From Alcaligenaceae bacterium CGII-47 (GTDB lineage Bacteria > Pseudomonadota > Gammaproteobacteria > Burkholderiales > Burkholderiaceae_B), in contig JAHTBO010000006.1 of the NCBI GenBank assembly GCA_019166125.1, positions 1-64,000 of the forward strand: a DNA stretch of 64,000 nucleotides, written 5' to 3'. Below, one piece after another: positions 1-64,000 of the stretch. Every line of letters begins with the position of its first letter. Within the stretch, counting starts at the first letter, position 1. The notes under the pieces were generated by a model. That model was not told where the DNA came from. It searched no databases and worked only from the letters and a program-made list of their open reading frames with translations. Position numbers and translations under genes: made by a program.

Positions 1-1
1 T

Positions 2-184
2 GAGGTGCACTCGCCCGAGCGGGCTCTGTCCGTGCTGCAGCGTATCCAGACGCACCGTGTCACGCTTGCCGGGCGACGAACCCCCGTGGCGGGGATCTCA
101 GTGATTGGTGACGAACAGGCTGCCGTGCTGGCGAGCCTCAAGGTCACGCGACCCTCATCAAATGCGACGTATGTGAACCTGTAG
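2..184 (+). CDS. C-terminal fragment of a probable transposase (5' truncated by window edge)
   Basis: An open frame runs in from the left edge and ends at a TAG at 182-184, leaving 60 residues. The segment reads like the end of an IS4/IS1634-type transposase: a helix with ERALSVLQRIQTHRV followed by GISVIGDEQAAVLASL. This is recognition by resemblance only; no catalytic residue lies in the visible part. The terminal inverted repeat, if present, should fall in the AT-rich DNA after the stop, but its partner is outside the window. Confidence 0.45.
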   Translation, partial: EVHSPERALSVLQRIQTHRVTLAGRRTPVAGISVIGDEQAAVLASLKVTRPSSNATYVNL

Positions 185-663
185 TGGAACGTTTAAAAAA
201 TAAATCCAAATAAATCAAATGTTTGGAACTTGAACTGTCGAACTCGGGTGGTCGCCGAAGAACTCCCGGGCGTGAGCGCTCGCGCGTGATACAGTAAAGT
301 CGTAGATCACGGCCTGCAGTCCATCGAAGACGCCTGGGGTATGGCCTATTGGTAGGCTCGATGTGTTGTGGCATCCCCATCGGGATGGCCTCGCCGCCGC
401 CTCCTCTGATTAATGAAAACGGAAGCGAGTAGTGCGCGGCAGTGCCAGAGGTTTCATCTTGGGCTACGTGGGCGCATCCTTGTATTGATAGCGCTCATCA
501 ATAAGACTGGCCACAAAATGTACCATCTGCAAAATGGCCATCGCGATGGAGCTGATTCCTAGCCCGCAAAGCTATTGTTTCGGCAAGCATATCAGCGACT
601 GGTGGGATCACACGACCTGCACGGGTGCGCCGTAACGCAGGGTGTCACGCTATCAATGGGGGC
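185..663. other. Non-coding stretch, no supportable gene
   Basis: This 479-base stretch lies between the transposase tail and the 3' end of the channel gene. Its left part (185-225) is AT-rich and is where an insertion-sequence end would lie. Short frames on both strands have no recognisable domain, poor codon pattern and no ribosome binding site. A minus-strand frame of about 35 codons around 470-575 encodes a hydrophobic helix but is too short to call. Confidence 0.4.
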
Positions 664-2175
664 TTATAGGCGAAAAAGGCTGCGGATGCGTGTCAATATC
701 GCGTCCTGCCTGTGTGTGCTTTGGGTGTGCTGCATTTGTTCCTGTAATGTGCTGCGTTGCTCGCTACGTTCGGCGAGTAATTGGGCAAAGGAATCAGCAA
801 GCTCTGGACGATTTTGCAACATGACCTGAAACGCCTCCTTGCTTAAGGCATAGCATTCCACATCGCTTCGCGCACTAAGCGTCGCGCTGCGTGGTTCGCC
901 CGTCAGAACGCTCATTTCACCCATGACCTGCACGGGCTCAAGCACTGCCAAAGGGTGGCGTATGCCTTTGTCCTCTAGCCAGACGTCCACCTGCCCGTAT
1001 ACCAGGATGAATAAACAATCCCCGATCTCACCTTGCCGGGTAATGGTAGAGCCTGGGGCATAAGGCTTTGGCTGCAATTGTTCCGCCAATTGCTCACGTT
1101 CGTCCTGGGTCAGTACGCTAAATAAGGGCAGGCCATCAAGCACCGCCTTGCGCCTATCGCTATTTTGCTGGTACGGGTCGCCCGCCGCAGTGGCCGCCCC
1201 CGCTTCCAGCCGAATATCCCGATTGGGGGCAGCCATGCGCCAACCCTGGCGGCGAAACAAAGCATGCAGATGCTGGCGAATCAAGGCGTCGCAGGTGCCG
1301 GGGGACTCGGGATCGGTCAGTGAATACCGCACGGCGTATTGCAAAACCCCATCGACAAAATCAGTAATGACACAGGTCGGGGCGGGGCTGCTGGCAATGC
1401 CTGGCAGATCCGTCTGCCCAAGTGCCCGCTGGACCTCGTCGATGACACGACCCGAAGGCATGTCAAAGTCACAGTAAAATTTGACGATACGCAGACGCAT
1501 GGGCGTCGAAGGCCCGCCGGTGAGCATGATCCTGGACTTCATGAGCTGGCTATTGGGGATCAGCACCAGTTCCCCGAACAAAGTACGCACAGCGGTATGC
1601 CGCCATTGCACTTCAATGACGCGTCCACCTATGGTATCGAGCTGGATCCAGTCCCCAATATGAACGGAATGATCCAACTGTAAGGCTAGCCCGGATAGAA
1701 TATTCCCCAGGGTATCTTGCATGGCAAACGCCAGAACCGCCGTCAGCACCGCCGTGCTGGCCACCAGGCTACCCAGATCCAAGCCGCCGGCAGACAAGCG
1801 CAACAGCAACCAGATGACGTAGGCCAAGAGTATCAGGAGCTCCTCCAGGATACGAGGAGGACGCATGCCAAGCCTGGGCACCAATAGTCGAAACAGCGTT
1901 AGGCCAACCTGACGAATCAATGTCATGCCCAACACCAGAATGGCTAATTGCGAGAAACCGTTGGCCAGACCCACCGAGCCAACGGTGGCAGTTGCCGCAC
2001 CAGCTAGCACCAACACGGTGAAGGACAACAGCATTTGCAGTGCAAACACCAAGGCTCGGCGGGTGACCCGGCTGAGGATCACACCTAACACCAGCACGCA
2101 GGTCATCGCCAGGAAATAATAGGGCAGCCAGGCCTGAACCAGGTGTTCAAAGAAAATCGCCCAATATGCAGTCAT
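664..2175 (-). CDS. MscS-family channel with C-terminal cyclic-nucleotide-binding domain
   Basis: A 503-residue inner-membrane protein. About four membrane helices fill residues 1-130, followed by an MscS pore helix and beta domain (about 135-230; motifs FAMQDTLGNILSG and GDWIQLD) and a cNMP-binding domain (about 345-470). The phosphate-binding cassette GEMSVLTGEPRSAT is intact, with Gly419-Glu420 and Arg429, so nucleotide binding is expected. This is the architecture of bacterial cyclic-nucleotide-gated (bCNG) channels, which respond to cyclic nucleotide more than to tension. The start at 2175 is chosen because its ATG overlaps the stop of the upstream cyclase gene in an ATGA; an in-frame ATG at 2208 would lie inside that gene. 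It is the last of four coupled genes. Ligand identity (cAMP or cGMP) is inferred from the neighbours. Confidence 0.88.
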   Translation of the reverse strand: MTAYWAIFFEHLVQAWLPYYFLAMTCVLVLGVILSRVTRRALVFALQMLLSFTVLVLAGAATATVGSVGLANGFSQLAILVLGMTLIRQVGLTLFRLLVPRLGMRPPRILEELLILLAYVIWLLLRLSAGGLDLGSLVASTAVLTAVLAFAMQDTLGNILSGLALQLDHSVHIGDWIQLDTIGGRVIEVQWRHTAVRTLFGELVLIPNSQLMKSRIMLTGGPSTPMRLRIVKFYCDFDMPSGRVIDEVQRALGQTDLPGIASSPAPTCVITDFVDGVLQYAVRYSLTDPESPGTCDALIRQHLHALFRRQGWRMAAPNRDIRLEAGAATAAGDPYQQNSDRRKAVLDGLPLFSVLTQDEREQLAEQLQPKPYAPGSTITRQGEIGDCLFILVYGQVDVWLEDKGIRHPLAVLEPVQVMGEMSVLTGEPRSATLSARSDVECYALSKEAFQVMLQNRPELADSFAQLLAERSEQRSTLQEQMQHTQSTHRQDAILTRIRSLFRL

Positions 2176-4472
2176 GACTTGCTCTCGTGATCGTAAATCG
2201 CCTGCCATTGCGTCGGCAGCGAATCCAGGTCAGTGCCGACCATCCTGGATAAATAGATTGAGTACAGGGTATTGCGCGCGGGATCCTCGACCAGCAATGA
2301 CGCCAGCAATGCCTGCGCGGCTGGCCACCGGCGCGCGCGATAATGGTCGATTGCGCGGGTAAAGCTTGCTACCTGCGCTTTTAAAACACTGTCGGCTTCA
2401 TGCAGTAGGCAGATTGGCTGAAATATTTCCACGGGCTCGGCCTTTCCCTTGACACGAATGCGATCAACCGGGCGATACAGAAAGCCATCTGCCTGGCGGC
2501 ATGTCGCCTCAGGGACCAGCACGGGCAAGCCATAGTAGCGGGTCAAGCTTTCGATGCGAGACCCCAGATTCACGGCATCCCCCAGCACCGTGTACGCACG
2601 CCGGTAGCTCGAACCCATATCACCTACGCTCATTGACCCAGTGCTAAGGCCTAGCCCGATTTCAAAGAGCGGCAGCCCCTGTTGTTGAAACGCATCGCGT
2701 AAGGCTACCATGCGCTGTTGCATCGCCAAAGCAGCACTGACCGCATGCTGGGCATGATATGGATCATCCAGCGGTGCATTCCAAAACGCCATCACCATAT
2801 CGCCGACATACTTGTCTATCGTGCCATGATTGTCAAAGATCACCTGGGTGACGGCAGATAAGTAGATATTCAGCAAATGCTTAAGCTCTGCCGCCGATAG
2901 CAATTCTGAAATTGCGGTGAAGCCTTGTATGTCGGCAAACAATACGGTCATTTCGCGCTGTTCGCTTTCCAGGGATACCAGATCCGGGTGCATTACCATA
3001 CGTTCGACATAGGCGGGTGGCACGTACTCGCCAAACAGATCCTGTATTGCGCGTTTTTGCCGGTTTGTTTTCAGATAACCGGCAATCACATTGAAGGCCG
3101 TCAGGCTAAACACCATCAACAGCGCCATGGCCAAAGGCAATGCAATATGCGCATAGCGCCACAGCAGCAGATTAAATCCGACGACCACGCTTAGCCACAC
3201 CGACGACACAATCAGCATCCAGAACGGCGTTCTGCCTGGCAAGGCAAGCGTCAGCAGCAGTCCCGAGAGAAAAATGATCAGGAATGTGGCGCCTCGTTCC
3301 CAGTCAGGTCGGTAATAAAAGGTGTTTTCCCCCATCGCCGCCTGCAAAATCGTGTCAAGGACATTGGCATGCGCCTCGACACCTGGATAGGCTGTCTGTA
3401 AGGGGATGGTGCGTAAATCGCTTAGGCCCAGGGCCGAGGTTCCCACCAGGACCAGCGCACCGTCCAGCCGTTGTAACTGTTCGGAGGGCGCGTCCGCGCG
3501 CAGCACATCCGTTGCGGAAATGACTGGATAAGAGCCCGCGCCGCCGCGATAGGGGACCAGCAACTGTGCCTGGGCGTCGACTGGCACTTGCACTTCATGG
3601 CCGATCTGTATGCCGACCACACGCTGACGCGTATCCGCATCGGCAAACAAAAGTTTCAGCCATGGCGCCCCCAATGCCACGCGCGCCATCTCTAAAGCCA
3701 GCGAGGCATAGACACCCGTTCCATGTCGTATTGCCAGGGGCAGGCGGCGCACAATACCATCTGCATCGGGAATGGCCACGATAAAACCGGCACTCAGGGC
3801 ATTATTCGTCAATTGCTCTAGGTTGCTGGTGTAATCCGGCATATTAAAGAGCGTAGAGGCTGCCGCGTCCTGGGCGCTTAGCTCTAGAAACGGAAACGGT
3901 AAGGCACCCGTCTTGCCGCCATCGGCATGAAAAAAATAGCCCAGCATGACATTACTGCCCAGCGCCGCCGCCAGGGTCGAGTCCCCATCGAATACGGGTA
4001 ATAGCTCACGCAAGACCTGGCGCGTGTCGTGGGCCAAATTGGCGGCTGATAATACGGTTTGCGCCGGATTCACACCAGGTTCGGAAAATACGGCATCGAA
4101 ACCGATCAGGGCGGCCTGCTGATCCTGCAAGGCCAGGACCAGCTCGGCAACCTTGGCACGATCCCATGGCCAGCGGCCCTCCCGTTGCAGCGTGCGTTCG
4201 TCAATATCGACGATGACAATCGGGATCTGCGCCGGCCGTTGTGGTGGCAAGGCCTGGAATCGCCAGTCATATAGCAGGGAATCCAGGCGGTTGATGCCGG
4301 TACCATGCGCTGGATCATAAGACGTTAAAAGATGAATGGTCAGCACCGCTACGGTCAGCAGCGCACTGGCAAATACTTGCCAGCGACGCCACAACCACAG
4401 CCAGGGGATCTTCACACTCAACGCGCTACTGGGTGAGGCCCGCTGTGCCGATCGCCCCTTGTGAATTCCCAT
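2172..4472 (-). CDS. CHASE2-domain class III adenylate/guanylate cyclase
   Basis: A 766-residue membrane cyclase. A TM helix (31-50) leads into a periplasmic CHASE2 sensor (about 60-390), three more TM helices (about 395-465), and a cytoplasmic cyclase domain (about 500-690). Catalytic residues appear complete: metal-binding Asp514 and Asp558, substrate-specifying Lys554 (IDKYVGD) and Thr628 (AYTVLGD), and transition-state Asn635 and Arg639 (VNLGSRIE). Lys plus Thr fits class IIIb enzymes, so cAMP is the likely product. The start overlaps the end of the FecR gene by 47 bases, and the stop overlaps the channel gene by 4. CHASE2 domains sense unknown periplasmic signals; here the FecR and TPR/barrel proteins are candidate partners. 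Confidence 0.9.
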   Translation of the reverse strand: MGIHKGRSAQRASPSSALSVKIPWLWLWRRWQVFASALLTVAVLTIHLLTSYDPAHGTGINRLDSLLYDWRFQALPPQRPAQIPIVIVDIDERTLQREGRWPWDRAKVAELVLALQDQQAALIGFDAVFSEPGVNPAQTVLSAANLAHDTRQVLRELLPVFDGDSTLAAALGSNVMLGYFFHADGGKTGALPFPFLELSAQDAAASTLFNMPDYTSNLEQLTNNALSAGFIVAIPDADGIVRRLPLAIRHGTGVYASLALEMARVALGAPWLKLLFADADTRQRVVGIQIGHEVQVPVDAQAQLLVPYRGGAGSYPVISATDVLRADAPSEQLQRLDGALVLVGTSALGLSDLRTIPLQTAYPGVEAHANVLDTILQAAMGENTFYYRPDWERGATFLIIFLSGLLLTLALPGRTPFWMLIVSSVWLSVVVGFNLLLWRYAHIALPLAMALLMVFSLTAFNVIAGYLKTNRQKRAIQDLFGEYVPPAYVERMVMHPDLVSLESEQREMTVLFADIQGFTAISELLSAAELKHLLNIYLSAVTQVIFDNHGTIDKYVGDMVMAFWNAPLDDPYHAQHAVSAALAMQQRMVALRDAFQQQGLPLFEIGLGLSTGSMSVGDMGSSYRRAYTVLGDAVNLGSRIESLTRYYGLPVLVPEATCRQADGFLYRPVDRIRVKGKAEPVEIFQPICLLHEADSVLKAQVASFTRAIDHYRARRWPAAQALLASLLVEDPARNTLYSIYLSRMVGTDLDSLPTQWQAIYDHESKS

Positions 4473-6033
4473 CGTCGATCATATAACCGACGCCAGCCTG
4501 CTCTGCATTTGGGCCGGCCAGAAACCCGTTGATAGTTGCCGAACATATCGAGCCGCATGGGTTGCCATTAATCGTCACATCAGGTGAGATAAATGAGAAG
4601 GCGTCCTGGGTGCTTGTCGAGTTCAGCACAGAACCGGGTAGGGAGCTTGCCCCGTAGGTGGTACTGTTGCTCATGCTCACCCCCATATCAAAGCCATAGG
4701 TCAGACTTGTCAAATCAATCTGCAGATTGAAAAAGTCCAGAACACCAGTATCGGCTAAATTCATTGAATTCCCCCGCACGGTTGATCCACCAGCCAAATG
4801 GTAGTTCAGCGTACCGATTGGCAGGGTCTGCACAGGGGCCACACCAATTACATACGGCATGTATTGTCCAGGCCCTGGCGACACGGTTGTGCCCCCTAGT
4901 GTGCCCGTGCCATTGGTGAACTCGCCCCAACTGATATTACCTAAGGTGCCGACCATGCCGGGTTCCACCTGCAGGCTGCCGATATTAAAGCCGGCTATTC
5001 CGCCAACACTAGTCACCGCGCCAGTGCCTGGGTCAAATTGCGCGGAAAAGTCATTGGGATCGGTAGAGGCGTAATACGTCGGGGCCGTCGTAAATCCAGA
5101 CAAGAGATACCCCCCCCCATCAGGCAGAAAGGAGGGCGCAGGGGGTGGCGGCGGGCCAGATGGCGTAGACGGACCGGATGGAGTGGATGGACCAGATGGG
5201 GCGGACGGCCCTGCTGGTGTGGACGGCCCCGACCCCAGGGCGAAGCTTTCCATGATTTTATACGGCAGGGGAAGGTCTTGCCTCGTGTCTGAAGGATAGG
5301 AATCCTGGTTAATCAGGCCTTGCACACCCGCCACATCGCCCCCAATGCCGGCTGCCAGATACTGCGGCCCTTGCTCGGTGGACTGAGGCGCAGAGCCCAG
5401 CGTCACCACTGCATTTCCGCCTGCGGGCACCTCCAGCGTTCCCTGGTCATTCGTGATGACGACCTTGCCCTTGCCAACGTGCACGCGCAAGGTATTGGGT
5501 GGGTTCAGGACGGCAATATATTCCGTTCCCCGTATGCCCAGTGTTGCGACGGGTGTTTTCAACTGATAGCGATCATGCTTGACTCGACCGATCGACCCTG
5601 TGATCGTACGCATACCGCCGCGCAGCATGCCAAAAACCAGTGAGCCGTCCTCCTGGGCCTGGCCTTCATGCTGATACTCATCGACGGAAAAGGTGGTGCG
5701 CGGCATCAACGAGACCAGCCCCCCATCCGTAAAGCGCATTTGTATACGTCCGTTCTCGGCGGTGTCTATCGTATCCCCACCAAATATCTCCGCATCTTTT
5801 TGCAAGGAACGGGGTGCCGAGCCAGTGGCTGTGGCAGTGACAACACCGCTGACAAAGTTGACGTTGGCGGCGAGTTCGGCAGACGCTGGCGCCTGCAGCA
5901 TGAACAGGCCAGCCAAAACCACCAGCCAATAAAAGGACCATCGCCGCCTCACATGGGGGGGGCTCCCAAGGCCGCCGAGGTAGGTATGAGCTCGGCATCC
6001 AGCGTTTTCCCGGAAATTAGAAAAGTTCATAGC
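4426..6033 (-). CDS. FecR-domain periplasmic protein
   Basis: About 535 residues. An N-terminal hydrophobic segment (WLVVLAGLFMLQAPASA) is a likely signal peptide or anchor. A FecR domain follows, with the typical stretch GDTIDTAENGRIQMRF and then LKTPVATLGIRGTEY. After it comes a Pro/Ser/Gly linker of GPSTPS-like repeats and a long C-terminal region of no known family that is poor in charge and rich in Gly, Thr and Ser. Such FecR proteins often sit next to CHASE2 cyclases and are thought to work in the periplasm. The start at 6033 is favoured over 6099 because it gives a 17-base overlap with the gene before it. A run of nine G (minus strand) falls between the linker and the C-terminal part. 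Confidence 0.82.
   Translation of the reverse strand, partial: AMNFSNFRENAGCRAHTYLGGLGSPPHVRRRWSFYWLVVLAGLFMLQAPASAELAANVNFVSGVVTATATGSAPRSLQKDAEIFGGDTIDTAENGRIQMRFTDGGLVSLMPRTTFSVDEYQHEGQAQEDGSLVFGMLRGGMRTITGSIGRVKHDRYQLKTPVATLGIRGTEYIAVLNPPNTLRVHVGKGKVVITNDQGTLEVPAGGNAVVTLGSAPQSTEQGPQYLAAGIGGDVAGVQGLINQDSYPSDTRQDLPLPYKIMESFALGSGPSTPAGPSAPSGPSTPSGPSTPSGPPPPPAPSFLPDGGGYLLSGFTTAPTYYASTDPNDFSAQFDPGTGAVTSVGGIAGFNIGSLQVEPGMVGTLGNISWGEFTNGTGTLGGTTVSPGPGQYMPYVIGVAPVQTLPIGTLNYHLAGGSTVRGNSMNLADTGVLDFFNLQIDLTSLTYGFDMGVSMSNSTTYGASSLPGSVLNSTSTQDAFSFISPDVTINGNPCGSICSATINGFLAGPNAEQAGVGYMIDDGNSQGAIGTAGLTQ
5110..5118 (-). repeat. G9 homopolymer tract inside the FecR gene
   Basis: Nine consecutive C on the plus strand read as GAT-GGG-GGG-GGG-TAT on the coding strand (Asp-Gly-Gly-Gly-Tyr). 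It is the longest single-base run I noticed in the window. A one-base slip would truncate or alter the C-terminal half of the protein. Confidence 0.9.
5140..5235 (-). repeat. Pro/Ser/Thr/Gly low-complexity repeat region in the FecR gene
   Basis: The coding strand carries imperfect in-frame repeats of an 18-base unit encoding Ser-Gly-Pro-Ser-Thr-Pro, ending in a run of prolines. It links the FecR domain to the C-terminal part. Changes in whole units would keep the reading frame. Confidence 0.8.
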
Positions 6034-7405
6034 GCAAGTTAATAGTGACGGTATGCCGTTGATAGTCAAACAGCGGAATGGATGAATCGCTGACGGCAAA
6101 GCGATACTGGGGGCGCAAGGATAGTTTCCGATTCAGCGCATAATTGAACCCAAGGTACCCCTCGTAGTAGGTGTCGGTGCGACGCTCGAGAAACAGGATC
6201 TCTTGTCCATCGTAACGGCGGTGCTCTGCGCTGGCACCTGCCTCTATCTGTGTGCGTGGTGTGACCATATACATGCCGCCAACCCGCACACCCTGAAACG
6301 TGTGCTGAAAGCTATTGGGGGCATTATTGTGTTTATTGTCCTCCCGCCCCAGATAGCCACTACCGTACACGACGGCACGATTCCCCGCCAGCCCCTGCGC
6401 CCAGGAGACGCCGCCGACATAGCGATAGGCGTCACGCAAACGCATATTCGGGTAGCGCAGCTCGCTGACCTGGCCGAAGGCGCTAAATTCTGCATCGTCT
6501 GACACCGTGTACGCGTATTGGCCCAGCAGGCCAAGCAGGTTACGGTAGTCGCGGCCGTCCAGATTGTAGTGCTGGCCTTGTATCTTGCCTGTGAACTGGT
6601 GTCGATAGGCCTTATAGCTCAGGCCCATCCCCGCATCGGCCACCGCGTTGTTGTAGTCTTGTGTTGCCCAATATCCCGTGCCGGCCAGGTTGCCATCGGC
6701 CACAAAGCGCCAATTGCCATTCAGGGGTGTCGAATATCGGATATTGAATGCGGCCTGGTTGAATCCGCTATCACGTTCACGATTCTCTGGGCTAAGCTGC
6801 ATGCGTAGATTTCCAAGAAACGGTACGGCAATACTGTCCTTTGAGGTCGCATTATTGATATTGCTGTCGTAGCCCATCCCCAGCTGTACATAAGCACGCA
6901 GGCGCGTGTCGTCGTGGCCGGACTCAGTGCCGGTGAGTTCATCCAGATAATCAGTAATGGCGTTCGCAAGCTGTGTGGGCGGTGCTGATTGGGCTAGCGT
7001 ATGCAGCTCGAGGCGGGCGCTCTCGGTTTCGCTCAGTGCCATATGGGCACGCGCCATACCCAGACGACATAGACCATTCTGGGGCTGTACAGACAAACAG
7101 CGCTCGAAGGCGAACGCCGCATGGGTTGCCTCGCCCGAGCCCAAGGCGGCCTGCCCCAACAGGTAGTCGTAGGACGGTTGACCAGCAAGCTCGCCCAGCA
7201 AAGGCAACAAGATCCCGTATGCCGTCCTGGCCTGCCCAGAATTCAGCCAATCCTGGGCTTTACCCAGTGTATCGTGGTGGTCTAGCGCCCCAACGGGGTG
7301 GGGGAGTCGTTCTGCCATCACCTGGGCCGGCGTCACCAGGGCAAGGCCTGCACATAAAAAAACAGCGCATACGCACTGCTGCACCCATCCATCACGACTG
7401 ATCAT
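6017..7405 (-). CDS. TPR plus outer-membrane beta-barrel protein (Slam/DUF560-like)
   Basis: A 462-residue protein with a signal peptide ending near AQVMA. It has an all-helical TPR-like part (about 45-160; LGQAALGSGEATHAAFAFERCL) and a C-terminal region of alternating strands from about 170 onward. The barrel begins RAYVQLGMGYDSNINNATS and ends with aromatic-rich strands and a terminal Phe (INLRYELF), typical of an outer-membrane barrel. This layout matches the surface lipoprotein assembly modifier (DUF560) superfamily. It is the first gene of the cyclase operon and overlaps the FecR gene by 17 bases. A role in surface sensing or in exporting a partner is inference from context only. Confidence 0.72.
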   Translation of the reverse strand: MISRDGWVQQCVCAVFLCAGLALVTPAQVMAERLPHPVGALDHHDTLGKAQDWLNSGQARTAYGILLPLLGELAGQPSYDYLLGQAALGSGEATHAAFAFERCLSVQPQNGLCRLGMARAHMALSETESARLELHTLAQSAPPTQLANAITDYLDELTGTESGHDDTRLRAYVQLGMGYDSNINNATSKDSIAVPFLGNLRMQLSPENRERDSGFNQAAFNIRYSTPLNGNWRFVADGNLAGTGYWATQDYNNAVADAGMGLSYKAYRHQFTGKIQGQHYNLDGRDYRNLLGLLGQYAYTVSDDAEFSAFGQVSELRYPNMRLRDAYRYVGGVSWAQGLAGNRAVVYGSGYLGREDNKHNNAPNSFQHTFQGVRVGGMYMVTPRTQIEAGASAEHRRYDGQEILFLERRTDTYYEGYLGFNYALNRKLSLRPQYRFAVSDSSIPLFDYQRHTVTINLRYELF

Positions 7406-7500
7406 CCGCTACTCTACCTTAGCTGCTACGACTCAAATAGAGCCCTATTCTCTATTAACTTATGTCAACTTGCAATCTTTTCGGTATTATCTACGGTCTT

Positions 7501-7529
7501 TTGTAATTAAACAGTCAATTCTTTATGAT
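7501..7529 (+). promoter_or_regulatory. Probable sigma70 promoter of cpdA
   Basis: TTGTAA (7501-7506) and TATGAT (7524-7529) are separated by 17 bases. The start of transcription would fall near 7536, leaving a leader of only about ten bases before the ATG at 7547. On the other strand a TTGACA (7463-7468) may belong to the divergent operon, but no good -10 pairs with it. Confidence 0.55.
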
Positions 7530-7546
7530 TAGAATGTGTGGAATGA

Positions 7547-8404
7547 ATGAATGACACCCGGCCGCCTGATCGACCTATCACCATCGTTCAGGTCACAGAC
7601 CCCCACCTGTATGGCGATCCCGCCTGCCGCTTGCTAGGTGTCCAAACCGACGCCAGCCTGCGTGGGGTGTTGCAGCATATCATCGCGCACCAACTGGATA
7701 TCGACCTACTCTTGGCCACGGGGGACATCACCCAGGACAATAGCGTCGCCGCCCACAAACGCTTTCTGCGGCTCGCGGCGGGCGTCCCCGCCCCCTTGCG
7801 CGGTCTACCTGGAAATCATGACGCGGGCCCAAGTTTTCATCAAATCTGGCGCGGGCATGCCGACCCGATCATGGATATCGGCAATTGGCGGCTCATTTTG
7901 CTCGATACCCGGGTTCCTGGTTCTAACGCCGGCAGACTGGGGGATGATCAGCTCGAACTGCTATTTTCAGCAGCCAAGCAAGCTAAGCACAAACATCTAT
8001 TGATCGCCATGCACCACAATCCCGTACCCATGGGCAGCGCCTGGCTGGACGCTATGATGCTCGCGAATCCTGACGCACTGTTCGATACTTTGCGGCAACT
8101 TCCCCAAGCCCGGGCGATCCTCTGGGGCCACGTCCACCAGGAATACGATGGCACCTACGACCTCAATGCCGCGCCCGACCCGCAAAAGCCCGAAGACGCC
8201 ACATACACGCCGCATCGGCTGCGGCTCTTCTCTACACCATCGACTTGCGTGCAGTTCACGCCTGGCGGACAGACATTCAGCCTGGATAGCGTCGCCCCTG
8301 CCTACCGCTGGCTCGTCCTGCAGCCCGATGGTAGCCTGGACACAGGCGTGACTCGGGTAGAAGGACTGGGCTTGAAGCCCAGCATGGACAGCAGCGGATA
8401 CTAA
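7547..8404 (+). CDS. cpdA: 3',5'-cyclic AMP phosphodiesterase, CpdA-like metallophosphoesterase
   Basis: A 285-residue cytoplasmic class III cyclic nucleotide phosphodiesterase. All dinuclear-metal motifs are visible in order: TDPHLYGD, ATGDITQD, LPGNHD, AMHHNP and GHVHQEYDG. It is about the length of E. coli CpdA (275). It is divergent from the cyclase operon, with 141 bases between the two starts, so the enzyme that would destroy the cyclase product sits next to the one that makes it. Three overlapping ATGs occur at the start; the one at 7547 is in frame. No strong Shine-Dalgarno is seen. Family members can also act on other phosphoesters, but the neighbourhood supports cAMP. Confidence 0.85.
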   Translation: MNDTRPPDRPITIVQVTDPHLYGDPACRLLGVQTDASLRGVLQHIIAHQLDIDLLLATGDITQDNSVAAHKRFLRLAAGVPAPLRGLPGNHDAGPSFHQIWRGHADPIMDIGNWRLILLDTRVPGSNAGRLGDDQLELLFSAAKQAKHKHLLIAMHHNPVPMGSAWLDAMMLANPDALFDTLRQLPQARAILWGHVHQEYDGTYDLNAAPDPQKPEDATYTPHRLRLFSTPSTCVQFTPGGQTFSLDSVAPAYRWLVLQPDGSLDTGVTRVEGLGLKPSMDSSGY

Positions 8405-8410
8405 TAGGCG

Positions 8411-8442
8411 TTGACCGCCTTTGCCGATAAGAATTCTATAAT
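8411..8442 (+). promoter_or_regulatory. Possible promoter of the DUF3617 gene
   Basis: A perfect TATAAT lies at 8437-8442. The best upstream box is TTGACC at 8411-8416, but its 20-base spacing is long, so only the -10 is convincing. Confidence 0.4.
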
Positions 8443-8524
8443 CAAGCCCACCAGCCGTCGCAACATAGCGTATTTTGGATAGTGCTTCCGCGATGCCCCA
8501 ATCAATATGTTTCACGGAGAAGCA

Positions 8525-9079
8525 ATGAATATATCGAATTTTTCGCGTATCTTGCCGGCAATTGCACTGTCCCTCATGGCAGGGGCGGCTGCTTCGCAAA
8601 CACTCACGCCCCGCGAGCCTGGGTTGTGGGAGATCCGCATAGACAAAGGTTCCCAAATGGCCAACGCGATGAAAGGCATGGCCGACATGCTGCAAAATAT
8701 ACCCGCTGCCCAACGCAAGCAGATGGAACAAATGATGAAAGACTCGGGCGTGTCGCTTAGCAATCCGACGGTCATCAAGCAGTGTGTAACGCCAGAAATG
8801 GCCGCTCGCGGGTTTGAGCCTCAAATGGATGACGCGGACATGAAGTGCACAAGCAAAATGAAAGATGTGTCGAAAACCGAGAGCCAATTTAGCTTTTCGT
8901 GCCAAGGCCCCGAGGGAAAACTGGAGGGTGAGGGTCGTGTGCTGGACGCCACGGCCAAAAGTTACAAAACCGAGATGAAAATGTCCGGTGACATCGAGGG
9001 CCAGCCCGTGTCTATGGACATGGCACATGAAGGGCGCTGGTTAGGCAAGGATTGCCAAGGCATCAAGCCGCTGGGCTGA
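8525..9079 (+). CDS. DUF3617-family periplasmic protein
   Basis: A 184-residue protein with a cleavable signal peptide (MNISNFSRILPAIALSL, cut near AAASQ). The mature part opens with the family hallmark PREPGLWEIRI and has spaced cysteines (KQCVTPEMA, KCTSKM, FSCQG, KDCQG) expected to form disulfides in the periplasm. The start at 8525 is preferred over an ATG at 8507 because a GGAG box lies 7 bases upstream and the signal peptide begins there. The Met- and Lys-rich mid part (about 35-60) is probably helical. Function is unknown for the family. It converges on the sdh operon. Confidence 0.8.
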   Translation: MNISNFSRILPAIALSLMAGAAASQTLTPREPGLWEIRIDKGSQMANAMKGMADMLQNIPAAQRKQMEQMMKDSGVSLSNPTVIKQCVTPEMAARGFEPQMDDADMKCTSKMKDVSKTESQFSFSCQGPEGKLEGEGRVLDATAKSYKTEMKMSGDIEGQPVSMDMAHEGRWLGKDCQGIKPLG

Positions 9080-9179
9080 AAACTTCATAATCGTTGCCGC
9101 AGGTGCCAATGCTTCCCTACGTGTATTACGACAACATAGATACAGAAGGGATCGGGGAGGCTGTTGAATGCAGTCCCCC

Positions 9180-9959
9180 TCACACCGTTCGGTTGATCAA
9201 TAGTTGTTTGATCTCGGCGATGGCCTTGGCGGGATTGAGGCCCTTGGGGCAGGTATTGGTGCAATTCATGATGGTGTGGCAGCGATAGAGCTTGAAGGGA
9301 TCATCCAGATCATCCAGACGTTCGCCGGTTGCCTCGTCGCGTGAATCGGCGATCCAGCGGTACGCCTGCAGCAATACCATGGGGCCAAGGAAACGATCCG
9401 GATTCCACCAAGAGCTTGGACAGGCCGTGGTGCAGCACGCGCATAGAATGCATTCGTACAGGCCATCCAATTTCTTTCTGTCCTCGGGCGATTGCAGACG
9501 TTCGCGCGTACCAGGCACGCTCTGGGTTTGCATCCATGGCTTGATCGACGCATATTGCGCGTAGAGATGGGTAAGGTCAGACACCAGGTCCTTTACCACC
9601 GGCATGTGCGGCAGGGGGTAGACGCTAACAACGCCCGGTGGAAGTTCATCCAGGCCCTTGGTACACGCCAGCGTATTTTCACCGTCGATATTCATCGAGC
9701 ACGAACCACATACCCCTTCGCGACATGAGCGGCGCAGTGTGAGCGTGGGGTCGATCTCGTTTTTGATCTTGAGCAGTACATCCAGAACCATCGCAGAACC
9801 GGTGACATCGACTTCGTAGGTGTCCACGCGCGGGTTGCCCCCCGCATCGGGGTCCCAGCGATAGACGCGGAAACTTCGAGTGTTTTTCGCGCCCGGCGTG
9901 GCAGCGTGGTGCTTGCCCTCTTGCACCTTGGATATTTTCGGCAATGTAAATTCAGCCAT
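9180..9959 (-). CDS. sdhB: Succinate dehydrogenase iron-sulfur subunit
   Basis: 259 residues. It carries three Fe-S clusters that pass electrons from SdhA to ubiquinone in complex II at the inner membrane. Cluster cysteines are plain: CREGVCGSC plus a later Cys for [2Fe-2S], [13 protein letters not shown] for [4Fe-4S], and [14 protein letters not shown] shared with [3Fe-4S]. It is slightly longer than usual because of an N-terminal extension of about 20 residues ([13 protein letters not shown]). It is the last gene of sdhAF4-C-D-A-B and lies 67 bases after sdhA. No sdhE or gltA follows; the next gene is convergent. Confidence 0.97.
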
Positions 9960-10026
9960 GTTTCTTCCTCAGGTTCGATAAGCCCTATGCATCCATGCGC
10001 GTATGTTGATCCCCGGCATGGGCGGT

Positions 10027-11823
10027 TTAATAGACGCGCTTGGCGGGCGGGATGCTTTCTACCTCGTCACTTAGTGGGTTTGAGTGCACTGGTCGATGGT
10101 CGAAGGAACAGACGCCTTTGTCGTCCACGTTGACCAGCGTGTGTTTCATCCAATTGACGTCATCGCGTTCGGGAAAATCCTCGCGTGCATGCCCGCCGCG
10201 AGACTCGGTACGCTGCGCGGCCGAATGCATGGTGCCCACCGCTTGTCCCAGCAAGTTGGCCAGCTCGAAGGTCTCGATCAGGTCGGTGTTCCAGATCAGC
10301 GACCGGTCGCTCACGCGGATGTCGGCGAGTTGGGCATTGATCTTGTCGATCTTCCTGCAACCTTGCTCAAGCGTCTCGGCGGTACGAAACACTGCTGCGT
10401 CGGCCTGCATCGTTCTTTGCATCTGCAGGCGTAATTCTGCCGTGGGTGTGTCGCCGTTAGCGTGTCGCAAGCGATCAAGACGGGTCAATGCCGGCTCTAG
10501 CACATCAGAGGGCAGGTCACGGTGTGATGTGTGGGGCTTGACCACTTCGGCGCAGCGGATGGCGGCCGCCCGACCGAATACGACGATGTCCAGCAGCGAG
10601 TTGGTGCCCAGACGATTGGCGCCGTGCACCGACACACACGCACTTTCGCCAATCGCGAATAGTCCGGGCACCACCGCATCGGGATCATTGCCGACCTTTT
10701 GCACCACTTCGCCATGGTAATTGGTGGGGATGCCGCCCATGTTGTAATGCGCAGTTGGCAGCACCGGGATCGGTTCCTTTGTGACATCTACGCCAGCAAA
10801 GATGCGCGCCGTCTCGGAGATGCCCGGCAGGCGCTCGTGCAGCGTGTCGGCGCCAAGGTGCGCAAGGTTCAGGTTAATGTAATCTGCGTGTTCTCCCAGG
10901 CCGCGCCCTTCACGAATTTCCATGGTCATCGCGCGACTGACCACGTCGCGCGAGGCCAGATCCTTCACATGCGGCGCATAGCGTTCCATGAAGCGCTCGC
11001 CCATGGAATTGGTGAGGAAGCCGCCTTCGCCACGTACGCCCTCGGTGATCAGGCAGCCGGCGCCATAGATACCGGTCGGGTGGAACTGCACAAACTCAAG
11101 GTCCTGCAGCGCCAGGCCAGCACGCAGCGCCATGCCGCCGCCATCGCCCGTTTGAGTATGTGCACCCGTACAGGAAAAATACGCCCGTCCGTATCCCCCG
11201 GTGGCCAGCATGATGGCGTGGCCGCGAAAAAAATGCAGGCTGCCCTCGTTGAGGTCAATCGCAAGTACCCCCACAATGCGGCCGTCGGCAGGGTTTCTTA
11301 TCAGATCCGTGGTGAAATATTCGACAAAGAACTTGGCATCGTGCTTGAGTGCCTGGGTGTATAGCGTGTGTAGGATCGCGTGGCCGGTACGATCGGCCGC
11401 AGCGCAACTGCGTTGTGCGATACCTTCGCCGTACCGAGTTGTCATGCCGCCGAACGGGCGCTGGTAGATCTTGCCGTCTTTCGTGCGCGAAAACGGTACG
11501 CCGAAATGTTCCAGTTCGATGACTGCCGGGACCGCCTCGCGGCACATGTACTCGATTGCATCCTGGTCGCCCAGCCAGTCACCACCTTTGACGGTGTCAT
11601 AAAAGTGATAGCGCCAGTGATCCTCGCCCATATTGCCCAGTGCTGCGGCGATTCCACCCTGTGCGGCAACGGTATGCGAACGCGTTGGAAACACCTTGGT
11701 CACGCAAGCGGCCGACAAGCCCTTGGCAGCGAGCCCCAAGGTCGCACGCAAGCCCGCGCCGCCAGCGCCGACCACCACCACGTCGTATTCATGTGTATGG
11801 ACTTTATAGCTTTGTGCAGGCAT
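10027..11823 (-). CDS. sdhA: Succinate dehydrogenase flavoprotein subunit
   Basis: 598 residues, the normal length. It oxidises succinate to fumarate with covalently bound FAD. The N-terminal dinucleotide fold ([15 protein letters not shown]), the FAD-linking His in SHTVAAQGG, and the active-site region around [16 protein letters not shown] are present. The C-terminal part holds [13 protein letters not shown] and EDFPERDD. It lies 33 bases after sdhD in the operon. FAD attachment would be helped by the SdhAF4-like protein encoded at the head of the operon. Confidence 0.97.
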
Positions 11824-11856
11824 GGACTCCCTTTTTGACGGAATTTAATCTCAGTG

Positions 11857-12264
11857 TTATAGGTCTACGCCCAGCCAGATCGCCAGTACCGCAAGTACGC
11901 ATGCCAGCGCAGCGAGGAGGGCGCCAAAACGCAAGGCGATTTGCAGCGTGAGCTCCAGCCAGCGCGTGTGCACGTAGTCTTCGATAATGACCTGCAGGCC
12001 AAGTGCGCCATGCCAGAAGAGACTCAGGCTCAGTACGATCAGCAGAGTCGCGTGCACCGGTTGCGCGATCGCGGCCAGTACCATTGGGTAGCTGGCATGT
12101 ATCAGCGTCCCCATAAAGAACAGAACCCAGATCGAGAGTGGAATCAGCGCGATAGCGGTGACTCGTTGCAGCCACCAATGATGCACGCCCGACTTGGAGG
12201 AACCCAATCTGCGCGCGACCTTGAGCGGCGTGCGAAGCGAATCCTGGCCTGGATAAGCGCTCAT
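11857..12264 (-). CDS. sdhD: Succinate dehydrogenase membrane anchor subunit
   Basis: 135 residues with three membrane helices, anchoring SdhAB and forming the quinone/haem site with SdhC. Visible features are SGVHHWWLQRVTAIALIPL at the start of helix 1 and FWHGALGLQVIIEDYVH near the haem region. The ATG at 12262-12264 overlaps the sdhC stop in an ATGA, so an upstream in-frame ATG at 12300 is rejected. Confidence 0.92.
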   Translation of the reverse strand: MSAYPGQDSLRTPLKVARRLGSSKSGVHHWWLQRVTAIALIPLSIWVLFFMGTLIHASYPMVLAAIAQPVHATLLIVLSLSLFWHGALGLQVIIEDYVHTRWLELTLQIALRFGALLAALACVLAVLAIWLGVDL

Positions 12265-12680
12265 ATTGATCCCCCAATTCGCAAAGCCAGAAGCATCCAC
12301 ACCAGTACCGTGAGTACGATGCTCAGGCCGATCACGAGCCAGCCTGTGGACCAGTAGACGGGGTTGTGCGCGCGGTCACGCGTGGGCGGGCCGAAGTTCA
12401 TCCCCATGTCGCGAACCAGGTGCTGTATACCGTTGCACAAGTGAAACAACAGCGACCACGTCCACAAGACCAGTAGCAACACACCGAACCAGCTACCGCA
12501 AAACCCCGCGAACACGCGCCAAGTGACTTCCCCGGTCGCTGCGGCGATCAGTCCCCAAGCCACCAGTAACGCACCCAAGCACAGGAACAGTCCTGTGAGC
12601 CGGTGCAGCGTCGACTGCAGCATGTTGACGCGCCAACGATAAACGCTAAGGTGAGGGGATAGTGGTCGAGTATTGGCCAT
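12261..12680 (-). CDS. sdhC: Succinate dehydrogenase cytochrome b556 subunit
   Basis: 139 residues, three membrane helices. Signature stretches are RPLSPHLSVYRW at the N-terminus, LHRLTGLFLCLGALL in helix 1, and LFHLCNGIQHLVRDMG, which holds the haem-ligand histidine region. The start at 12680 has an AGGAG box eight bases upstream; a longer frame beginning at 12746 would run into the preceding small gene. It overlaps sdhD by four bases. Confidence 0.93.
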   Translation of the reverse strand: MANTRPLSPHLSVYRWRVNMLQSTLHRLTGLFLCLGALLVAWGLIAAATGEVTWRVFAGFCGSWFGVLLLVLWTWSLLFHLCNGIQHLVRDMGMNFGPPTRDRAHNPVYWSTGWLVIGLSIVLTVLVWMLLALRIGGSI

Positions 12681-12712
12681 GCTTAAGCTCCTGCTCAGTG
12701 CCCACGTCAACT

Positions 12713-12874
12713 TCAAAAATCGATGCAGCGCCCGTTTTTTTCCCAATCGCCGTAGCGCGTCGGGTCGAGTCCATCACCTTCGGGTGTTGCTCGCTCGCGT
12801 GCCGCTGTGCCCGGCATAGCCACGGAAGCAGACGTAGATTCGGGTGCGGCCGTATCAGTCGATTTTTCGTCCAT
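12713..12874 (-). CDS. SdhAF4-like succinate dehydrogenase assembly factor (DUF1674)
   Basis: A 53-codon gene easily missed because of its size. The last part reads GLDPTRYGDWEKNGRCIDF, the conserved C-terminal signature of the DUF1674/SdhAF4 family; the first half is Ala/Thr/Ser-rich and likely disordered. An AAGGA box lies upstream of the ATG at 12874. In mitochondria SdhAF4 binds flavinated SDHA and promotes assembly of complex II; the bacterial homologues are presumed to do the same. It heads the sdh operon, 32 bases before sdhC, which fits. An overlapping longer frame (12646-13029) in another register has no such motif. Confidence 0.87.
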   Translation of the reverse strand: MDEKSTDTAAPESTSASVAMPGTAARERATPEGDGLDPTRYGDWEKNGRCIDF

Positions 12875-12921
12875 GGTCTGTAATCCTTAGACACCGCTTC
12901 TCGCAACGTTTGACCAGGTTT

Positions 12922-12951
12922 ACTATACGCTGATGACAGTTGATGTGTCCA
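12922..12951 (-). promoter_or_regulatory. Probable sigma70 promoter of the sdh operon
   Basis: On the minus strand TGGACA (12946-12951) and TATAGT (12922-12927) are 18 bases apart, each matching consensus at five of six positions. Transcription would start near 12915, giving a leader of about 40 bases to the SdhAF4-like gene. Confidence 0.55.
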
Positions 12952-13031
12952 TCGGCGTGAACGCATGGATATCTTGCTTATCCTTTGATCGCAGTCGTCA
13001 CGCACAGCGCCCATAATTGGGGCACACATGA

Positions 13032-15875
<2,844 letters not shown>

Positions 15876-15886
15876 ATCCGGCCTCG

Positions 15887-16178
15887 CGCAGCAGGCGCTG
15901 CGCCCGTGCTCCGTCAGGCTTCAGACGCCGCGCTTGGATGAACCCAGCAGCCCCTCTTTGGTCAGGTAGAACCGGGCCCAAGCCACTTGATTTTTGAAGC
16001 GTGGTTGGCCGGACGACGTGAGCTCATTCTGGATGTCGTCAGAGACCCCCTGGTCGGCGGCGATTTGCTCAACCACCTCGTCGGGTGACCCAGAGCCGCC
16101 CAGCTTGCGAAGTGCATCCAGTAATGGGCCAAACCAGTTGACGAACTGAGCGCCTTCGTTTTTGTTGTGGCCCCCCAT
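15887..16178 (-). pseudogene. Remnant of an Mrr-type restriction protein, N-terminal winged helix with nonsense codon
   Basis: The open frame (15921-16178) gives 85 residues resembling the Mrr_N winged-helix domain (DALRKLGGSGSPDEVVEQIA, then VAWARFYLTKEGLLGSSKRGV). The domain normally continues KRGV-Trp-x-Leu-T. Here the next codon is TGA where TGG is expected, and reading through it restores SLTEHGRSA before homology ends at about 15887, next to the end of acnA. So the gene carries a stop mutation and has lost its whole nuclease domain. It might still be made as a small DNA-binding protein, but nothing shows that. It lies just downstream of tRNA-Phe. Confidence 0.7.
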
Positions 16179-16365
16179 GCCTCGATCCCTTTACTGTTCT
16201 TTGATCAAGGTATGGTATCACTGGAGTTGTGCCTCGGTCGCCTCTGCAGCAGCAGTTACCAACTCCAACCCAGAGCCCCAAAACCCGCAAGAACTCTGGC
16301 CCGCGCCTCGCGCGCACTCGCGAGGCAAACCCGCAAACCCGCGCCAGCACTGGCGTTCCAGCCAA

Positions 16366-16394
16366 CAAAAAACCCAACCGATATGGGTTGGGTT
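16366..16394 (-). terminator. Rho-independent terminator of tRNA-Phe
   Basis: On the minus strand AACCCAACC and GGTTGGGTT form a perfect nine-base stem with a six-base loop, followed directly by a T run. It starts nine bases after the tRNA 3' end. Confidence 0.85.
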
Positions 16395-16403
16395 CGTTGC
16401 AAC

Positions 16404-16479
16404 TGGTGGCCCGGGGCGGAATCGAACCACCGACACAAGGATTTTCAATCCTCTGCTCTACCGACTGAGCTACCGGGCC
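16404..16479 (-). tRNA. tRNA-Phe (anticodon GAA)
   Basis: 76 bases including an encoded CCA. The acceptor stem GGCCCGG pairs with CCGGGCC, the D-arm reads AGCTCAGTCGGTAGAGC, the anticodon stem AGGATT-GAA-AATCCT gives Phe, and the T-arm contains GGTTCGATTCC. A TATTAT -10 box lies upstream on the minus strand (plus-strand 16490-16495). No duplicate of the 3' end of the tRNA was seen nearby that would mark an integrated element. Confidence 0.97.
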
Positions 16480-16559
16480 AAGACGCAGAATAATACACGA
16501 AAAACCCGAGCGTTGCAGCGCGAGTCCTCGCATTGTGCCCCTTATCGGGGCAGCAAGTC

Positions 16560-16565
16560 TATAAT
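16560..16565 (+). promoter_or_regulatory. -10 box of the hemA operon
   Basis: A perfect TATAAT about 30 bases before the hemA ATG. The best -35 (TTGTGC, 16533-16538) is 21 bases away, so it may be weak or helped by an activator. Confidence 0.4.
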
Positions 16566-16595
16566 AGCAAATGTTATTAAGTACGTGATCCAGGT

Positions 16596-17873
16596 ATGTC
16601 TGTTGACGTTCTCACTTTTGGCTTGAACCATGTTTCTGCACCGGTAGCGGTGCGGGAGCGCGTGTCGTTTCCGCTGGAAGTGCTCAAGCCCGCTTTGGCG
16701 GGCCTACGTTCAGCGTTTGGCAGCGCCGTGCGCGAGGCCGCCATTCTGTCTACCTGTAATCGTACCGAGGTGTATTGCGCAGCGGATCCGGGCATAGGCG
16801 AAAAGCTGCCAGCGTGGCTCGCCGAGTTCAACCGCCTAGAGACGGGGGCGCTGACGCCTCACCTTTATCAATACGAACAAAACAACGCGGTGCGTCATGC
16901 GTTTCGGGTCGCCAGCGGCCTGGATTCCATGGTATTGGGCGAGCCCCAGATCCTCGGCCAGATGAAAACCGCGGTACGCGCGGCGGCGGAGGCGGGGACG
17001 CTGGGCACCTTGTTGCATCAGTTGTTCCAGCGGACGTTTTCGGTGGCTAAGGAGGTCCGTACACAGACGGCGATTGGCGCTCAGTCGGTGTCGATGGCGG
17101 CAGCGGGGGTGAGACTGGCCGAGCGCGTGCTGGGTGACTTGTCTCAGGCCAACGTGCTGTTTATTGGCGCAGGCGAGATGATTGAACTCTGTGCGACACA
17201 CTTTGCCGCGGTGCGACCCCGCCAGATGGCGGTGGCGAATCGCACGCTGACGCGTGCGCAGGTGCTGGCTGGGCGCTTTGACGCCCAGACGATTAAGCTC
17301 TCCGATCTGCCTGATCATCTGCATGATTACGATGTGGTTGTCTCCTGTACGGCCAGCTCCTTGCCCATCCTTGGATTAGGGATGGTAGAGCGCGCTGCGC
17401 GGGCGCGCCGTCATCGGCCCATCGTCATGGTGGATCTGGCCGTGCCGCGCGATATCGAAACCGAGGTTGGGCGCTTGGCGGATGTCTACCTGTATACCGT
17501 GGATGATCTGGGCCGGATGGTCCAAAGCGGCACAGATGCGCGCCGCGCGGCGGTGGTGCAGGCCGAGACCATCATCGAGACTCGCGTGCAGAATTTCATG
17601 CATTGGATGAGTAATCGCGCAATTGTGCCGACAATCATCGACTATCAGCACAGTGCCGACCAGCTTCGCATGGCTGAGCTGGCGCGTGCGCGACGCATGC
17701 TGGCGCGTGGCATGGCGCCCGAGCAGGTCATCGAGCAACTCGCTTATGGTTTGAGCCAAAAATACATGCATGGGCCCTTGTCTGCGCTCAATCACAGCGA
17801 TGGCGCCGAACGGCAGCAACTACTGGATTTACTGCCGCGTCTCATGCCTGAGGCGGGCGCTCGCCGCCGCTAG
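16596..17873 (+). CDS. hemA: Glutamyl-tRNA reductase
   Basis: 425 residues. It reduces glutamyl-tRNA(Glu) to glutamate-1-semialdehyde with NADPH, the first step of tetrapyrrole synthesis. The catalytic Cys54 lies in [24 protein letters not shown] and [12 protein letters not shown] (NADPH site) are plain, and the C-terminal helix serves dimerisation. It is the first gene of hemA-prfA-prmC, an order shared with E. coli and many proteobacteria. The ribosome site is poor (only AGG just before the ATG). Confidence 0.96.
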
Positions 17874-17953
17874 CGGCGCTCTCCCGGTATTTGTCTTGTC
17901 GGGTCATCGCGTGGCCCAGAATTTCCCCACTCCCCTTTTAAATTGAATTCTCG

Positions 17954-19033
17954 ATGAAAAGCTCAATGCGCAGCCGCTTGGAGCGACTGGCCCACCGTCT
18001 GATTGAAATTGATGCATTGCTCGCCGAGCCCGATAGCGCAAACGACATGAACCGTTTTCGTAAGCTCTCGCGTGAGCGCTCGGAACTCGAGCCGGTCGTC
18101 GAAGCGTTCAACGCCTATGTGGCGGCCGAGGCTGATCAAACGGCGGCGCGCGCGATGCTGGACGATCCAGAGATGCGCGAAATGGCTGAGGACGAAATCG
18201 AGCTTGTACAGACCAGAATACAGGCGCTGGAAGGTGCACTGCAAATCTTGTTATTGCCGCAGGACCCGGATGATGATCGTAGTGTGTTTTTAGAAATTCG
18301 TGCAGGAACGGGCGGGGACGAGAGTGCCTTGTTTGCCGGTGATCTATTGCGTATGTACAGTCGCTACGCCGAGACGCGGGGTTGGCGAGTGGATGTCATG
18401 TCCGAGAACGCTTCGGAGGTCGGCGGCTACAAAGAGGTGATCGTACACATCGAAGGGGACGGCGTGTATGGCCGATTGAAGTTTGAATCAGGTGCTCACC
18501 GCGTGCAGCGTGTACCCGAGACCGAGGCACAAGGTCGGGTGCATACCTCGGCGTGTACGGTGGCCGTTCTGCCCGAGGCCGACGCCCAGGAGAGCATTCA
18601 GATTAATGCGAACGATCTGCGCATTGATACCTTTCGTGCGAGCGGTGCGGGCGGGCAGCACATCAACAAGACCGATTCGGCGGTGCGCATCACCCACCTG
18701 CCTACGGGCTTGGTTGTAGAGTGTCAGGACGACCGCTCACAGCACCGCAATAAGGACAAGGCCATGCAGGTACTGGCGGCACGCCTCAAGGACAAGCAAC
18801 AGCAAGAGGTTCACGCAAAAGAGGCTGCCCAGCGCAAGAGCCTTGTGGGCTCTGGCGATCGTTCTGAACGCATCCGTACTTATAACTTCCCGCAAGGGCG
18901 CCTCACTGACCATCGCATTAATCTGACGCTATATAAGCTTGCCCATATTATGGACGGCGATCTGGATGACGTGACGAGCGCATTGTTGGCGGAGCATCAG
19001 GCCGAGCAGTTGGCCGCACTCGCGCTGGACTGA
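17954..19033 (+). CDS. prfA: Peptide chain release factor 1
   Basis: 359 residues. It reads UAA and UAG at the ribosome and triggers peptide release. The GGQ motif is in [20 protein letters not shown], and the codon-reading P-x-T tripeptide is Pro-Glu-Thr in [10 protein letters not shown] (E. coli has Pro-Ala-Thr). It is followed after 14 bases by prmC, whose product methylates the GGQ glutamine. Either ATG at 17954 or the Met at codon 5 could start the protein. Confidence 0.97.
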
Positions 19034-19047
19034 TCGAGGGGCTGGCC

Positions 19048-19860
19048 ATGAACCTGCGTACCAGCTTGCATACCAGTGCCTTGCCACGTCTGGAAGCTTC
19101 AATGCTCTGGCAGCATGTGTTGGGGGTATCGCGCAGTTGGCTGATTGCCCATGATACAGACCCCTTGTCTTTGGAACATATTGCTGCCTATCAGGCGCTG
19201 TCGGCGCGACGTCTGGCCGGTGAGCCCATGGCCTATATTCTGGGTGAGCGTGAGTTCATGGGGCACCGGTTTGAGGTGAGTCCGGCAGTGCTGATTCCGC
19301 GTCCTGATACAGAGCTATTGGTCGAGCGGGCCTTGGACGTATTGGCCGGACAGCCGGCACCGCGCGTGTTGGATATGGGAACCGGTAGTGGTATCGTCGC
19401 GATATCGATTGCGTTGGCGCGTCCTGATGCTCAGGTTTATGCGATGGATGTCAGTGCCGCAGCGCTTGCGGTGGCGGCCAATAACGCGAGCACATTAGGG
19501 GCTTTAGTGCAGTTTTGCAGTGGAAATTGGTACGATAGTCCGTTTGGGTCGCAGCATTACGATTTGATTGTCTCTAATCCGCCCTATATCCATACGCATG
19601 ATGACCACCTACAGCAGGGGGATCTGCGCTTTGAGCCTCGGGATGCCTTGACGGATCGCTTGGATGGCTTGTCCGCCTTGCGTGAAATTATTGAGGGGGC
19701 GCGGGCGTGTCTGACTGGGCCGCTGGCTGCGCTCTATGTTGAGCACGGCTGGGATCAGGCCGAGGCGGTACGCGGTATGTTGCGGCATAATGGTTTTGCA
19801 GGAATTGCCAGTTTTCGCGATCTGGCAGACATCGAGCGGGTGAGCGGCGGGCACCTGTAG
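19048..19860 (+). CDS. prmC: Release factor glutamine methyltransferase
   Basis: 270 residues. An SAM-dependent N5-glutamine methyltransferase that modifies the GGQ motif of RF1 and RF2. An N-terminal helical domain (to about 85) is followed by a Rossmann methyltransferase with VLDMGTGSGIVAISIALARP (SAM loop) and the catalytic VSNPPYI. Its substrate gene prfA is directly upstream. Confidence 0.95.
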   Translation: MNLRTSLHTSALPRLEASMLWQHVLGVSRSWLIAHDTDPLSLEHIAAYQALSARRLAGEPMAYILGEREFMGHRFEVSPAVLIPRPDTELLVERALDVLAGQPAPRVLDMGTGSGIVAISIALARPDAQVYAMDVSAAALAVAANNASTLGALVQFCSGNWYDSPFGSQHYDLIVSNPPYIHTHDDHLQQGDLRFEPRDALTDRLDGLSALREIIEGARACLTGPLAALYVEHGWDQAEAVRGMLRHNGFAGIASFRDLADIERVSGGHL

Positions 19861-19889
19861 TTATTATCTTTTTTGGTATCGAGAACACC

Positions 19890-20231
19890 ATGAGCGAAGC
19901 AGTCCAAACCGAAGTCCAGGAATTTATCCGTGAGACGGTCACAACAAATCCCGTCGTGCTGTTTATGAAGGGCACAGCACAATTTCCCCAGTGCGGCTTT
20001 TCCGGCCGCATGATCCAGATCCTTAAGGAATCTGGCGTGACTAAGCTCGTCACGGTCAATGTCCTAGAGGATGATCTGGTACGCCAGGGCATCAAGGATT
20101 ACTCTAACTGGCCAACAATCCCCCAGCTTTATGTTTCGGGCGAGTTCATCGGCGGCACCGATATTATCTCCGAGATGCACGAAAAAGCTGAGCTGGTTGG
20201 CGTGCTGAAGGCCGCCGGGGCGCTTGAGTGA
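19890..20231 (+). CDS. grxD: Monothiol glutaredoxin, Grx4 type
   Basis: 113 residues. The active site is FPQCGFSGRM (Cys-Gly-Phe-Ser), typical of monothiol glutaredoxins that bind a [2Fe-2S] cluster with glutathione and deliver or sense iron-sulfur clusters. Glutathione-contact residues WPTIPQLYVSGEFIGGTDI are present. Its TGA overlaps the GTG of ubiX in a GTGA, so the two are translationally coupled. Confidence 0.95.
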   Translation: MSEAVQTEVQEFIRETVTTNPVVLFMKGTAQFPQCGFSGRMIQILKESGVTKLVTVNVLEDDLVRQGIKDYSNWPTIPQLYVSGEFIGGTDIISEMHEKAELVGVLKAAGALE

Positions 20232-20815
20232 CATCCAGACAGCGCCTGGTCGTCGGGATTAGTGGGGCGACCGGCGCACAGTATGCAATCCGTTTGCTAG
20301 AGTGCGTACGCGAGCTCGGTTCAGTCGAGACCCATCTGGTGGTCTCGCCTGCCGGCTTGCTCAATATCCATCACGAATTGGCGCTGTCGCGTCAGGCCGT
20401 GCATGCCTTGGCGGATCACGTCTATAGCCATCGGGATGTGGGTGCGACGCTGGCCAGCGGCAGTTTTGTCACCGCTGGCATGGTGATTGTGCCCTGCTCG
20501 ATGCGCACGCTGGCGGCGGTGGCCCATGGCCTGTCGGATAATTTGCTGACGCGGGCGGCCGACGTCACCCTTAAAGAGCGTCGGCGCCTGGTCATGATGG
20601 TGCGTGAAACACCGTTCAATCTGGCACATTTACGCAATATGACGGCAGTAACTGAAATGGGTGGTGTGATCTTTCCCCCGCTGCCCGCCTTTTATATGCA
20701 TCCCCAGAGCATCACCGAGATGGTCGATCACACCGTCTACCGCGTGCTGGATCTGTTAGGGATCGAAGTCACCAACCCGCGCTGGAGCGGTATGACACCC
20801 CCGTGCACATCCTGA
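20228..20815 (+). CDS. ubiX: Flavin prenyltransferase UbiX
   Basis: 195 residues starting with GTG inside the grxD stop. It makes prenylated FMN, the cofactor of UbiD-type decarboxylases in ubiquinone synthesis and aromatic acid decarboxylation. The N-terminal VVGISGATGAQYAIRLLE (FMN site) and VPCSMRTLAAVAHGLSDNLL are family hallmarks, with the C-terminal ITEMVDHTVYRVLDLLGI. No ubiD is present in the window. Confidence 0.93.
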   Translation: MTSRQRLVVGISGATGAQYAIRLLECVRELGSVETHLVVSPAGLLNIHHELALSRQAVHALADHVYSHRDVGATLASGSFVTAGMVIVPCSMRTLAAVAHGLSDNLLTRAADVTLKERRRLVMMVRETPFNLAHLRNMTAVTEMGGVIFPPLPAFYMHPQSITEMVDHTVYRVLDLLGIEVTNPRWSGMTPPCTS

Positions 20816-20866
20816 CATCCTGCGGTGCACAGTTAGACAATACCTCGTCTCTATAGCTTGATATGC

Positions 20867-20891
20867 TCTCCTGAAATAACCTATCAGGAGA
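20867..20891 (+). promoter_or_regulatory. Inverted repeat covering the ribosome binding site of the aldehyde dehydrogenase
   Basis: TCTCCTGA (20867-20874) and TCAGGAGA (20884-20891) are perfect eight-base complements around a nine-base loop. The right arm contains the AGGAG that should be the ribosome binding site for the ATG at 20898. In RNA the stem would mask it; in DNA the same symmetry could be an operator. Confidence 0.6.
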
Positions 20892-20897
20892 CCCTTC

Positions 20898-22397
20898 ATG
20901 TCGCAATCCCAGACGCCGGATCGCCCGGAACTCGCTGCGATCCGCGAGCATATGATCATTGATGGCAAGCCCTGCACAGAGGGCTCGGGCCAAACCGTAC
21001 CGGTCTACGATCCAGCAACAGGTGCCGTGATTGCTCATCAGATCGAGGCGGGCCCCGCTCAGGTTGATCAGGCAGTGCAGGCAGCTCGTCGGGCATTCAC
21101 AGGTTCAGCCTGGGGTGATATGGTGCCGGCAGGTCGTGAGCGCCTATTATTGAACTTGGCCGATCTGCTTGAACAGCATGGTGACGAGCTGGCGCGCCTC
21201 GAGACACTTAATAATGGCAAGCTCCTGCCGCTCTCGCACGGTCTCGAGGTCGCTGCGGGCGCACAGTGGCTACGCTATATGGCTGGCTGGGCAACGAAGT
21301 TGTCTGGCGATACGCTCAGCCTCTCGATCCCTTTTCCCCCTGGTGTGAAATACAACGCTTATACGCGGCTCGAACCCGTCGGTGTTGTTGCGGCGATTGT
21401 TCCGTGGAATTTTCCCTTGCTGATGGCGATCTGGAAAATTGCACCGGCTGTTGCCACAGGCTGCACAATTGTGCTCAAGCCCGCCGAGGAAACGCCACTG
21501 ACCGCAATTCGACTGGCTGAATTGGCACTAGAGGCCGGCTTTCCCCCCGGTGTAATCAATGTGATTACTGGGCGCGGTGAGGTAACTGGTGCAGCACTCG
21601 TCGCGCACCCTGGCGTCAATAAAATATCCTTCACCGGATCGACCGAGGTTGGGCGTCTCATTGGCCGCCAGGCGATGGATGATATGAAGCGCGTATCGCT
21701 AGAGCTAGGCGGTAAGTCGCCCGTCATCATCATGGATGATTGTGATGTCGAATTGGCGGTGCAGGGTGCGGCTGGTGCGATTTTCTTTAATCAGGGCCAG
21801 GTCTGCACGGCGGGTTCGCGCCTGTTTGTGCAGCGCGGTATCTATGACAAGGTTGTCGCTGGTCTTGCCAAGGTGGCAGAAAGCCTAACTATCGGTTCGG
21901 GCTTTGACCCGGCGACGCAGATCGGTCCTATGGTGTCCGCCCGTCATCGCGAGCGGGTAATGAGCTATATCGATCTGGGCCGCGCCGAAGGTGGGCGGGT
22001 ATTGGCTGGTGGGCAGGCCTACGAAGGCGACGGCTTCTTTGTGCGTCCGACGGTATTTGCCGAGCTCGCGCCCGACGCCCGCGTCGTGCGGGAAGAAATT
22101 TTTGGACCAGTCGTGGTTGCCGCCAGCTTCGATACCGAGGATCAGGCGGTGGCGATGGCCAACGATACACGTTTTGGCTTGGGCGCCAGCATCTGGAGCA
22201 ATGATTTAAATCGGGTCAATCGGCTTGTACCCCGCATCCAGGCAGGCACTGTCTGGGTCAATACGCACAATATGCTGGATCCACATATGCCGTTTGGCGG
22301 TGTCAAGCAATCCGGTATTGGTCGTGAGCACGGGCGTGCTGCTGTCGAGGCCTACCTAGAGAGTAAGTCGGTCTGCATTGCTTATCCCGCCACCTAA
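20898..22397 (+). CDS. Aldehyde dehydrogenase, phenylacetaldehyde dehydrogenase-like
   Basis: 499 residues, the same length as E. coli FeaB. It oxidises an aldehyde to the acid with NAD(P)+. The general base region LELGGKSP, the catalytic Cys in FNQGQVCTAGSR and the C-terminal PFGGVKQSGIGREHG are intact. Placed first in the run that leads into the aromatic amine dehydrogenase genes, it would take the arylacetaldehyde made in the periplasm to the aryl acetate, feeding the hpa pathway nearby. Substrate is inferred from this context and from overall likeness to FeaB/PadA. Confidence 0.85.
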   Translation: MSQSQTPDRPELAAIREHMIIDGKPCTEGSGQTVPVYDPATGAVIAHQIEAGPAQVDQAVQAARRAFTGSAWGDMVPAGRERLLLNLADLLEQHGDELARLETLNNGKLLPLSHGLEVAAGAQWLRYMAGWATKLSGDTLSLSIPFPPGVKYNAYTRLEPVGVVAAIVPWNFPLLMAIWKIAPAVATGCTIVLKPAEETPLTAIRLAELALEAGFPPGVINVITGRGEVTGAALVAHPGVNKISFTGSTEVGRLIGRQAMDDMKRVSLELGGKSPVIIMDDCDVELAVQGAAGAIFFNQGQVCTAGSRLFVQRGIYDKVVAGLAKVAESLTIGSGFDPATQIGPMVSARHRERVMSYIDLGRAEGGRVLAGGQAYEGDGFFVRPTVFAELAPDARVVREEIFGPVVVAASFDTEDQAVAMANDTRFGLGASIWSNDLNRVNRLVPRIQAGTVWVNTHNMLDPHMPFGGVKQSGIGREHGRAAVEAYLESKSVCIAYPAT

Positions 22398-22428
22398 GCG
22401 ATAAAACCATTTTTATTTAACTAATCGA

Positions 22429-22446
22429 TCCGACAATACAGTCGGA
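22429..22446 (+). other. Intercistronic hairpin before the outer-membrane protein gene
   Basis: TCCGAC and GTCGGA form a perfect six-base stem with loop AATACA, ending five bases before the GGAG of the next gene. No T run follows, so it is not a standard terminator; processing or partial attenuation is possible. Confidence 0.4.
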
Positions 22447-22463
22447 CTTACGGAGACATGCAA

Positions 22464-23336
22464 ATGCTTAAATCGCGCACACTGCGCAGCGTGGCTATGG
22501 TAGCCGCCTTGAGTGCTACAGGTATGGCGCATGCGGGGGACCCGAGTGCCCGTGATTGGATACCGGCGCCTCCGGGCACCAATTTGATCGCCGCTTATGG
22601 GCTTGCGTTGCAATCCGATGGCTTTTATGACCGTGGCAAAGAATTGAAGGGTGGGCCCAAGGTGAATGTCGAGGGGCTGGTGTATCGACAGATGCACTTT
22701 CGTGAGCTCTTTGGTATGACCGTGCAGTATGAGCTTATTGTGCCGGCTTTTCGCACCACGATTGGGGTGCCAGGCATGCCCGATGACCGCAAAACCGGGA
22801 TTGGCGATATTCAGGCCGGTGCTGCTTTGTGGCTCTACAACAATGAGCAGACCAAGACCTGGTTTGCCTGGGAGCCGTTCATCACCATTCCGACGGGCCA
22901 CTACCAGGGCTCCCATGCGGATGCGTCTCCTGGTAAGCACCGCTGGACCACGATTCAGGACTTTGCCGTGGTGCAGGGGATCGGGGAATCGACCTTTCTG
23001 GAGGGCGTGGCCGAGTTCGAATTCTATGGTGATAACAACAACTATTACGGCGATACGCTCAAAAAGGACACCTCCATACGCTTGACGGCGCTGGCGTCCA
23101 CCAACCTGACCCCCGATACATATGTTGGGGTGCGCTACCGCTACGAGACCGGTGGGCGCGAAAAGGTGAACGGTACCGAGGTGGTTACCGCCGCAAATAA
23201 CCATCAGCTTGCATTTGAGGTCACCCATCAGATCAATGATGCCAATCAGGTGCAGTTGCAATATATCCACGATCTCAAAGTCGAGAACGGCCCGCTCTTT
23301 CGTGGCGTGCAATTACGCTACGTCTACGCATTCTAA
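22464..23336 (+). CDS. Outer-membrane transporter-like protein (MetA-pathway phenol degradation family)
   Basis: About 290 residues with a signal peptide ending at GMAHA. The rest is a repeating pattern of amphipathic strands ending in Phe (LRYVYAF), as in outer-membrane barrels of the Phenol_MetA_deg family, which accompany aromatic catabolic genes and are thought to aid substrate entry. Features include PGTNLIAAYGL near the N-terminus and TGIGDIQAGAALWLY. The ATG at 22464 is preferred over 22458 because the GGAG box is only two bases from the latter. It lies between the aldehyde dehydrogenase and aauB. Confidence 0.75.
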   Translation: MLKSRTLRSVAMVAALSATGMAHAGDPSARDWIPAPPGTNLIAAYGLALQSDGFYDRGKELKGGPKVNVEGLVYRQMHFRELFGMTVQYELIVPAFRTTIGVPGMPDDRKTGIGDIQAGAALWLYNNEQTKTWFAWEPFITIPTGHYQGSHADASPGKHRWTTIQDFAVVQGIGESTFLEGVAEFEFYGDNNNYYGDTLKKDTSIRLTALASTNLTPDTYVGVRYRYETGGREKVNGTEVVTAANNHQLAFEVTHQINDANQVQLQYIHDLKVENGPLFRGVQLRYVYAF

Positions 23337-23358
23337 TAACTCTGAGGAGACATAATCT

Positions 23359-24549
23359 ATGTTGACTAAATCCTGGAGGCAATCAGGTAAGGCTGGGCTG
23401 ATTGCCGGTGTCTTATTGTGGTCGTGCCTTGGCCTGGCTCAGGCGCAAAATCTACCTGTCGAGAAATTGACAGGCGGGCATTCACTCCCCGCCGATGCAT
23501 CCCAGCGCATATATGTCATGGATGCGGTGTTTGGCCACCTCACCGATAGCCGACTGAATGTATTCGATGGTGCCAACGGCAAGTTTCTAGGTATGATTCC
23601 GACGTCTTTTAACGGACATGCCCAAATATCCAAAGACGGCAAGGATATTTACGTCACCACAACCTATTTTGAACGCGTGACCCGAGGCAAACGCAGCGAC
23701 GTCATCGAGGTTTGGGATGGTTCAACCCTTGCGTTCAAAAAGGAAATTGCTATTCCACCCAAGCGCGCAGGCGCACTCAACTACGATAGCTTGTTCCGTC
23801 AGACTACAGACGGGCAGTTCATACTGTTGCAAAACGCCTCCCCAGCGGCATCGATCAGCGTTGTGGATATGAAAAAAAGCGAATTCACAACAGAGATCAC
23901 AGCAAGTGCCGGGTGCTGGAGCATCATCCCCTTGCCCAATAAGCCCCGCAGTTTTGCAACGATCTGTGGCGACGGCGCGCTGCTCACCATGAACCTGGGC
24001 GAGGATGGCAAGCTGGCCAGCCAGCATCGCACCAAGGCTTTGTTCTCGGTGCCCGACGATCCGATCTTTATCACGCCAGGCATCCTGCCGGACTCGCTGC
24101 GCTTCATCTCCTTTTACGGCAATGTTTATACCGTTGACCTGAAGGGGGCAGAGATGTCCTTCGAGCCGGTCTGGTCCTTGCTTGATGAAGCTGACAAAAA
24201 GGGTGGCTGGGTACCAGGCGGTTATAACCTGATGACGGTTGAGCCCAAGAGCCAGCGCATGTATGTGCTCATGCATCCAGAGGGTAAGGAAGGATCACAC
24301 AAAAATCCTGCGGCCGAGATGTGGGTCTATGACCTACAAACCAAAAAGCGTGTCGCGCGTGTCCCCGGTCGGGATGTCTTGTCCATGGCTGTTGCGCCGG
24401 GTAAAACACCGCGTTTGCTCACACTCGATGGGGGTAATGTGAATATCTATGATATTTCCGCCGCCGAGCCCAAGTTGCTGCGTACGATTGAAGGCGCAGG
24501 CGAGTCTGCTCTCCAGGTCTTTGCGCAGCCCTACACAGGAGCCAAATAA
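23359..24549 (+). CDS. aauB: Aromatic amine dehydrogenase large (beta-propeller) subunit
   Basis: 396 residues. A periplasmic protein with a signal peptide (GLAQAQ cut) and a seven-bladed propeller fold, homologous to MauB. It forms an alpha2-beta2 enzyme with AauA, which carries the tryptophan tryptophylquinone (TTQ) cofactor, and oxidises primary amines to aldehydes and ammonia. Blade-like repeats such as [20 protein letters not shown] and [14 protein letters not shown] are visible. The stop shares a base with the start of aauE (TAATG). Identity as Aau rather than Mau rests mainly on the small subunit. Confidence 0.88.
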
Positions 24550-25085
24550 TGACTGACCCAGTTCTCGTGTACGTGGCGGTAGGTTGCCTGGCGGGAATTT
24601 TTCTACTGGGCGCTATCGATAAGCTACGTCACTTCACATCATTCGAGGCGGCAGCCGCAGCCTATGCCTTAATGCCGAGCTGGCTACTTAGGCCATTCAC
24701 GGTCGCATTTGTACTGGCCGAAGGTCTGGCAGCCGTTCTACTGCTGGTGCCCGGCAACCGAGCGCTCGGCGCGATCTGTGCGTTAGGTGTCTTGTTGCTT
24801 GCCAGTGCGGGAATTGCCATCAATCTGCTCAGGGGGCGTCGCAATATCGATTGCGGCTGTGGGGGCCTGTCTGGACCTCCCTCGGAACTGTCGGGCTGGC
24901 TGGTGTTGCGTAATGCCGGGCTCATGCTGTTGGCCGTGCTAGTACTGATCCCCGTAGGGGGGCCGCAACGCAGCCTGGGATGGGTGGACGCCGTGACGTT
25001 TTTTGGTGCGACCTTGGCCTTGTTGGGGCTGTATTTCGCGCTGAGTCAGTTGATTGAGTCCCATGTCCGGCTACAAAAAATCTAG
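24549..25085 (+). CDS. aauE: MauE/AauE-like membrane protein
   Basis: 178 residues, four or five membrane helices, and a conserved NIDCGCGG cysteine motif facing one side of the membrane. MauE-type proteins are needed, with MauD, to secrete and fold the disulfide-rich TTQ subunit. It begins inside the aauB stop codon and is ten bases ahead of aauD. It belongs to the DoxX/VKOR-like fold, consistent with moving electrons for disulfide formation or isomerisation. Confidence 0.85.
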   Translation: MTDPVLVYVAVGCLAGIFLLGAIDKLRHFTSFEAAAAAYALMPSWLLRPFTVAFVLAEGLAAVLLLVPGNRALGAICALGVLLLASAGIAINLLRGRRNIDCGCGGLSGPPSELSGWLVLRNAGLMLLAVLVLIPVGGPQRSLGWVDAVTFFGATLALLGLYFALSQLIESHVRLQKI

Positions 25086-25094
25086 GAGATATCG

Positions 25095-25733
25095 ATGACT
25101 GCATTAATGATTTCGAATGTTGCCTTATGGGCGGTGGTGCTGGGATTGCTGTTGGTGGTCCTTGCCCTATCGCGCCAAATTGGCGTCCTGTACGAGCGTG
25201 TCGCCCCCATGGGAGCACTCACGATCGACAAGGGGCCAGCCGTGGGCGAGGCCTCGCCACAATTTGAGCTGAATGATCTGTTGGGTCGCGCTCAACGGGT
25301 CGGCTATGCCGGTGCGCGCAGCCAGTTGTTGTTTTTCTTATCGCCCACCTGCCCTGTATGCAAAAAACTCCTGCCTATTCTTAAATCGGTCGCTGGAACC
25401 GAGCGAGCCTGGCTGGATATTGTCTTGGCCAGTGATGGTGAAATGCCCGAGCACCTGGCGTTTTATCGTAAGGCTGGGCTGGAAATGTTCCCCTACCTGC
25501 TCTCTACAGAGCTGGGGATGCGCTTCCAGATCAGCAAGCTTCCCTATGCGGTGCTTATTGACGAAAATGGTCTGGTCAGAGCTAAGGGCTTGATCAATTC
25601 TCGCGAGCAGCTAGAGAGCTTATTTACCGCCAAAGAGCTCGGCGTGGCCTCCGCCCAAGAATGGCTGGGTCGTAACGAACTCGTAGAAAATCAGATTTCA
25701 CGCAAGGAGAATGTCAATGCGCTGGTTGGATAA
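25095..25733 (+). CDS. aauD: MauD/AauD-like thioredoxin-fold protein
   Basis: 212 residues with an N-terminal membrane anchor (ALWAVVLGLLLVVLALS) and a periplasmic thioredoxin domain with the active site SPTCPVCKKLLPIL. It is expected to form or isomerise the six disulfides of the small subunit. The last 17 bases overlap the start of aauA, so the folding factor and its client are translated together. Confidence 0.88.
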   Translation: MTALMISNVALWAVVLGLLLVVLALSRQIGVLYERVAPMGALTIDKGPAVGEASPQFELNDLLGRAQRVGYAGARSQLLFFLSPTCPVCKKLLPILKSVAGTERAWLDIVLASDGEMPEHLAFYRKAGLEMFPYLLSTELGMRFQISKLPYAVLIDENGLVRAKGLINSREQLESLFTAKELGVASAQEWLGRNELVENQISRKENVNALVG

Positions 25734-26235
25734 ACTCGGGGAAGACTTCACCCGCAAAGTCGCACACACCGCTTCACGACGCAGTGTGCTGTGCTCGATC
25801 AGCAAGGTGCTGGTGGGCTCTGCTTTTATCATGCCGGTACTGCCGATTGCGCGTAATGCGCGTGCGGCGACCGATCTGGATACCGCAACCGAAGAAGAGC
25901 TGACGTCTTGTGATTACTGGCGCTATTGTGCTGTCGATGGCTTCCTGTGCACATGCTGCGGCGGATCGGCGACGACCTGCCCGCCAGGTAGCGAGCCCTC
26001 ACCGATTTCATGGGTCGGGACGTGTCACAACCCGAACGATGGTAAGGACTATCTCGTAAGTTATCATGATTGCTGCGGCAAAACCGCGTGCGGACGTTGT
26101 TACTGCGGTGGTCAGGTGCGCGAGCGTCCGGGTTACGAGTTCTTTTTGCATAACGATGTCAACTGGTGTATGGCTAACGTCAACACGGTCTACCATTGCA
26201 CGGTTTCCATCATTGTCGGGCTTGGTAAAAACTAA
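25717..26235 (+). CDS. aauA: Aromatic amine dehydrogenase small subunit, TTQ precursor
   Basis: 172 residues from the ATG at 25717, which has AAGGAG seven bases upstream; the ATG at 25711 is too close to that box. The leader contains a twin-arginine-like SRRSVL stretch. The mature part is packed with cysteines (CDYWRYCAVDGFLCTCCGG). By homology the TTQ cofactor forms from Trp99 (SPISWVGTC) and Trp150 (NDVNWC), with Asp118 (YHDCCG) as catalytic base; all are present. The ending GYEFFLHNDVNWCMAN matches the Alcaligenes faecalis aromatic amine dehydrogenase better than methylamine dehydrogenase. Expected substrates are tyramine, dopamine, phenethylamine and tryptamine. Confidence 0.92.
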   Translation: MRWLDKLGEDFTRKVAHTASRRSVLCSISKVLVGSAFIMPVLPIARNARAATDLDTATEEELTSCDYWRYCAVDGFLCTCCGGSATTCPPGSEPSPISWVGTCHNPNDGKDYLVSYHDCCGKTACGRCYCGGQVRERPGYEFFLHNDVNWCMANVNTVYHCTVSIIVGLGKN

Positions 26236-26249
26236 GTCAGGGAGTCGTT

Positions 26250-26759
26250 ATGGTTCAGCTCAAGCATTGGTTTGCCTGGGCAGGTTTGATATCCGGCCTC
26301 TCGCTGGCGGTGCCAGCGGGGGCCGAAATCACACCCATGCCAAAAGAGCAGATCAAGGTGATGCAGGCCAGTACATCGGCCTATAAGGATTACATGCTCA
26401 ATTGCGGCGGATGCCACCGTTTTGATGGGGAAGGCATCGGTCGCAGTTCAGTGCCGAGCTTTAAAAACTCGGTCGGCTTATTCACCTACCTACAAGAAGG
26501 AAGGGAGTACATGATCCGCGTGCCGGGCTCATCCCAATCCCAACTAGGTAATGCGGAATTGGCAGAGGTTTTGAACTGGATGGTCGCCATGTATAGCCCC
26601 GACCAGTTAAAGGCTGACTTCAAGCCCTTTACCGCGAACGAAGTGGGGGCTTCACGACCTTATCGTTTTGATGATGTCGTCGTAGAACGCCGTCGGGTTG
26701 GTGAGCTATTGGGACGTCAGGGCTTCCACCTTTCGCCCTATTTGTATGGTGCTAATTGA
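26250..26759 (+). CDS. Periplasmic monohaem c-type cytochrome
   Basis: 169 residues with a signal peptide ending PAGAE. One haem motif is seen, NCGGCHRFDGEG, with a downstream Met (NWMVAMYS) as possible axial ligand. It lies 14 bases after aauA in the same run. A. faecalis has a small secreted c-type cytochrome gene at the same position. It may accept electrons from the amine dehydrogenase or take part in TTQ formation; no MauG-like dihaem protein is present here. Confidence 0.85.
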   Translation: MVQLKHWFAWAGLISGLSLAVPAGAEITPMPKEQIKVMQASTSAYKDYMLNCGGCHRFDGEGIGRSSVPSFKNSVGLFTYLQEGREYMIRVPGSSQSQLGNAELAEVLNWMVAMYSPDQLKADFKPFTANEVGASRPYRFDDVVVERRRVGELLGRQGFHLSPYLYGAN

Positions 26760-26845
26760 TGCAGATCAAACTTATACCGGCATAGAACGGAATGCGCGGG
26801 TATGTACGGATTGGCCTGAACGGCTCAAATGGCGTATTAAGTAAT

Positions 26846-26867
26846 TATCATGTTAGTAATTATAGCC
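26846..26867 (-). promoter_or_regulatory. Operator-like element before the AraC gene, copy 1 of a shared motif
   Basis: Read on the minus strand this is CTATAATTACTAACATGATAA. It shares TATA, the ten bases TACTAACATG, and TAA in register with the element between hpaR and hpaG1. It sits between a possible promoter (TTGGCC 26811-26816, TATTAA 26835-26840) and the ATG at 26872, a place suited to repression. Confidence 0.55.
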
Positions 26868-26871
26868 AGCC

Positions 26872-27822
26872 ATGCCTAAGCTATTGCTCCATACCTCACC
26901 TAAGCAATTCGATAGCCTGACAAGTTGGTCGGATAGCGTCTGCCAGCATTTTGTACCTCTGGAAGTCGAACCGCGCCAAAATGGCGCGTTTCATAACCGG
27001 GCCACGATACAGACACTGGGCTGCCTGCAGGTGTCCGAGTTGGTGGTGTCAGCCCAGCGGGTTCGCCGCACGCATGCTCTGGCGAATCGCTCTGAGGACA
27101 GGCAGTTCAAGTTTAGTATTCAGCTCTCTGGGCAGACCGAAATCATTCAGGCTAAGCGCACTGCTTTGCTCGGGCCTGGCGATTGGGGCTTGTACGATAC
27201 GTCCCAGCCGTACGAGCTATCGGTCAATCAGAGCGCACATTTCCTGGTTTTGCAGGTCGAAGCAGCGCAGATGGCCGTCTGGATGCCTTACCTGCAGCAG
27301 TCGGTTGCGCTTTGCTTTAGCTCGAATAAGGGCAGTGCCCGAGTAGCGCTGGATACCTTGCTCTCGCTCGCACGACAAAGTCCCAGTTTGTCTGCTGCAG
27401 CGACCAGGGATATTTCCATGACGGTGCTGCAATTGATTGGTCTGAATTTGTGTGAACAATCCGGGCGAGGCGGAATGTCTGACCTGGATGAAGTGCGACA
27501 GGGCCAGCTGCGGGTGATTTTGCAGTACATCCACGACAATCTGCATGAATCGGATCTGTCGGTGAATACGCTGGCGCAGCGCTTTCGCATGTCACGTCGT
27601 TACCTATACAATCTTTTTGCCAGCCGGGACCTGAGCCCTGCTGACTATGTCCTCAGTGCACGACTCGAACGCTGCCGAGACATGCTCGCCGATCCGGCAT
27701 GCTCGCGTTCTATGGGCGAACTGGCCTATCTGCACGGCTTTGCTGATGCGTCGGCCTTCAGCCACGCTTTTCGGCGTCGCTATGCCTTATCGCCTACCGA
27801 GTGGCGGCGTCAGCATACCTGA
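26872..27822 (+). CDS. AraC-family regulator, FeaR-like
   Basis: 316 residues. An AraC-binding-like sensor domain (about 25-190; FKFSIQLSGQTEI and LLGPGDWGLYDTS) precedes two helix-turn-helix motifs (about 230-315; SVNTLAQRFRMSRRYLYNLF and LAYLHGFADASAFSHAFRRR). The layout resembles E. coli FeaR, which activates tyramine and phenethylamine catabolism, fitting the aau genes just upstream. It has its own leader, which holds a copy of the element also found at hpaR. It converges on the MFS genes with only nine bases between stops. The inducer, probably an amine or aldehyde, is inferred. Confidence 0.82.
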   Translation: MPKLLLHTSPKQFDSLTSWSDSVCQHFVPLEVEPRQNGAFHNRATIQTLGCLQVSELVVSAQRVRRTHALANRSEDRQFKFSIQLSGQTEIIQAKRTALLGPGDWGLYDTSQPYELSVNQSAHFLVLQVEAAQMAVWMPYLQQSVALCFSSNKGSARVALDTLLSLARQSPSLSAAATRDISMTVLQLIGLNLCEQSGRGGMSDLDEVRQGQLRVILQYIHDNLHESDLSVNTLAQRFRMSRRYLYNLFASRDLSPADYVLSARLERCRDMLADPACSRSMGELAYLHGFADASAFSHAFRRRYALSPTEWRRQHT

Positions 27823-27831
27823 ATTTGCTGC

Positions 27832-29055
27832 TTAGTTACGCTGCCGGGAACGGCCAATCTGCAAGACCATCAAAATCCCTAGCAGGCCATAGCTACCGGT
27901 AGCTACCCAGGTCCACTCCCAGCCACCCGAGATATTGACCACCCATGCCACCAGCGGCGGGCCAGCGAATTGGCCAAACGATGAACATTGCTGGACACAG
28001 CCAACGGTCGATGAGGTCGTCTGTGGCGTCGGCGCATAGTCGATTGCCAGCACGAACAGGGTCGCCGGGATTAGCCCGCCCACAATCGAAAATACAAGAA
28101 TCGCAAAGAACTGTACCGTGATGCCCTGACCGGCCCCGAAAGCGACAAAAGCGCAAATCATCATGGTGCCAAATCCGATAAGCAGCAGCATGCGTGCGCT
28201 GATGCCTTGGTGCAAGAGCCTGCCTGCCCCCAGGTTGCCAATGATATTAGAGCCAGCGATCAACGCCGTCAGTAGGCCCGCAGTCGTCCCGGATACCTCT
28301 GCCAACGCGTATATGGTGGGTAAAAATCCAATAATAGCCACCCACTGTGCGGTGTAGGCGCCAAATGTCAGGGCGATCATCCAGACGTCGCGTGAGGCAA
28401 GGGTTGTGCGAACCATGGACCAGGCGGGAGGGTGCGCAGCGCCAGCCGAGCCAGACGTGCCATGCGAGTGCAATGAGGGCGGGTCAGCCGGTATGATGCG
28501 CCAAGTCAGCCACAGCATGAGTAAAGTGAGGCCGGCGAGTACCAGCCACAGCATACGCCAGGAACTTACACTCAATAACCAGGAGCCTGCCAATAGAATG
28601 ATGACGGTGCCGATGGGCATGTATGAGCTCCACAGGCCCATGATACGACTCAGTGTGTGGGGCGGTACGAGGCGCTTGATCAGGGCCGGGACAGGCATGA
28701 CGACCATGAGAAAACCGCAGCCCTCAATCGTCCGAAATATCAGAATCATGGCCTTGGTCTGAGACAGCGTCCCCGCAGCAGAGGCGAATACCAAAATGCC
28801 CAGCCCGATCAGGATGCACCGACGTAGGCCGATACGTTCGGCAAACAATCCAGTGGCCAAGCCTAGAATCATTCCTGCGAATTGCACGAGCGAGAGCAGA
28901 AAACCGGATTCCACCAAATCCAGGCCCAGCTCATGTTGGAGCTCGGGGAGCGCAGGCGGCAGCTTCCAGATGTGCAAGGCGGCACAGATGCCAATCAGAA
29001 CGAGAAAGAGCGCAGCGTGGATGGGTCGGATAGCGGGGGTGACGGTCTGTGTCAT
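27832..29055 (-). CDS. MFS transporter
   Basis: 407 residues, twelve predicted membrane helices. It resembles the CynX/NimT branch (ALHIWKLPPALPELQHELG at the first loop, then motif-A-like FAERIGLRRC). Third in an apparent hpaR-MFS-MFS operon, nine bases after the other transporter. It probably moves an aromatic acid or an intermediate across the inner membrane; substrate not determinable from sequence. Confidence 0.8.
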   Translation of the reverse strand: MTQTVTPAIRPIHAALFLVLIGICAALHIWKLPPALPELQHELGLDLVESGFLLSLVQFAGMILGLATGLFAERIGLRRCILIGLGILVFASAAGTLSQTKAMILIFRTIEGCGFLMVVMPVPALIKRLVPPHTLSRIMGLWSSYMPIGTVIILLAGSWLLSVSSWRMLWLVLAGLTLLMLWLTWRIIPADPPSLHSHGTSGSAGAAHPPAWSMVRTTLASRDVWMIALTFGAYTAQWVAIIGFLPTIYALAEVSGTTAGLLTALIAGSNIIGNLGAGRLLHQGISARMLLLIGFGTMMICAFVAFGAGQGITVQFFAILVFSIVGGLIPATLFVLAIDYAPTPQTTSSTVGCVQQCSSFGQFAGPPLVAWVVNISGGWEWTWVATGSYGLLGILMVLQIGRSRQRN

Positions 29056-29064
29056 GTATCGGTG

Positions 29065-30252
29065 CTAGGACTGAGCGCGGCTTGGCAGCCACCGCCAGAA
29101 CATGCCTGCTGCAACCAAACCCAATACGCCAATAGAGGCAATGCCTGCGCTTAGGCTGATGATTGCAGTGACGGCTGAGAGCAGTAAAGGGCCGCCGCCG
29201 GTGCCCAGATCGGCAATGAAACGCCAGATGCCTAGAAACTGTGTGCGACCGCGGTTGGGAGAGGCGTCGGCGCCGACCGTCATAACCAGACCCGAACCGA
29301 TACCGTTGCCCAGCCCCAGCACCATGCTGATGATGAGCAAAGAGGCAACGCCGACCGTCCAGGGCATAAGCATCAACGAGACGCCCATGATGAGCATAGA
29401 GGGAATGGCAATCCAGCGGCGGCCGTAGGTATCCATTACCCGACCTGCCGGATAGAACAACAGCATGTCTACGCCACCCATGATGCCGTAGATGATGGCG
29501 GTCGTGGTGGCATCCAGTCCGATCTGATCTGCCCAGAGGGGGATGACAATCTGGCGGCAGGCGCGCAGCGCCTGTACCAGGGCGACGGCGATGCCCAATG
29601 TTATATAAACATGGGCATGATCCTTGATAAGGCTGGCCATGCCGACGCGGACGCTTGATGCGCCCCGTTGACGAGGGGCGGCCTCGAGGTCGGGAACAAA
29701 ATAGGACAACACCCCAGCGCCGAATATGGCGATGACGGCTACCCAATAAGCACCAACCAGGCCCATTACGTGCATGACGGCAGCCGCGATGAATGGGCCG
29801 GCAAACATGCCAATACGCATGGTGCCGCCCAGGGTCGAGAGGGCGCGCGCCCGCATGACGAGTGGAATCGCTTCGATCAGATAGGTCTGGCGCGCCAGCA
29901 TGAACACAGAGGTTGCCATGCCGATCATAAACGTACCCACCCCCAGGACCCAGGGGCGATGCGCCACGATACATAGGGCGAGGGCTGCCAGACTAAAGGT
30001 TGCCGCACCGATCATTGCGCGCCGTTCACCAAAGCGGTCGGTCAGGATGGCGGCTGGAATGTTGCTGAGCAGTGAGCCGATGCCGATGAGTGCGACGATC
30101 AGGCCTGCCCAGGCTTCTGACGCACCCAATGCCGTCGCATTCAAGGCAAGAATGGGGAAAATAGCGCCTTCACCCAGACCAAACAGAAGTGACGGGCCAA
30201 AAATAGCCAGTGCAATCTGCCGCATATTGAAATCTGAGTTTGGCTCGGTCAT
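29065..30252 (-). CDS. MFS transporter
   Basis: 395 residues, twelve predicted membrane helices. MFS motif A appears as LTDRFGERR after helix 2 and again as MDTYGRRW in the second half. It lies nine bases after hpaR and nine before the second transporter, so one HpaR-controlled message is likely. It is not obviously HpaX. Export of a toxic amine, aldehyde or catechol, or uptake of an aryl acetate, are both possible. Confidence 0.8.
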   Translation of the reverse strand: MTEPNSDFNMRQIALAIFGPSLLFGLGEGAIFPILALNATALGASEAWAGLIVALIGIGSLLSNIPAAILTDRFGERRAMIGAATFSLAALALCIVAHRPWVLGVGTFMIGMATSVFMLARQTYLIEAIPLVMRARALSTLGGTMRIGMFAGPFIAAAVMHVMGLVGAYWVAVIAIFGAGVLSYFVPDLEAAPRQRGASSVRVGMASLIKDHAHVYITLGIAVALVQALRACRQIVIPLWADQIGLDATTTAIIYGIMGGVDMLLFYPAGRVMDTYGRRWIAIPSMLIMGVSLMLMPWTVGVASLLIISMVLGLGNGIGSGLVMTVGADASPNRGRTQFLGIWRFIADLGTGGGPLLLSAVTAIISLSAGIASIGVLGLVAAGMFWRWLPSRAQS

Positions 30253-30261
30253 GGTTGCTGC

Positions 30262-30798
30262 TTAGGGTTTGATGCGAGGTGTTGTGCGCTTATTGGGCCG
30301 GTGAGGTACGGGCGGTAGCGAAATGGCGGGTACCTCGTTTAAGGCGGTGGCCAGGAGCCGGTCGAGCTGGGCGTAGGTGTCGTTCAGGAGAGTGCGGCCA
30401 ACGGTTTTTTCGATCAGTGCATATTGGGTCTCTATCAGGGGGGCCATGCGCCTGCACAGATCCTTGCTCAGGGGCGTGAGGCTGATCAGGATACGCCGTT
30501 GATCTGTCGAGACACGGCGCCGGTCCACCAGATCCAGGGCCTTCATCCTGGCCAGCACACCGGTCATGCTTGGGCTCAGGATCTGACAGGCGTCGCACAA
30601 TTGATTGGGCTCCATGTCTCCGTATTCATCCAGCGTCCGAATGATACGCCACTGCTGCTCGGTCAGACCAAAGTGGTTGATGATGAGTCGAAAATGTCCC
30701 AGTAGGGCTTCTCGGGTTTTCAGCAAGAGTTGAGGTAAGTTGCGATGGGTAATGGGACGAGTCATGGCAGCATCCGAACGGGGGGCTGGAAGGTTCAT
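30262..30798 (-). CDS. hpaR: MarR-family repressor of homoprotocatechuate genes
   Basis: 178 residues from the start chosen. A winged-helix MarR protein; LLLKTREALLGHFRLIINHFGLTEQQWRIIRTL and LSPSMTGVLARMKALDLVDR match HpaR closely in style. In E. coli W HpaR represses the hpa pathway and its own gene and is released by aryl acetates. It is divergent from hpaG1. A perfect TATAAT on its strand (30848-30853) puts the transcript start near 30841, so an in-frame ATG at 30864 lies upstream of the message; starts at 30798 or 30765 remain. It has a Pro/Arg-rich tail of about 20 residues. Confidence 0.85.
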   Translation of the reverse strand: MNLPAPRSDAAMTRPITHRNLPQLLLKTREALLGHFRLIINHFGLTEQQWRIIRTLDEYGDMEPNQLCDACQILSPSMTGVLARMKALDLVDRRRVSTDQRRILISLTPLSKDLCRRMAPLIETQYALIEKTVGRTLLNDTYAQLDRLLATALNEVPAISLPPVPHRPNKRTTPRIKP

Positions 30799-30847
30799 AC
30801 GACACCCATAGTAATGTTTTCCGAGCTTGCTTTGTTTAAATGATAGC

Positions 30848-30853
30848 ATTATA
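30848..30853 (-). promoter_or_regulatory. -10 box of the hpaR operon
   Basis: TATAAT on the minus strand. No good -35 is present at the right distance, and the neighbouring palindrome TAACATGTTA fills the spacer, which would let a bound repressor block the promoter. Confidence 0.5.
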
Positions 30854-30870
30854 GCTACTAACATGTTAAC
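30849..30870 (+). promoter_or_regulatory. Operator-like element between hpaR and hpaG1, copy 2 of a shared motif
   Basis: TTATAGCTACTAACATGTTAAC, with the ten-base core TACTAACATG and an embedded palindrome TAACATGTTA (30859-30868). It lies in the divergent region, overlapping the hpaR -10. Together with the copy before the AraC gene it is the best candidate binding site for HpaR. Confidence 0.6.
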
Positions 30871-30909
30871 GTTATTGGGCGTTCAACTCAATATTGGTGG
30901 AGGTCTCGC

Positions 30910-31560
30910 ATGGTCTGGTTAAAGCCAGGGGCGGCAGTCTACGGGGTAGTGCTGAATGATAGGCGCTCTCTGGATAAGTTCGGGGAGGCGGTCGATCAGC
31001 CCCCCTACGGCGCGGCGCCGCGCGCGCCCGTACTGTATCTCAAGCCCGAAAACACTTGGGCAAAATCAGGCGCGCACGTCGTGGTGCCGCAAGGTGTCCC
31101 AGAGCTCGAAATCGGCGCGACGATTGGCTTGGTCCTGGGCGAGGATGTTGCGCGTCTGACCGAGGCGCGTGCCATGAATGTGATTGCCGGCGTGCTGCTT
31201 GCCGCCGATCTAAGCGTGCCACACGCAAGCTATTATCGACCTGCAATTGCCCAGAAATGTTTTGACGGTGCCTTGCCGGTTACTGCGCTGAATTTTCCGG
31301 CGCAGGACATGGCGGCTTATACAGCGCTTTCGCTCTCGACCTTTGTGAATGACGCACCGGTCGCACAACGTAATCTGGGTGATCTGATTCGGACGGTGCC
31401 TCAGTTATTGGTCGCCGTGACCGAGTTCATGGCGCTGCGCGCTGGTGATGTATTGCTCGTAGGGGTTGAGTACGAGGCGGTTCGCGCACCAGCAGGGGCC
31501 GCAGTGAGGGTCGAGGCGCACGGTCATGGGGCGCTTGAATTCACGTTGGAGCACGCATGA
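30910..31560 (+). CDS. hpaG1: Homoprotocatechuate pathway isomerase/decarboxylase, N-terminal-type subunit
   Basis: 216 residues of the fumarylacetoacetate hydrolase fold. In the hpa pathway the HpaG protein decarboxylates 5-oxo-pent-3-ene-1,2,5-tricarboxylate and isomerises the product; here, as in many bacteria, its halves are separate genes. Metal-site features (PELEIGATIGLVLGED) and SRPLITV-type elements of the family are present. GGAGG precedes the ATG. It heads hpaG1-G2-E-D-F-H-I and overlaps hpaG2 by four bases (ATGA). Confidence 0.88.
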   Translation: MVWLKPGAAVYGVVLNDRRSLDKFGEAVDQPPYGAAPRAPVLYLKPENTWAKSGAHVVVPQGVPELEIGATIGLVLGEDVARLTEARAMNVIAGVLLAADLSVPHASYYRPAIAQKCFDGALPVTALNFPAQDMAAYTALSLSTFVNDAPVAQRNLGDLIRTVPQLLVAVTEFMALRAGDVLLVGVEYEAVRAPAGAAVRVEAHGHGALEFTLEHA

Positions 31561-32321
31561 AATACGCACGCATTGCCTGGCAGGGTGGGTGTCACACCGT
31601 GACCCCCCATGGCGAGGGTCAGCTCAGGCTCGCCGATGGACGAATCGTCAATGAGGCTGAGGTGATCTGGTTGCCGCCGTTTGAGTTGCGTACGGCATTC
31701 GCCCTGGGTCTGAATTATGCCGACCATGCCGCCGAACTCGCCTTCAAGGCACCCGAGACACCGTTGGTTTTTCTTAAGGGCCCCAATACCTTTGTTGGGC
31801 ATCGCGCCCAGACACGCCGACCCGCTGATGTGACCTATATGCACTATGAGTGCGAGTTGGCAGTCGTGATTGGTCGCACTGGACGCAATATCCAGCGTGC
31901 TCAGGCCTATCAATACGTTGCTGGCTACACAGTGGCGAATGATTACGCCATCCGTGATTATCTAGAGAATTGGTATCGGCCCAACTTGCGCGTTAAAAAT
32001 CGTGATGGTTGCACGCCGATCGGGCCTTGGTTGGTCGACGCGGCAGATGTGCCTGACCCCATGGCTCTGCGCCTGTGCACGCGTGTCAATGGTGAGCTCA
32101 AGCAACAAGGCACCACGGCGGACATGATCTTCGATATTCCAGCGTTGATCGAGTATCTATCATCATTTATGACCCTCTCGCCAGGCGATGTGATCCTGAC
32201 TGGCACGCCAGAGGGGCTGGCTGATGTGGTGCCAGGGGATGTGGTCGAGACCGAGATCGAGGGCATCGGATGCCTGGTCAACACCATCGTCGATGAGCAG
32301 ACCTACTTTGCCGTCCGATAG
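31557..32321 (+). CDS. hpaG2: Homoprotocatechuate pathway isomerase/decarboxylase, C-terminal-type subunit
   Basis: 254 residues of the fumarylacetoacetate hydrolase family, partner of HpaG1. The metal-binding YECELAVVIGRTGRNI (Glu-x-Glu), the core GYTVANDYAIRDY and the C-terminal GDVILTGTPEGLADV are the family's hallmarks. Coupled to hpaG1 by an ATGA overlap and 16 bases ahead of hpaE. Confidence 0.9.
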   Translation: MKYARIAWQGGCHTVTPHGEGQLRLADGRIVNEAEVIWLPPFELRTAFALGLNYADHAAELAFKAPETPLVFLKGPNTFVGHRAQTRRPADVTYMHYECELAVVIGRTGRNIQRAQAYQYVAGYTVANDYAIRDYLENWYRPNLRVKNRDGCTPIGPWLVDAADVPDPMALRLCTRVNGELKQQGTTADMIFDIPALIEYLSSFMTLSPGDVILTGTPEGLADVVPGDVVETEIEGIGCLVNTIVDEQTYFAVR

Positions 32322-32337
32322 ACGGCTGGAGACGAAT

Positions 32338-33792
32338 ATGATCAAGCATCTGATTAACGGCCGTCAAGTTGATAGCGCCGAGACCTTCGAGACCCGTAAC
32401 CCGGCGAATAATGAGGTATTGGCTGAGGTCGCCAGCGGCGGTGAAGCCGAGGTCGCCGCAGCCGTACAGGCTGCGCGCGATGCGTTCCCTGGCTGGGCTG
32501 GCCGGCCTGCTGCTGAGCGTGCGCGTTTGATGCATGCGCTTGGTGATTTGATTACCAAGCATGTGCCCGAGCTCTCCGAGCTCGAGACACGCGATACCGG
32601 CCAGGTGATTGGCCAGACAGGCAAGGCCTTGGTACCGCGCTCGGCGCATAACTTTCATTATTTCGCCGAGATGGCTTTGCGCATGGATGGGCAGAGTTTC
32701 CCCTCTGATACCGGTCATCTGAATTACACCTTGTGGCATCCCGTGGGCGTTTGCGCATTGATCTCGCCTTGGAATGTACCGTTTATGACGGCCACCTGGA
32801 AGACCGCACCTTGTTTGGCCTTTGGTAATACAGCGGTGATGAAGATGAGCGAGCTCTCACCGCTGACGGTAGACCGTCTTGGGCAATTGGTACTTGAGGC
32901 CGGCATACCTCCTGGGGTATTCAATATCGTCCATGGCTATGGACATACCGCAGGTCAGGCGCTGGTCTCGCATCCGGATGTACGCGCGATTTCATTCACC
33001 GGCTCAACGATCACCGGAAATCGGATCGTCCGTGCCGCGGGTCTGAAGAAATTCTCCATGGAGTTAGGCGGTAAGTCGCCTTTTGTCATATTCGATGATG
33101 CCGATTACGAGCGGGCGCTGGATGCCGCCGTATTCATGATTTTCTCCAACAACGGTGAGCGCTGCACCGCGGGTAGCCGTATTTTGATCCAGGATGGCCT
33201 GTACGATCGCTTTGTCGAGGATTTCACACAGCGTGCCAGCCAACTGACTGTGGGGAACCCAATGGACCCCAAGACCATCATTGGCCCGATGATCTCACCC
33301 GAGCATCTGGCCAAGGTCAGGCACTATATCGACCTCGGGCAGCAAGAAGGTGCCAGGCTGGCTTTTGGTGGCGGTACGCCGCAGGTGTCTTCAGAGTTCG
33401 TGACAGGCAACTGGGTCGAGCCGACGGTGTTTGCGGATGTGGACAATCGTATGGGCATCGCTCAGGACGAGATCTTCGGTCCGGTCGCCTGCTTGATACG
33501 TTTTCGTGATGAGGCCCAGGCACTGGCGATTGCCAATGACACCCCCTATGGCTTGTCTTCATATATTTGGACCGAGAGCACAGGTCGCGCCCTACGTATG
33601 GCACGCGGTGTCGAGGCGGGCATGGTGTTCGTCAATAGCCAGAACGTGCGCGACCTGCGTCAGCCCTTTGGTGGGGTGAAGGCCTCAGGCACCGGGCGCG
33701 AGGGGGGGCAATACAGTTTCGAGGTCTTTTGCGAAGCAAAAAATGTGTGCATCTCTTATGGCGAGCACACCATCCCACGCTGGGGCGTTTGA
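32338..33792 (+). CDS. hpaE: 5-carboxymethyl-2-hydroxymuconate semialdehyde dehydrogenase
   Basis: 484 residues. An NAD-dependent aldehyde dehydrogenase that oxidises the ring-cleavage semialdehyde to 5-carboxymethyl-2-hydroxymuconate. Family features: MELGGKSPFVIFDDAD, the catalytic Cys in NNGERCTAGSR and PFGGVKASGTGREGG. A longer frame from 32224 overlaps hpaG2; the ATG at 32338 has a GGAG box and starts with the expected MIKHLINGRQVD. Confidence 0.93.
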   Translation: MIKHLINGRQVDSAETFETRNPANNEVLAEVASGGEAEVAAAVQAARDAFPGWAGRPAAERARLMHALGDLITKHVPELSELETRDTGQVIGQTGKALVPRSAHNFHYFAEMALRMDGQSFPSDTGHLNYTLWHPVGVCALISPWNVPFMTATWKTAPCLAFGNTAVMKMSELSPLTVDRLGQLVLEAGIPPGVFNIVHGYGHTAGQALVSHPDVRAISFTGSTITGNRIVRAAGLKKFSMELGGKSPFVIFDDADYERALDAAVFMIFSNNGERCTAGSRILIQDGLYDRFVEDFTQRASQLTVGNPMDPKTIIGPMISPEHLAKVRHYIDLGQQEGARLAFGGGTPQVSSEFVTGNWVEPTVFADVDNRMGIAQDEIFGPVACLIRFRDEAQALAIANDTPYGLSSYIWTESTGRALRMARGVEAGMVFVNSQNVRDLRQPFGGVKASGTGREGGQYSFEVFCEAKNVCISYGEHTIPRWGV

Positions 33793-33843
33793 CCTAGCAT
33801 TCAAATCAAGAAATCGCCCAGAGCGATATAGAAGGAGAAGGAT

Positions 33844-34692
33844 ATGGGTAAGGTCGCATTGGCAGCAAAAATTACACACGTGCCGTCCATGTATCTGTCT
33901 GAACTGGACGGCCCGCATAAGGGCTGCCGTCAGGCGGCGATTGATGGTCATATCGAGATCGGTCGACGGTGCCGCGAGCTGGGTGTGGATACCGTCGTGG
34001 TGTTTGACACCCACTGGCTCGTGAACTCTGGTTATCACATTAATGCGGCTGAGCATTTCAGTGGCACCTACACAAGTAACGAGCTGCCGCATTTTATTAA
34101 AAACATGCCTTATGCGTGCCCAGGCAATCCCGAGCTCGCTCAGATGCTCGCCCAAGGCTGCACCGAGGACGGTGTATTGGTGCGCGCGCATGGCGATACG
34201 ACACTTGCCCTGGAATACGGCACGCTGGTCCCCATGCGGTATATGAATGCGGATGAGCATTTCCGGGTGGTTTCGGTCTCTGCCCTGTGTACAGTGCACA
34301 GCCTAGAGGACTCCGAGCGACTGGGTGCATCCATGCGCCGCGTCGTCGAGGAGCAGTATGACGGGACGGTAGCGTTTCTAGCGAGTGGCTCGCTGTCGCA
34401 TCGTTTTGCTCAGAATGGCGTGGCTGACGAGTTTCGATTCAAGGTCTGGAGCCCGTTCCTAGAGACCATGGACCACTCGGTGGTACGGATGTGGGAGCAA
34501 GGTGACTGGGCGACTTTCTGCGAAATGCTGCCCGAGTATGCGGACAAGTGCCATGGCGAGGGTTTCATGCACGATACCGCGATGCTTATGGGGGTGCTGG
34601 GCGGGGCCCAGTACACCGGGCGGGGTGAGGTCATCACGCCGTACTTCGGTAGTTCCGGAACCGGCCAGATCAACGTCGTGTTTCCGGTCTGA
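33844..34692 (+). CDS. hpaD: 3,4-dihydroxyphenylacetate 2,3-dioxygenase (class III extradiol)
   Basis: 282 residues of the LigB fold. It opens the ring of homoprotocatechuate with O2 and Fe(II). Iron ligands fit His12 (ITHVPSM), His57 (FDTHWLV) and a Glu in KCHGEGFMHDT. A strong AAGGAG lies before the ATG, preceded by a short inverted repeat (ATCGC/GCGAT) in the 51-base gap after hpaE. Confidence 0.94.
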   Translation: MGKVALAAKITHVPSMYLSELDGPHKGCRQAAIDGHIEIGRRCRELGVDTVVVFDTHWLVNSGYHINAAEHFSGTYTSNELPHFIKNMPYACPGNPELAQMLAQGCTEDGVLVRAHGDTTLALEYGTLVPMRYMNADEHFRVVSVSALCTVHSLEDSERLGASMRRVVEEQYDGTVAFLASGSLSHRFAQNGVADEFRFKVWSPFLETMDHSVVRMWEQGDWATFCEMLPEYADKCHGEGFMHDTAMLMGVLGGAQYTGRGEVITPYFGSSGTGQINVVFPV

Positions 34693-34719
34693 GCGTAGTA
34701 GCCACCACAGGAGAAAAAT

Positions 34720-35106
34720 ATGGCGCACTTGATTTTCGAATGTACAGATAATCTGGAGGCTGACGGTGATATACCCGGCCTGCTTAAAAAGGCAAATCTG
34801 GCCATGCTCGAACAGGGGGTGTTTCCACCCGGCGGTATTCGTTCGCGTGCGATCATGCTGCGTCATTATTGCGTTGCAGAGGGTGAGCACGACGATGCGT
34901 TCGTGCATGCGAGCGTCAAAATTGGCGCAGGTCGTAGCCCCGAGGCGGTGCGTGGGACCGCAAATGCAGTATTTGAGGTGATGAAGGCGCATTTTGCGAC
35001 GCTCTATGCGCGCCGCACGCTGGCGCTGTCGCTAGAGATCTCCGAGTTCTCTGAGTCCGGTACGCTGAAACACAATAATATCCATGCGCGCTACCGCAAG
35101 GACTGA
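34720..35106 (+). CDS. hpaF: 5-carboxymethyl-2-hydroxymuconate isomerase lacking the catalytic N-terminal proline
   Basis: 128 residues. A tautomerase-superfamily protein; HLIFECTDNLEADGDIPGL, GGIRSRAI, FVHASVKIGAGRSPE and LALSLEISEF align with E. coli CHMI in style and length. In the known enzyme the residue after Met is Pro, whose free amine is the catalytic base. Here the second codon is GCG (Ala), one base from CCG. The start is secure: AGGAG precedes it and no other ATG fits. Either the enzyme works with an N-terminal Ala, or it is weak and HpaG supports the step. It lies between hpaD and hpaH. Confidence 0.9.
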   Translation: MAHLIFECTDNLEADGDIPGLLKKANLAMLEQGVFPPGGIRSRAIMLRHYCVAEGEHDDAFVHASVKIGAGRSPEAVRGTANAVFEVMKAHFATLYARRTLALSLEISEFSESGTLKHNNIHARYRKD

Positions 35107-35144
35107 GACGATCAACGGGGCTGCGGCCACCATAAGGAATTAGC

Positions 35145-35948
35145 ATGTTGTCATCAGAAGTCATCAGCGAGATTGCGCAAAAGCTCTATCATGCGCAATC
35201 CACGCGCACGCCCACGCGCGCGCCCTCGTTCGATTATCCGTCCATTACGATTGCGGATGCGTATGCAATCCAGCGCGCCGGTATCGAGCTGCAACTGGCG
35301 CAGGGCCACACAATCAAGGGGCATAAAATTGGTCTGACATCGCGTGCGATGCAGCAGTCCTCGCAGATCACCGAGCCTGATTATGGTGTCTTGCTCGATA
35401 ATATGATTTTTGATTCCGGCGGCGATATTTCTCTATCGCACTTCGTCTCGCCCAGGGTTGAGGTCGAGCTGGCCTTTTATCTTAAGGACAGGATCGAGGG
35501 GGCCAATGTAACCTTGTTTGATGTTTTGTCGGCGACGGATTACGTGATTCCAGCGATCGAGATCATTGATGCGCGCTGTCATCGTATTGATCCCGAGACC
35601 AAGCAGCCCCGTCGGGTCATGGATACAATCTCTGACAATGCCGCCAGCGCAGGCGTGATGACTGGTGGGCGTGCGATTCGCCCGCTGGATGTTGACCTAC
35701 GCTGGATCTCGGCACTGCTTTATCGCAACGGTGTGATCGAAGAGACAGGGGTGGCGGCGGGGGTCTTGGATCATCCGGCAAACGGTATTGTATGGTTGGC
35801 GCGTAAGCTCGCGGCCTACGGGGTTGCGCTAGAGCCAGGTCACCTTATCTTGGCGGGCTCATTTACGCGTCCGGTTGCCGTGCATCCAGGCGATACTTTT
35901 CATGTTGATTATGGGACGATGGGTAGCATTGCCTGTCGTTTTGTCTGA
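35145..35948 (+). CDS. hpaH: 2-oxo-hept-3-ene-1,7-dioate hydratase
   Basis: 267 residues of the hydratase/decarboxylase branch related to MhpD. It adds water to 2-oxohept-3-enedioate to give 4-hydroxy-2-oxoheptanedioate. Visible motifs are [14 protein letters not shown] near 65, [12 protein letters not shown]-like [11 protein letters not shown], and [13 protein letters not shown]. It is followed after nine bases by hpaI. Confidence 0.92.
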
Positions 35949-35957
35949 GGGGCAAGG

Positions 35958-36746
35958 ATGGAGTTTCCACAAAACGTCTTTAAGCGCAGACTCATCGAGA
36001 ACGATGGCCTCTTGTTGGGTTTGTTTGTTGGGCTAGGCGGGGCGACGAGCGCCGAGCTGCTGGCAGGCACGGGGTATGACTGGCTTTTAATTGATGGTGA
36101 GCACGGTCCCAATGATTTGCGCAGCATACTGGATCAATTACGCGCCGTGGCTGCTCAGCCGGTCAGTCCGGTGGTGCGTGTGGTCGATCACGACCCCGCC
36201 AAGATCAAACAACTGCTCGATATTGGTGCGCAGACCCTATTGGTGCCCATGGTGGAGTCAGCCGAACAGGCGCGCGCCTTGGTGCGCGCTACGCGTTACC
36301 CGCCCGAGGGCATCCGCGGGGTGGGTAGCGCCCTGGCGCGGGCGGCACAATGGAATGGCATCCCTAATTATTTGCAACAGGCCAATGCGCAGATTTGCCT
36401 GATTCTGCAGGTTGAGTCGCAGGCAGGTGTCGATGCGCTGGATGATATTTTGGCAGTAGACGGTGTGGACGCGGTATTTATTGGCCCGTCTGATCTGGCC
36501 GCATCGATGGGTTATTTGGGACAGTCGGGGCATCCAGAGGTGAAGGCGGCGGTCGATGCTGCGCTTGCGCGGATTACACATCATGGCGTCGCGGCAGGCG
36601 TGTTTGCGCTGGATCCGAACACCGCGCGTGCGTATTGCGCGCATGGTGTTCGGTTCGCTGCGATTGGTGTAGACACCGTGCTTTTGCGCCAAGGTGCGGT
36701 GCGTCTGTTGGCACAATTCAAGGTGGCGCAGGACGATCAGACATAG
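35958..36746 (+). CDS. hpaI: 4-hydroxy-2-oxoheptanedioate aldolase
   Basis: 262 residues. A metal-dependent class II aldolase that splits the last pathway intermediate into pyruvate and succinic semialdehyde. Key elements: LIDGEHGPNDL, VRVVDHDPAKIKQLLD, VPMVESAEQA, RYPPEGIRGVGSALARA and VFIGPSDLAASMG. Last of the hpa genes; a 172-base gap separates it from the TRAP transporter. No succinic semialdehyde dehydrogenase is evident in the window. Confidence 0.94.
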   Translation: MEFPQNVFKRRLIENDGLLLGLFVGLGGATSAELLAGTGYDWLLIDGEHGPNDLRSILDQLRAVAAQPVSPVVRVVDHDPAKIKQLLDIGAQTLLVPMVESAEQARALVRATRYPPEGIRGVGSALARAAQWNGIPNYLQQANAQICLILQVESQAGVDALDDILAVDGVDAVFIGPSDLAASMGYLGQSGHPEVKAAVDAALARITHHGVAAGVFALDPNTARAYCAHGVRFAAIGVDTVLLRQGAVRLLAQFKVAQDDQT

Positions 36747-36858
36747 AGTGTCTATGGGTTTGTAGGGCAGATGGAAAATAAGATGACATTGCGCCAAGGT
36801 ACGAGTTAATACTTATTGCCAAAGGTATCCGAAGAGGTTCATCATTCACAGCGCTCTC

Positions 36859-36896
36859 ATCCGTTTACAAGACGGATACAACTCAAAGGTTTACAA
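36859..36896 (+). promoter_or_regulatory. Repeat cluster upstream of dctP
   Basis: Two direct copies of GTTTACAA (36863-36870 and 36889-36896) lie 26 bases apart. The first sits in an inverted repeat ATCCGT...ACGGAT (36859-36877, seven-base loop). They fall 20-60 bases before the ATG, suited to a regulator binding site on one DNA face. Confidence 0.4.
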
Positions 36897-36918
36897 ACCC
36901 AAATAGGGGCTCTCTCTT

Positions 36919-38010
36919 ATGCAACGTCGTTCCTTCCTCAAAAAGGCAGCACTTGGTGCGGCCGCCGGTAGCGCTACACTAGCCGCGCCCGTTTTCGCTC
37001 AGGATGCACCCACATTCACGTGGCGCCTTGCTTCCAGCTTTCCGCGTAGTGCGGATGCCATCTATTCGGGCGGTGAAAACGTCGCGAAATTCGTCTCTGA
37101 GGCGACCGGTGGTAAGTTCCAGATCCGTGCGTTCCCTGGTGGCGAGCTATTGCCTGCCTTATCGGTGCTCGACGGTGTACAAAACGGTACGGTCGAATGT
37201 GGGCATACCGCGTCTTACTATTATTTTGGTAAGGATCCCGCCTTGTGCTTTGACGCCGCAGTGCCATTTGGCCTGAATACGCGTCAGTACAATGCCTGGG
37301 TGCGTCACGGCGGTGGCCTGGCCATGTTGCGTGAGTTGTTCGCCAAATTCAATGTGGTGAATTTCCCCTGCGGCTACACGGGCACGCAAATGGGTGGTTG
37401 GTTCCGTAAGGAAATCAAGTCCGTAGACGATCTGAAGGGTCTGAAATTCCGCACCGCCGCCATGGCAGGTAACGTCCTGACTCGTCTGGGTGTTGTGCCG
37501 CAGCAGATCGCTGGCGGCGACATCTATCCTTCGCTGGAAAAGGGCACGATTGACGCCGCCGAGTGGATTGGCCCTTACGACGACGAAAAGATGGGCTTTC
37601 ACCGTGTCGCCCCTTATTACTACTTTCCGGGCTGGTGGGAAGGCACGCTTCAGGTGTCACTCTACGTCAATAAGGACAAGTACGAGGCCCTACCAAAGCA
37701 TTATCAGGCCGTTCTGGATCAGGCAAGCGCGCTGGCGACCAATACCATGATCGCCACCTACGACGCTGAAAACCCCAACTCGCTCAAGCGCCTGATTGGC
37801 GAAGGCGCTAAGCTGCGCGCATTCCCTAAGCCTGTCATGGACGCCAGCTACAAGGCCGCTCAGGATATGTACACCGAGCTTTCAGCCAAGGATCCTGAAT
37901 TCAAAAAGCTGCATGATCACTACATGGGCTTCCGCGACCACGAAATCCCCTGGTTCCGTGTGGCTGAGGGCAGCTTTGACCAGTATATGGCCTCCGCAAC
38001 CAAGGGCTGA
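36919..38010 (+). CDS. dctP: TRAP transporter substrate-binding protein
   Basis: 363 residues. A twin-arginine leader (MQRRSFLKKAALGAAAG) exports the folded protein to the periplasm. The DctP fold resembles TakP-type 2-oxoacid binders: MGGWFRKEI, GLKFRTAAMAGNVLTRLG and AAEWIGPYDDEKMGF. With DctQ and DctM it would drive Na+-linked uptake of an organic acid. The position after hpaI makes an aryl acetate or 2-oxo acid plausible, but the ligand cannot be read from sequence. A strong hairpin follows the stop. Confidence 0.88.
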   Translation: MQRRSFLKKAALGAAAGSATLAAPVFAQDAPTFTWRLASSFPRSADAIYSGGENVAKFVSEATGGKFQIRAFPGGELLPALSVLDGVQNGTVECGHTASYYYFGKDPALCFDAAVPFGLNTRQYNAWVRHGGGLAMLRELFAKFNVVNFPCGYTGTQMGGWFRKEIKSVDDLKGLKFRTAAMAGNVLTRLGVVPQQIAGGDIYPSLEKGTIDAAEWIGPYDDEKMGFHRVAPYYYFPGWWEGTLQVSLYVNKDKYEALPKHYQAVLDQASALATNTMIATYDAENPNSLKRLIGEGAKLRAFPKPVMDASYKAAQDMYTELSAKDPEFKKLHDHYMGFRDHEIPWFRVAEGSFDQYMASATKG

Positions 38011-38054
38011 TCTGCCCGATCAATTCAGGCTACTTTACCAGCCTGAACTCATGT

Positions 38055-38094
38055 GACACGCGCCAGCCCCCCATCGAGGGGGCTGGCGCGTGTC
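38055..38094 (+). other. Strong intercistronic hairpin between dctP and dctQ
   Basis: A perfect 17-base stem (GACACGCGCCAGCCCCC with its complement) around a six-base loop. No T run follows directly, so it is more likely to protect the dctP message or reduce readthrough into dctQ than to end transcription fully. Confidence 0.75.
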
Positions 38095-38124
38095 TCGGCT
38101 ATCTGCTTTTTCGAGATCTAACCA

Positions 38125-38742
38125 ATGAAAGCTCTCCTTGCTTTGTCGCGCGCGATTGATGCAATCAATCGACGCGTCGGCCGGGCTGTGACCTGGTTGA
38201 TCCTGCTTGCCGTTGTCGTCAGCGCAACCAATGCGACGATCCGTAAGCTATTCAACGTCAGCTCCAACGCCTGGCTGGAACTTCAGTGGTATTTGTTTGG
38301 CGCCGTTTTTCTACTCGCCGCCGGCTATACCTTGTTAAAAAATGAACACGTCCGCGTGGATGTCCTGGCTTCGCGGTTTTCGCGCCGCACGCAGATCAAG
38401 ATGGAAATATTCGGCGTGATATTTTTTCTGCTGCCCATCAGTTTTATCATCATGTGGCTGTCCTGGCCTGTATTCATGGATGCACTCGTCAATAACGAGC
38501 AGTCCTCAAATGCAGGTGGTCTTGTGCGCTGGCCCGCCAAGCTGCTCATACCCGTCGGTTTTGCCTTGTTATTGGCTGCGGGGGTGTCACACCTGATCAA
38601 GTGCGTAGGCTATTTACGAGGTGCTTGCCCAGACCCGACAAACGTGTCCACGGGCAAGTCAGCCGAAGAGCTGCTGGCCGAGGAAATTGCGCGTCAGGCC
38701 GCTGAACGCGAGGCCGCAATGCGCCTTAAGGCGAGGCACTAA
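38125..38742 (+). CDS. dctQ: TRAP transporter small permease
   Basis: 205 residues with four membrane helices. The typical DctQ signature WLELQWYLFGAVFLLAAGYT and NEHVRVDVL lies in the middle. The C-terminal tail is a charged helix (EELLAEEIARQAAEREAA). It is two bases ahead of dctM. Confidence 0.88.
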   Translation: MKALLALSRAIDAINRRVGRAVTWLILLAVVVSATNATIRKLFNVSSNAWLELQWYLFGAVFLLAAGYTLLKNEHVRVDVLASRFSRRTQIKMEIFGVIFFLLPISFIIMWLSWPVFMDALVNNEQSSNAGGLVRWPAKLLIPVGFALLLAAGVSHLIKCVGYLRGACPDPTNVSTGKSAEELLAEEIARQAAEREAAMRLKARH

Positions 38743-38744
38743 TT

Positions 38745-40499
38745 ATGGAACTGTTTTTAGTTAATATCGCGCCGATTATGTTCGGCACCCTGGTTATTCT
38801 ATTGTTACTGGGTTTTCCGGTTGCTTTCGCCCTCGCGGCTAACGGCATTCTTTATGGTTTGATCGGTATTGAGGCGGGCTTGCTCACGCCTGCCTTGTTT
38901 CAGGCACTACCCCAGCGAGTATTCGGGATTATGTCCAATGAGTCCCTATTGGCGGTCCCGTTCTTTACCTTTATGGGTTTGATCCTGGAGCGATCCGGGA
39001 TGGCTGAGGATCTGCTCGAAACCATTGGCCAGCTATTCGGCCCGCTACGTGGTGGTCTGGCAATTGCCGTGATTGTTGTGGGCGCCATGCTTGCTGCGAC
39101 CACGGGGGTCGTTTCGGCCTCGGTAATCTCCATGGGTTTGATCTCCTTGCCCATCATGCTGCGCTATGGGTATGACAGACGACTGGCGGCTGGGGTGATT
39201 GCTGCATCCGGGACCTTGTCCCAGATCATTCCGCCCTCACTTGTGCTGATCGTTTTAGCTGACCAATTGGGCCGCTCTATCGGCGATATGTACAAGGGTG
39301 CTTTTATCCCTGGCTTCGCCTTGACCTCCATGTACATCCTCTATGTTGTGGGTCTGTCCTTTTTCAAGCCTAAGCTGGCACCGGCCATCCCGCCTGAAGC
39401 ACGTACGTTTATCGAGCCCAATGGGGGCCACGGCATTCCGTCGCTTCTTGTGCTGATGGGGCTGGCTGTAACGATGTCGATCATTGGTGTGCATTACCTA
39501 TTACCCGATAACGCGCACGTCGATGAGCTGATCGTCACCAGTATTCTGATCTGGGGCGGTGCAGCATTCCTGATGGCTCTGATCAATAAAGCCCTGCATT
39601 TAGGCCTGCTCTCGCTCATTGCGGAACGGGTGACTTTCGTCATGATCCCGCCCTTAGCTTTGATATTTCTGGTGCTTGGGACGATCTTTATTGGGGTGGC
39701 AACCCCAACCGAAGGGGGGGCCATGGGTGCCGTGGGCGCGTTGATCATGGCACTGGTGAATCGGCGCTTTTCCTGGTCTTTGTTGCGACAGGCGATGGAC
39801 ACGACGACGACCCTGACTTGTTTTGTGGTCTTCATCCTGATTGGTTCGTCTGTGTTCAGCCTGACATTCCGTGCGGTCAGTGGCGACTTGTGGGTAGAGA
39901 GCCTGCTGATTGGTCTGCCCGGTGGCCAGATGGGCTTTTTGATCGTAGTCAGTATCCTGACGTTTTTCCTCGCCTTCTTTTTGGACTTCTTCGAGCTGGC
40001 CTTTATTATCGTGCCGCTGCTCGGGCCCGTTGCAGATAAGATGGGCATCGATCTGATTTGGTTGGGTGTGCTGCTGGCAGTGAATATGCAGACCTCGTTT
40101 ATGCATCCGCCGTTCGGCTTCGCCTTGTTCTATCTGCGTTCAGTGGCCCCAAAAGAGGACTATATCGATAAGCTGACCGGCAAGACGATCGCCAAGGTCA
40201 CCACGGGTCAGATCTATTGGGGCTCGATTCCATTTATCGTGATCCAGTTGATTATGGTGGTGCTGGTCTTGACCTATCCGCAGATGGTGACGCACTATAA
40301 GGCGGATCGACCCGATGTGGACATCAGCAAGGTCGAGATCAATATTGACGCCTTCCAGGGCTATGGGGATAGCAACAGCGGCTATGGCTATGGCGCGGAC
40401 GCTGAGGGCGGCGCTGCGACAGCAAGTCCGGGTGACAGCACTGAGGGGGCTGCAGGCCCAGAGAGCTCGGATGATGAATACAACAATATGTTTAAGTAA
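38745..40499 (+). CDS. dctM: TRAP transporter large permease with extended C-terminal tail
   Basis: 584 residues, longer than the usual 420-450. Membrane helices with the DctM motifs GFPVAFALAANG, GAMLAATTGVVSASV, ASGTLSQIIPPSLVLIV and GVATPTEGGAMGAVGA; extra helices appear around 230-290. After the last helix (about 515-535) there is a soluble tail of about 50 residues that is rich in Gly, Tyr, Asp and Ser (SGYGYGADAEGG) and looks disordered. A terminator follows 40 bases after the stop. Confidence 0.88.
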   Translation: MELFLVNIAPIMFGTLVILLLLGFPVAFALAANGILYGLIGIEAGLLTPALFQALPQRVFGIMSNESLLAVPFFTFMGLILERSGMAEDLLETIGQLFGPLRGGLAIAVIVVGAMLAATTGVVSASVISMGLISLPIMLRYGYDRRLAAGVIAASGTLSQIIPPSLVLIVLADQLGRSIGDMYKGAFIPGFALTSMYILYVVGLSFFKPKLAPAIPPEARTFIEPNGGHGIPSLLVLMGLAVTMSIIGVHYLLPDNAHVDELIVTSILIWGGAAFLMALINKALHLGLLSLIAERVTFVMIPPLALIFLVLGTIFIGVATPTEGGAMGAVGALIMALVNRRFSWSLLRQAMDTTTTLTCFVVFILIGSSVFSLTFRAVSGDLWVESLLIGLPGGQMGFLIVVSILTFFLAFFLDFFELAFIIVPLLGPVADKMGIDLIWLGVLLAVNMQTSFMHPPFGFALFYLRSVAPKEDYIDKLTGKTIAKVTTGQIYWGSIPFIVIQLIMVVLVLTYPQMVTHYKADRPDVDISKVEINIDAFQGYGDSNSGYGYGADAEGGAATASPGDSTEGAAGPESSDDEYNNMFK

Positions 40500-40538
40500 A
40501 CGCTGATACAGTAAACGCTGACACGCATTTGAACGTGG

Positions 40539-40568
40539 CCCTCTGCCTTGATTGGCAGAGGGTTTTTT
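40539..40568 (+). terminator. Rho-independent terminator after dctM
   Basis: CCCTCTGCC and GGCAGAGGG form a nine-base perfect stem with loop TTGATT, followed by six T. It ends the TRAP operon. Confidence 0.92.
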
Positions 40569-40604
40569 AATCGATTGGGCCACTGCAAGAGAGCCGCTGC
40601 GGCC

Positions 40605-43157
40605 TCAGCGCAAAGTTTCAAGCCAGGTGGGGATAGCCATGGGGCGTGCCAAGAGGTATCCCTGAAGCGCGTGACAGTCGTTTCCGAATAGAAAATCAGC
40701 CTGAGCCTGAGTTTCGACGCCTTCGGCCACGACGCGCAGGTCCAATTGGGAGGCCATGGCCAGGATAAGCTTTGCAATCGCCGAGCTATCCAGGTCGTCA
40801 GGAATATCCTGAACCAGGCTTTTATCAATTTTCAGCTCGTAGAGCGGTAGCCGTTTGAGGTAGGCCAAATTAGAGTAGCCGGTGCCAAAGTCATCAATGG
40901 AAAAGCGGATACCCAGTAAGTTAAGCGCCTTCATGCATCGAGCGGTATTGTGAATATCGTGGATCAATACACCTTCGGTTACCTCGAAGATCAGGCGATT
41001 GCCTGGCGCCCCAGTCCGAGTCAGGGTGTCACTGACATATTCTAGAAAACCAGGTTCCATCAGGCGGTTGGGGCTGATGTTAATCGATAGTGGATAAGTC
41101 TCACCTGTACTTTGTAGGCGCAGCAGCAAGCTGCATGCCTCATCAAGCGCCCACTCATCCAGATGACTGATTAGTCCGGTTTCTTCGGCGATGGGAATGA
41201 ACAGGCTCGGTGATACCGCGCCGCGTGTTGGGTGTGACCAGCGAGCCAGGAGCTCGGCGCCTGTCACGTGGCCATCGACGCCATACTGTGGCTGTATGTG
41301 CATCGTGAGCTGTGGGGTGCGTAGCGCCTGCACTAAATCGTGCTCAAGCCATAAGCGCTGTTCGACATCACTTTGCATGGCTTGTTCATAGAAGGTAACG
41401 CGGTTGCGTCCGCCTTGCTTGGCACGGTACATCGCCATATCCGCTTCGCGCATCACGTCGTCGACCGTGCCGCTGTGTCGGTGTAGCAAAGTCAGACCGA
41501 TACTCACGGTCACGACGCAGGACTTGTCCTCGAGGATAAACGGCTCTTGCATGCCAATGCGGATTTTCTCCGCGATATTCATGGCGTTTTTGGCGCCTTC
41601 GTCGGTGCTCGAGCCAAGTTGATTGAGCAAGAGCACAAACTCATCGCCACTGACGCGTGAGACCGTATCCCGATCGCGTGTCAGGCTCAGTAGGCGATCT
41701 GCTGTCGCCCGCAACAGGCCGTCGCCGATATTATGGCCTCGGATATCATTGATTTTTTTGAAATGATCCAGATCCAGGATAAACAATGCACCCGTGGCGT
41801 GACCTTGGCGCGCGCTATCCAGGGTATGCGCCAAGCGGTCAAGCAATAAGCGCCGATTAGGCAGATTGGTGAGACCATCGTAGAACTTGAGGCGGTGCGT
41901 GGTCTCTTCTGCTTCGGCACGCCCCGTAATATCGGTCGAGATGGCGCATATCGCCTCGACGATGCCCGCTGCGTTGCGTAGCGGGGTCCTGATGGTTAAA
42001 AAAGTCTGTGCGGTGTCGCTCAGGCACGGTTTGAGCGACTCTTCGATCATGATACGTTGCTCAGTGTCGAGGACTTGGTGATCGGCGCGCTCGATCGTCG
42101 CGAGGGTCTGCTCATCGGTCACGAAGTCGGCGTCCTGACGACCAATTAAATCCGTGCTGGACAGGCCAAAGAACTGGCACACCATTTGATTGCCGTATAT
42201 GTAGCGCAGCTCGCGATCCTTGATGCTGATCATCGCATCAATACTGCCCAGAATGGTGTTGAGCCGGTTGTCGCTCGAGCGCATATGGCGCTCTCGACGG
42301 GTGATCTGGATTTTGAGGAAAACGACGATAATGACTGCTAGCATCAGCAGAACAGCCAGTGTGGTAACGGCCCATTTTGCCTGCTCTGGAAAGACGGCCT
42401 TGTTTGCTGGGTTGTCCCAATGCTCGATTATTTTGAAGTAGACAGAGTCCGGCTCGGCTTGCCAGCGTGATAAGTGTTTGTCGATGATTGCGAGCAGCCA
42501 GGCGTTATTGCCCTTTTGTGTCGCGTAAAAAAGATCAGTGGGCTGAAAAATAATTGGCGTTGATACAAGCTGATAGATGTCCGAGGTCACTTCGCCGTAT
42601 AAGTGGTCAGCGGCAACGGCATCGACCTCATTCGCCCGGACTTGCTTGAACCCCTCGACCAGCGTTGAAACCGTGCGAAGCTCGGTGCCGATATTCGAGG
42701 TGTTGAACAGTTTGCTTAGATAGTCATGCTGGGTCGAACCGGCCAGCACCGCCAGGCGTTTGCCGTTCAGGTCTTGAATGGACTGAATTTTGCTACCAGG
42801 GCGTGCGTAGATCTGAGACCAGCTATGTAAGGCGGCGACATGGTGAAAATCGAATATCTCGGTCCGCTCTGGCGTGTACACCACATCAGGCAGAAGATCA
42901 ATCTGACCAGCTTCGAGCTGATCGAGACAATCCAGCCATGAGCAAGGCGTGATCAAAAGGTTCAAATTTTCTTCGAGGGCAATCTGATTGAGTAATTCGC
43001 CTAAAATGCCGCCCGCCTTGCCATCAGAGGTGATATATGTGCTAGGAAGCTGATCATAGATGCCCACTCGAACGATTTGGCTTTGCCCAAACGCCGCCGT
43101 GCTGAGCAAAAGCATAGCAAGGATGACGCCCCGTACAAAATGGTGGTGGCGTAACAT
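40605..43157 (-). CDS. Periplasmic-binding/PAS/GGDEF/EAL signalling protein
   Basis: About 850 residues from the ATG at 43157, which begins a signal peptide (ILAMLLLSTAAFGQS). A periplasmic solute-binding family 3 domain (about 30-255; GILGELLNQIALEENLNLL) is followed by a TM helix (TTLAVLLMLAVIIVVFL), a PAS domain, a GGDEF domain with motif RVSGDEFV (Ser for the first Gly), and an EAL domain with ExLxR as ELLAR, DDFGTGYSNLAYL and KIDKSLV. Both catalytic cores look usable; which activity dominates is unknown. It probably converts binding of an amino acid or other small solute into a change in c-di-GMP. It converges on dctM. Confidence 0.87.
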   Translation of the reverse strand: MLRHHHFVRGVILAMLLLSTAAFGQSQIVRVGIYDQLPSTYITSDGKAGGILGELLNQIALEENLNLLITPCSWLDCLDQLEAGQIDLLPDVVYTPERTEIFDFHHVAALHSWSQIYARPGSKIQSIQDLNGKRLAVLAGSTQHDYLSKLFNTSNIGTELRTVSTLVEGFKQVRANEVDAVAADHLYGEVTSDIYQLVSTPIIFQPTDLFYATQKGNNAWLLAIIDKHLSRWQAEPDSVYFKIIEHWDNPANKAVFPEQAKWAVTTLAVLLMLAVIIVVFLKIQITRRERHMRSSDNRLNTILGSIDAMISIKDRELRYIYGNQMVCQFFGLSSTDLIGRQDADFVTDEQTLATIERADHQVLDTEQRIMIEESLKPCLSDTAQTFLTIRTPLRNAAGIVEAICAISTDITGRAEAEETTHRLKFYDGLTNLPNRRLLLDRLAHTLDSARQGHATGALFILDLDHFKKINDIRGHNIGDGLLRATADRLLSLTRDRDTVSRVSGDEFVLLLNQLGSSTDEGAKNAMNIAEKIRIGMQEPFILEDKSCVVTVSIGLTLLHRHSGTVDDVMREADMAMYRAKQGGRNRVTFYEQAMQSDVEQRLWLEHDLVQALRTPQLTMHIQPQYGVDGHVTGAELLARWSHPTRGAVSPSLFIPIAEETGLISHLDEWALDEACSLLLRLQSTGETYPLSINISPNRLMEPGFLEYVSDTLTRTGAPGNRLIFEVTEGVLIHDIHNTARCMKALNLLGIRFSIDDFGTGYSNLAYLKRLPLYELKIDKSLVQDIPDDLDSSAIAKLILAMASQLDLRVVAEGVETQAQADFLFGNDCHALQGYLLARPMAIPTWLETLR

Positions 43158-43396
43158 GATTAGAAGCGCACGTGGATTAACTATCAAATTTGATGTACAA
43201 AAAATGTCTACAAGCTGCCATTGATCACAGTGCCGTCCAATCATAATGGTTTACAGTCGAATGTAAAGCATTACACGATCCAGGGTAACCACCGCTGTTT
43301 CGTGGTTTGCGCCAGTACTTCATGGCTCCTGGGCCCCTGGCTTAAGGCGTTAGAATAGTGTTTTCACATCGTGCGTGACCCTACAAAGGTTAGACA

Positions 43397-44602
43397 ATGG
43401 CGAAGGCTTTTTTGGCGGATGTGCATGCCCGGATCGGGCAGTTGCACAACAAGGGATTCTACAAGGCCGAGCGGGTGATCGATAGCCCGCAATCGACCCA
43501 AATCCGTCTGGTTGATGGCGCCCAGGTATTGAATTTTTGTGCTAATAACTATCTCGGCCTGGCCAATGATATCCGTCTGATCGAGGCCGCCCAGGCAGGG
43601 CTTGCGCGCGATGGCTTTGGCATGGCATCGGTGCGTTTTATTTGCGGTACGCAGGCTGGCCACAAGACGCTGGAACGTGCCTTGGCCGATTGGCTGGGGC
43701 TGGGCGATGCGATTTTGTATTCCAGTTGCTTTGATGCAAATACAGGTTTATTCGAGGCACTGCTCGATGAGCAGGACGCTATTGTCAGCGACGCACTGAA
43801 TCATGCCAGCATCATTGATGGCGTGCGTCTGTGCAAGGCGCAACGCTACCGCTACGCGAATAACGATATGGCAGATCTGCGTGCGCAGTTGCTGGCCGCC
43901 GATGCCGCTGGCGCGCGCCATAAGCTGATTGCCACAGATGGTGTGTTCTCGATGGATGGCGTCATTGCCAATCTGCCGGCCATCTGTGATCTGGCCGAAG
44001 AGTTCGACGCGCTGGTCATGGTCGACGATTCTCATGCTGTGGGGTTTATGGGCGCAGGCGGGCGGGGTACCCCTGAGTATTGTGGCGTACAGGGCCGCGT
44101 GCATATCCTGACCGGTACGCTTGGCAAGGCGCTGGGCGGTGCCTCAGGAGGCTATGTGGCGGCGGATGCTGCGGTAATCGACCTATTGCGCCAAAGCTCT
44201 CGCCCCTACCTGTTTTCCAATACATTGGCGCCAGCCATCGTCGCGGCGTCATTGCGTGTGCTGGACTTGCTCCAGAGCGCAGAGGGCGAGTCCTTGCGCC
44301 AGCGGGTTCACGAAAACGGTAAGCAGTTTCGCTCTGGGATGCAGGCGCTGGGTTTTGACTTGGTACCTGGCGAGCACCCCATTATTCCAGTCATGCTGGG
44401 GGATGCCGCCTTAGCAGGCCAAATGGCGGATGCCTTGCTCGCCGAAGGCATTTATGTGATTGGTTTCTCCTTTCCAGTCGTGCCTAAGGGGCGCGCTCGT
44501 ATCCGTACACAAATGAGTGCCGCGCATACGCGCACCCAAATCGATCAGGCGGTAGCCGCGTTCGGTCGGGTTGGGCGTCGGTTGGGCGTGATCGCCCAGT
44601 AA
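43397..44602 (+). CDS. kbl: 2-amino-3-ketobutyrate CoA ligase (glycine C-acetyltransferase)
   Basis: 401 residues. A PLP enzyme that cleaves 2-amino-3-oxobutyrate with CoA to glycine and acetyl-CoA. The N-terminal [15 protein letters not shown], the PLP-binding [18 protein letters not shown] and the lysine in [15 protein letters not shown] are as in E. coli Kbl (398). It is paired with tdh 19 bases downstream, making the two-step threonine to glycine route. Confidence 0.96.
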
Positions 44603-44621
44603 TAGACTCAGGGATTCAATA

Positions 44622-45650
44622 ATGCGCGCACTAGCCAAGCTCCAGCCGGCCATTGGCCTGGAGATGATCGAAGTAGACCGCCCCGTCATGGGGCACAACG
44701 ATATCCTGATTCGCATTCACAAGACCGCGATTTGCGGGACAGATATTCATATCTGGAAGTGGGACGATTGGGCAGCACGCACGATCCCGGTGCCGATGCA
44801 TGTCGGGCATGAGTATGTTGGCGAGATCGTCGAGATGGGCCAGGAGGTTGCCGGCTTCAAGGTCGGTGATCGCGTCTCCGGCGAGGGGCATATTACGTGC
44901 GGCCATTGTCGCAATTGCCGTGCGGGTCGTCGCCATTTATGCCGCAACACCTCGGGCGTAGGTGTTAATCGTCCTGGTGCGTTTGCAGATTATCTGGTGA
45001 TCCCCGCCTTTAATGCTTTTCGTATTCCTGATGAGGTCTGCGATGATCTGGCGGCGATTTTTGATCCATTTGGTAACGCCACCCATACCGCACTTGCCTT
45101 TGACCTGGTCGGTGAGGATGTGCTGATTACCGGGGCCGGGCCGATTGGTGCGATGGCGGCGGCGATTGCCCGGCACGTTGGCGCGCGCAACGTCGTGATC
45201 ACTGATGTCAATGACTATCGCCTGGGGTTGGCTGCGCGTATGGGTGCGAGCCGGACCGTGAATGTGATGCGCGAAGATCTGGCCGAAGTCATGCATGAAT
45301 TAGGTATGCATGAGGGGTTTGACGTCGGCTTGGAGATGTCAGGTGTGCCTAGCGCCTTTACTGCGATGCTCGAGCAGATGAACCATGGCGGGAAGATCGC
45401 CATGTTGGGCATTCTGCCCGATGGCGTAGGGGTGGACTGGAGCCAGGTGATTTTTAAGGGCTTGCAGATTAAGGGGATCTACGGCCGAGAAATGTTCGAG
45501 ACCTGGTACAAGATGGTCGCCATGCTTCAGAGTGGTCTGGATATTTCCCCTATTATTACTCATCACTACCCGGTTGCCGAATTCCGCGAGGGCTTTCAGA
45601 CCATGCTCTCTGGCCACAGTGGCAAGGTCATTTTGGACTGGATGGCCTGA
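44622..45650 (+). CDS. tdh: L-threonine 3-dehydrogenase
   Basis: 342 residues. A zinc-dependent medium-chain dehydrogenase that oxidises threonine to 2-amino-3-ketobutyrate with NAD+. Catalytic zinc ligand region [13 protein letters not shown], structural zinc cysteines [19 protein letters not shown], and the NAD loop [15 protein letters not shown] are present. Same length as E. coli Tdh (341). It converges on the asparaginase gene with 33 bases between, where a GCCTGCGCAGGC palindrome lies. Confidence 0.96.
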
Positions 45651-45683
45651 ATCTGAACGCCTGCGCAGGCTGCTTTAGAGGCC

Positions 45684-46676
45684 TTAGCAGGCCTTGAATC
45701 TGGCCTGAATGGCGGCCTGATCCAGGTCATTTGCCAGGGCCAGCATCAACAGGATTCTGGACTGCTGTGGATTTAACCCATGGCTGCAAATCAGGCCTGT
45801 GCGCGCGTCAGTATCGCGTGCGCCCACCTCACCATAGGGGACGCGACTCGAACGTACACACATTAGACCTTTGCGCCGTGCTAGCGCGCCCCCCTTATGT
45901 GCGCCAGGGCTCAGGCTGCCGTTGCCGGTGCCCGCGATCACAATGCCCCGGGCACCGGCTGCGATACTGGCCTCGTAGAGGTGGGCGCCAGCGCCTTGGT
46001 GATCATAGATGATGTCGACGCGGGGTGCTTTGCTCATGCCTTTGAGGGTAAAGGCCGGCAGGGTTGCATGCGTGAGGCCTTGGACGATATGCGGGACGCC
46101 CTGGCTGATCCAGCCCAGCGCGCCTGGGCCAATCGCATTGAAGGCGTCCACCCGTGTAGTGTGCGATTTGGTCGCGTAGCGGGCGGCCAGGATCTGATCA
46201 TTCATCATCAATAAAATACCGCAACCCCGGCTGTCGGGATGGGCTGCCAGCGATAGTGCGTTATAGAGGTTGAGGGGGCCGTCTGCGCTGAGCGCTGAAG
46301 CGGGCCGCATGGCGCCAACCAGAACAATGGCCTTAGGGCTGTGAATAGTCAGGTGAAGCAGAAAGGCGGTCTCTTCGAGGGTATCCGTACCGTGTGTGAC
46401 GACAATGCCATCCACCATTGGGTCACGCGTCAGGGCTTCGATACGTCGAGCCAGCCGCAACACCATGGCCCCAGTCAGCTCACTGCTGTCCACATTAAAC
46501 ACCTGTTCGCACTGGATATCGGCCAGCTCGTGCGCACCAGGCACGGCATCAAGCATAGCGGTGATGTCTTCGGTGACGGAGTAATCCGTGAGCGCGCTGG
46601 CGCGTCCGGCAGTGGCGGCAATGGTGCCGCCCGTACCGAGCAGGACGATGCGAGCTTGAGGGCTGGGCGGATGCAT
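45684..46676 (-). CDS. L-asparaginase, cytoplasmic type
   Basis: 330 residues from the ATG at 46676, whose A overlaps the stop of gdhA (TGATG); a longer frame from 46724 is rejected. Active-site segments: LLGTGGTIAAT with the nucleophile Thr, and VTHGTDTLEETA with the second Thr and Asp; SADGPLNLYNA also fits. There is no signal peptide. It hydrolyses asparagine to aspartate and ammonia. Coupling to glutamate dehydrogenase suggests shared use in amino-acid nitrogen release. Confidence 0.9.
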   Translation of the reverse strand: MHPPSPQARIVLLGTGGTIAATAGRASALTDYSVTEDITAMLDAVPGAHELADIQCEQVFNVDSSELTGAMVLRLARRIEALTRDPMVDGIVVTHGTDTLEETAFLLHLTIHSPKAIVLVGAMRPASALSADGPLNLYNALSLAAHPDSRGCGILLMMNDQILAARYATKSHTTRVDAFNAIGPGALGWISQGVPHIVQGLTHATLPAFTLKGMSKAPRVDIIYDHQGAGAHLYEASIAAGARGIVIAGTGNGSLSPGAHKGGALARRKGLMCVRSSRVPYGEVGARDTDARTGLICSHGLNPQQSRILLMLALANDLDQAAIQARFKAC

Positions 46677-47965
46677 CAGGGGTACAGGCCGCGCACCTGG
46701 CGTGCTTCGAGGATACGCGTGCAAGCGACGATGAACGCGGCCGTACGTAACGAGACCTTATGCTCGCGTGCGACGGCAGACATGGACGCGTAAGCCGCGC
46801 GCATCATCGCCTCCAGGCGGTGATTGATTTCTTGTTCGGTCCAGAAAAAACTGGAGAAATCCTGCACCCATTCGAAATAGCTGACGGTCACGCCGCCGGC
46901 ATTGGCGACCACGTCAGGCACGATGACGGTGCCCTTGGACGAGATAATGTCGTCGGCCTCGGGCGTCGTTGGGCCGTTAGCACCTTCGACCAGAATACGG
47001 GTGTGGATCAGATCGGCGTTGTCATGATTGATCTGGCCTTCAAGCGCGGCAGGGATCAGGATGTCTGTCTCGAGTGACCAAAATGATCGGGCGTCCAGCG
47101 TCTCGGTCAACGGGGCGCCCGCGACGCCGCCGTGCTGTTCGACGTGCTCTAATAAAGCCAGGACATTTAGACCCTTGGGGTTGTAGACGATACCGGTATG
47201 GTCGTAGACAGCGACGACCAGAGCGCCCGCCTCATAGAATAGGCGGGCAGCCGTCCCGCCAACGTTACCAAAGCCCTGGATGGCAATGCGTGCACCTTTA
47301 ATAGGGATTTGACTCTCGCGTGCGGCCTCGCATGCGACGACGTACACCCCCCGGCCGGTGGCTTCGACGCGCCCCAGGCTGCCGCCCAAAGAAACAGGCT
47401 TACCTGTGACGACACCCGTGGCAGATGTGCCCTCGTTCATGGCGTACGTGTCCATCATCCAGGCCATGGTCTGTGCGTTGGTATTCACGTCGGGTGCGGG
47501 AATATCTTTATTGGGTCCAATAATGACGCCGATCTCGCTGGTGTAACGACGTGTGATGCGTTCAATTTCGGCCTGAGAATAATTATGCGGATCGAAACGG
47601 ATGCCGCCCTTGGCGCCCCCGAAAGGCAGATTCACTGCGGCGGATTTGACCGACATCCAGGCCGATAGCGCCATGACCTCGGACAGCGTCACGTCCTGAT
47701 GGTAGCGTACGCCGCCCTTGCCTGGCCCACGTGAAAGGTTGTGCTGGACACGATAGCCTTCAAAGTGCGCGACGGTGCCGTTGTCGAGTTCGACAGGGAT
47801 ATCGACGATAAGGATGCGTTTGGGGCGCTTGAGGGTCTCGACCCATTTTGCCAGCTTACCCAGATAGGGTGTCACACGCTCTACCTGCTCTAGGTAGATC
47901 CCCCACGGGCCTGGGTGCTCGGGGTCCAGGTATGAAGGGACTGGACGTGGACTGGGTTCTGACAT
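46676..47965 (-). CDS. gdhA: Glutamate dehydrogenase (Glu/Leu/Phe/Val family)
   Basis: 429 residues. Oxidative deamination of glutamate or the reverse. The substrate-binding motif [14 protein letters not shown] with the catalytic Lys region, the Rossmann [15 protein letters not shown], and [12 protein letters not shown] are clear. Cofactor specificity cannot be fixed by eye. It is first of a two-gene unit with asparaginase. Its upstream region (47966-48059) has a TAAAAT -10-like box at 48010-48015 on its strand. Confidence 0.93.
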
Positions 47966-48059
47966 GACAAATAACCTCGTTGCGAAAATTGAATGGCAAA
48001 GTATCGCCTATTTTAGTGCGCTGACCAAAAGTTGTCCCGATCGTCGGGGCCGCGGCACC

Positions 48060-48734
48060 TTATATCCCGTACTCTTTTAGCCCCTCTAGATCCAGTACCT
48101 GCACCGCGCCGTACTCGACCCTCAGCAGGCCTGCCGTCTCGAGTGCGCCCAAAGCCTGATTCGTACGCTGGCGGGATATGCGCGCCAGATAACCGATCTC
48201 CTCCTGGGTGATTTCCAGGCGTGTCGATTTACTTGGGTAGAGCAGCGGGTTGAACAGTTCTGCCAGACAGCGCGCGACGCGTGCATCCGGCGCCAGCAGG
48301 CGGTCGTACTCGGCCTTACCGATGAACTGTGCGACCCGCTCATTCAACTGGTGAAGCAGATAGCGGTTAAACGGGATACTGTTATCAAGCAACCAGTCGA
48401 ATGTATCGCCGCGCAAGCGCGCAATCACGCTTTGGCGCAGCGCCACTACATCGTATTTACGGTGCTCGCGTTTGAGCAACGATCCCTCGCCGATCCAGCC
48501 GCCAGTGGGAACACCGGTAAGCGAGGCCATCTTGCCGTCGGCATTGCCCACCGAGACCTTGACCAGGCCGCTCAGTACACCAATCCAGGCAGAGGCCATC
48601 CCCCCTTTGTGTTCGATGATCGAGCCGGCCTCGACCACGGCAATCTTTGTGTCGCGCACGACACGCTCTTGCTGTACTGGGTCCAGCAGATCAAACCACG
48701 CCGCGCCTTCTTGGAGCGATGTATGCAAATTCAT
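48060..48734 (-). CDS. Crp/Fnr-family transcriptional regulator
   Basis: 224 residues. A cyclic-nucleotide-binding-like barrel (to about 120) is followed by a dimer helix and a C-terminal winged helix (EITQEEIGYLARISRQRTNQALGAL). The phosphate cassette is altered (GEGSLLKREHRKYDVVAL instead of a canonical R-S/T-A), and there are no Fnr-type N-terminal cysteines, so the ligand is neither obviously cAMP nor an Fe-S cluster. It is divergent from the acyl-CoA ligase/ABC transporter cluster, so it is a good candidate for its regulator. Confidence 0.85.
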   Translation of the reverse strand: MNLHTSLQEGAAWFDLLDPVQQERVVRDTKIAVVEAGSIIEHKGGMASAWIGVLSGLVKVSVGNADGKMASLTGVPTGGWIGEGSLLKREHRKYDVVALRQSVIARLRGDTFDWLLDNSIPFNRYLLHQLNERVAQFIGKAEYDRLLAPDARVARCLAELFNPLLYPSKSTRLEITQEEIGYLARISRQRTNQALGALETAGLLRVEYGAVQVLDLEGLKEYGI

Positions 48735-48888
48735 GGGTGATTACCCTTGGAATAACGTGAATGTCATATCTGTGACAGTTGAGCGGCACGCATGCTTGTA
48801 CCTTGTATTTTATAGACCTGACCATATCAGGCGCATCAACTCTCGTATCCCTTTGATATAGGGGGCCGAGTAGGCTGAAGGAGATATC

Positions 48889-50850
48889 ATGGCACACGTT
48901 GCCTCGCGACCCAATACCTTTCCCGCTCTGGTTCGACACCATGCGCAGGTGCGAGGCCAGCGCCCGGCGATCCGCGAAAAGGATCTGGGTATCTGGCAGA
49001 CGCTGACCTGGGCGCAGCTTGCCGCCCAGGCGCATGAGCTGGCTGCCGGCCTCGCTGCCTTGGGTGTGCAGGCAGGTCAGCACGTTGCGGTAATCGGTGA
49101 GAACCGTCCTCGTCTGTACCTGGCCATGATTGCAACACAATTCCTTGGTGCCATCCCGGTTCCCTTATACCAGGACGCCGTCGCAGAGGAAATGCTCTAT
49201 GTCCTACAGGATGCCGAGATCAGCGTCATCGTGGTCGAAGACCAAGAACAAGTCGACAAGATGCTCGAGGTCGCGGATCGCTGTCCGGCCATGCGCCACG
49301 TGATCTACGACGATCCGCGCGGCCTGCGTCATTATTCCGATCCCATGCTGCTGTCCTGGGAGCAACTTCAGGAACAAGGCCGGGCGTATGAGCAGGCTCA
49401 CCCAACTGAGGTGGATGCTCGCGTTGCTGCCGTCGATCCCGATGCGCCCGCAGCCATGTTTTATACCTCGGGTACGACAGGCAAACCCAAAGGCGTTGTA
49501 CTCACACATCGTGCCCTGATTGGCCGTGCCGAAGTGGCCGAGCGATTCGAGGGCCTGACCGACCATGAGGATGTGCTGGCGTATTTGCCGCCTGCCTGGA
49601 TCGGGCAAAATATGTTCTCTTATACCCAGTTTCTGGTGACCGGATTTACGGTCAATCATCCCGAGTCGCCCGAGACGGTTGCCATCGACATGCACGCGAT
49701 CGGCCCCACCTACTACTTTGCCCCCCCACGTGTGCTCGAGGCGTTGCTCACGCACGTTATGATCCGCATGGAGGACGCCAGTGCAGCAAAACGCTGGCTC
49801 TTTCATCGTTGTATGGCCCTCGCGCGCCGGGTTGGTGTGCGTATTCTGGATGGCGATCCCTCGGTCAAACCTTGGGATCGTCTTAAATACGCCCTAGGCA
49901 ACTTTTTGATCTATGCGCCGCTGCGCAATACCTTGGGGATGGGGCGCGTGAGGGTGGCCTATACCGCGGGTGAGGCCATCGGCCCGGACTTGTTCATGTT
50001 CTACCGTTCGATCGGCATCAACCTCAAACAACTCTATGGTTCGACCGAGACATCTGTGTTCGTATGCGTGCAGGCGGATGGGCGTGTGCGCGACGATACC
50101 GTGGGCCCACCATGTGAAGATGTCGAGATCCGCGTAGCAGAAAATGGGGAAATTCAGTTGCGTAGCCCCGGAATGTTCCAGGGTTATTACCGCAATCCAG
50201 AGGCAACGGCCGAGTCCTATACCGAGGACGGCTGGTACCACACTGGGGATGCAGGATATCTGGATACCGATGGCCAACTAAAGATCATCGATCGGGCCAA
50301 GGACGTCGGTAAGCTCACCGATGGCAACCTGTTTGCCCCGAAATATATTGAAAATAAACTGAAATTTTTCCCTTTTATCAAAGAAGTTGTGGCGTTTGGT
50401 GCCGATCGCCCAGAAGTGTGTGTATTTATCAATATCGATCTCGAGGCTGTAGGCAACTGGGCAGAGCGCCGCGGCTTGCCTTATGCCGGCTATACCGATC
50501 TGGCAGCCAAGCCCGAGGTCTACGACTTGATCCGTGACTGCATCAATCAAGTTAATCAGGATCTGTCCACAGATCCTAAACTTGCGGCCTCACAGGTGGC
50601 ACGCTTTCTCATTTTGCACAAAGAGCTCGACCCGGATGACGATGAGCTGACGCGTACGCGCAAGGTTCGCCGCGCGTTCATCGCCCAGAAATATGCGGTG
50701 CTGGTTGATGCTTTGTTCGCAGGACGGGATCGCCAGCATATCGAGACCGAGGTGAAGTTCGAGGATGGGCGCAGTGGCATGATCGCTGCCGACTTACGCA
50801 TCGAGCACGCTGAGCGTGTCCCGGTGACCCCTTTGAAAAAGGCAGCCTGA
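48889..50850 (+). CDS. AMP-dependent acyl-CoA synthetase (long-chain type)
   Basis: 653 residues. It activates a carboxylic acid with ATP and CoA. The P-loop FYTSGTTGKPKGVVLTHRAL, LYGSTETSVFV, and the hinge region GWYHTGDAGYLDTDGQLKIIDRAKD are all present; the protein is of the long-chain/FadD15-like branch without a membrane anchor. It starts a tight run with livG two bases after the stop. In this cluster type the acid is imported by the ABC transporter and activated at once; the chemical identity of the acid is unknown. Confidence 0.88.
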   Translation: MAHVASRPNTFPALVRHHAQVRGQRPAIREKDLGIWQTLTWAQLAAQAHELAAGLAALGVQAGQHVAVIGENRPRLYLAMIATQFLGAIPVPLYQDAVAEEMLYVLQDAEISVIVVEDQEQVDKMLEVADRCPAMRHVIYDDPRGLRHYSDPMLLSWEQLQEQGRAYEQAHPTEVDARVAAVDPDAPAAMFYTSGTTGKPKGVVLTHRALIGRAEVAERFEGLTDHEDVLAYLPPAWIGQNMFSYTQFLVTGFTVNHPESPETVAIDMHAIGPTYYFAPPRVLEALLTHVMIRMEDASAAKRWLFHRCMALARRVGVRILDGDPSVKPWDRLKYALGNFLIYAPLRNTLGMGRVRVAYTAGEAIGPDLFMFYRSIGINLKQLYGSTETSVFVCVQADGRVRDDTVGPPCEDVEIRVAENGEIQLRSPGMFQGYYRNPEATAESYTEDGWYHTGDAGYLDTDGQLKIIDRAKDVGKLTDGNLFAPKYIENKLKFFPFIKEVVAFGADRPEVCVFINIDLEAVGNWAERRGLPYAGYTDLAAKPEVYDLIRDCINQVNQDLSTDPKLAASQVARFLILHKELDPDDDELTRTRKVRRAFIAQKYAVLVDALFAGRDRQHIETEVKFEDGRSGMIAADLRIEHAERVPVTPLKKAA

Positions 50851-50852
50851 TC

Positions 50853-51650
50853 ATGAGTAATCCCTCACGCGAACAACGTATTGGCCCCTCTATATTGGAT
50901 CTACAAAATATATCTTTGTCATTTGGTGGTGTGAAAGCGCTGACGGATATTTCCTTTGATGTGCGCGAGCATGAGATCCGTGCCATCATCGGGCCCAACG
51001 GCGCGGGCAAGAGCTCCATGCTCAACGTCATCAATGGCGTCTACACGGCGCAGCATGGCCAGATCACACTCGACGGTGTGAAATTTACCAAAATGAATTC
51101 ACGACGCGCCGCCGAGATGGGCATTGCCCGCACGTTTCAGAATCTGGCCTTGTTCAAGGGCATGAGCGTGCTGGATAACATCATGACAGGGCGCAATCTG
51201 CGCATGAATAGTGGTGTGCTCGCTCAGGCATTCAGATTGGGTTCGGCGGTTCGCGAAGAAATCTCTAACCGCGAATTTGTCGAAAATATCATTGATTTTC
51301 TGGAAATTCAGGCACACCGCAAGACCCCGGTGGGGCGTTTGCCTTATGGCCTTCAAAAACGCGTTGATCTGGGGCGCGCACTTGCCATGGAGCCGCGCAT
51401 TCTGCTGCTCGACGAGCCCATGGCGGGTATGAATATCGAGGAAAAGCAGGATATGAGCCGTTTTATCCTCGATGTGAATGACGAGTATGGCACCACCATT
51501 GTGCTCATCGAGCACGATATGGGGGTGGTGATGGATATATCAGATCGGGTTGTCGTGCTGGATTATGGGCAGAAAATCGGCGATGGCATACCTGAGGTGG
51601 TGCGTGATGATCCAGAGGTCATTCGGGCTTATCTGGGTGCGGGTCACTAG
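50853..51650 (+). CDS. Branched-chain-type ABC transporter ATPase, LivG-like
   Basis: 265 residues. Walker A GPNGAGKSSMLNVINGVY, a signature-region VGRLPYGLQKRVDLGRALA (Leu-Pro-Tyr-Gly replaces the usual LSGGQ-type core), Walker B ILLLDEPMAG and the switch His in VLIEHDM. It pairs with the LivF-like ATPase at 55148 to power uptake. It lies 15 bases before the first permease. Confidence 0.9.
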   Translation: MSNPSREQRIGPSILDLQNISLSFGGVKALTDISFDVREHEIRAIIGPNGAGKSSMLNVINGVYTAQHGQITLDGVKFTKMNSRRAAEMGIARTFQNLALFKGMSVLDNIMTGRNLRMNSGVLAQAFRLGSAVREEISNREFVENIIDFLEIQAHRKTPVGRLPYGLQKRVDLGRALAMEPRILLLDEPMAGMNIEEKQDMSRFILDVNDEYGTTIVLIEHDMGVVMDISDRVVVLDYGQKIGDGIPEVVRDDPEVIRAYLGAGH

Positions 51651-51665
51651 GCGAGGGGTGGGGTG

Positions 51666-52595
51666 ATGGGTTCTTTCCTGGAAACAGTGATTGGTGGCTT
51701 GATGAGTGGCATGCTTTATGCGCTAGTCGCTCTGGGCTTTGTGCTGATCTTCAAAGCATCAGGCGTCTTCAATTTCGCACAGGGTGCGATGGTGTTGATC
51801 GCGGCACTGGCGATGGCGCGTTTCTCTGAGTGGTTTGGCACTTGGTTGGGGGGCGATCAGCTCTGGCTGGCCAACGTGTTGGCGTTTATTGTTAGTGCGC
51901 TATTCATGTGGCTGATCGCAGTGCTGGTAGAGCGCTACGTATTGCGCCATCTCGTCAACCAAGAGGCGACGACCTTATTGATGGCGACTATCGGGATTAC
52001 CTATTTCCTCGATGGTATCGGGCAAATCATGTTTGGTAGCTCGGTCTACTCTATTGATGTCGGCATGCCTAAGGATCCCGTCTTTCTCATGGAATCGCTG
52101 TTTGACGGCGGGGTGCTGGTGAGCCTAGAGGATTTGACCGCAGCGGGGGTTGCTGCCGTGCTGGTGGCCTTGCTGGCGTTCTTCTTTCAGTACACCTCGG
52201 TGGGCCGGGCACTACGTGCCGTGGCGGATGACCATCAGGCGGCGCAGTCGGTGGGGATTCCCTTGAACCGGATATGGATCGTGGTCTGGACCGTGGCGGG
52301 GCTCGTGGCGCTGGTGACCGGGATCATCTGGGGCTCAAAGTTCGGTGTGCAATTTACGCTCTCGACCGCAGCGCTGCGCGCGCTACCCGTTGTGATCCTC
52401 GGTGGACTGACCTCGATTCCGGGCGCCATTGTAGGGGGGCTCATCATTGGTGTGGGCGAAAAACTCTCCGAGGTGTATCTGGGGCCGTTTGTGGGCGGTG
52501 GAATAGAAATCTGGTTTGCCTATATGTTGGCCCTGGTGTTTTTGTTGTTCCGTCCCCAGGGATTGTTTGGCGAAAAGATCATCGACCGCGTCTGA
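51666..52595 (+). CDS. Branched-chain-type ABC transporter permease, LivH-like
   Basis: 309 residues, about eight membrane helices. Family hallmarks: LMSGMLYALVALGFVLIFKASGVFNFAQG at the N-terminus (two helices), GRALRAVADDHQAAQSVGI (EAA-like loop), and VVILGGLTSIPGAIVGGLIIG. Start could be GTG at 51663 or ATG at 51666; the latter has better spacing to GGGG. Confidence 0.9.
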   Translation: MGSFLETVIGGLMSGMLYALVALGFVLIFKASGVFNFAQGAMVLIAALAMARFSEWFGTWLGGDQLWLANVLAFIVSALFMWLIAVLVERYVLRHLVNQEATTLLMATIGITYFLDGIGQIMFGSSVYSIDVGMPKDPVFLMESLFDGGVLVSLEDLTAAGVAAVLVALLAFFFQYTSVGRALRAVADDHQAAQSVGIPLNRIWIVVWTVAGLVALVTGIIWGSKFGVQFTLSTAALRALPVVILGGLTSIPGAIVGGLIIGVGEKLSEVYLGPFVGGGIEIWFAYMLALVFLLFRPQGLFGEKIIDRV

Positions 52596-52630
52596 GCGCG
52601 CTGACCACCACAGATTAGCAGGGACCAAGC

Positions 52631-53692
52631 ATGTTTTATCGTGAAAATGGACAGTTTAAAAGCACCTACCGCTCCGATCAGCAGATCCTGCCGATTCGTC
52701 AGGACCGGATCTTTATGTTTGCCTTGCTCGGTGTTGCGTTTATTCTGATTCCGCTGGGCGCATCCGATTATTTTTTACAGGCGATCTTTGTTCCATTCCT
52801 GATTCTGTCGCTCGCCGCGATCGGCTTGAATGTGTTGGTCGGCTATTGCGGGCAGATATCGATTGGCTCGGGCGCATTCATGGCAGTGGGTGCCTACGCA
52901 GCCTGGAATTTTGGTGTACGCCTTGATCTGCCGCTGATTGTGCAGATACTGCTCGGTGGGGTCTTTGCCACGTTGGCGGGGGTCGTATTTGGGGTGCCCA
53001 GCTTGCGTATTCGGGGCCTATACCTCGCTGTGACGACACTGGCCGCACAGTTTTTCATGGACTGGGCGTTCTTGCGTATTCCGTATTTTACGAATTACTC
53101 GTCCTCCGGGAATGTGTCGGTGCCGCCGCTGCAGACCTTTGGCCTGCCCATCGAGACGCCTGCCCAGAAATATGTATTCGTATTGTGCTTTGTTGTGGTG
53201 ATTGCCCTATTGACCAAGAACCTCGTGCGCGGTGCCATTGGACGTCAGTGGATGGCAATCCGCGATATGGACGTGGCCGCTGCCGTGATTGGGATTCGGC
53301 CGGTCTACGCCAAGCTCACGGCTTTTGCCGTGAGCTCGTTCATCATTGGTGTGGCCGGCGCCCTCTGGGCTTATATCCATCTGGGTTCCTGGGAGCCGCT
53401 GGCCTTCGATCTGAACCGCTCATTGCAGTTGCTGTTCATCGTCATCATTGGCGGCCTGGGCTCGATCATTGGCAGTTTTTTCGGTGCCGCCTTTATGGTC
53501 CTGGTGCCGGTGCTGCTCACTTATGTCCCGCGCTGGTTCGGCCTCGAGATGCCGGTGGATATTGCTTCGCACATTGAACACATGATTTTTGGCTTCCTGA
53601 TCATTTTTTTCTTGATCGTGGAGCCACACGGCCTGGCCAGGCTGTGGAGCATAGGCAAGGAAAAATTGCGCATCTGGCCATTTCCACATTAA
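52631..53692 (+). CDS. Branched-chain-type ABC transporter permease, LivM-like
   Basis: 353 residues, about nine membrane helices. Signature stretches: ALNVLVGYCGQISIGSGAFM-like LNVLVGYCGQISIGSGAF, GVPSLRIRGLYLAVTTLA, RQWMAIRDMDVAAAVIGI (coupling loop) and FIVIIGGLGSIIGSFFGAA. Partner of the LivH-like permease 35 bases upstream. Confidence 0.9.
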   Translation: MFYRENGQFKSTYRSDQQILPIRQDRIFMFALLGVAFILIPLGASDYFLQAIFVPFLILSLAAIGLNVLVGYCGQISIGSGAFMAVGAYAAWNFGVRLDLPLIVQILLGGVFATLAGVVFGVPSLRIRGLYLAVTTLAAQFFMDWAFLRIPYFTNYSSSGNVSVPPLQTFGLPIETPAQKYVFVLCFVVVIALLTKNLVRGAIGRQWMAIRDMDVAAAVIGIRPVYAKLTAFAVSSFIIGVAGALWAYIHLGSWEPLAFDLNRSLQLLFIVIIGGLGSIIGSFFGAAFMVLVPVLLTYVPRWFGLEMPVDIASHIEHMIFGFLIIFFLIVEPHGLARLWSIGKEKLRIWPFPH

Positions 53693-53771
53693 TGATGTCA
53701 ATCGGGGCAAGGTCCATTTCGGGCGGCGTCCGCAACACTATGGTGGCTTTAGACACCAGGAGGAGCAAAAG

Positions 53772-55097
53772 ATGAAATACCCCTTGAAAATAACCGCGGC
53801 GGTGGCGATTGCCGCTGCAGCTTTGACCAGCATACCGACGGTCGCTTCGGCAGCCGAAGAGTTCGTACCCCTGCTGGTCTATCGCACAGGCTCCTTTGCC
53901 CCCTTAGGCATACCCTGGGCCGATGGTAAGCTTGACTACCTCAAGCTTGTCAACGAGCGCGATGGCGGCGTCAATGGCGTCAAGATCGTCTACGAAGAGT
54001 GCGAGACAGCGTACTCGACGGATAAGGGCGTGGAATGCTACGAGCGCCTTAAGGATAAGTTCGGCGGTGCGACAGGCTTTGATACCCAATCCACAGGCAT
54101 TACCTTTGCTGTAACCGATCGTGCCATGGTCGATGGCCATGCAGTGGTAACCATGGGTTATGGCTTGTCCCAATCCGCAAATGGTGCCGTGTTCAAGTGG
54201 AATTTTCCGCTATTGGGTACCTATTGGACCGCCGCTGATGTCATGATTCAGGATATCGCCAAAAAGGTCGGTGGCGAGGATAAGCTCAAAGACAAAAAAA
54301 TTGCGCTGGTCTATCACGACTCACCCTTTGGCAAAGAGCCGATTGCACTATTGGAAGAGCGCGCCAAGGCAAATGGCTTTGAACTTCAGCTCTATCCTGT
54401 CACAGCGCCCGGTGTCGAACAAAAGTCCACCTGGCTGCAAATCCGCAAGAGCAAACCGGACTTCGTCCTGCTCTGGAGCGCCGGGATCATGACCCCGACT
54501 GCGATTCGCGAAGCACAGGGTATCGGCTACCCGCGTGATCAGATGTATGGTATTTGGTGGGCCAGCTCCGAGACCGATGTCCAGGATCTGGGTGATGCGG
54601 CCAAGGGCTACAACGGCATCACTATCCACAATAGCGCCGAGCATGGCCGCGTCCATGACGATGCCAAGAAATACCTCTACGACAAGGGTTTAGGCTCGGA
54701 CACCACAGGCAAGTCTTTTGGCTCTCTGGCCTACACCCGCGGCATGATGATCTCTATGCTGCAGGTCGAGGCCATCCGTACTGCACAAGAGAAGTATGGC
54801 AAGGGTAAGCACATGACGCCTGAGCAGGTGCGTTGGGGCTATGAGAATCTGAACGTTGATCAGGCTCGCCTAGAGACGCTTGGCTTTGCTCAGCTCATGC
54901 GCCCGGTCAAGACCACGTGCGAGGACCACATGGGTGATGACTGGGCACGCATCATTCAGTGGAACGGTAAAAAGTTCGATGTGGTCTCTGACTGGTATCA
55001 GTCCAATCCCAAGTACGTGAACCCTTTGATCAAGACATTGGGTGATAAGTACGCTGCCGAGAAAAAACTCCAGGTGCGTGACTGCACCAAAGAGTAA
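53772..55097 (+). CDS. ABC transporter substrate-binding protein (Peripla_BP_6)
   Basis: 441 residues with a signal peptide (AAAALTSIPTVASAAEE). A type I periplasmic binding protein with the Liv-type N-terminal start FVPLLVYRTGSFAPLG, and an extra-long first lobe loop. Such long binding proteins occur with transporters for aromatic or hydrocarbon-derived acids rather than leucine. A GGAGGAG box precedes the ATG. The stop is followed by a hairpin with a UUCG loop, so this gene may be expressed above its neighbours. Confidence 0.87.
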   Translation: MKYPLKITAAVAIAAAALTSIPTVASAAEEFVPLLVYRTGSFAPLGIPWADGKLDYLKLVNERDGGVNGVKIVYEECETAYSTDKGVECYERLKDKFGGATGFDTQSTGITFAVTDRAMVDGHAVVTMGYGLSQSANGAVFKWNFPLLGTYWTAADVMIQDIAKKVGGEDKLKDKKIALVYHDSPFGKEPIALLEERAKANGFELQLYPVTAPGVEQKSTWLQIRKSKPDFVLLWSAGIMTPTAIREAQGIGYPRDQMYGIWWASSETDVQDLGDAAKGYNGITIHNSAEHGRVHDDAKKYLYDKGLGSDTTGKSFGSLAYTRGMMISMLQVEAIRTAQEKYGKGKHMTPEQVRWGYENLNVDQARLETLGFAQLMRPVKTTCEDHMGDDWARIIQWNGKKFDVVSDWYQSNPKYVNPLIKTLGDKYAAEKKLQVRDCTKE

Positions 55098-55106
55098 GCC
55101 GTAGCT

Positions 55107-55134
55107 TGCCGGGCAGCCTTCGGGTTGTCCGGCA
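55107..55134 (+). other. Intercistronic hairpin with UUCG tetraloop
   Basis: TGCCGGGCAGCC and GGTTGTCCGGCA pair over 12 positions (two G-T wobbles) around TTCG closed by C-G, an exceptionally stable tetraloop. No T run follows; the ribosome site of the next gene (AAGGAG) starts a few bases later. Confidence 0.8.
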
Positions 55135-55147
55135 CCAAGGAGCACTT

Positions 55148-55975
55148 ATGGATAAACCATTATCCCCTGAACCCGCGGTGCTATTGAGCGTCAATGGTAT
55201 TGAGGTGATCTATAACCACGTCATCCTCGTCTTGAAGGGGGTGTCGCTAAGCGTGCCTGAGGGAAATATCGTCGCCCTGCTTGGGGCGAACGGCGCGGGT
55301 AAGACAACGACGTTGCGCGCCATCTCGAACCTGCTGCGTGGCGAACGGGGTGAGGTGACCAAGGGCAATATCGAATATCGCGGTGAACGCATCGAACGGC
55401 TCACGCCCTCTGATCTGGTGCAGCGCGGTGTGATACAGGTCATGGAGGGGCGCCATTGCTTCGCACACCTGACAATCGAGGAAAATCTCCTGACTGGTGC
55501 CTATACGCGTAAGCTCTCACGTGCCGAGTTGAATGGGGCACTGGATCGTGTTTACCAATATTTTCCCCGACTCAAGCATCGTCGGGGGACGCAAGCAGGC
55601 TACACCTCAGGGGGCGAGCAGCAGATGACGGCGATTGGCCGTGCGCTGATGGCGGATCCGCGCATGATTCTGCTCGATGAGCCCTCAATGGGCTTGGCGC
55701 CACAGATTGTCGAAGAGATCTTCGAGATTGTGCGTGACCTGAATCAGCGCGAGGGGGTGAGCTTTTTGCTGGCCGAGCAGAATACGAATATCGCCTTGCG
55801 TTATGCCGACTACGGCTACATCCTTGAGAACGGCCGCGTCATGATGGATGGCGCAGCCCGCAACCTGGCAGAGAACGAAGACGTCAAGGAATTTTATCTG
55901 GGTGTCTCGGGTGGCGGGCGGCAAAATTTTCGCGATACCAAGTTCTATCGTCGGCGCAAGCGCTGGCTGGCCTGA
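55148..55975 (+). CDS. Branched-chain-type ABC transporter ATPase, LivF-like
   Basis: 275 residues. Walker A GANGAGKTTTLRAISNLL, signature YTSGGEQQMTAIGRAL, Walker B MILLDEPSMGLAP, and FLLAEQNTNIALRYADYGYI. An AAGGAG lies eight bases before this ATG, so the longer frame from 55106, which crosses the hairpin, is not used. A C-terminal extension of about 25 residues (KFYRRRKRW) is basic. Confidence 0.9.
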   Translation: MDKPLSPEPAVLLSVNGIEVIYNHVILVLKGVSLSVPEGNIVALLGANGAGKTTTLRAISNLLRGERGEVTKGNIEYRGERIERLTPSDLVQRGVIQVMEGRHCFAHLTIEENLLTGAYTRKLSRAELNGALDRVYQYFPRLKHRRGTQAGYTSGGEQQMTAIGRALMADPRMILLDEPSMGLAPQIVEEIFEIVRDLNQREGVSFLLAEQNTNIALRYADYGYILENGRVMMDGAARNLAENEDVKEFYLGVSGGGRQNFRDTKFYRRRKRWLA

Positions 55976-55994
55976 GACCAGAGAGGTAGTAGTC

Positions 55995-57266
55995 ATGGAT
56001 CAGTATTACGACACGCGCGAGACACAAGCCGATGCGGTACGCGAGCAGGCGCTGTTCGCCCGCTTGACTGATGCCCTCGTTCACGCTCGCGAGCACGCCC
56101 CCGCCATTGCCCGGCAGCTACAGGGGGTGGATATCCAGGGGGTGCGCCAGCGTGCGGATCTCGCGCGGATCCCGGTGGTGCGCAAAGGCGAGTTGCTACA
56201 ACTGCAACTCGAATCCAGAATGCGGGGCACGCAGGCCGAGCCCGATACCGCCCGACGTGTATTTGGTGGCTTTGCAGCAATCGGGTGGGGGCAGGCCCGT
56301 CGAGTATTCGCCTCGCCGGGGCCGATCTATGAACCAGAGAGCGCTCGGCCGGATTACTGGCGCTTTGCGCGTGCCTTGTATGCTGCAGGCTTGCGTAAAG
56401 GGGAGCTGGTCTATAACTGTTTCTCCTATCATTTCACGCCCGCCGGCTCCATGATGGAGACCGCGGCACATGCCTTGGGATGTACTGTTTTCCCAGGTGG
56501 GGTGGGGCAGACCGAGCAGCAGGTCCGGGCGATGGCGGATCTGGCCCCCAGCGCCTATACGGGCACCCCAAGTTTTTTGCGCATCATCCTCGAGAAGGCC
56601 GATGAGATGGGAGTGGTCCTGCCCTCGCTGCGCCATGCCTTGTTTTCAGGTGAGGCATTTCCCCCTTCACTGTACGAGTGGTTCTGCGCGCGGGGTATCC
56701 AAGGTTTTCAAGCCTACGGTAGTGCGGATCTGGGTATGGTGGCCTACGAGACCTCGGCGCGTGATGGCCTGGTGGTCGATGAGGATGTGATCCTCGAGAT
56801 CGTGCAGCCAGGAACCAGCCAGGCCTTGGCTGATGGCGAGGTGGGTGAGGTCGTGGTGACGACGCTCAACCCGGACTATCCACTGCTGCGTTTTGGGACC
56901 GGCGATCTGTCGGTTGTCATGGCAGGCACCTCGCCTTGTGGACGAACCAATGTTCGCATCAAAGGCTGGATGGGACGTGCGGATCAGACCACTAAAGTAC
57001 GCGGTATGTTTGTGCATCCAGAGCAGGTCGCGCGTGTCTTGGGGCATCACCCTGAGGTTTTGCGCGCGCGGATGGTGGTGTCGGGCGCGACGGGTCGCGA
57101 CGAGCTGGTCTTTAAGGTCGAGCTTGCTCCGGGTGCGGCACAGATCGAGCCTATCGCCCAGAGCGTACGTGAATTTACAAAGCTGCGCGCACGCATCGAG
57201 TCGGTCGCCCCCGGGAGCCTGCCTAACGACGGGAAGGTCATCGAGGATATTCGCAGTTACGATTAA
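55995..57266 (+). CDS. Phenylacetate-CoA ligase-like acyl-CoA ligase
   Basis: 423 residues of the PaaK branch of adenylate-forming enzymes. Typical segments are YTGTPSFLRIILEKADEMG, FQAYGSADLGMVAYETS, and a C-terminal lid WMGRADQTTKVRGMFVHPEQV. The start at 55995 follows a GAGG box; a longer frame from 55848 overlaps the ATPase gene. As the second CoA ligase of the cluster it suggests that an aryl or aryl-alkyl acid is handled, though specificity cannot be read. It ends the transporter run. Confidence 0.82.
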   Translation: MDQYYDTRETQADAVREQALFARLTDALVHAREHAPAIARQLQGVDIQGVRQRADLARIPVVRKGELLQLQLESRMRGTQAEPDTARRVFGGFAAIGWGQARRVFASPGPIYEPESARPDYWRFARALYAAGLRKGELVYNCFSYHFTPAGSMMETAAHALGCTVFPGGVGQTEQQVRAMADLAPSAYTGTPSFLRIILEKADEMGVVLPSLRHALFSGEAFPPSLYEWFCARGIQGFQAYGSADLGMVAYETSARDGLVVDEDVILEIVQPGTSQALADGEVGEVVVTTLNPDYPLLRFGTGDLSVVMAGTSPCGRTNVRIKGWMGRADQTTKVRGMFVHPEQVARVLGHHPEVLRARMVVSGATGRDELVFKVELAPGAAQIEPIAQSVREFTKLRARIESVAPGSLPNDGKVIEDIRSYD

Positions 57267-57321
57267 ACCCGCATGCGGTACTATTTCCGTTCTGTACCAC
57301 TCTGAATCTGAGGAGATGTTT

Positions 57322-58335
57322 ATGCGTGGATTTAAATATGCTGCCGGAGCGCTGGCAATGCTGGCCGGCCTGTCTTGGGCGCACGCCGATACCTTATCTA
57401 CCGTCAAGGGTCAGGGTGTTGTGCGTTGCGGTGTGACGACGGGTTTTGCGGGCTTCTCCGCGCCCGATGACAAAGGGGTCTGGAAAGGTCTGGATGTTGA
57501 TATGTGTCGCGCCGTGGCAGCCGCAACCTTAGGCGATGCATCCAAGATCAAGATCGTGCCCTTAAGCGCCCAACAACGTTTCACCGCTTTGCAATCGGGT
57601 GAAATTGACGTGCTGACGCGCAATACGACCGTTACGCAAACGCGTGATACCGCACTCGGGGTTATTCATGCCGGGGTTAATTTCTATGACGGCCAGGGTT
57701 TCCTCGTGCCCAAGTCACTGGGGGTGACCAGTGCCAAGCAGATTAATGGCGCGACGGTTTGTATGCAGACCGGTACCTCAAACGAAAATACGATGGCGGA
57801 CTGGGCGCGTGCCAACGAGGTCAAATACCAGCCAGTTGTAATCGAGCAATTCAACGAAGTCGTCAATGCCTTTGCTGCGGGACGGTGCGACGTCTTTACC
57901 ACCGATGCCTCGGGCCTGGCGTCCATCCGTATCTCTAAGCTCACGAATCCCGATGACTACGTGATCTTGCCCGAGATCATCTCTAAGGAGCCCCTGGGAC
58001 CCTTTGTGCGCCAGGGTGACGATACCTGGTTGAACGTTGTTAAGTGGTCCTTGCAGGCCATGATCGGCGCTGAAGAGCTGGGTTTGACTGCAGCGAACGT
58101 TGACGAGCACCTTCTTAGTGCCAGTCCCAACATTCGACGTATGCTTGGTGTGACCCCCGGCACAGGCAAGAACATGGGGCTGGATGAAAAATGGGCCTAC
58201 AACATCATCAAGCAGGTCGGCAATTACGGCGAATCGTTCGAGCGTAATGTTGGGATGGGCAGTTCTTTGCAGATCCAGCGCGGCTTAAATGCGCAATGGA
58301 CGCAAGGCGGGCTGATGTATGCGTTGCCGATGTGA
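57322..58335 (+). CDS. General L-amino-acid ABC transporter binding protein, AapJ-like
   Basis: 337 residues with a signal peptide ending SWAHA. A family 3 solute-binding protein; VRCGVTTGFAGFSAPD, GLDVDMCRAVAAATLGD, GEIDVLTRNTTVTQTRDT and AFAAGRCDVFTTDASGLA match AapJ. The ATG at 57322 is six bases after AGGAG, better placed than 57316. The usual aapQMP permease and ATPase genes do not follow: the next gene is convergent. A small hairpin (CGTCGC/GCGACG, 58336-58356) lies right after the stop. Confidence 0.9.
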   Translation: MRGFKYAAGALAMLAGLSWAHADTLSTVKGQGVVRCGVTTGFAGFSAPDDKGVWKGLDVDMCRAVAAATLGDASKIKIVPLSAQQRFTALQSGEIDVLTRNTTVTQTRDTALGVIHAGVNFYDGQGFLVPKSLGVTSAKQINGATVCMQTGTSNENTMADWARANEVKYQPVVIEQFNEVVNAFAAGRCDVFTTDASGLASIRISKLTNPDDYVILPEIISKEPLGPFVRQGDDTWLNVVKWSLQAMIGAEELGLTAANVDEHLLSASPNIRRMLGVTPGTGKNMGLDEKWAYNIIKQVGNYGESFERNVGMGSSLQIQRGLNAQWTQGGLMYALPM

Positions 58336-58341
58336 CGTCGC

Positions 58342-58818
58342 TTATCGATTGCGACGGCTGTAGACCAGACTAATGCGGGCAAAAGCAGCCTGCAGTTCGG
58401 GTGTCCCGGCCTGAAATACGACGGGACGCCCTTTTTGCATGAAGCACAGCAGTTTTTTTGACGACATTAGCGGAATAAAGCGTGTGGACTGGATGTCGTT
58501 CCAGTTCACTTCGCGACGTGTGATCCAGCTCTGGCGTATGCCTTGTTCGGTGATCTCAGTCTCGGACACCCACATGTACCAAGCCATCACGATGAGCGCA
58601 ACAAAGCACACCATAATGCTGCCCGCGATTGCGGCGCTGACGTGCTGGCCCACTGGGCTGCTGGCGGTATAGACCAAGCGCACCGCGATGGTTGCCAGAA
58701 TCAACCAGGCTAATACCCCGATCCAGCGCGGCCACGCGCGGCCGCGCAAGGGCAACTGGCCGATCTGCGCGAGTAACGCTGCATGTTCGTCAGGGGTGGG
58801 GGGCATAAACAAGCTCAT
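58342..58818 (-). CDS. PH-like domain membrane protein of unknown function
   Basis: 158 residues. Two membrane helices (about 32-50 and 58-80) are followed by a soluble part with alternating strands (VSETEITEQGIRQSWITRR, then VNWNDIQSTRFIPL) that looks like a bacterial PH domain. The start overlaps the stop of mvaB in an ATGA, so both are probably translated together. Function unknown; no motif links it to the lyase. Confidence 0.72.
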   Translation of the reverse strand: MSLFMPPTPDEHAALLAQIGQLPLRGRAWPRWIGVLAWLILATIAVRLVYTASSPVGQHVSAAIAGSIMVCFVALIVMAWYMWVSETEITEQGIRQSWITRREVNWNDIQSTRFIPLMSSKKLLCFMQKGRPVVFQAGTPELQAAFARISLVYSRRNR

Positions 58819-59717
58819 GATTTCTTTGCTGCGAGCGCGTTGCCTGCACGGCTGGCGGCCTTGATTCCCAGATTTCCTGCCATCCATTGACCGATATCGA
58901 CGACGGCATCCAGATCGATACCGCTTGTGAGGCCTTGGCCACGCAATAGATACAGGACGTCTTCGGTCGCGACATTGCCGGTTGCACCCTTGGCATAGGG
59001 GCAGCCGCCCAGGCCCGCAACCGAGCTGTGGAAAATACGGACGCCTGCGTCCAGTGCCGCAATAATATTGGCGATCGCCTGGCCGTACGTATCATGAAAA
59101 TGGCCCGAGACCCGCGTGGATAAATCAGTCACTTCGCCGACCGCATGCATGACACGTGTCACCTGTGCTGCGGTACCGACCCCGATCGTGTCAGCGATGT
59201 CAATTTCGTCGCACCCAAGGCGCAGCATGCGCTCGGCCACATCCACCACCGCAGCAATTGGCGTTTCGCCCTGGTAGGGGCAGCCTAGCGCGCAACTGAT
59301 GCTGCCGCGCAGGCGTAGCCCTGCTGCCTTGGCGGCTGCAGCGACGGGCTCAAAACGTGCGATGGACTCGGCGATCGAGCAGTTGATGTTGCGCATGGAG
59401 AACGCCTCACTGGCTGCCCCGAAGATGACGACCTCATCGGCGTGTGCGGCAAGCGCATCTTCAAAACCGCGCAAGTTTGGCGTCAGCACGGAATAAATCG
59501 TGCCCGGACGGCGCTGGATTGTGGCCATGACTTGGGCACCATCGGCCATCTGAGGAACCCATTTTGGCGATACAAAGGACGCGGCTTCGATGTTTTGAAA
59601 GCCTGCGGCGGCAAGGCGTTCAATCAGCTCGACCTTGATTGCGGTCTCGACGAACTGCGCTTCGTTTTGTAGACCGTCGCGAGGGGCGACTTCAATGATT
59701 TTGATGTGATCGGACAT
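58815..59717 (-). CDS. mvaB: Hydroxymethylglutaryl-CoA lyase
   Basis: 300 residues. It splits HMG-CoA to acetoacetate and acetyl-CoA in leucine degradation. The N-terminal EVAPRDGLQNEAQFV (metal and catalytic residues), HFHDTYGQAIANI (metal histidines) and the Cys loop GGCPYAKGATGNVATED are complete. No other leucine-degradation genes (liu, aty) are nearby in the window. Confidence 0.94.
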   Translation of the reverse strand: MSDHIKIIEVAPRDGLQNEAQFVETAIKVELIERLAAAGFQNIEAASFVSPKWVPQMADGAQVMATIQRRPGTIYSVLTPNLRGFEDALAAHADEVVIFGAASEAFSMRNINCSIAESIARFEPVAAAAKAAGLRLRGSISCALGCPYQGETPIAAVVDVAERMLRLGCDEIDIADTIGVGTAAQVTRVMHAVGEVTDLSTRVSGHFHDTYGQAIANIIAALDAGVRIFHSSVAGLGGCPYAKGATGNVATEDVLYLLRGQGLTSGIDLDAVVDIGQWMAGNLGIKAASRAGNALAAKKS

Positions 59718-59759
59718 GATGGCTTGGACCAGGTTGACTGTCTAATCCTCAATAATAGC

Positions 59760-60914
59760 TCAGCCCAGTCGCTGAAAACGGCTGTCGGCCTGACGCGCGA
59801 TCCGGCCCTGTAATTCCAGCAAGGCGAGGGTGCTGTGTAGGCGTGCCATATCCCATTGCGTACGGGCATGTAGCACTTCGGTGCTCTGAGGATCGTGCCC
59901 CAGTGCCTGCAGCAGGGTGTGCTCGTCTGCGCTGAGGCTTTCAGTGGTTTGCGTTGGCGTATCGACACGGTTGGGCTGGTGTGCAGATTGAGGTATCAGC
60001 CCGGATTGACGTAACTCTTCCATAATATCTTCACCCGATTCAACGAGTTTCGCGCCCTGACGGATCAGAGCGTGGCATCCGCGCGATAAGGGGGAATGGA
60101 TGGAACCGGGGATGGCAAAGATTTCGCGCCCGATCTCGCTGGCTTGTTGGGCGGTGATGAGTGAGCCGCTGCGTTGTGCTGCCTCGACAACCAGCACGCC
60201 ACGGCCTAGCGCCGCAACCACCCGGTTGCGTTGCGGGAAATGGAAGGGTTGGGCGTGCGCACCCAGCGGGAACTCGGACACGAGCAGACCTGACGAGGCA
60301 ATACGATGAGCCAGCTGCCTATGCCGAGCCGGGTAGACGAGGTCGATGCCGGTGCCAAGCACGGCGATCGTGCCGCCTGCCTCTGGCCCGGCTTGCAACG
60401 CGCCTTCATGCGCTGCACCGTCTATGCCGCTTGCCAAGCCACTGGCGATACACCAGCCCTGCCCTGCCAGGTAGCGTGCGAAGGCCTGTGCGTTTTCCCG
60501 GCCACCTGTCGTGGCGCTACGTGCGCCGACAATAGACAGGATAGGCCGGTGCAGGCAATCCGGATTACCGTTCAGGTAGAGCAGTGCTGGAGGATCATGC
60601 AAAGCCAGCAGGTTCGTCGGATAGTGCTTATCGGCCAGCGTGAGTAGATGGTGGGCCGGCTCGTTTAGCCAGGCCATGGTGGCCTCGATGGTGGCTGCCA
60701 TTGAATCGTCGGGTGCTTGGCGTAGTTGCGCGGCGAGCTCGGGGCCCAGGAGCTTGGACAATGCCGAGGTGGATTGGGCGTAGATATCCTGCGGTAAGCC
60801 AATGGTGGCCAGTAGCGTGCGGATACGTACGGGCCCCAAGCGTGGCTCCAGGCCCAGGCGTATCCAGGCCCGGTATTCATTTTCATCGGCAATTTCATTG
60901 GAGTTTGCAGGCAT
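59760..60914 (-). CDS. dprA: DNA-processing protein DprA
   Basis: 384 residues. It loads RecA on incoming single-stranded DNA in natural transformation. A helical N-terminal part is followed by the Rossmann-like core: LSIVGARSATTGGRENA, WCIASGLASGIDGAAHEGAL, TIAVLGTGIDLVYPARHRQL and PLGAHAQPFHFPQRNRV. The end carries a winged-helix DprA C-terminal domain. It is divergent from def with 156 bases between. Confidence 0.95.
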   Translation of the reverse strand: MPANSNEIADENEYRAWIRLGLEPRLGPVRIRTLLATIGLPQDIYAQSTSALSKLLGPELAAQLRQAPDDSMAATIEATMAWLNEPAHHLLTLADKHYPTNLLALHDPPALLYLNGNPDCLHRPILSIVGARSATTGGRENAQAFARYLAGQGWCIASGLASGIDGAAHEGALQAGPEAGGTIAVLGTGIDLVYPARHRQLAHRIASSGLLVSEFPLGAHAQPFHFPQRNRVVAALGRGVLVVEAAQRSGSLITAQQASEIGREIFAIPGSIHSPLSRGCHALIRQGAKLVESGEDIMEELRQSGLIPQSAHQPNRVDTPTQTTESLSADEHTLLQALGHDPQSTEVLHARTQWDMARLHSTLALLELQGRIARQADSRFQRLG

Positions 60915-61032
60915 GACTTAGTGTGCCATGAATGGGCCCGAGGCATCGCGCCGGAGTGTGATAGGAACGTCCTGATTTTTACTTTACCCGATCGATAGCC
61001 TCCGAATCGGCCTCATACTCAAAAACTTGTTT

Positions 61033-61038
61033 TATGAT
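61033..61038 (+). promoter_or_regulatory. -10 box of def-fmt
   Basis: TATGAT 33 bases before the def ATG, in an AT-rich stretch. No convincing -35 is found at 16-18 bases upstream. Confidence 0.35.
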
Positions 61039-61070
61039 AGAGGTTTGATGCATTTTTAAGTTGCTAGATT

Positions 61071-61595
61071 ATGGCACTACTTCCTATTCTCCAATATCCC
61101 GATCCTCGGCTGCATAAGGTCGCGGCACCCGTACAGCAGGTGGATGAACGTATTCGCCAACTTGTGCGTGATATGGCCCAAACCATGTACGAAGCGCCTG
61201 GCGTAGGGTTGGCTGCCACGCAGGTTGATGTACACGAGCGCGTTGTCGTCATCGATATCTCGGATGAGGGCAATGATCTGCATGTGCTGATCAATCCGGA
61301 AATCACCTGGAAGAGCGAGGACAAGCAGGTCTACGAGGAAGGCTGCCTATCTGTGCCCGGCGTCTATGACGAGGTAGAGCGTGCGGCAAAGATTCACGTG
61401 CGTGCATTGAATGAGCAAGGCGAGCCCTTTGAGTTTGATGCCGAAGGCCTGCTGGCCGTGTGCGTGCAGCATGAACTCGATCATCTGCTGGGTAAGGTGT
61501 TTGTCGAGTACCTGTCGGGACTAAAACAAAACCGCATTCGCACGCGCCTGCGTAAGCAACAGCGCGAGGCCGAGCGCGAACTCGATCAGGTCTGA
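61071..61595 (+). CDS. def: Peptide deformylase
   Basis: 174 residues. It removes the formyl group from new proteins. All three motifs are intact: [17 protein letters not shown] and [12 protein letters not shown] (metal HExxH). It overlaps nothing but ends one base before the fmt start, the normal pairing. Confidence 0.97.
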
Positions 61596-61596
61596 G

Positions 61597-62562
61597 GTGC
61601 GGATTGTCTATGCGGGGACGCCCGAGTTTGCATGTTGGGGATTGCGGGCTTTGCTCGATGCCGGGCATGAGGTGGTCGGTGTCCTTACCCAGCCTGACCG
61701 TCCGTCCGGGCGGGGGATGAAAACCCAGCCCAGCGCAGTCAAACAGGTCGCGCTTGATGCCGGCATTCCTGTGTTTCAACCGCTTGGCCTGCGTCTGGAT
61801 GGCAAGTTCTCGGCGGATGCTGCGGCGGCGCGTCACGCCTTGCTGGACCTGCAGCCAGCGCTCATGGTGGTGGCGGCGTATGGTTTGATTCTGCCACAGT
61901 GGGTGCTGGATCTGCCTGCACATGGTTGCCTGAATATTCACGCGAGTCTATTACCACGTTGGCGCGGTGCGGCGCCGATTCAACGCGCTATTGAGGCCGG
62001 CGATACACGCACCGGGGTCACTATCATGCAGATGGATGCGGGGTTGGATACCGGTGATATGCTGGGCGTGCGCGAGGTGCCGATTGGCCCGGACGATACG
62101 GCCGCGACGCTGCATGATGCACTGGCTCGTGTGGGTGGCGAAGCGATCGTGGCCGTGGTGGCGCATCTGATAAAGGGGGAACTGCACCCTCAGCCGCAGC
62201 CTTTAGCGGGTGTGACCTACGCCGTAAAGCTTCAGAAATCCGAGGCAGCGCTGGATTTCACCCAAAGTGCGGCTGTGCTAGAGCGACGGATCCGTGCGTT
62301 TGATCCCTTTCCTGGTACCACGATGCAACTGCCGGGCATGGCGTCGGTACTCAAAGTCTGGCGCGCTCAGGTGCTTGCCAATGAGCCGGCCACTGAGGCG
62401 GTGGGCGCTGTTCATCCTGCTGTCGGGACGATTTTGCGTGCGGATGGGCAGGGAATCGATGTCGTGACCGCTGACGGCGTATTACGGATTCTGGTGGTGC
62501 AAAAAGCCGGAAGCAAACGTCAGACTGTCGCGCAATTCATGCAGAACTGGACCTTGCCCTAG
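61597..62562 (+). CDS. fmt: Methionyl-tRNA formyltransferase
   Basis: 321 residues from a GTG start. It formylates Met-tRNA(fMet) with 10-formyl-THF. The N-terminal RIVYAGTPEFA, the catalytic INIHASLLPRWRGAAPIQRA-type stretch (Asn, His) and MDAGLDTGDML (Asp) are present; a C-terminal tRNA-binding domain follows from about 210. It converges on ntrX. Confidence 0.97.
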   Translation: MRIVYAGTPEFACWGLRALLDAGHEVVGVLTQPDRPSGRGMKTQPSAVKQVALDAGIPVFQPLGLRLDGKFSADAAAARHALLDLQPALMVVAAYGLILPQWVLDLPAHGCLNIHASLLPRWRGAAPIQRAIEAGDTRTGVTIMQMDAGLDTGDMLGVREVPIGPDDTAATLHDALARVGGEAIVAVVAHLIKGELHPQPQPLAGVTYAVKLQKSEAALDFTQSAAVLERRIRAFDPFPGTTMQLPGMASVLKVWRAQVLANEPATEAVGAVHPAVGTILRADGQGIDVVTADGVLRILVVQKAGSKRQTVAQFMQNWTLP

Positions 62563-62579
62563 GTTCAGTCGGTCGAGAC

Positions 62580-63272
62580 TTAGCCCGTATTTTTCTTGCG
62601 TGAAGTATCAATACCGAGTTGCTTGAGCTTGCGGTATAGATGGGTACGTTCGAGGCCGGTGCGCTCGGATACACGCGTCATGCTGTGGTTTTCCCGTCCT
62701 AAATGATATTCAAAATAGAGGCGTTCAAATTCGTCGCGCGCCTCACGCAATGGCTGCTCTAGCGAGATGCTGCCAAGTCGTGAGTGGTCGATGGGAGGCG
62801 GGGTCGGTGCCGGTGCGGCAGTCTGTGCAGACGATGAGAGCACCGGCTGTTGGGTGAATACGGGATCAATAGGCCGTTCGGTGCGGCTACGCATGGATGC
62901 AGGGATGACCGGATGCGCCAAGCCTGAGGCAACCGACTTGAGCAGCCTTTGGAGCGTGATGGGCTTTTCGAGAAAATCAACTGCCCCGATGCGTGTTGCC
63001 TCGACTGCCGTGTCGACAGTAGCGTGGCCGCTCATCATGATGACTGGCATATTGAGCAGGCCCTGACTGCTCCATTCCTTAAGTAGCGTGACGCCGTCCA
63101 GATCGGGCATCCAGATATCCAGTAGGACGAGGTCGGGGCGACTGCGTAGACGCGATTCACGAGCCTGGGCTGCGTTCTCGGCAAGTTCGACCGTATGGCC
63201 TTCGTCGTAGAGAATTTCTGAAAGTAATTCGCGGATGCCTATTTCATCATCGACAACCAGGACTCTGGCCAT
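62580..63272 (-). CDS. NtrX-like response regulator lacking the AAA+ domain
   Basis: 230 residues. A receiver domain (1-120; phospho-acceptor Asp52 in LLDIWMPD, Lys in FLEKPITL) is joined by a Pro/Ala-rich linker (TAAPAPTPPP) to a Fis-type helix-turn-helix (SERTGLERTHLYRKLKQLGI). Canonical NtrX has a sigma54-interacting AAA+ ATPase of about 240 residues between these parts; none is here. It could bind DNA and act through sigma70 or as a repressor. The NtrY-like kinase gene lies upstream on the same strand, 18 bases away. Confidence 0.85.
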   Translation of the reverse strand: MARVLVVDDEIGIRELLSEILYDEGHTVELAENAAQARESRLRSRPDLVLLDIWMPDLDGVTLLKEWSSQGLLNMPVIMMSGHATVDTAVEATRIGAVDFLEKPITLQRLLKSVASGLAHPVIPASMRSRTERPIDPVFTQQPVLSSSAQTAAPAPTPPPIDHSRLGSISLEQPLREARDEFERLYFEYHLGRENHSMTRVSERTGLERTHLYRKLKQLGIDTSRKKNTG

Positions 63273-63290
63273 AAAACCTCACTGTATATT

Positions 63291-64000
63291 TTACGTATTA
63301 TCGTGTGCTTGATCCGTTGCGTCCAGTGAACGCACGGGATTGTTCAGCCGGGTAAATAAAATCGAGATACGAGCACCCCCTTCAGTCTGGTTTGAAATGT
63401 CTACGCGTCCGCCGTGCTCTTCGATGATCTTTTTGACAATCGCCAAGCCCAGTCCTGTGCCTGTTGCCTTGGTGGTGACGTAGGGCTCGAATACGCGGGC
63501 CAGGACTTGTGCTGCAAACCCAGGGCCATTGTCAGAGACGCTTAGACATACATTGTGATCAGCGTTCTTAGTCTGCACCGTGATGCGCGCCTGTGCAAGT
63601 GACTGGTGTTGACACGCCGCATCCCGGGCGTTGGCCAACAGGTTATGGATGACCTGGCGCAGTTGATCGGGGTCTCCCTCTATATAGGGCAAATTCGACG
63701 CAAACTCAACGTCAATATGTACCGAGCGCCCGTCGTCGCGGCTCATGCCGTCTGCGGGATCCCAGCCGTAGAGTACAAGGACTTCGGTGACGAGTTCGTT
63801 GAGGTCAATGGATTGGATCTGTGCAGGTGGCGTGCGAGCATATTCACGAAAGTCATCAACCATCTGCTTGAGTGCCGCGACCTGCTTGACGATGGTGTTG
63901 GTGGAACGTATCAACATGGCTGCATCCGTCTCGTTTAAGCGGTCGGCGAGTTTCATTGCCAGACGTTCGGCGGATAACTGGATGGGGGTGAGTGGGTTTT
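63291..64000 (-). CDS. NtrY-like sensor histidine kinase (5' end outside window)
   Basis: The C-terminal 235 or so residues of a histidine kinase, running off the right edge. The frame enters with KNPLTPIQLSAERLA, the end of the H-box region typical of NtrY; the catalytic His itself is outside. N-box (IHNLLANARDA), G1 (VSDNGPGF) and G2 (GTGLGLAIVKKIIEEHGG) are present. It pairs with the regulator gene that follows. Neighbouring def-fmt matches the arrangement in other Burkholderiales. Confidence 0.92.
   Translation of the reverse strand, partial: NPLTPIQLSAERLAMKLADRLNETDAAMLIRSTNTIVKQVAALKQMVDDFREYARTPPAQIQSIDLNELVTEVLVLYGWDPADGMSRDDGRSVHIDVEFASNLPYIEGDPDQLRQVIHNLLANARDAACQHQSLAQARITVQTKNADHNVCLSVSDNGPGFAAQVLARVFEPYVTTKATGTGLGLAIVKKIIEEHGGRVDISNQTEGGARISILFTRLNNPVRSLDATDQAHDNT

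Follow-up and report, generated by a model that had tools for sequence, protein, structure and literature searches.

Cyclic-nucleotide-gated channels of the bCNG type are said to belong to the MscS superfamily, reportedly from work by Caldwell in 2010 and by Malcolm in 2012. Separately, CHASE2-type cyclases have been linked to outer-membrane proteins in two bacterial groups. In Campylobacterota, a CHASE2 adenylate cyclase, a phosphodiesterase, an outer-membrane protein with a FecR domain and a TPR protein are described as clustered (Mo et al., 2022; PMC9239204). In Sinorhizobium meliloti, the outer-membrane β-barrel NsrA is described as needed for signaling by the CHASE2 cyclase CyaK (PMC13001267; PMC7529298). 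For type 11 secretion systems (T11SS), most outer-membrane proteins are described as having no known or predicted cognate cargo (PMC12282271).

The DNA analyzed here is a stretch of 64,000 nucleotides from Alcaligenaceae bacterium CGII-47 (hereafter, the window). It carries a run of four minus-strand genes encoding, in order, a TPR-SlipAM outer-membrane barrel, a FecR protein, a CHASE2 cyclase and an MscS-cNMP channel, with cpdA adjoining (Table 1). An earlier note made from the sequence alone had reported the cyclase, the channel with an intact cNMP cassette and the CpdA-type phosphodiesterase; their coordinates and motifs were confirmed, including the Pfam families, the cassette itself and six cyclase residues. 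The FecR and barrel genes, which lie in the same interval, had been omitted. As a consequence, cpdA is indeed divergent in the window, but its partner is the whole four-gene run headed by the barrel and not the cyclase and channel alone. The proposal of a closed circuit which makes, senses and removes cAMP is not supported as stated, since the locus also has a putative outer-membrane input arm. We propose that the five genes constitute a trans-envelope cAMP module which would lead from the cell surface to a dedicated channel output, with CpdA performing the reset, a reading to which we assign a probability of roughly 55%. The genes are inherited together as a unit, and no other cNMP-domain protein of the genome has the canonical cassette of the channel.

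Table 1. Features of the locus, with positions in the window.
Feature	Position	Strand	Evidence
MscS-type channel with C-terminal cyclic-nucleotide-binding domain (bCNG type)	664..2208	-	Pfam PF00924, PF00027; orthologues in L051-L056
MscS β-domain, residues 165-227	1528..1716	-	Pfam, E 2.8e-16
cNMP-binding domain, canonical cassette GEMSVLTGEPRSA	811..1068	-	Pfam cNMP_binding 1.3e-20
CHASE2 class III cyclase	2172..4472	-	Pfam CHASE2, Guanylate_cyc; residues; CyaB alignment
CHASE2 sensor domain, residues 53-405	3258..4316	-	Pfam, E 4.7e-57
Cyclase catalytic domain	2436..2960	-	Guanylate_cyc 3.7e-17; sole class III match in genome
FecR-domain protein, 534 aa	4426..6030	-	Signal-peptide-like N-terminus (by eye), FecR domain, Pro/Ser-rich linker, C-terminal cargo-type barrel
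FecR domain, residues 83-233	5332..5784	-	PF04773 43.8 bits, cut-off 24; PupR signaling fold (model)
Low-confidence linker, residues 226-300, Pro/Ser repeats	5131..5355	-	pLDDT <50 at 226-277 and 279-300
C-terminal domain, residues 300-534	4429..5133	-	Fold of TbpB C-lobe, NHBA, fHbp, HphA (model)
Outer-membrane TPR-SlipAM (T11SS/Slam type) barrel protein	6017..7405	-	PF04575 56.3 bits, cut-off 22
Intergenic region between divergent units, 141 bases	7406..7546	.	Promoter-like matches on + strand only
CpdA-type phosphodiesterase	7547..8404	+	NCBIfam PRK11148; metal motifs; Metallophos 1.3e-13

Asp514, Lys554, Asp558, Thr628, Asn635 and Arg639 of the cyclase, which correspond to the metal, substrate and transition-state residues, are all present and fall inside the segment that aligns with CyaB, a domain of solved structure (3r5g), where the Lys/Thr pair is likewise found. 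This pair favors ATP, and the catalytic domain is predicted to make cAMP. A search for cyclases of classes III and I revealed this single class III enzyme and no class I enzyme in the genome. The phosphodiesterase marginally passes the CpdA equivalog model PRK11148 (227.9 bits for a cut-off of 225), scores only 82.6 with the SpdA model for 2′,3′-cyclic nucleotides (cut-off 400), and would hydrolyze cAMP. Regarding the channel, the gene overlap with the cyclase reported in the earlier note stands, and a start/stop overlap of 1 or 4 bases is present at this junction in the four relatives examined (L051, L052, L054 and L056). The extent of 37 bases was not retained as exact, the start having probably been called too early; an ATG further along in the same frame fits better, making position 2175 the likely start, with a 4-base ATGA overlap with the cyclase stop.

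A strict cassette motif was dropped as the sole criterion, since it recovered just 38 of 80 channel homologues, while a wider pattern recovered 74. As the latter also matched open reading frames of the window genome off the aligned cassette or off any cNMP gene (L134, L136, L137, L139), aligned cassettes were read by eye. The channel proved to have the sole canonical cassette among the 11 cNMP-domain proteins of this genome, GE..R-[ST]-A being found in none of the ten others, nor in the cassettes of the other six cNMP proteins of G187 and of the six of G217. Over the 40 cNMP proteins of four carrier genomes (11, 7, 7 and 15), the locus channel passes the widened pattern in all four, reading R-S-A in three and R-R-A in G247, and a single non-locus protein, L250 in G247, also passes. 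A sole canonical cassette suits a private circuit, and its sequence suggests that the channel is gated by cAMP.

The FecR protein starts better at position 6030 than at 6099, because its five closest relatives start at the matching MNY. Its FecR domain model superimposes on PupR (6ovk_R) with a VIA Z of 16.0 and an rmsd of 2.6 over 135 aligned residues, and on 4m0n with a Z of 14.3 over residues 85-233. For the C-terminal barrel of the model, Foldseek retrieved TbpB (E 3.6e-07) and HphA (3.2e-05), and Z reached 12.8 with NHBA and 12.6 with TbpB. Taken as matches to the whole protein, the rank-one Foldseek TbpB rows are weak, spanning both domains at an rmsd of 17-20. The assignment relies on domain-level structure matches, in which the stretches covered by at least a fifth of the rows are limited to residues 177-233 and 299-534. 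On this modeling basis, the C-terminal domain folds like type 11 secretion cargo, and in relatives this domain occurs in tandem, in up to four copies. With Pfam (E 0.001), neither TbpBBD nor lipoprotein C families matched the protein, in which only FecR passes, and no anti-sigma part or sigma-factor gene was found among the six proteins of the locus. A FecR query of 300 genomes of the order gave matches in 121 at 1e-12, most of the rows listed covering the FecR domain alone.

For neither the FecR protein nor the barrel did a sequence search yield a useful solved relative. The barrel model (pLDDT 84) comprises TPR-like helices, 14 long strands and a further two that are short; the best 50 Foldseek PDB matches listed are porins and other outer-membrane barrels, some of them from sugar-polymer exporters (BcsC, PelB), and do not include Slam. 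The domain, the TPR N-terminus and the modeled 14-stranded barrel are those of a T11SS/Slam outer-membrane protein, for which a function in secretion is predicted. Across the phylum, 31 regions with such a barrel contained a FecR gene in 24 cases, a CHASE2 gene in 13 and a CHASE2 cyclase in three, and no MscS or cpdA match. The cargo domain occurred in six of these regions, three of them without FecR, and FecR is often beside the barrel without a cargo domain.

The complete five-gene set was found in the window, L051, L052, L054 and L056, the last of these from the environmental carrier Allopusillimonas ginsengisoli SBSA; in two further loci, L053 and L055 (L147 plus L148), the set is interrupted by the end of the contig. 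Four carriers (the window, L051, L052 and L147) have a divergent cpdA, whereas in three (L053, L054 and L056) the gene lies downstream in the same orientation; it thus shifts place and remains attached. Close homologues of cyclase, channel and cpdA occur jointly in five of 121 family genomes, window included (G000, G187, G217, G238 and G247). The set which would make, sense and remove the nucleotide, as the earlier note had it, is kept as a unit. All three genes lacked a match in four other genus members sampled, and no other open reading frame of at least 100 aa from the first 20 kb of the window matched the carrier loci at 1e-20. When five loci are compared in pairs, the identities of the five proteins are correlated with one another (0.96-0.99), which the species tree may underlie. 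Two family genomes are exceptions: in G214 a partial channel (40%) occurs with neither cyclase nor cpdA at the cut-offs used, and G182 has a partial cpdA with the rest of the set unmatched.

Conservation of the arrangement in related genomes, which the earlier note had set as a test, holds only inside one clade. In 26 other genomes of the order, cyclase and channel were both matched with no close pair among the matches listed (order-wide searches scored at most seven candidates per genome for the cyclase, 10 for the channel and four for FecR), and in 14 of these 26, reading of the regions around the best cyclase revealed no MscS gene. The cyclase-channel arrangement is clade-limited. The idea that CHASE2 cyclases of this kind usually accompany a channel proved false: an MscS-cNMP gene is present at four of 39 cyclase loci, with the barrel at nine, a FecR gene at 15 and cpdA at four (these loci, in 40 regions, come from the top of match lists and are not a random sample, and some are cut by contig ends). 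The channel protein had no match on plasmids at 1e-40. Promoter scans gave seven matches versus 4.7 in shuffled sequences and terminator scans six versus 7.3; such counts being near chance, these matches were given no weight.

In the proposed relay, the outer-membrane TPR-SlipAM barrel would handle the neighboring FecR protein through its cargo-fold C-terminus. The cargo barrel would then reside at or past the outer membrane, while the periplasmic FecR domain would report its state to CHASE2. The class III catalytic domain, with its full set of residues, would convert this input into cAMP; binding of cAMP to the cassette of the MscS-type channel would change ion flow across the inner membrane, and the CpdA family member would reset the system by hydrolyzing cAMP. 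Several points count against this relay, among them the clade-limited partnership with the channel, the partial channel of G214 and partial cpdA of G182, the many FecR neighbors of the barrel that lack a cargo domain, the lack of any Pfam match to that domain and the marginal score of CpdA. Moreover, if the whole FecR protein were released by type 11 export, contact with CHASE2 would be impossible. In S. meliloti, the FecR protein SMc02177 and the TPR protein SMb20495, both Clr targets, are described as dispensable for plant signal perception (PMC5498481), an observation which we also counted against the relay.

A more tentative extension, possible at best, is that the FecR protein is a surface-tethered receptor derived from type 11 cargo, with its barrel outside, its Pro/Ser linker threading back through or past SlipAM, and its periplasmic FecR domain switching the CHASE2 cyclase, whose cAMP would directly gate the channel. 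If true, an outside event would be converted into ion flow without a transcription factor, and part of the uncharacterized environmental T11SS proteins would acquire a signaling role. FecR-CHASE2 modules would in that case be a generic input to which different local cNMP effectors (a channel, a SulP permease or an oxidoreductase) could be coupled.

Other explanations must be weighed against the relay. The locus could be a surface-protein export operon in which SlipAM exports the FecR-barrel protein, cAMP and the channel tuning the envelope or reporting export load with no outside ligand sensed. The SlipAM family and the cargo-type fold do adjoin, the repetition of the cargo domain in relatives is in line with export, and in L292, L293 and L313 the barrel neighbors cargo-domain proteins without a FecR match; however, the frequencies of FecR (24/31) and CHASE2 (13/31) in barrel regions fit signaling better than export alone, and the modeled FecR domain has the fold of a signaling domain, making this explanation unlikely. 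We consider it quite unlikely that cAMP mainly serves regulators elsewhere, CRP/FNR-type or unrecognized, the channel being co-located without being the main target. Such an organization is described in S. meliloti, where CHASE2 cyclases feed Clr, and the ten other cNMP-domain proteins of the genome, together with L250 in G247, offer candidates, but GE..R-[ST]-A is absent from all ten, and from the six others in each of G187 and G217.

The MscS β-domain, and the title of one paper reporting that a bCNG member gates in response to tension, are compatible with an osmotic relief valve merely tuned by cAMP, in a locus responding to osmotic or envelope stress. That the channel is coupled to both a cyclase and a phosphodiesterase, and that this coupling is conserved, suggests instead that a ligand controls it, and we regard such a valve as improbable. 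Finally, 24 family genomes, G182 not counted, have a cpdA homologue (37-52% identity) without the rest of the set, as expected if cpdA, channel and cyclase were functionally unlinked neighbors by chance. This view is disfavored and appears highly improbable, given that the overlaps are conserved, that cpdA moves and yet is retained, that the genes are absent together from genus members and that flanks are not shared.

Clustering of FecR, TPR, CHASE2 cyclase and phosphodiesterase is already known from the Campylobacterota report (PMC9239204), whose cluster shares these four elements with the present locus. No channel is named for that cluster, and the terms "mechanosensitive" and "SlipAM" do not occur in the main text of the paper; in the present run, the fourth gene encodes a bCNG-type channel, and the TPR protein is of the SlipAM barrel type. 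The channel output and the cargo-type FecR protein did not come up among the matches listed from the open-license PMC literature, where no CHASE2 cyclase was described together with a bCNG channel and no FecR protein as carrying a T11SS cargo barrel. With type 11 secretion and Slam, as these sources describe them, the locus shares the PF04575 barrel, the TPR N-terminus, the 14 long strands and a partner with a TbpB-type C-terminal barrel (PMC8406197; PMC12282271). The cargo candidate here differs in having a FecR signaling domain and in being encoded beside a cyclase, and neither "FecR" nor "cyclase" occurs in the main texts of these two papers. A FecR-bearing cargo candidate next to CHASE2 sensors is a direct, testable proposal for part of the T11SS proteins without known or predicted cargo.

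The FecR domain, by Pfam and by fold, recalls FecR/PupR cell-surface signaling, with a CHASE2 cyclase beside it in place of an anti-sigma part or sigma-factor gene. Similarly, the channel resembles bCNG channels in its MscS β-domain and C-terminal cNMP domain, but its gene lies in a run with a cyclase, with a start/stop overlap and an adjoining phosphodiesterase. A conserved locus at which the ligand of a bCNG-type channel may be both produced and degraded, next to the channel gene itself, is a defined system for asking what such channels do. NsrA with CyaK, CyaD1 and CyaD2, an outer-membrane barrel required for signaling through CHASE2 cyclases, is by its description a precedent for the proposed relay; the output of that system is the regulator Clr, whereas the output candidate here is the channel.

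The earlier note had described a class III cyclase gene overlapping that of an MscS-type channel with a cNMP-binding domain, and a divergent cpdA; in the window, all three lie where it placed them and carry the motifs claimed. Its gene list was incomplete, as two further genes sit between the cyclase and cpdA, and transcription runs from the barrel gene through those of the FecR protein and the CHASE2 cyclase to that of the channel. The immediate divergent neighbour of cpdA is the barrel gene, with 141 bases between them. The stop codon of the cyclase gene shares an ATGA with a channel start, and start/stop overlaps recur in the four relatives examined, of 1 base in L051 and L052 and 4 bases in L054 and L056 (L-numbers denote loci or proteins from elsewhere).

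Features within and beside the locus (window positions)
Feature	Position	Strand	Placement
FecR-domain protein	4426-6030	cyclase strand	between cyclase and cpdA
Protein with TPR and SlipAM domains (barrel)	6017-7405	cyclase strand	between cyclase and cpdA
DUF3617 protein; unmatched in relatives' loci	8507-9079	cpdA strand	directly downstream of cpdA
Second succinate dehydrogenase set and aconitase gene (named by eye from sequence)	9180-15875		

Another sdhB-like gene (59% identity) is found on contig C40 of the window genome, and nine other genomes of the genus have one match each (1e-80).

Named genome contigs were searched with the channel (best 80 of 229 relatives kept), and all five genes occur together in the window, Alcaligenaceae CGII-43 (L051), Go_Leine bin 102 (L052), CGII-56 (L054) and Allopusillimonas ginsengisoli SBSA (L056). 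The CGII-64 contig (L053) starts within FecR and retains FecR-cyclase-channel-cpdA, the five genes of Castellaniella sp. clean661 (L055) are split across two contigs (L147, L148), and L057 is a channel alone at a contig end. In the window and in L051, L052 and L147, cpdA is upstream and divergent; in L053, L054 and L056 it lies downstream of the cluster in the same orientation. Since no other ORF of at least 100 aa in the window's first 20 kb matches the relatives' loci (1e-20), cpdA has stayed with the cluster despite differing flanks. The identities of the five proteins across five loci correlate at 0.96-0.99, for which plain descent could also be the source.

Among 121 family genomes, a close cyclase (at least 55% identity), the channel and cpdA coincide in the window genome (G000) and those of L051, L052, L055 and L056 (G187, G217, G238, G247), and all three are unmatched at the cut-offs in the four other members of the genus within that sample. 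The exceptions are two fragmented genomes, G214 with a partial channel and G182 with a partial cpdA; 24 other family genomes (G182 left out of the count) carry cpdA homologues of 37-52% identity. A search of 150 genomes of the order gave cyclase matches in 87 and channel matches in 31 (counting the window genome); among the matches listed, 26 other genomes have both. The listed pairs are more than 100 kb apart on one contig in three of these (G054, G068, G112) and on separate contigs in 23, where draft assembly could mask closeness; for 14 of the 26, the surroundings of the best cyclase were inspected too and contain no MscS gene. Thus, among the matches listed in these 150 genomes, the cyclase-channel pairing is seen in one clade only, and the conservation looked for by the earlier note holds for the five-gene arrangement (L051, L052, L054, L056) within that limit. 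A plasmid collection gave no channel match at 1e-40.

The window genome encodes one class III cyclase and has no match to a class I cyclase model, which among 14 control genomes matches E. coli only. Ten of its 11 cNMP-domain proteins were aligned to the cNMP profile, and for L228, under the profile's limit, the ORF translation was inspected directly; the canonical phosphate-binding cassette, GE..R-[ST]-A, is confined to the channel, the nearest other cassette (L139) having R-K-Y in that place. As a positive check, solved cGMP kinase domains have this motif when aligned. In a scan of all 29 cNMP proteins of three other carriers (7, 7 and 15 per genome), the locus channel passes a widened pattern each time, with R-S-A in G187 and G217 and R-R-A in G247; R-R also occurs there in several channel relatives. 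One further protein, L250 in G247, passes it, and the alignments of L256 and L257 are too poor for a verdict. L250 has a canonical cassette and a second domain, TIR-like by eye. Proteins lacking this cassette arginine are not known to bind cAMP. The channel is a candidate private cAMP receptor of the locus in a survey of cNMP-domain proteins, receptors of other kinds falling outside it.

The AlphaFold model of the FecR protein (27 sequences, mean pLDDT 75, pTM 0.50) is of low confidence at the N-terminus and in the linker (226-300), with two better predicted parts. VIA-align matches the FecR part to the cell-surface signalling domain of PupR (6ovk_R, Z 16.0, rmsd 2.6, 135 aligned); for residues about 300-534 the matches are NHBA (Z 12.8), TbpB (Z 12.6) and fHbp (Z 11.6); HphA is also among the Foldseek matches. 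NHBA is a cargo of type 11 secretion (T11SS). PMC12282271 includes TbpB, fHbp and haemophilins among such cargoes. This cargo-type domain is present in three copies in L199, L200 and L224, four in L156 and two in L158 and L154, whose ORF is truncated by a contig end. The tandem ORFs (L156:2379-7160, L199, L200, L224) span about 1000-1600 residues; that of L156 has no Pfam match, the FecR match lying in a different ORF of the region.

The barrel scores over the SlipAM cut-off, and modelling (11 sequences, pLDDT 84) predicts 14 long strands and, at 44-158, TPR-like helices; PMC8406197 gives 14 predicted strands against 16 for PgaA and a periplasmic NilB TPR domain. Because the Foldseek matches are porins and further barrels of the outer membrane, BcsC and PelB among them, T11SS-family membership rests on PF04575 and topology. 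A barrel alignment matched 30 of 398 phylum genomes at 1e-20, window genome included. In the 31 regions examined, covering all 32 barrel matches outside the window, profile scans found FecR genes in 24, the cargo domain in six (three of these lacking FecR), CHASE2 genes in 13, CHASE2 cyclases in three (L300, L301, L310), a cNMP gene in one, and no MscS or cpdA, counts lowered by contig ends that cut some regions. Four CHASE2 genes adjoining FecR all encode, by Pfam scan, hybrid histidine kinases (L295, L304, L305, L317). From these counts and kinases, the barrel-FecR pair appears to be a more widespread input unit that accompanies CHASE2 sensors of differing output.

Other cNMP proteins lie near CHASE2 cyclases. 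L301, which belongs to a genome of a different class, encodes a SulP permease with STAS and cNMP domains (2623-4818) after a run of barrel, FecR and CHASE2 cyclase genes. A convergent cNMP gene faces the FecR-cyclase pair in L144-L146; the Pfam-scanned copy (L144:10881-13343) is a pyridine-nucleotide oxidoreductase with two cNMP and 4Fe-4S ferredoxin domains, and the ORFs of L145 and L146 are similar. A cNMP-rhodanese protein lies downstream in L160, with cNMP ORFs similarly placed in L171 and L173. About 4 kb away from a CHASE2 cyclase, L149:2192-4951 joins a membrane-protein part (YihY-like by eye) to a cNMP domain at the C-terminus. L151:7878-10448 is a CHASE2-Ser/Thr kinase ORF (Pfam) about 1.6 kb upstream of a CHASE2 cyclase, and ORFs so placed in many order loci match the cyclase query only weakly. 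A cNMP gene occurs in the region of 11 of 39 cyclase loci, where about 2 are expected from the window-genome density (11 in 3.45 Mb), a comparison that is no test because the loci are related and non-randomly drawn.

On the gene content, overlaps, residues, model folds and co-inheritance observed at the locus, a mechanism can be proposed in which CHASE2 would receive its signal from the SlipAM barrel and the FecR protein's surface part, the cyclase would make cAMP, the channel would answer it and CpdA would reset the signal. Its weakest step is topology: a wholly secreted FecR protein would be unable to meet CHASE2. With the modelled linker, the protein could either be tethered across the outer membrane or act as a sensor of export failure. 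By analogy, input through these proteins is disfavoured by S. meliloti, where two Clr targets, one a FecR protein and the other a TPR protein, are reportedly dispensable for plant signal perception (PMC5498481).

The locus is conserved and testable, though clade-limited, and is known here from sequence and models. In the open-licence PMC literature, we found no description of a channel as local output of a CHASE2 cyclase or of a FecR protein with a cargo-type domain next to a SlipAM barrel, and both appear new relative to print. Known systems comprise the Campylobacterota clusters of a CHASE2 cyclase with a phosphodiesterase, a FecR outer-membrane protein and a TPR protein (PMC9239204), and the outer-membrane protein NsrA, which works with CHASE2 cyclases (PMC13001267, PMC7529298).
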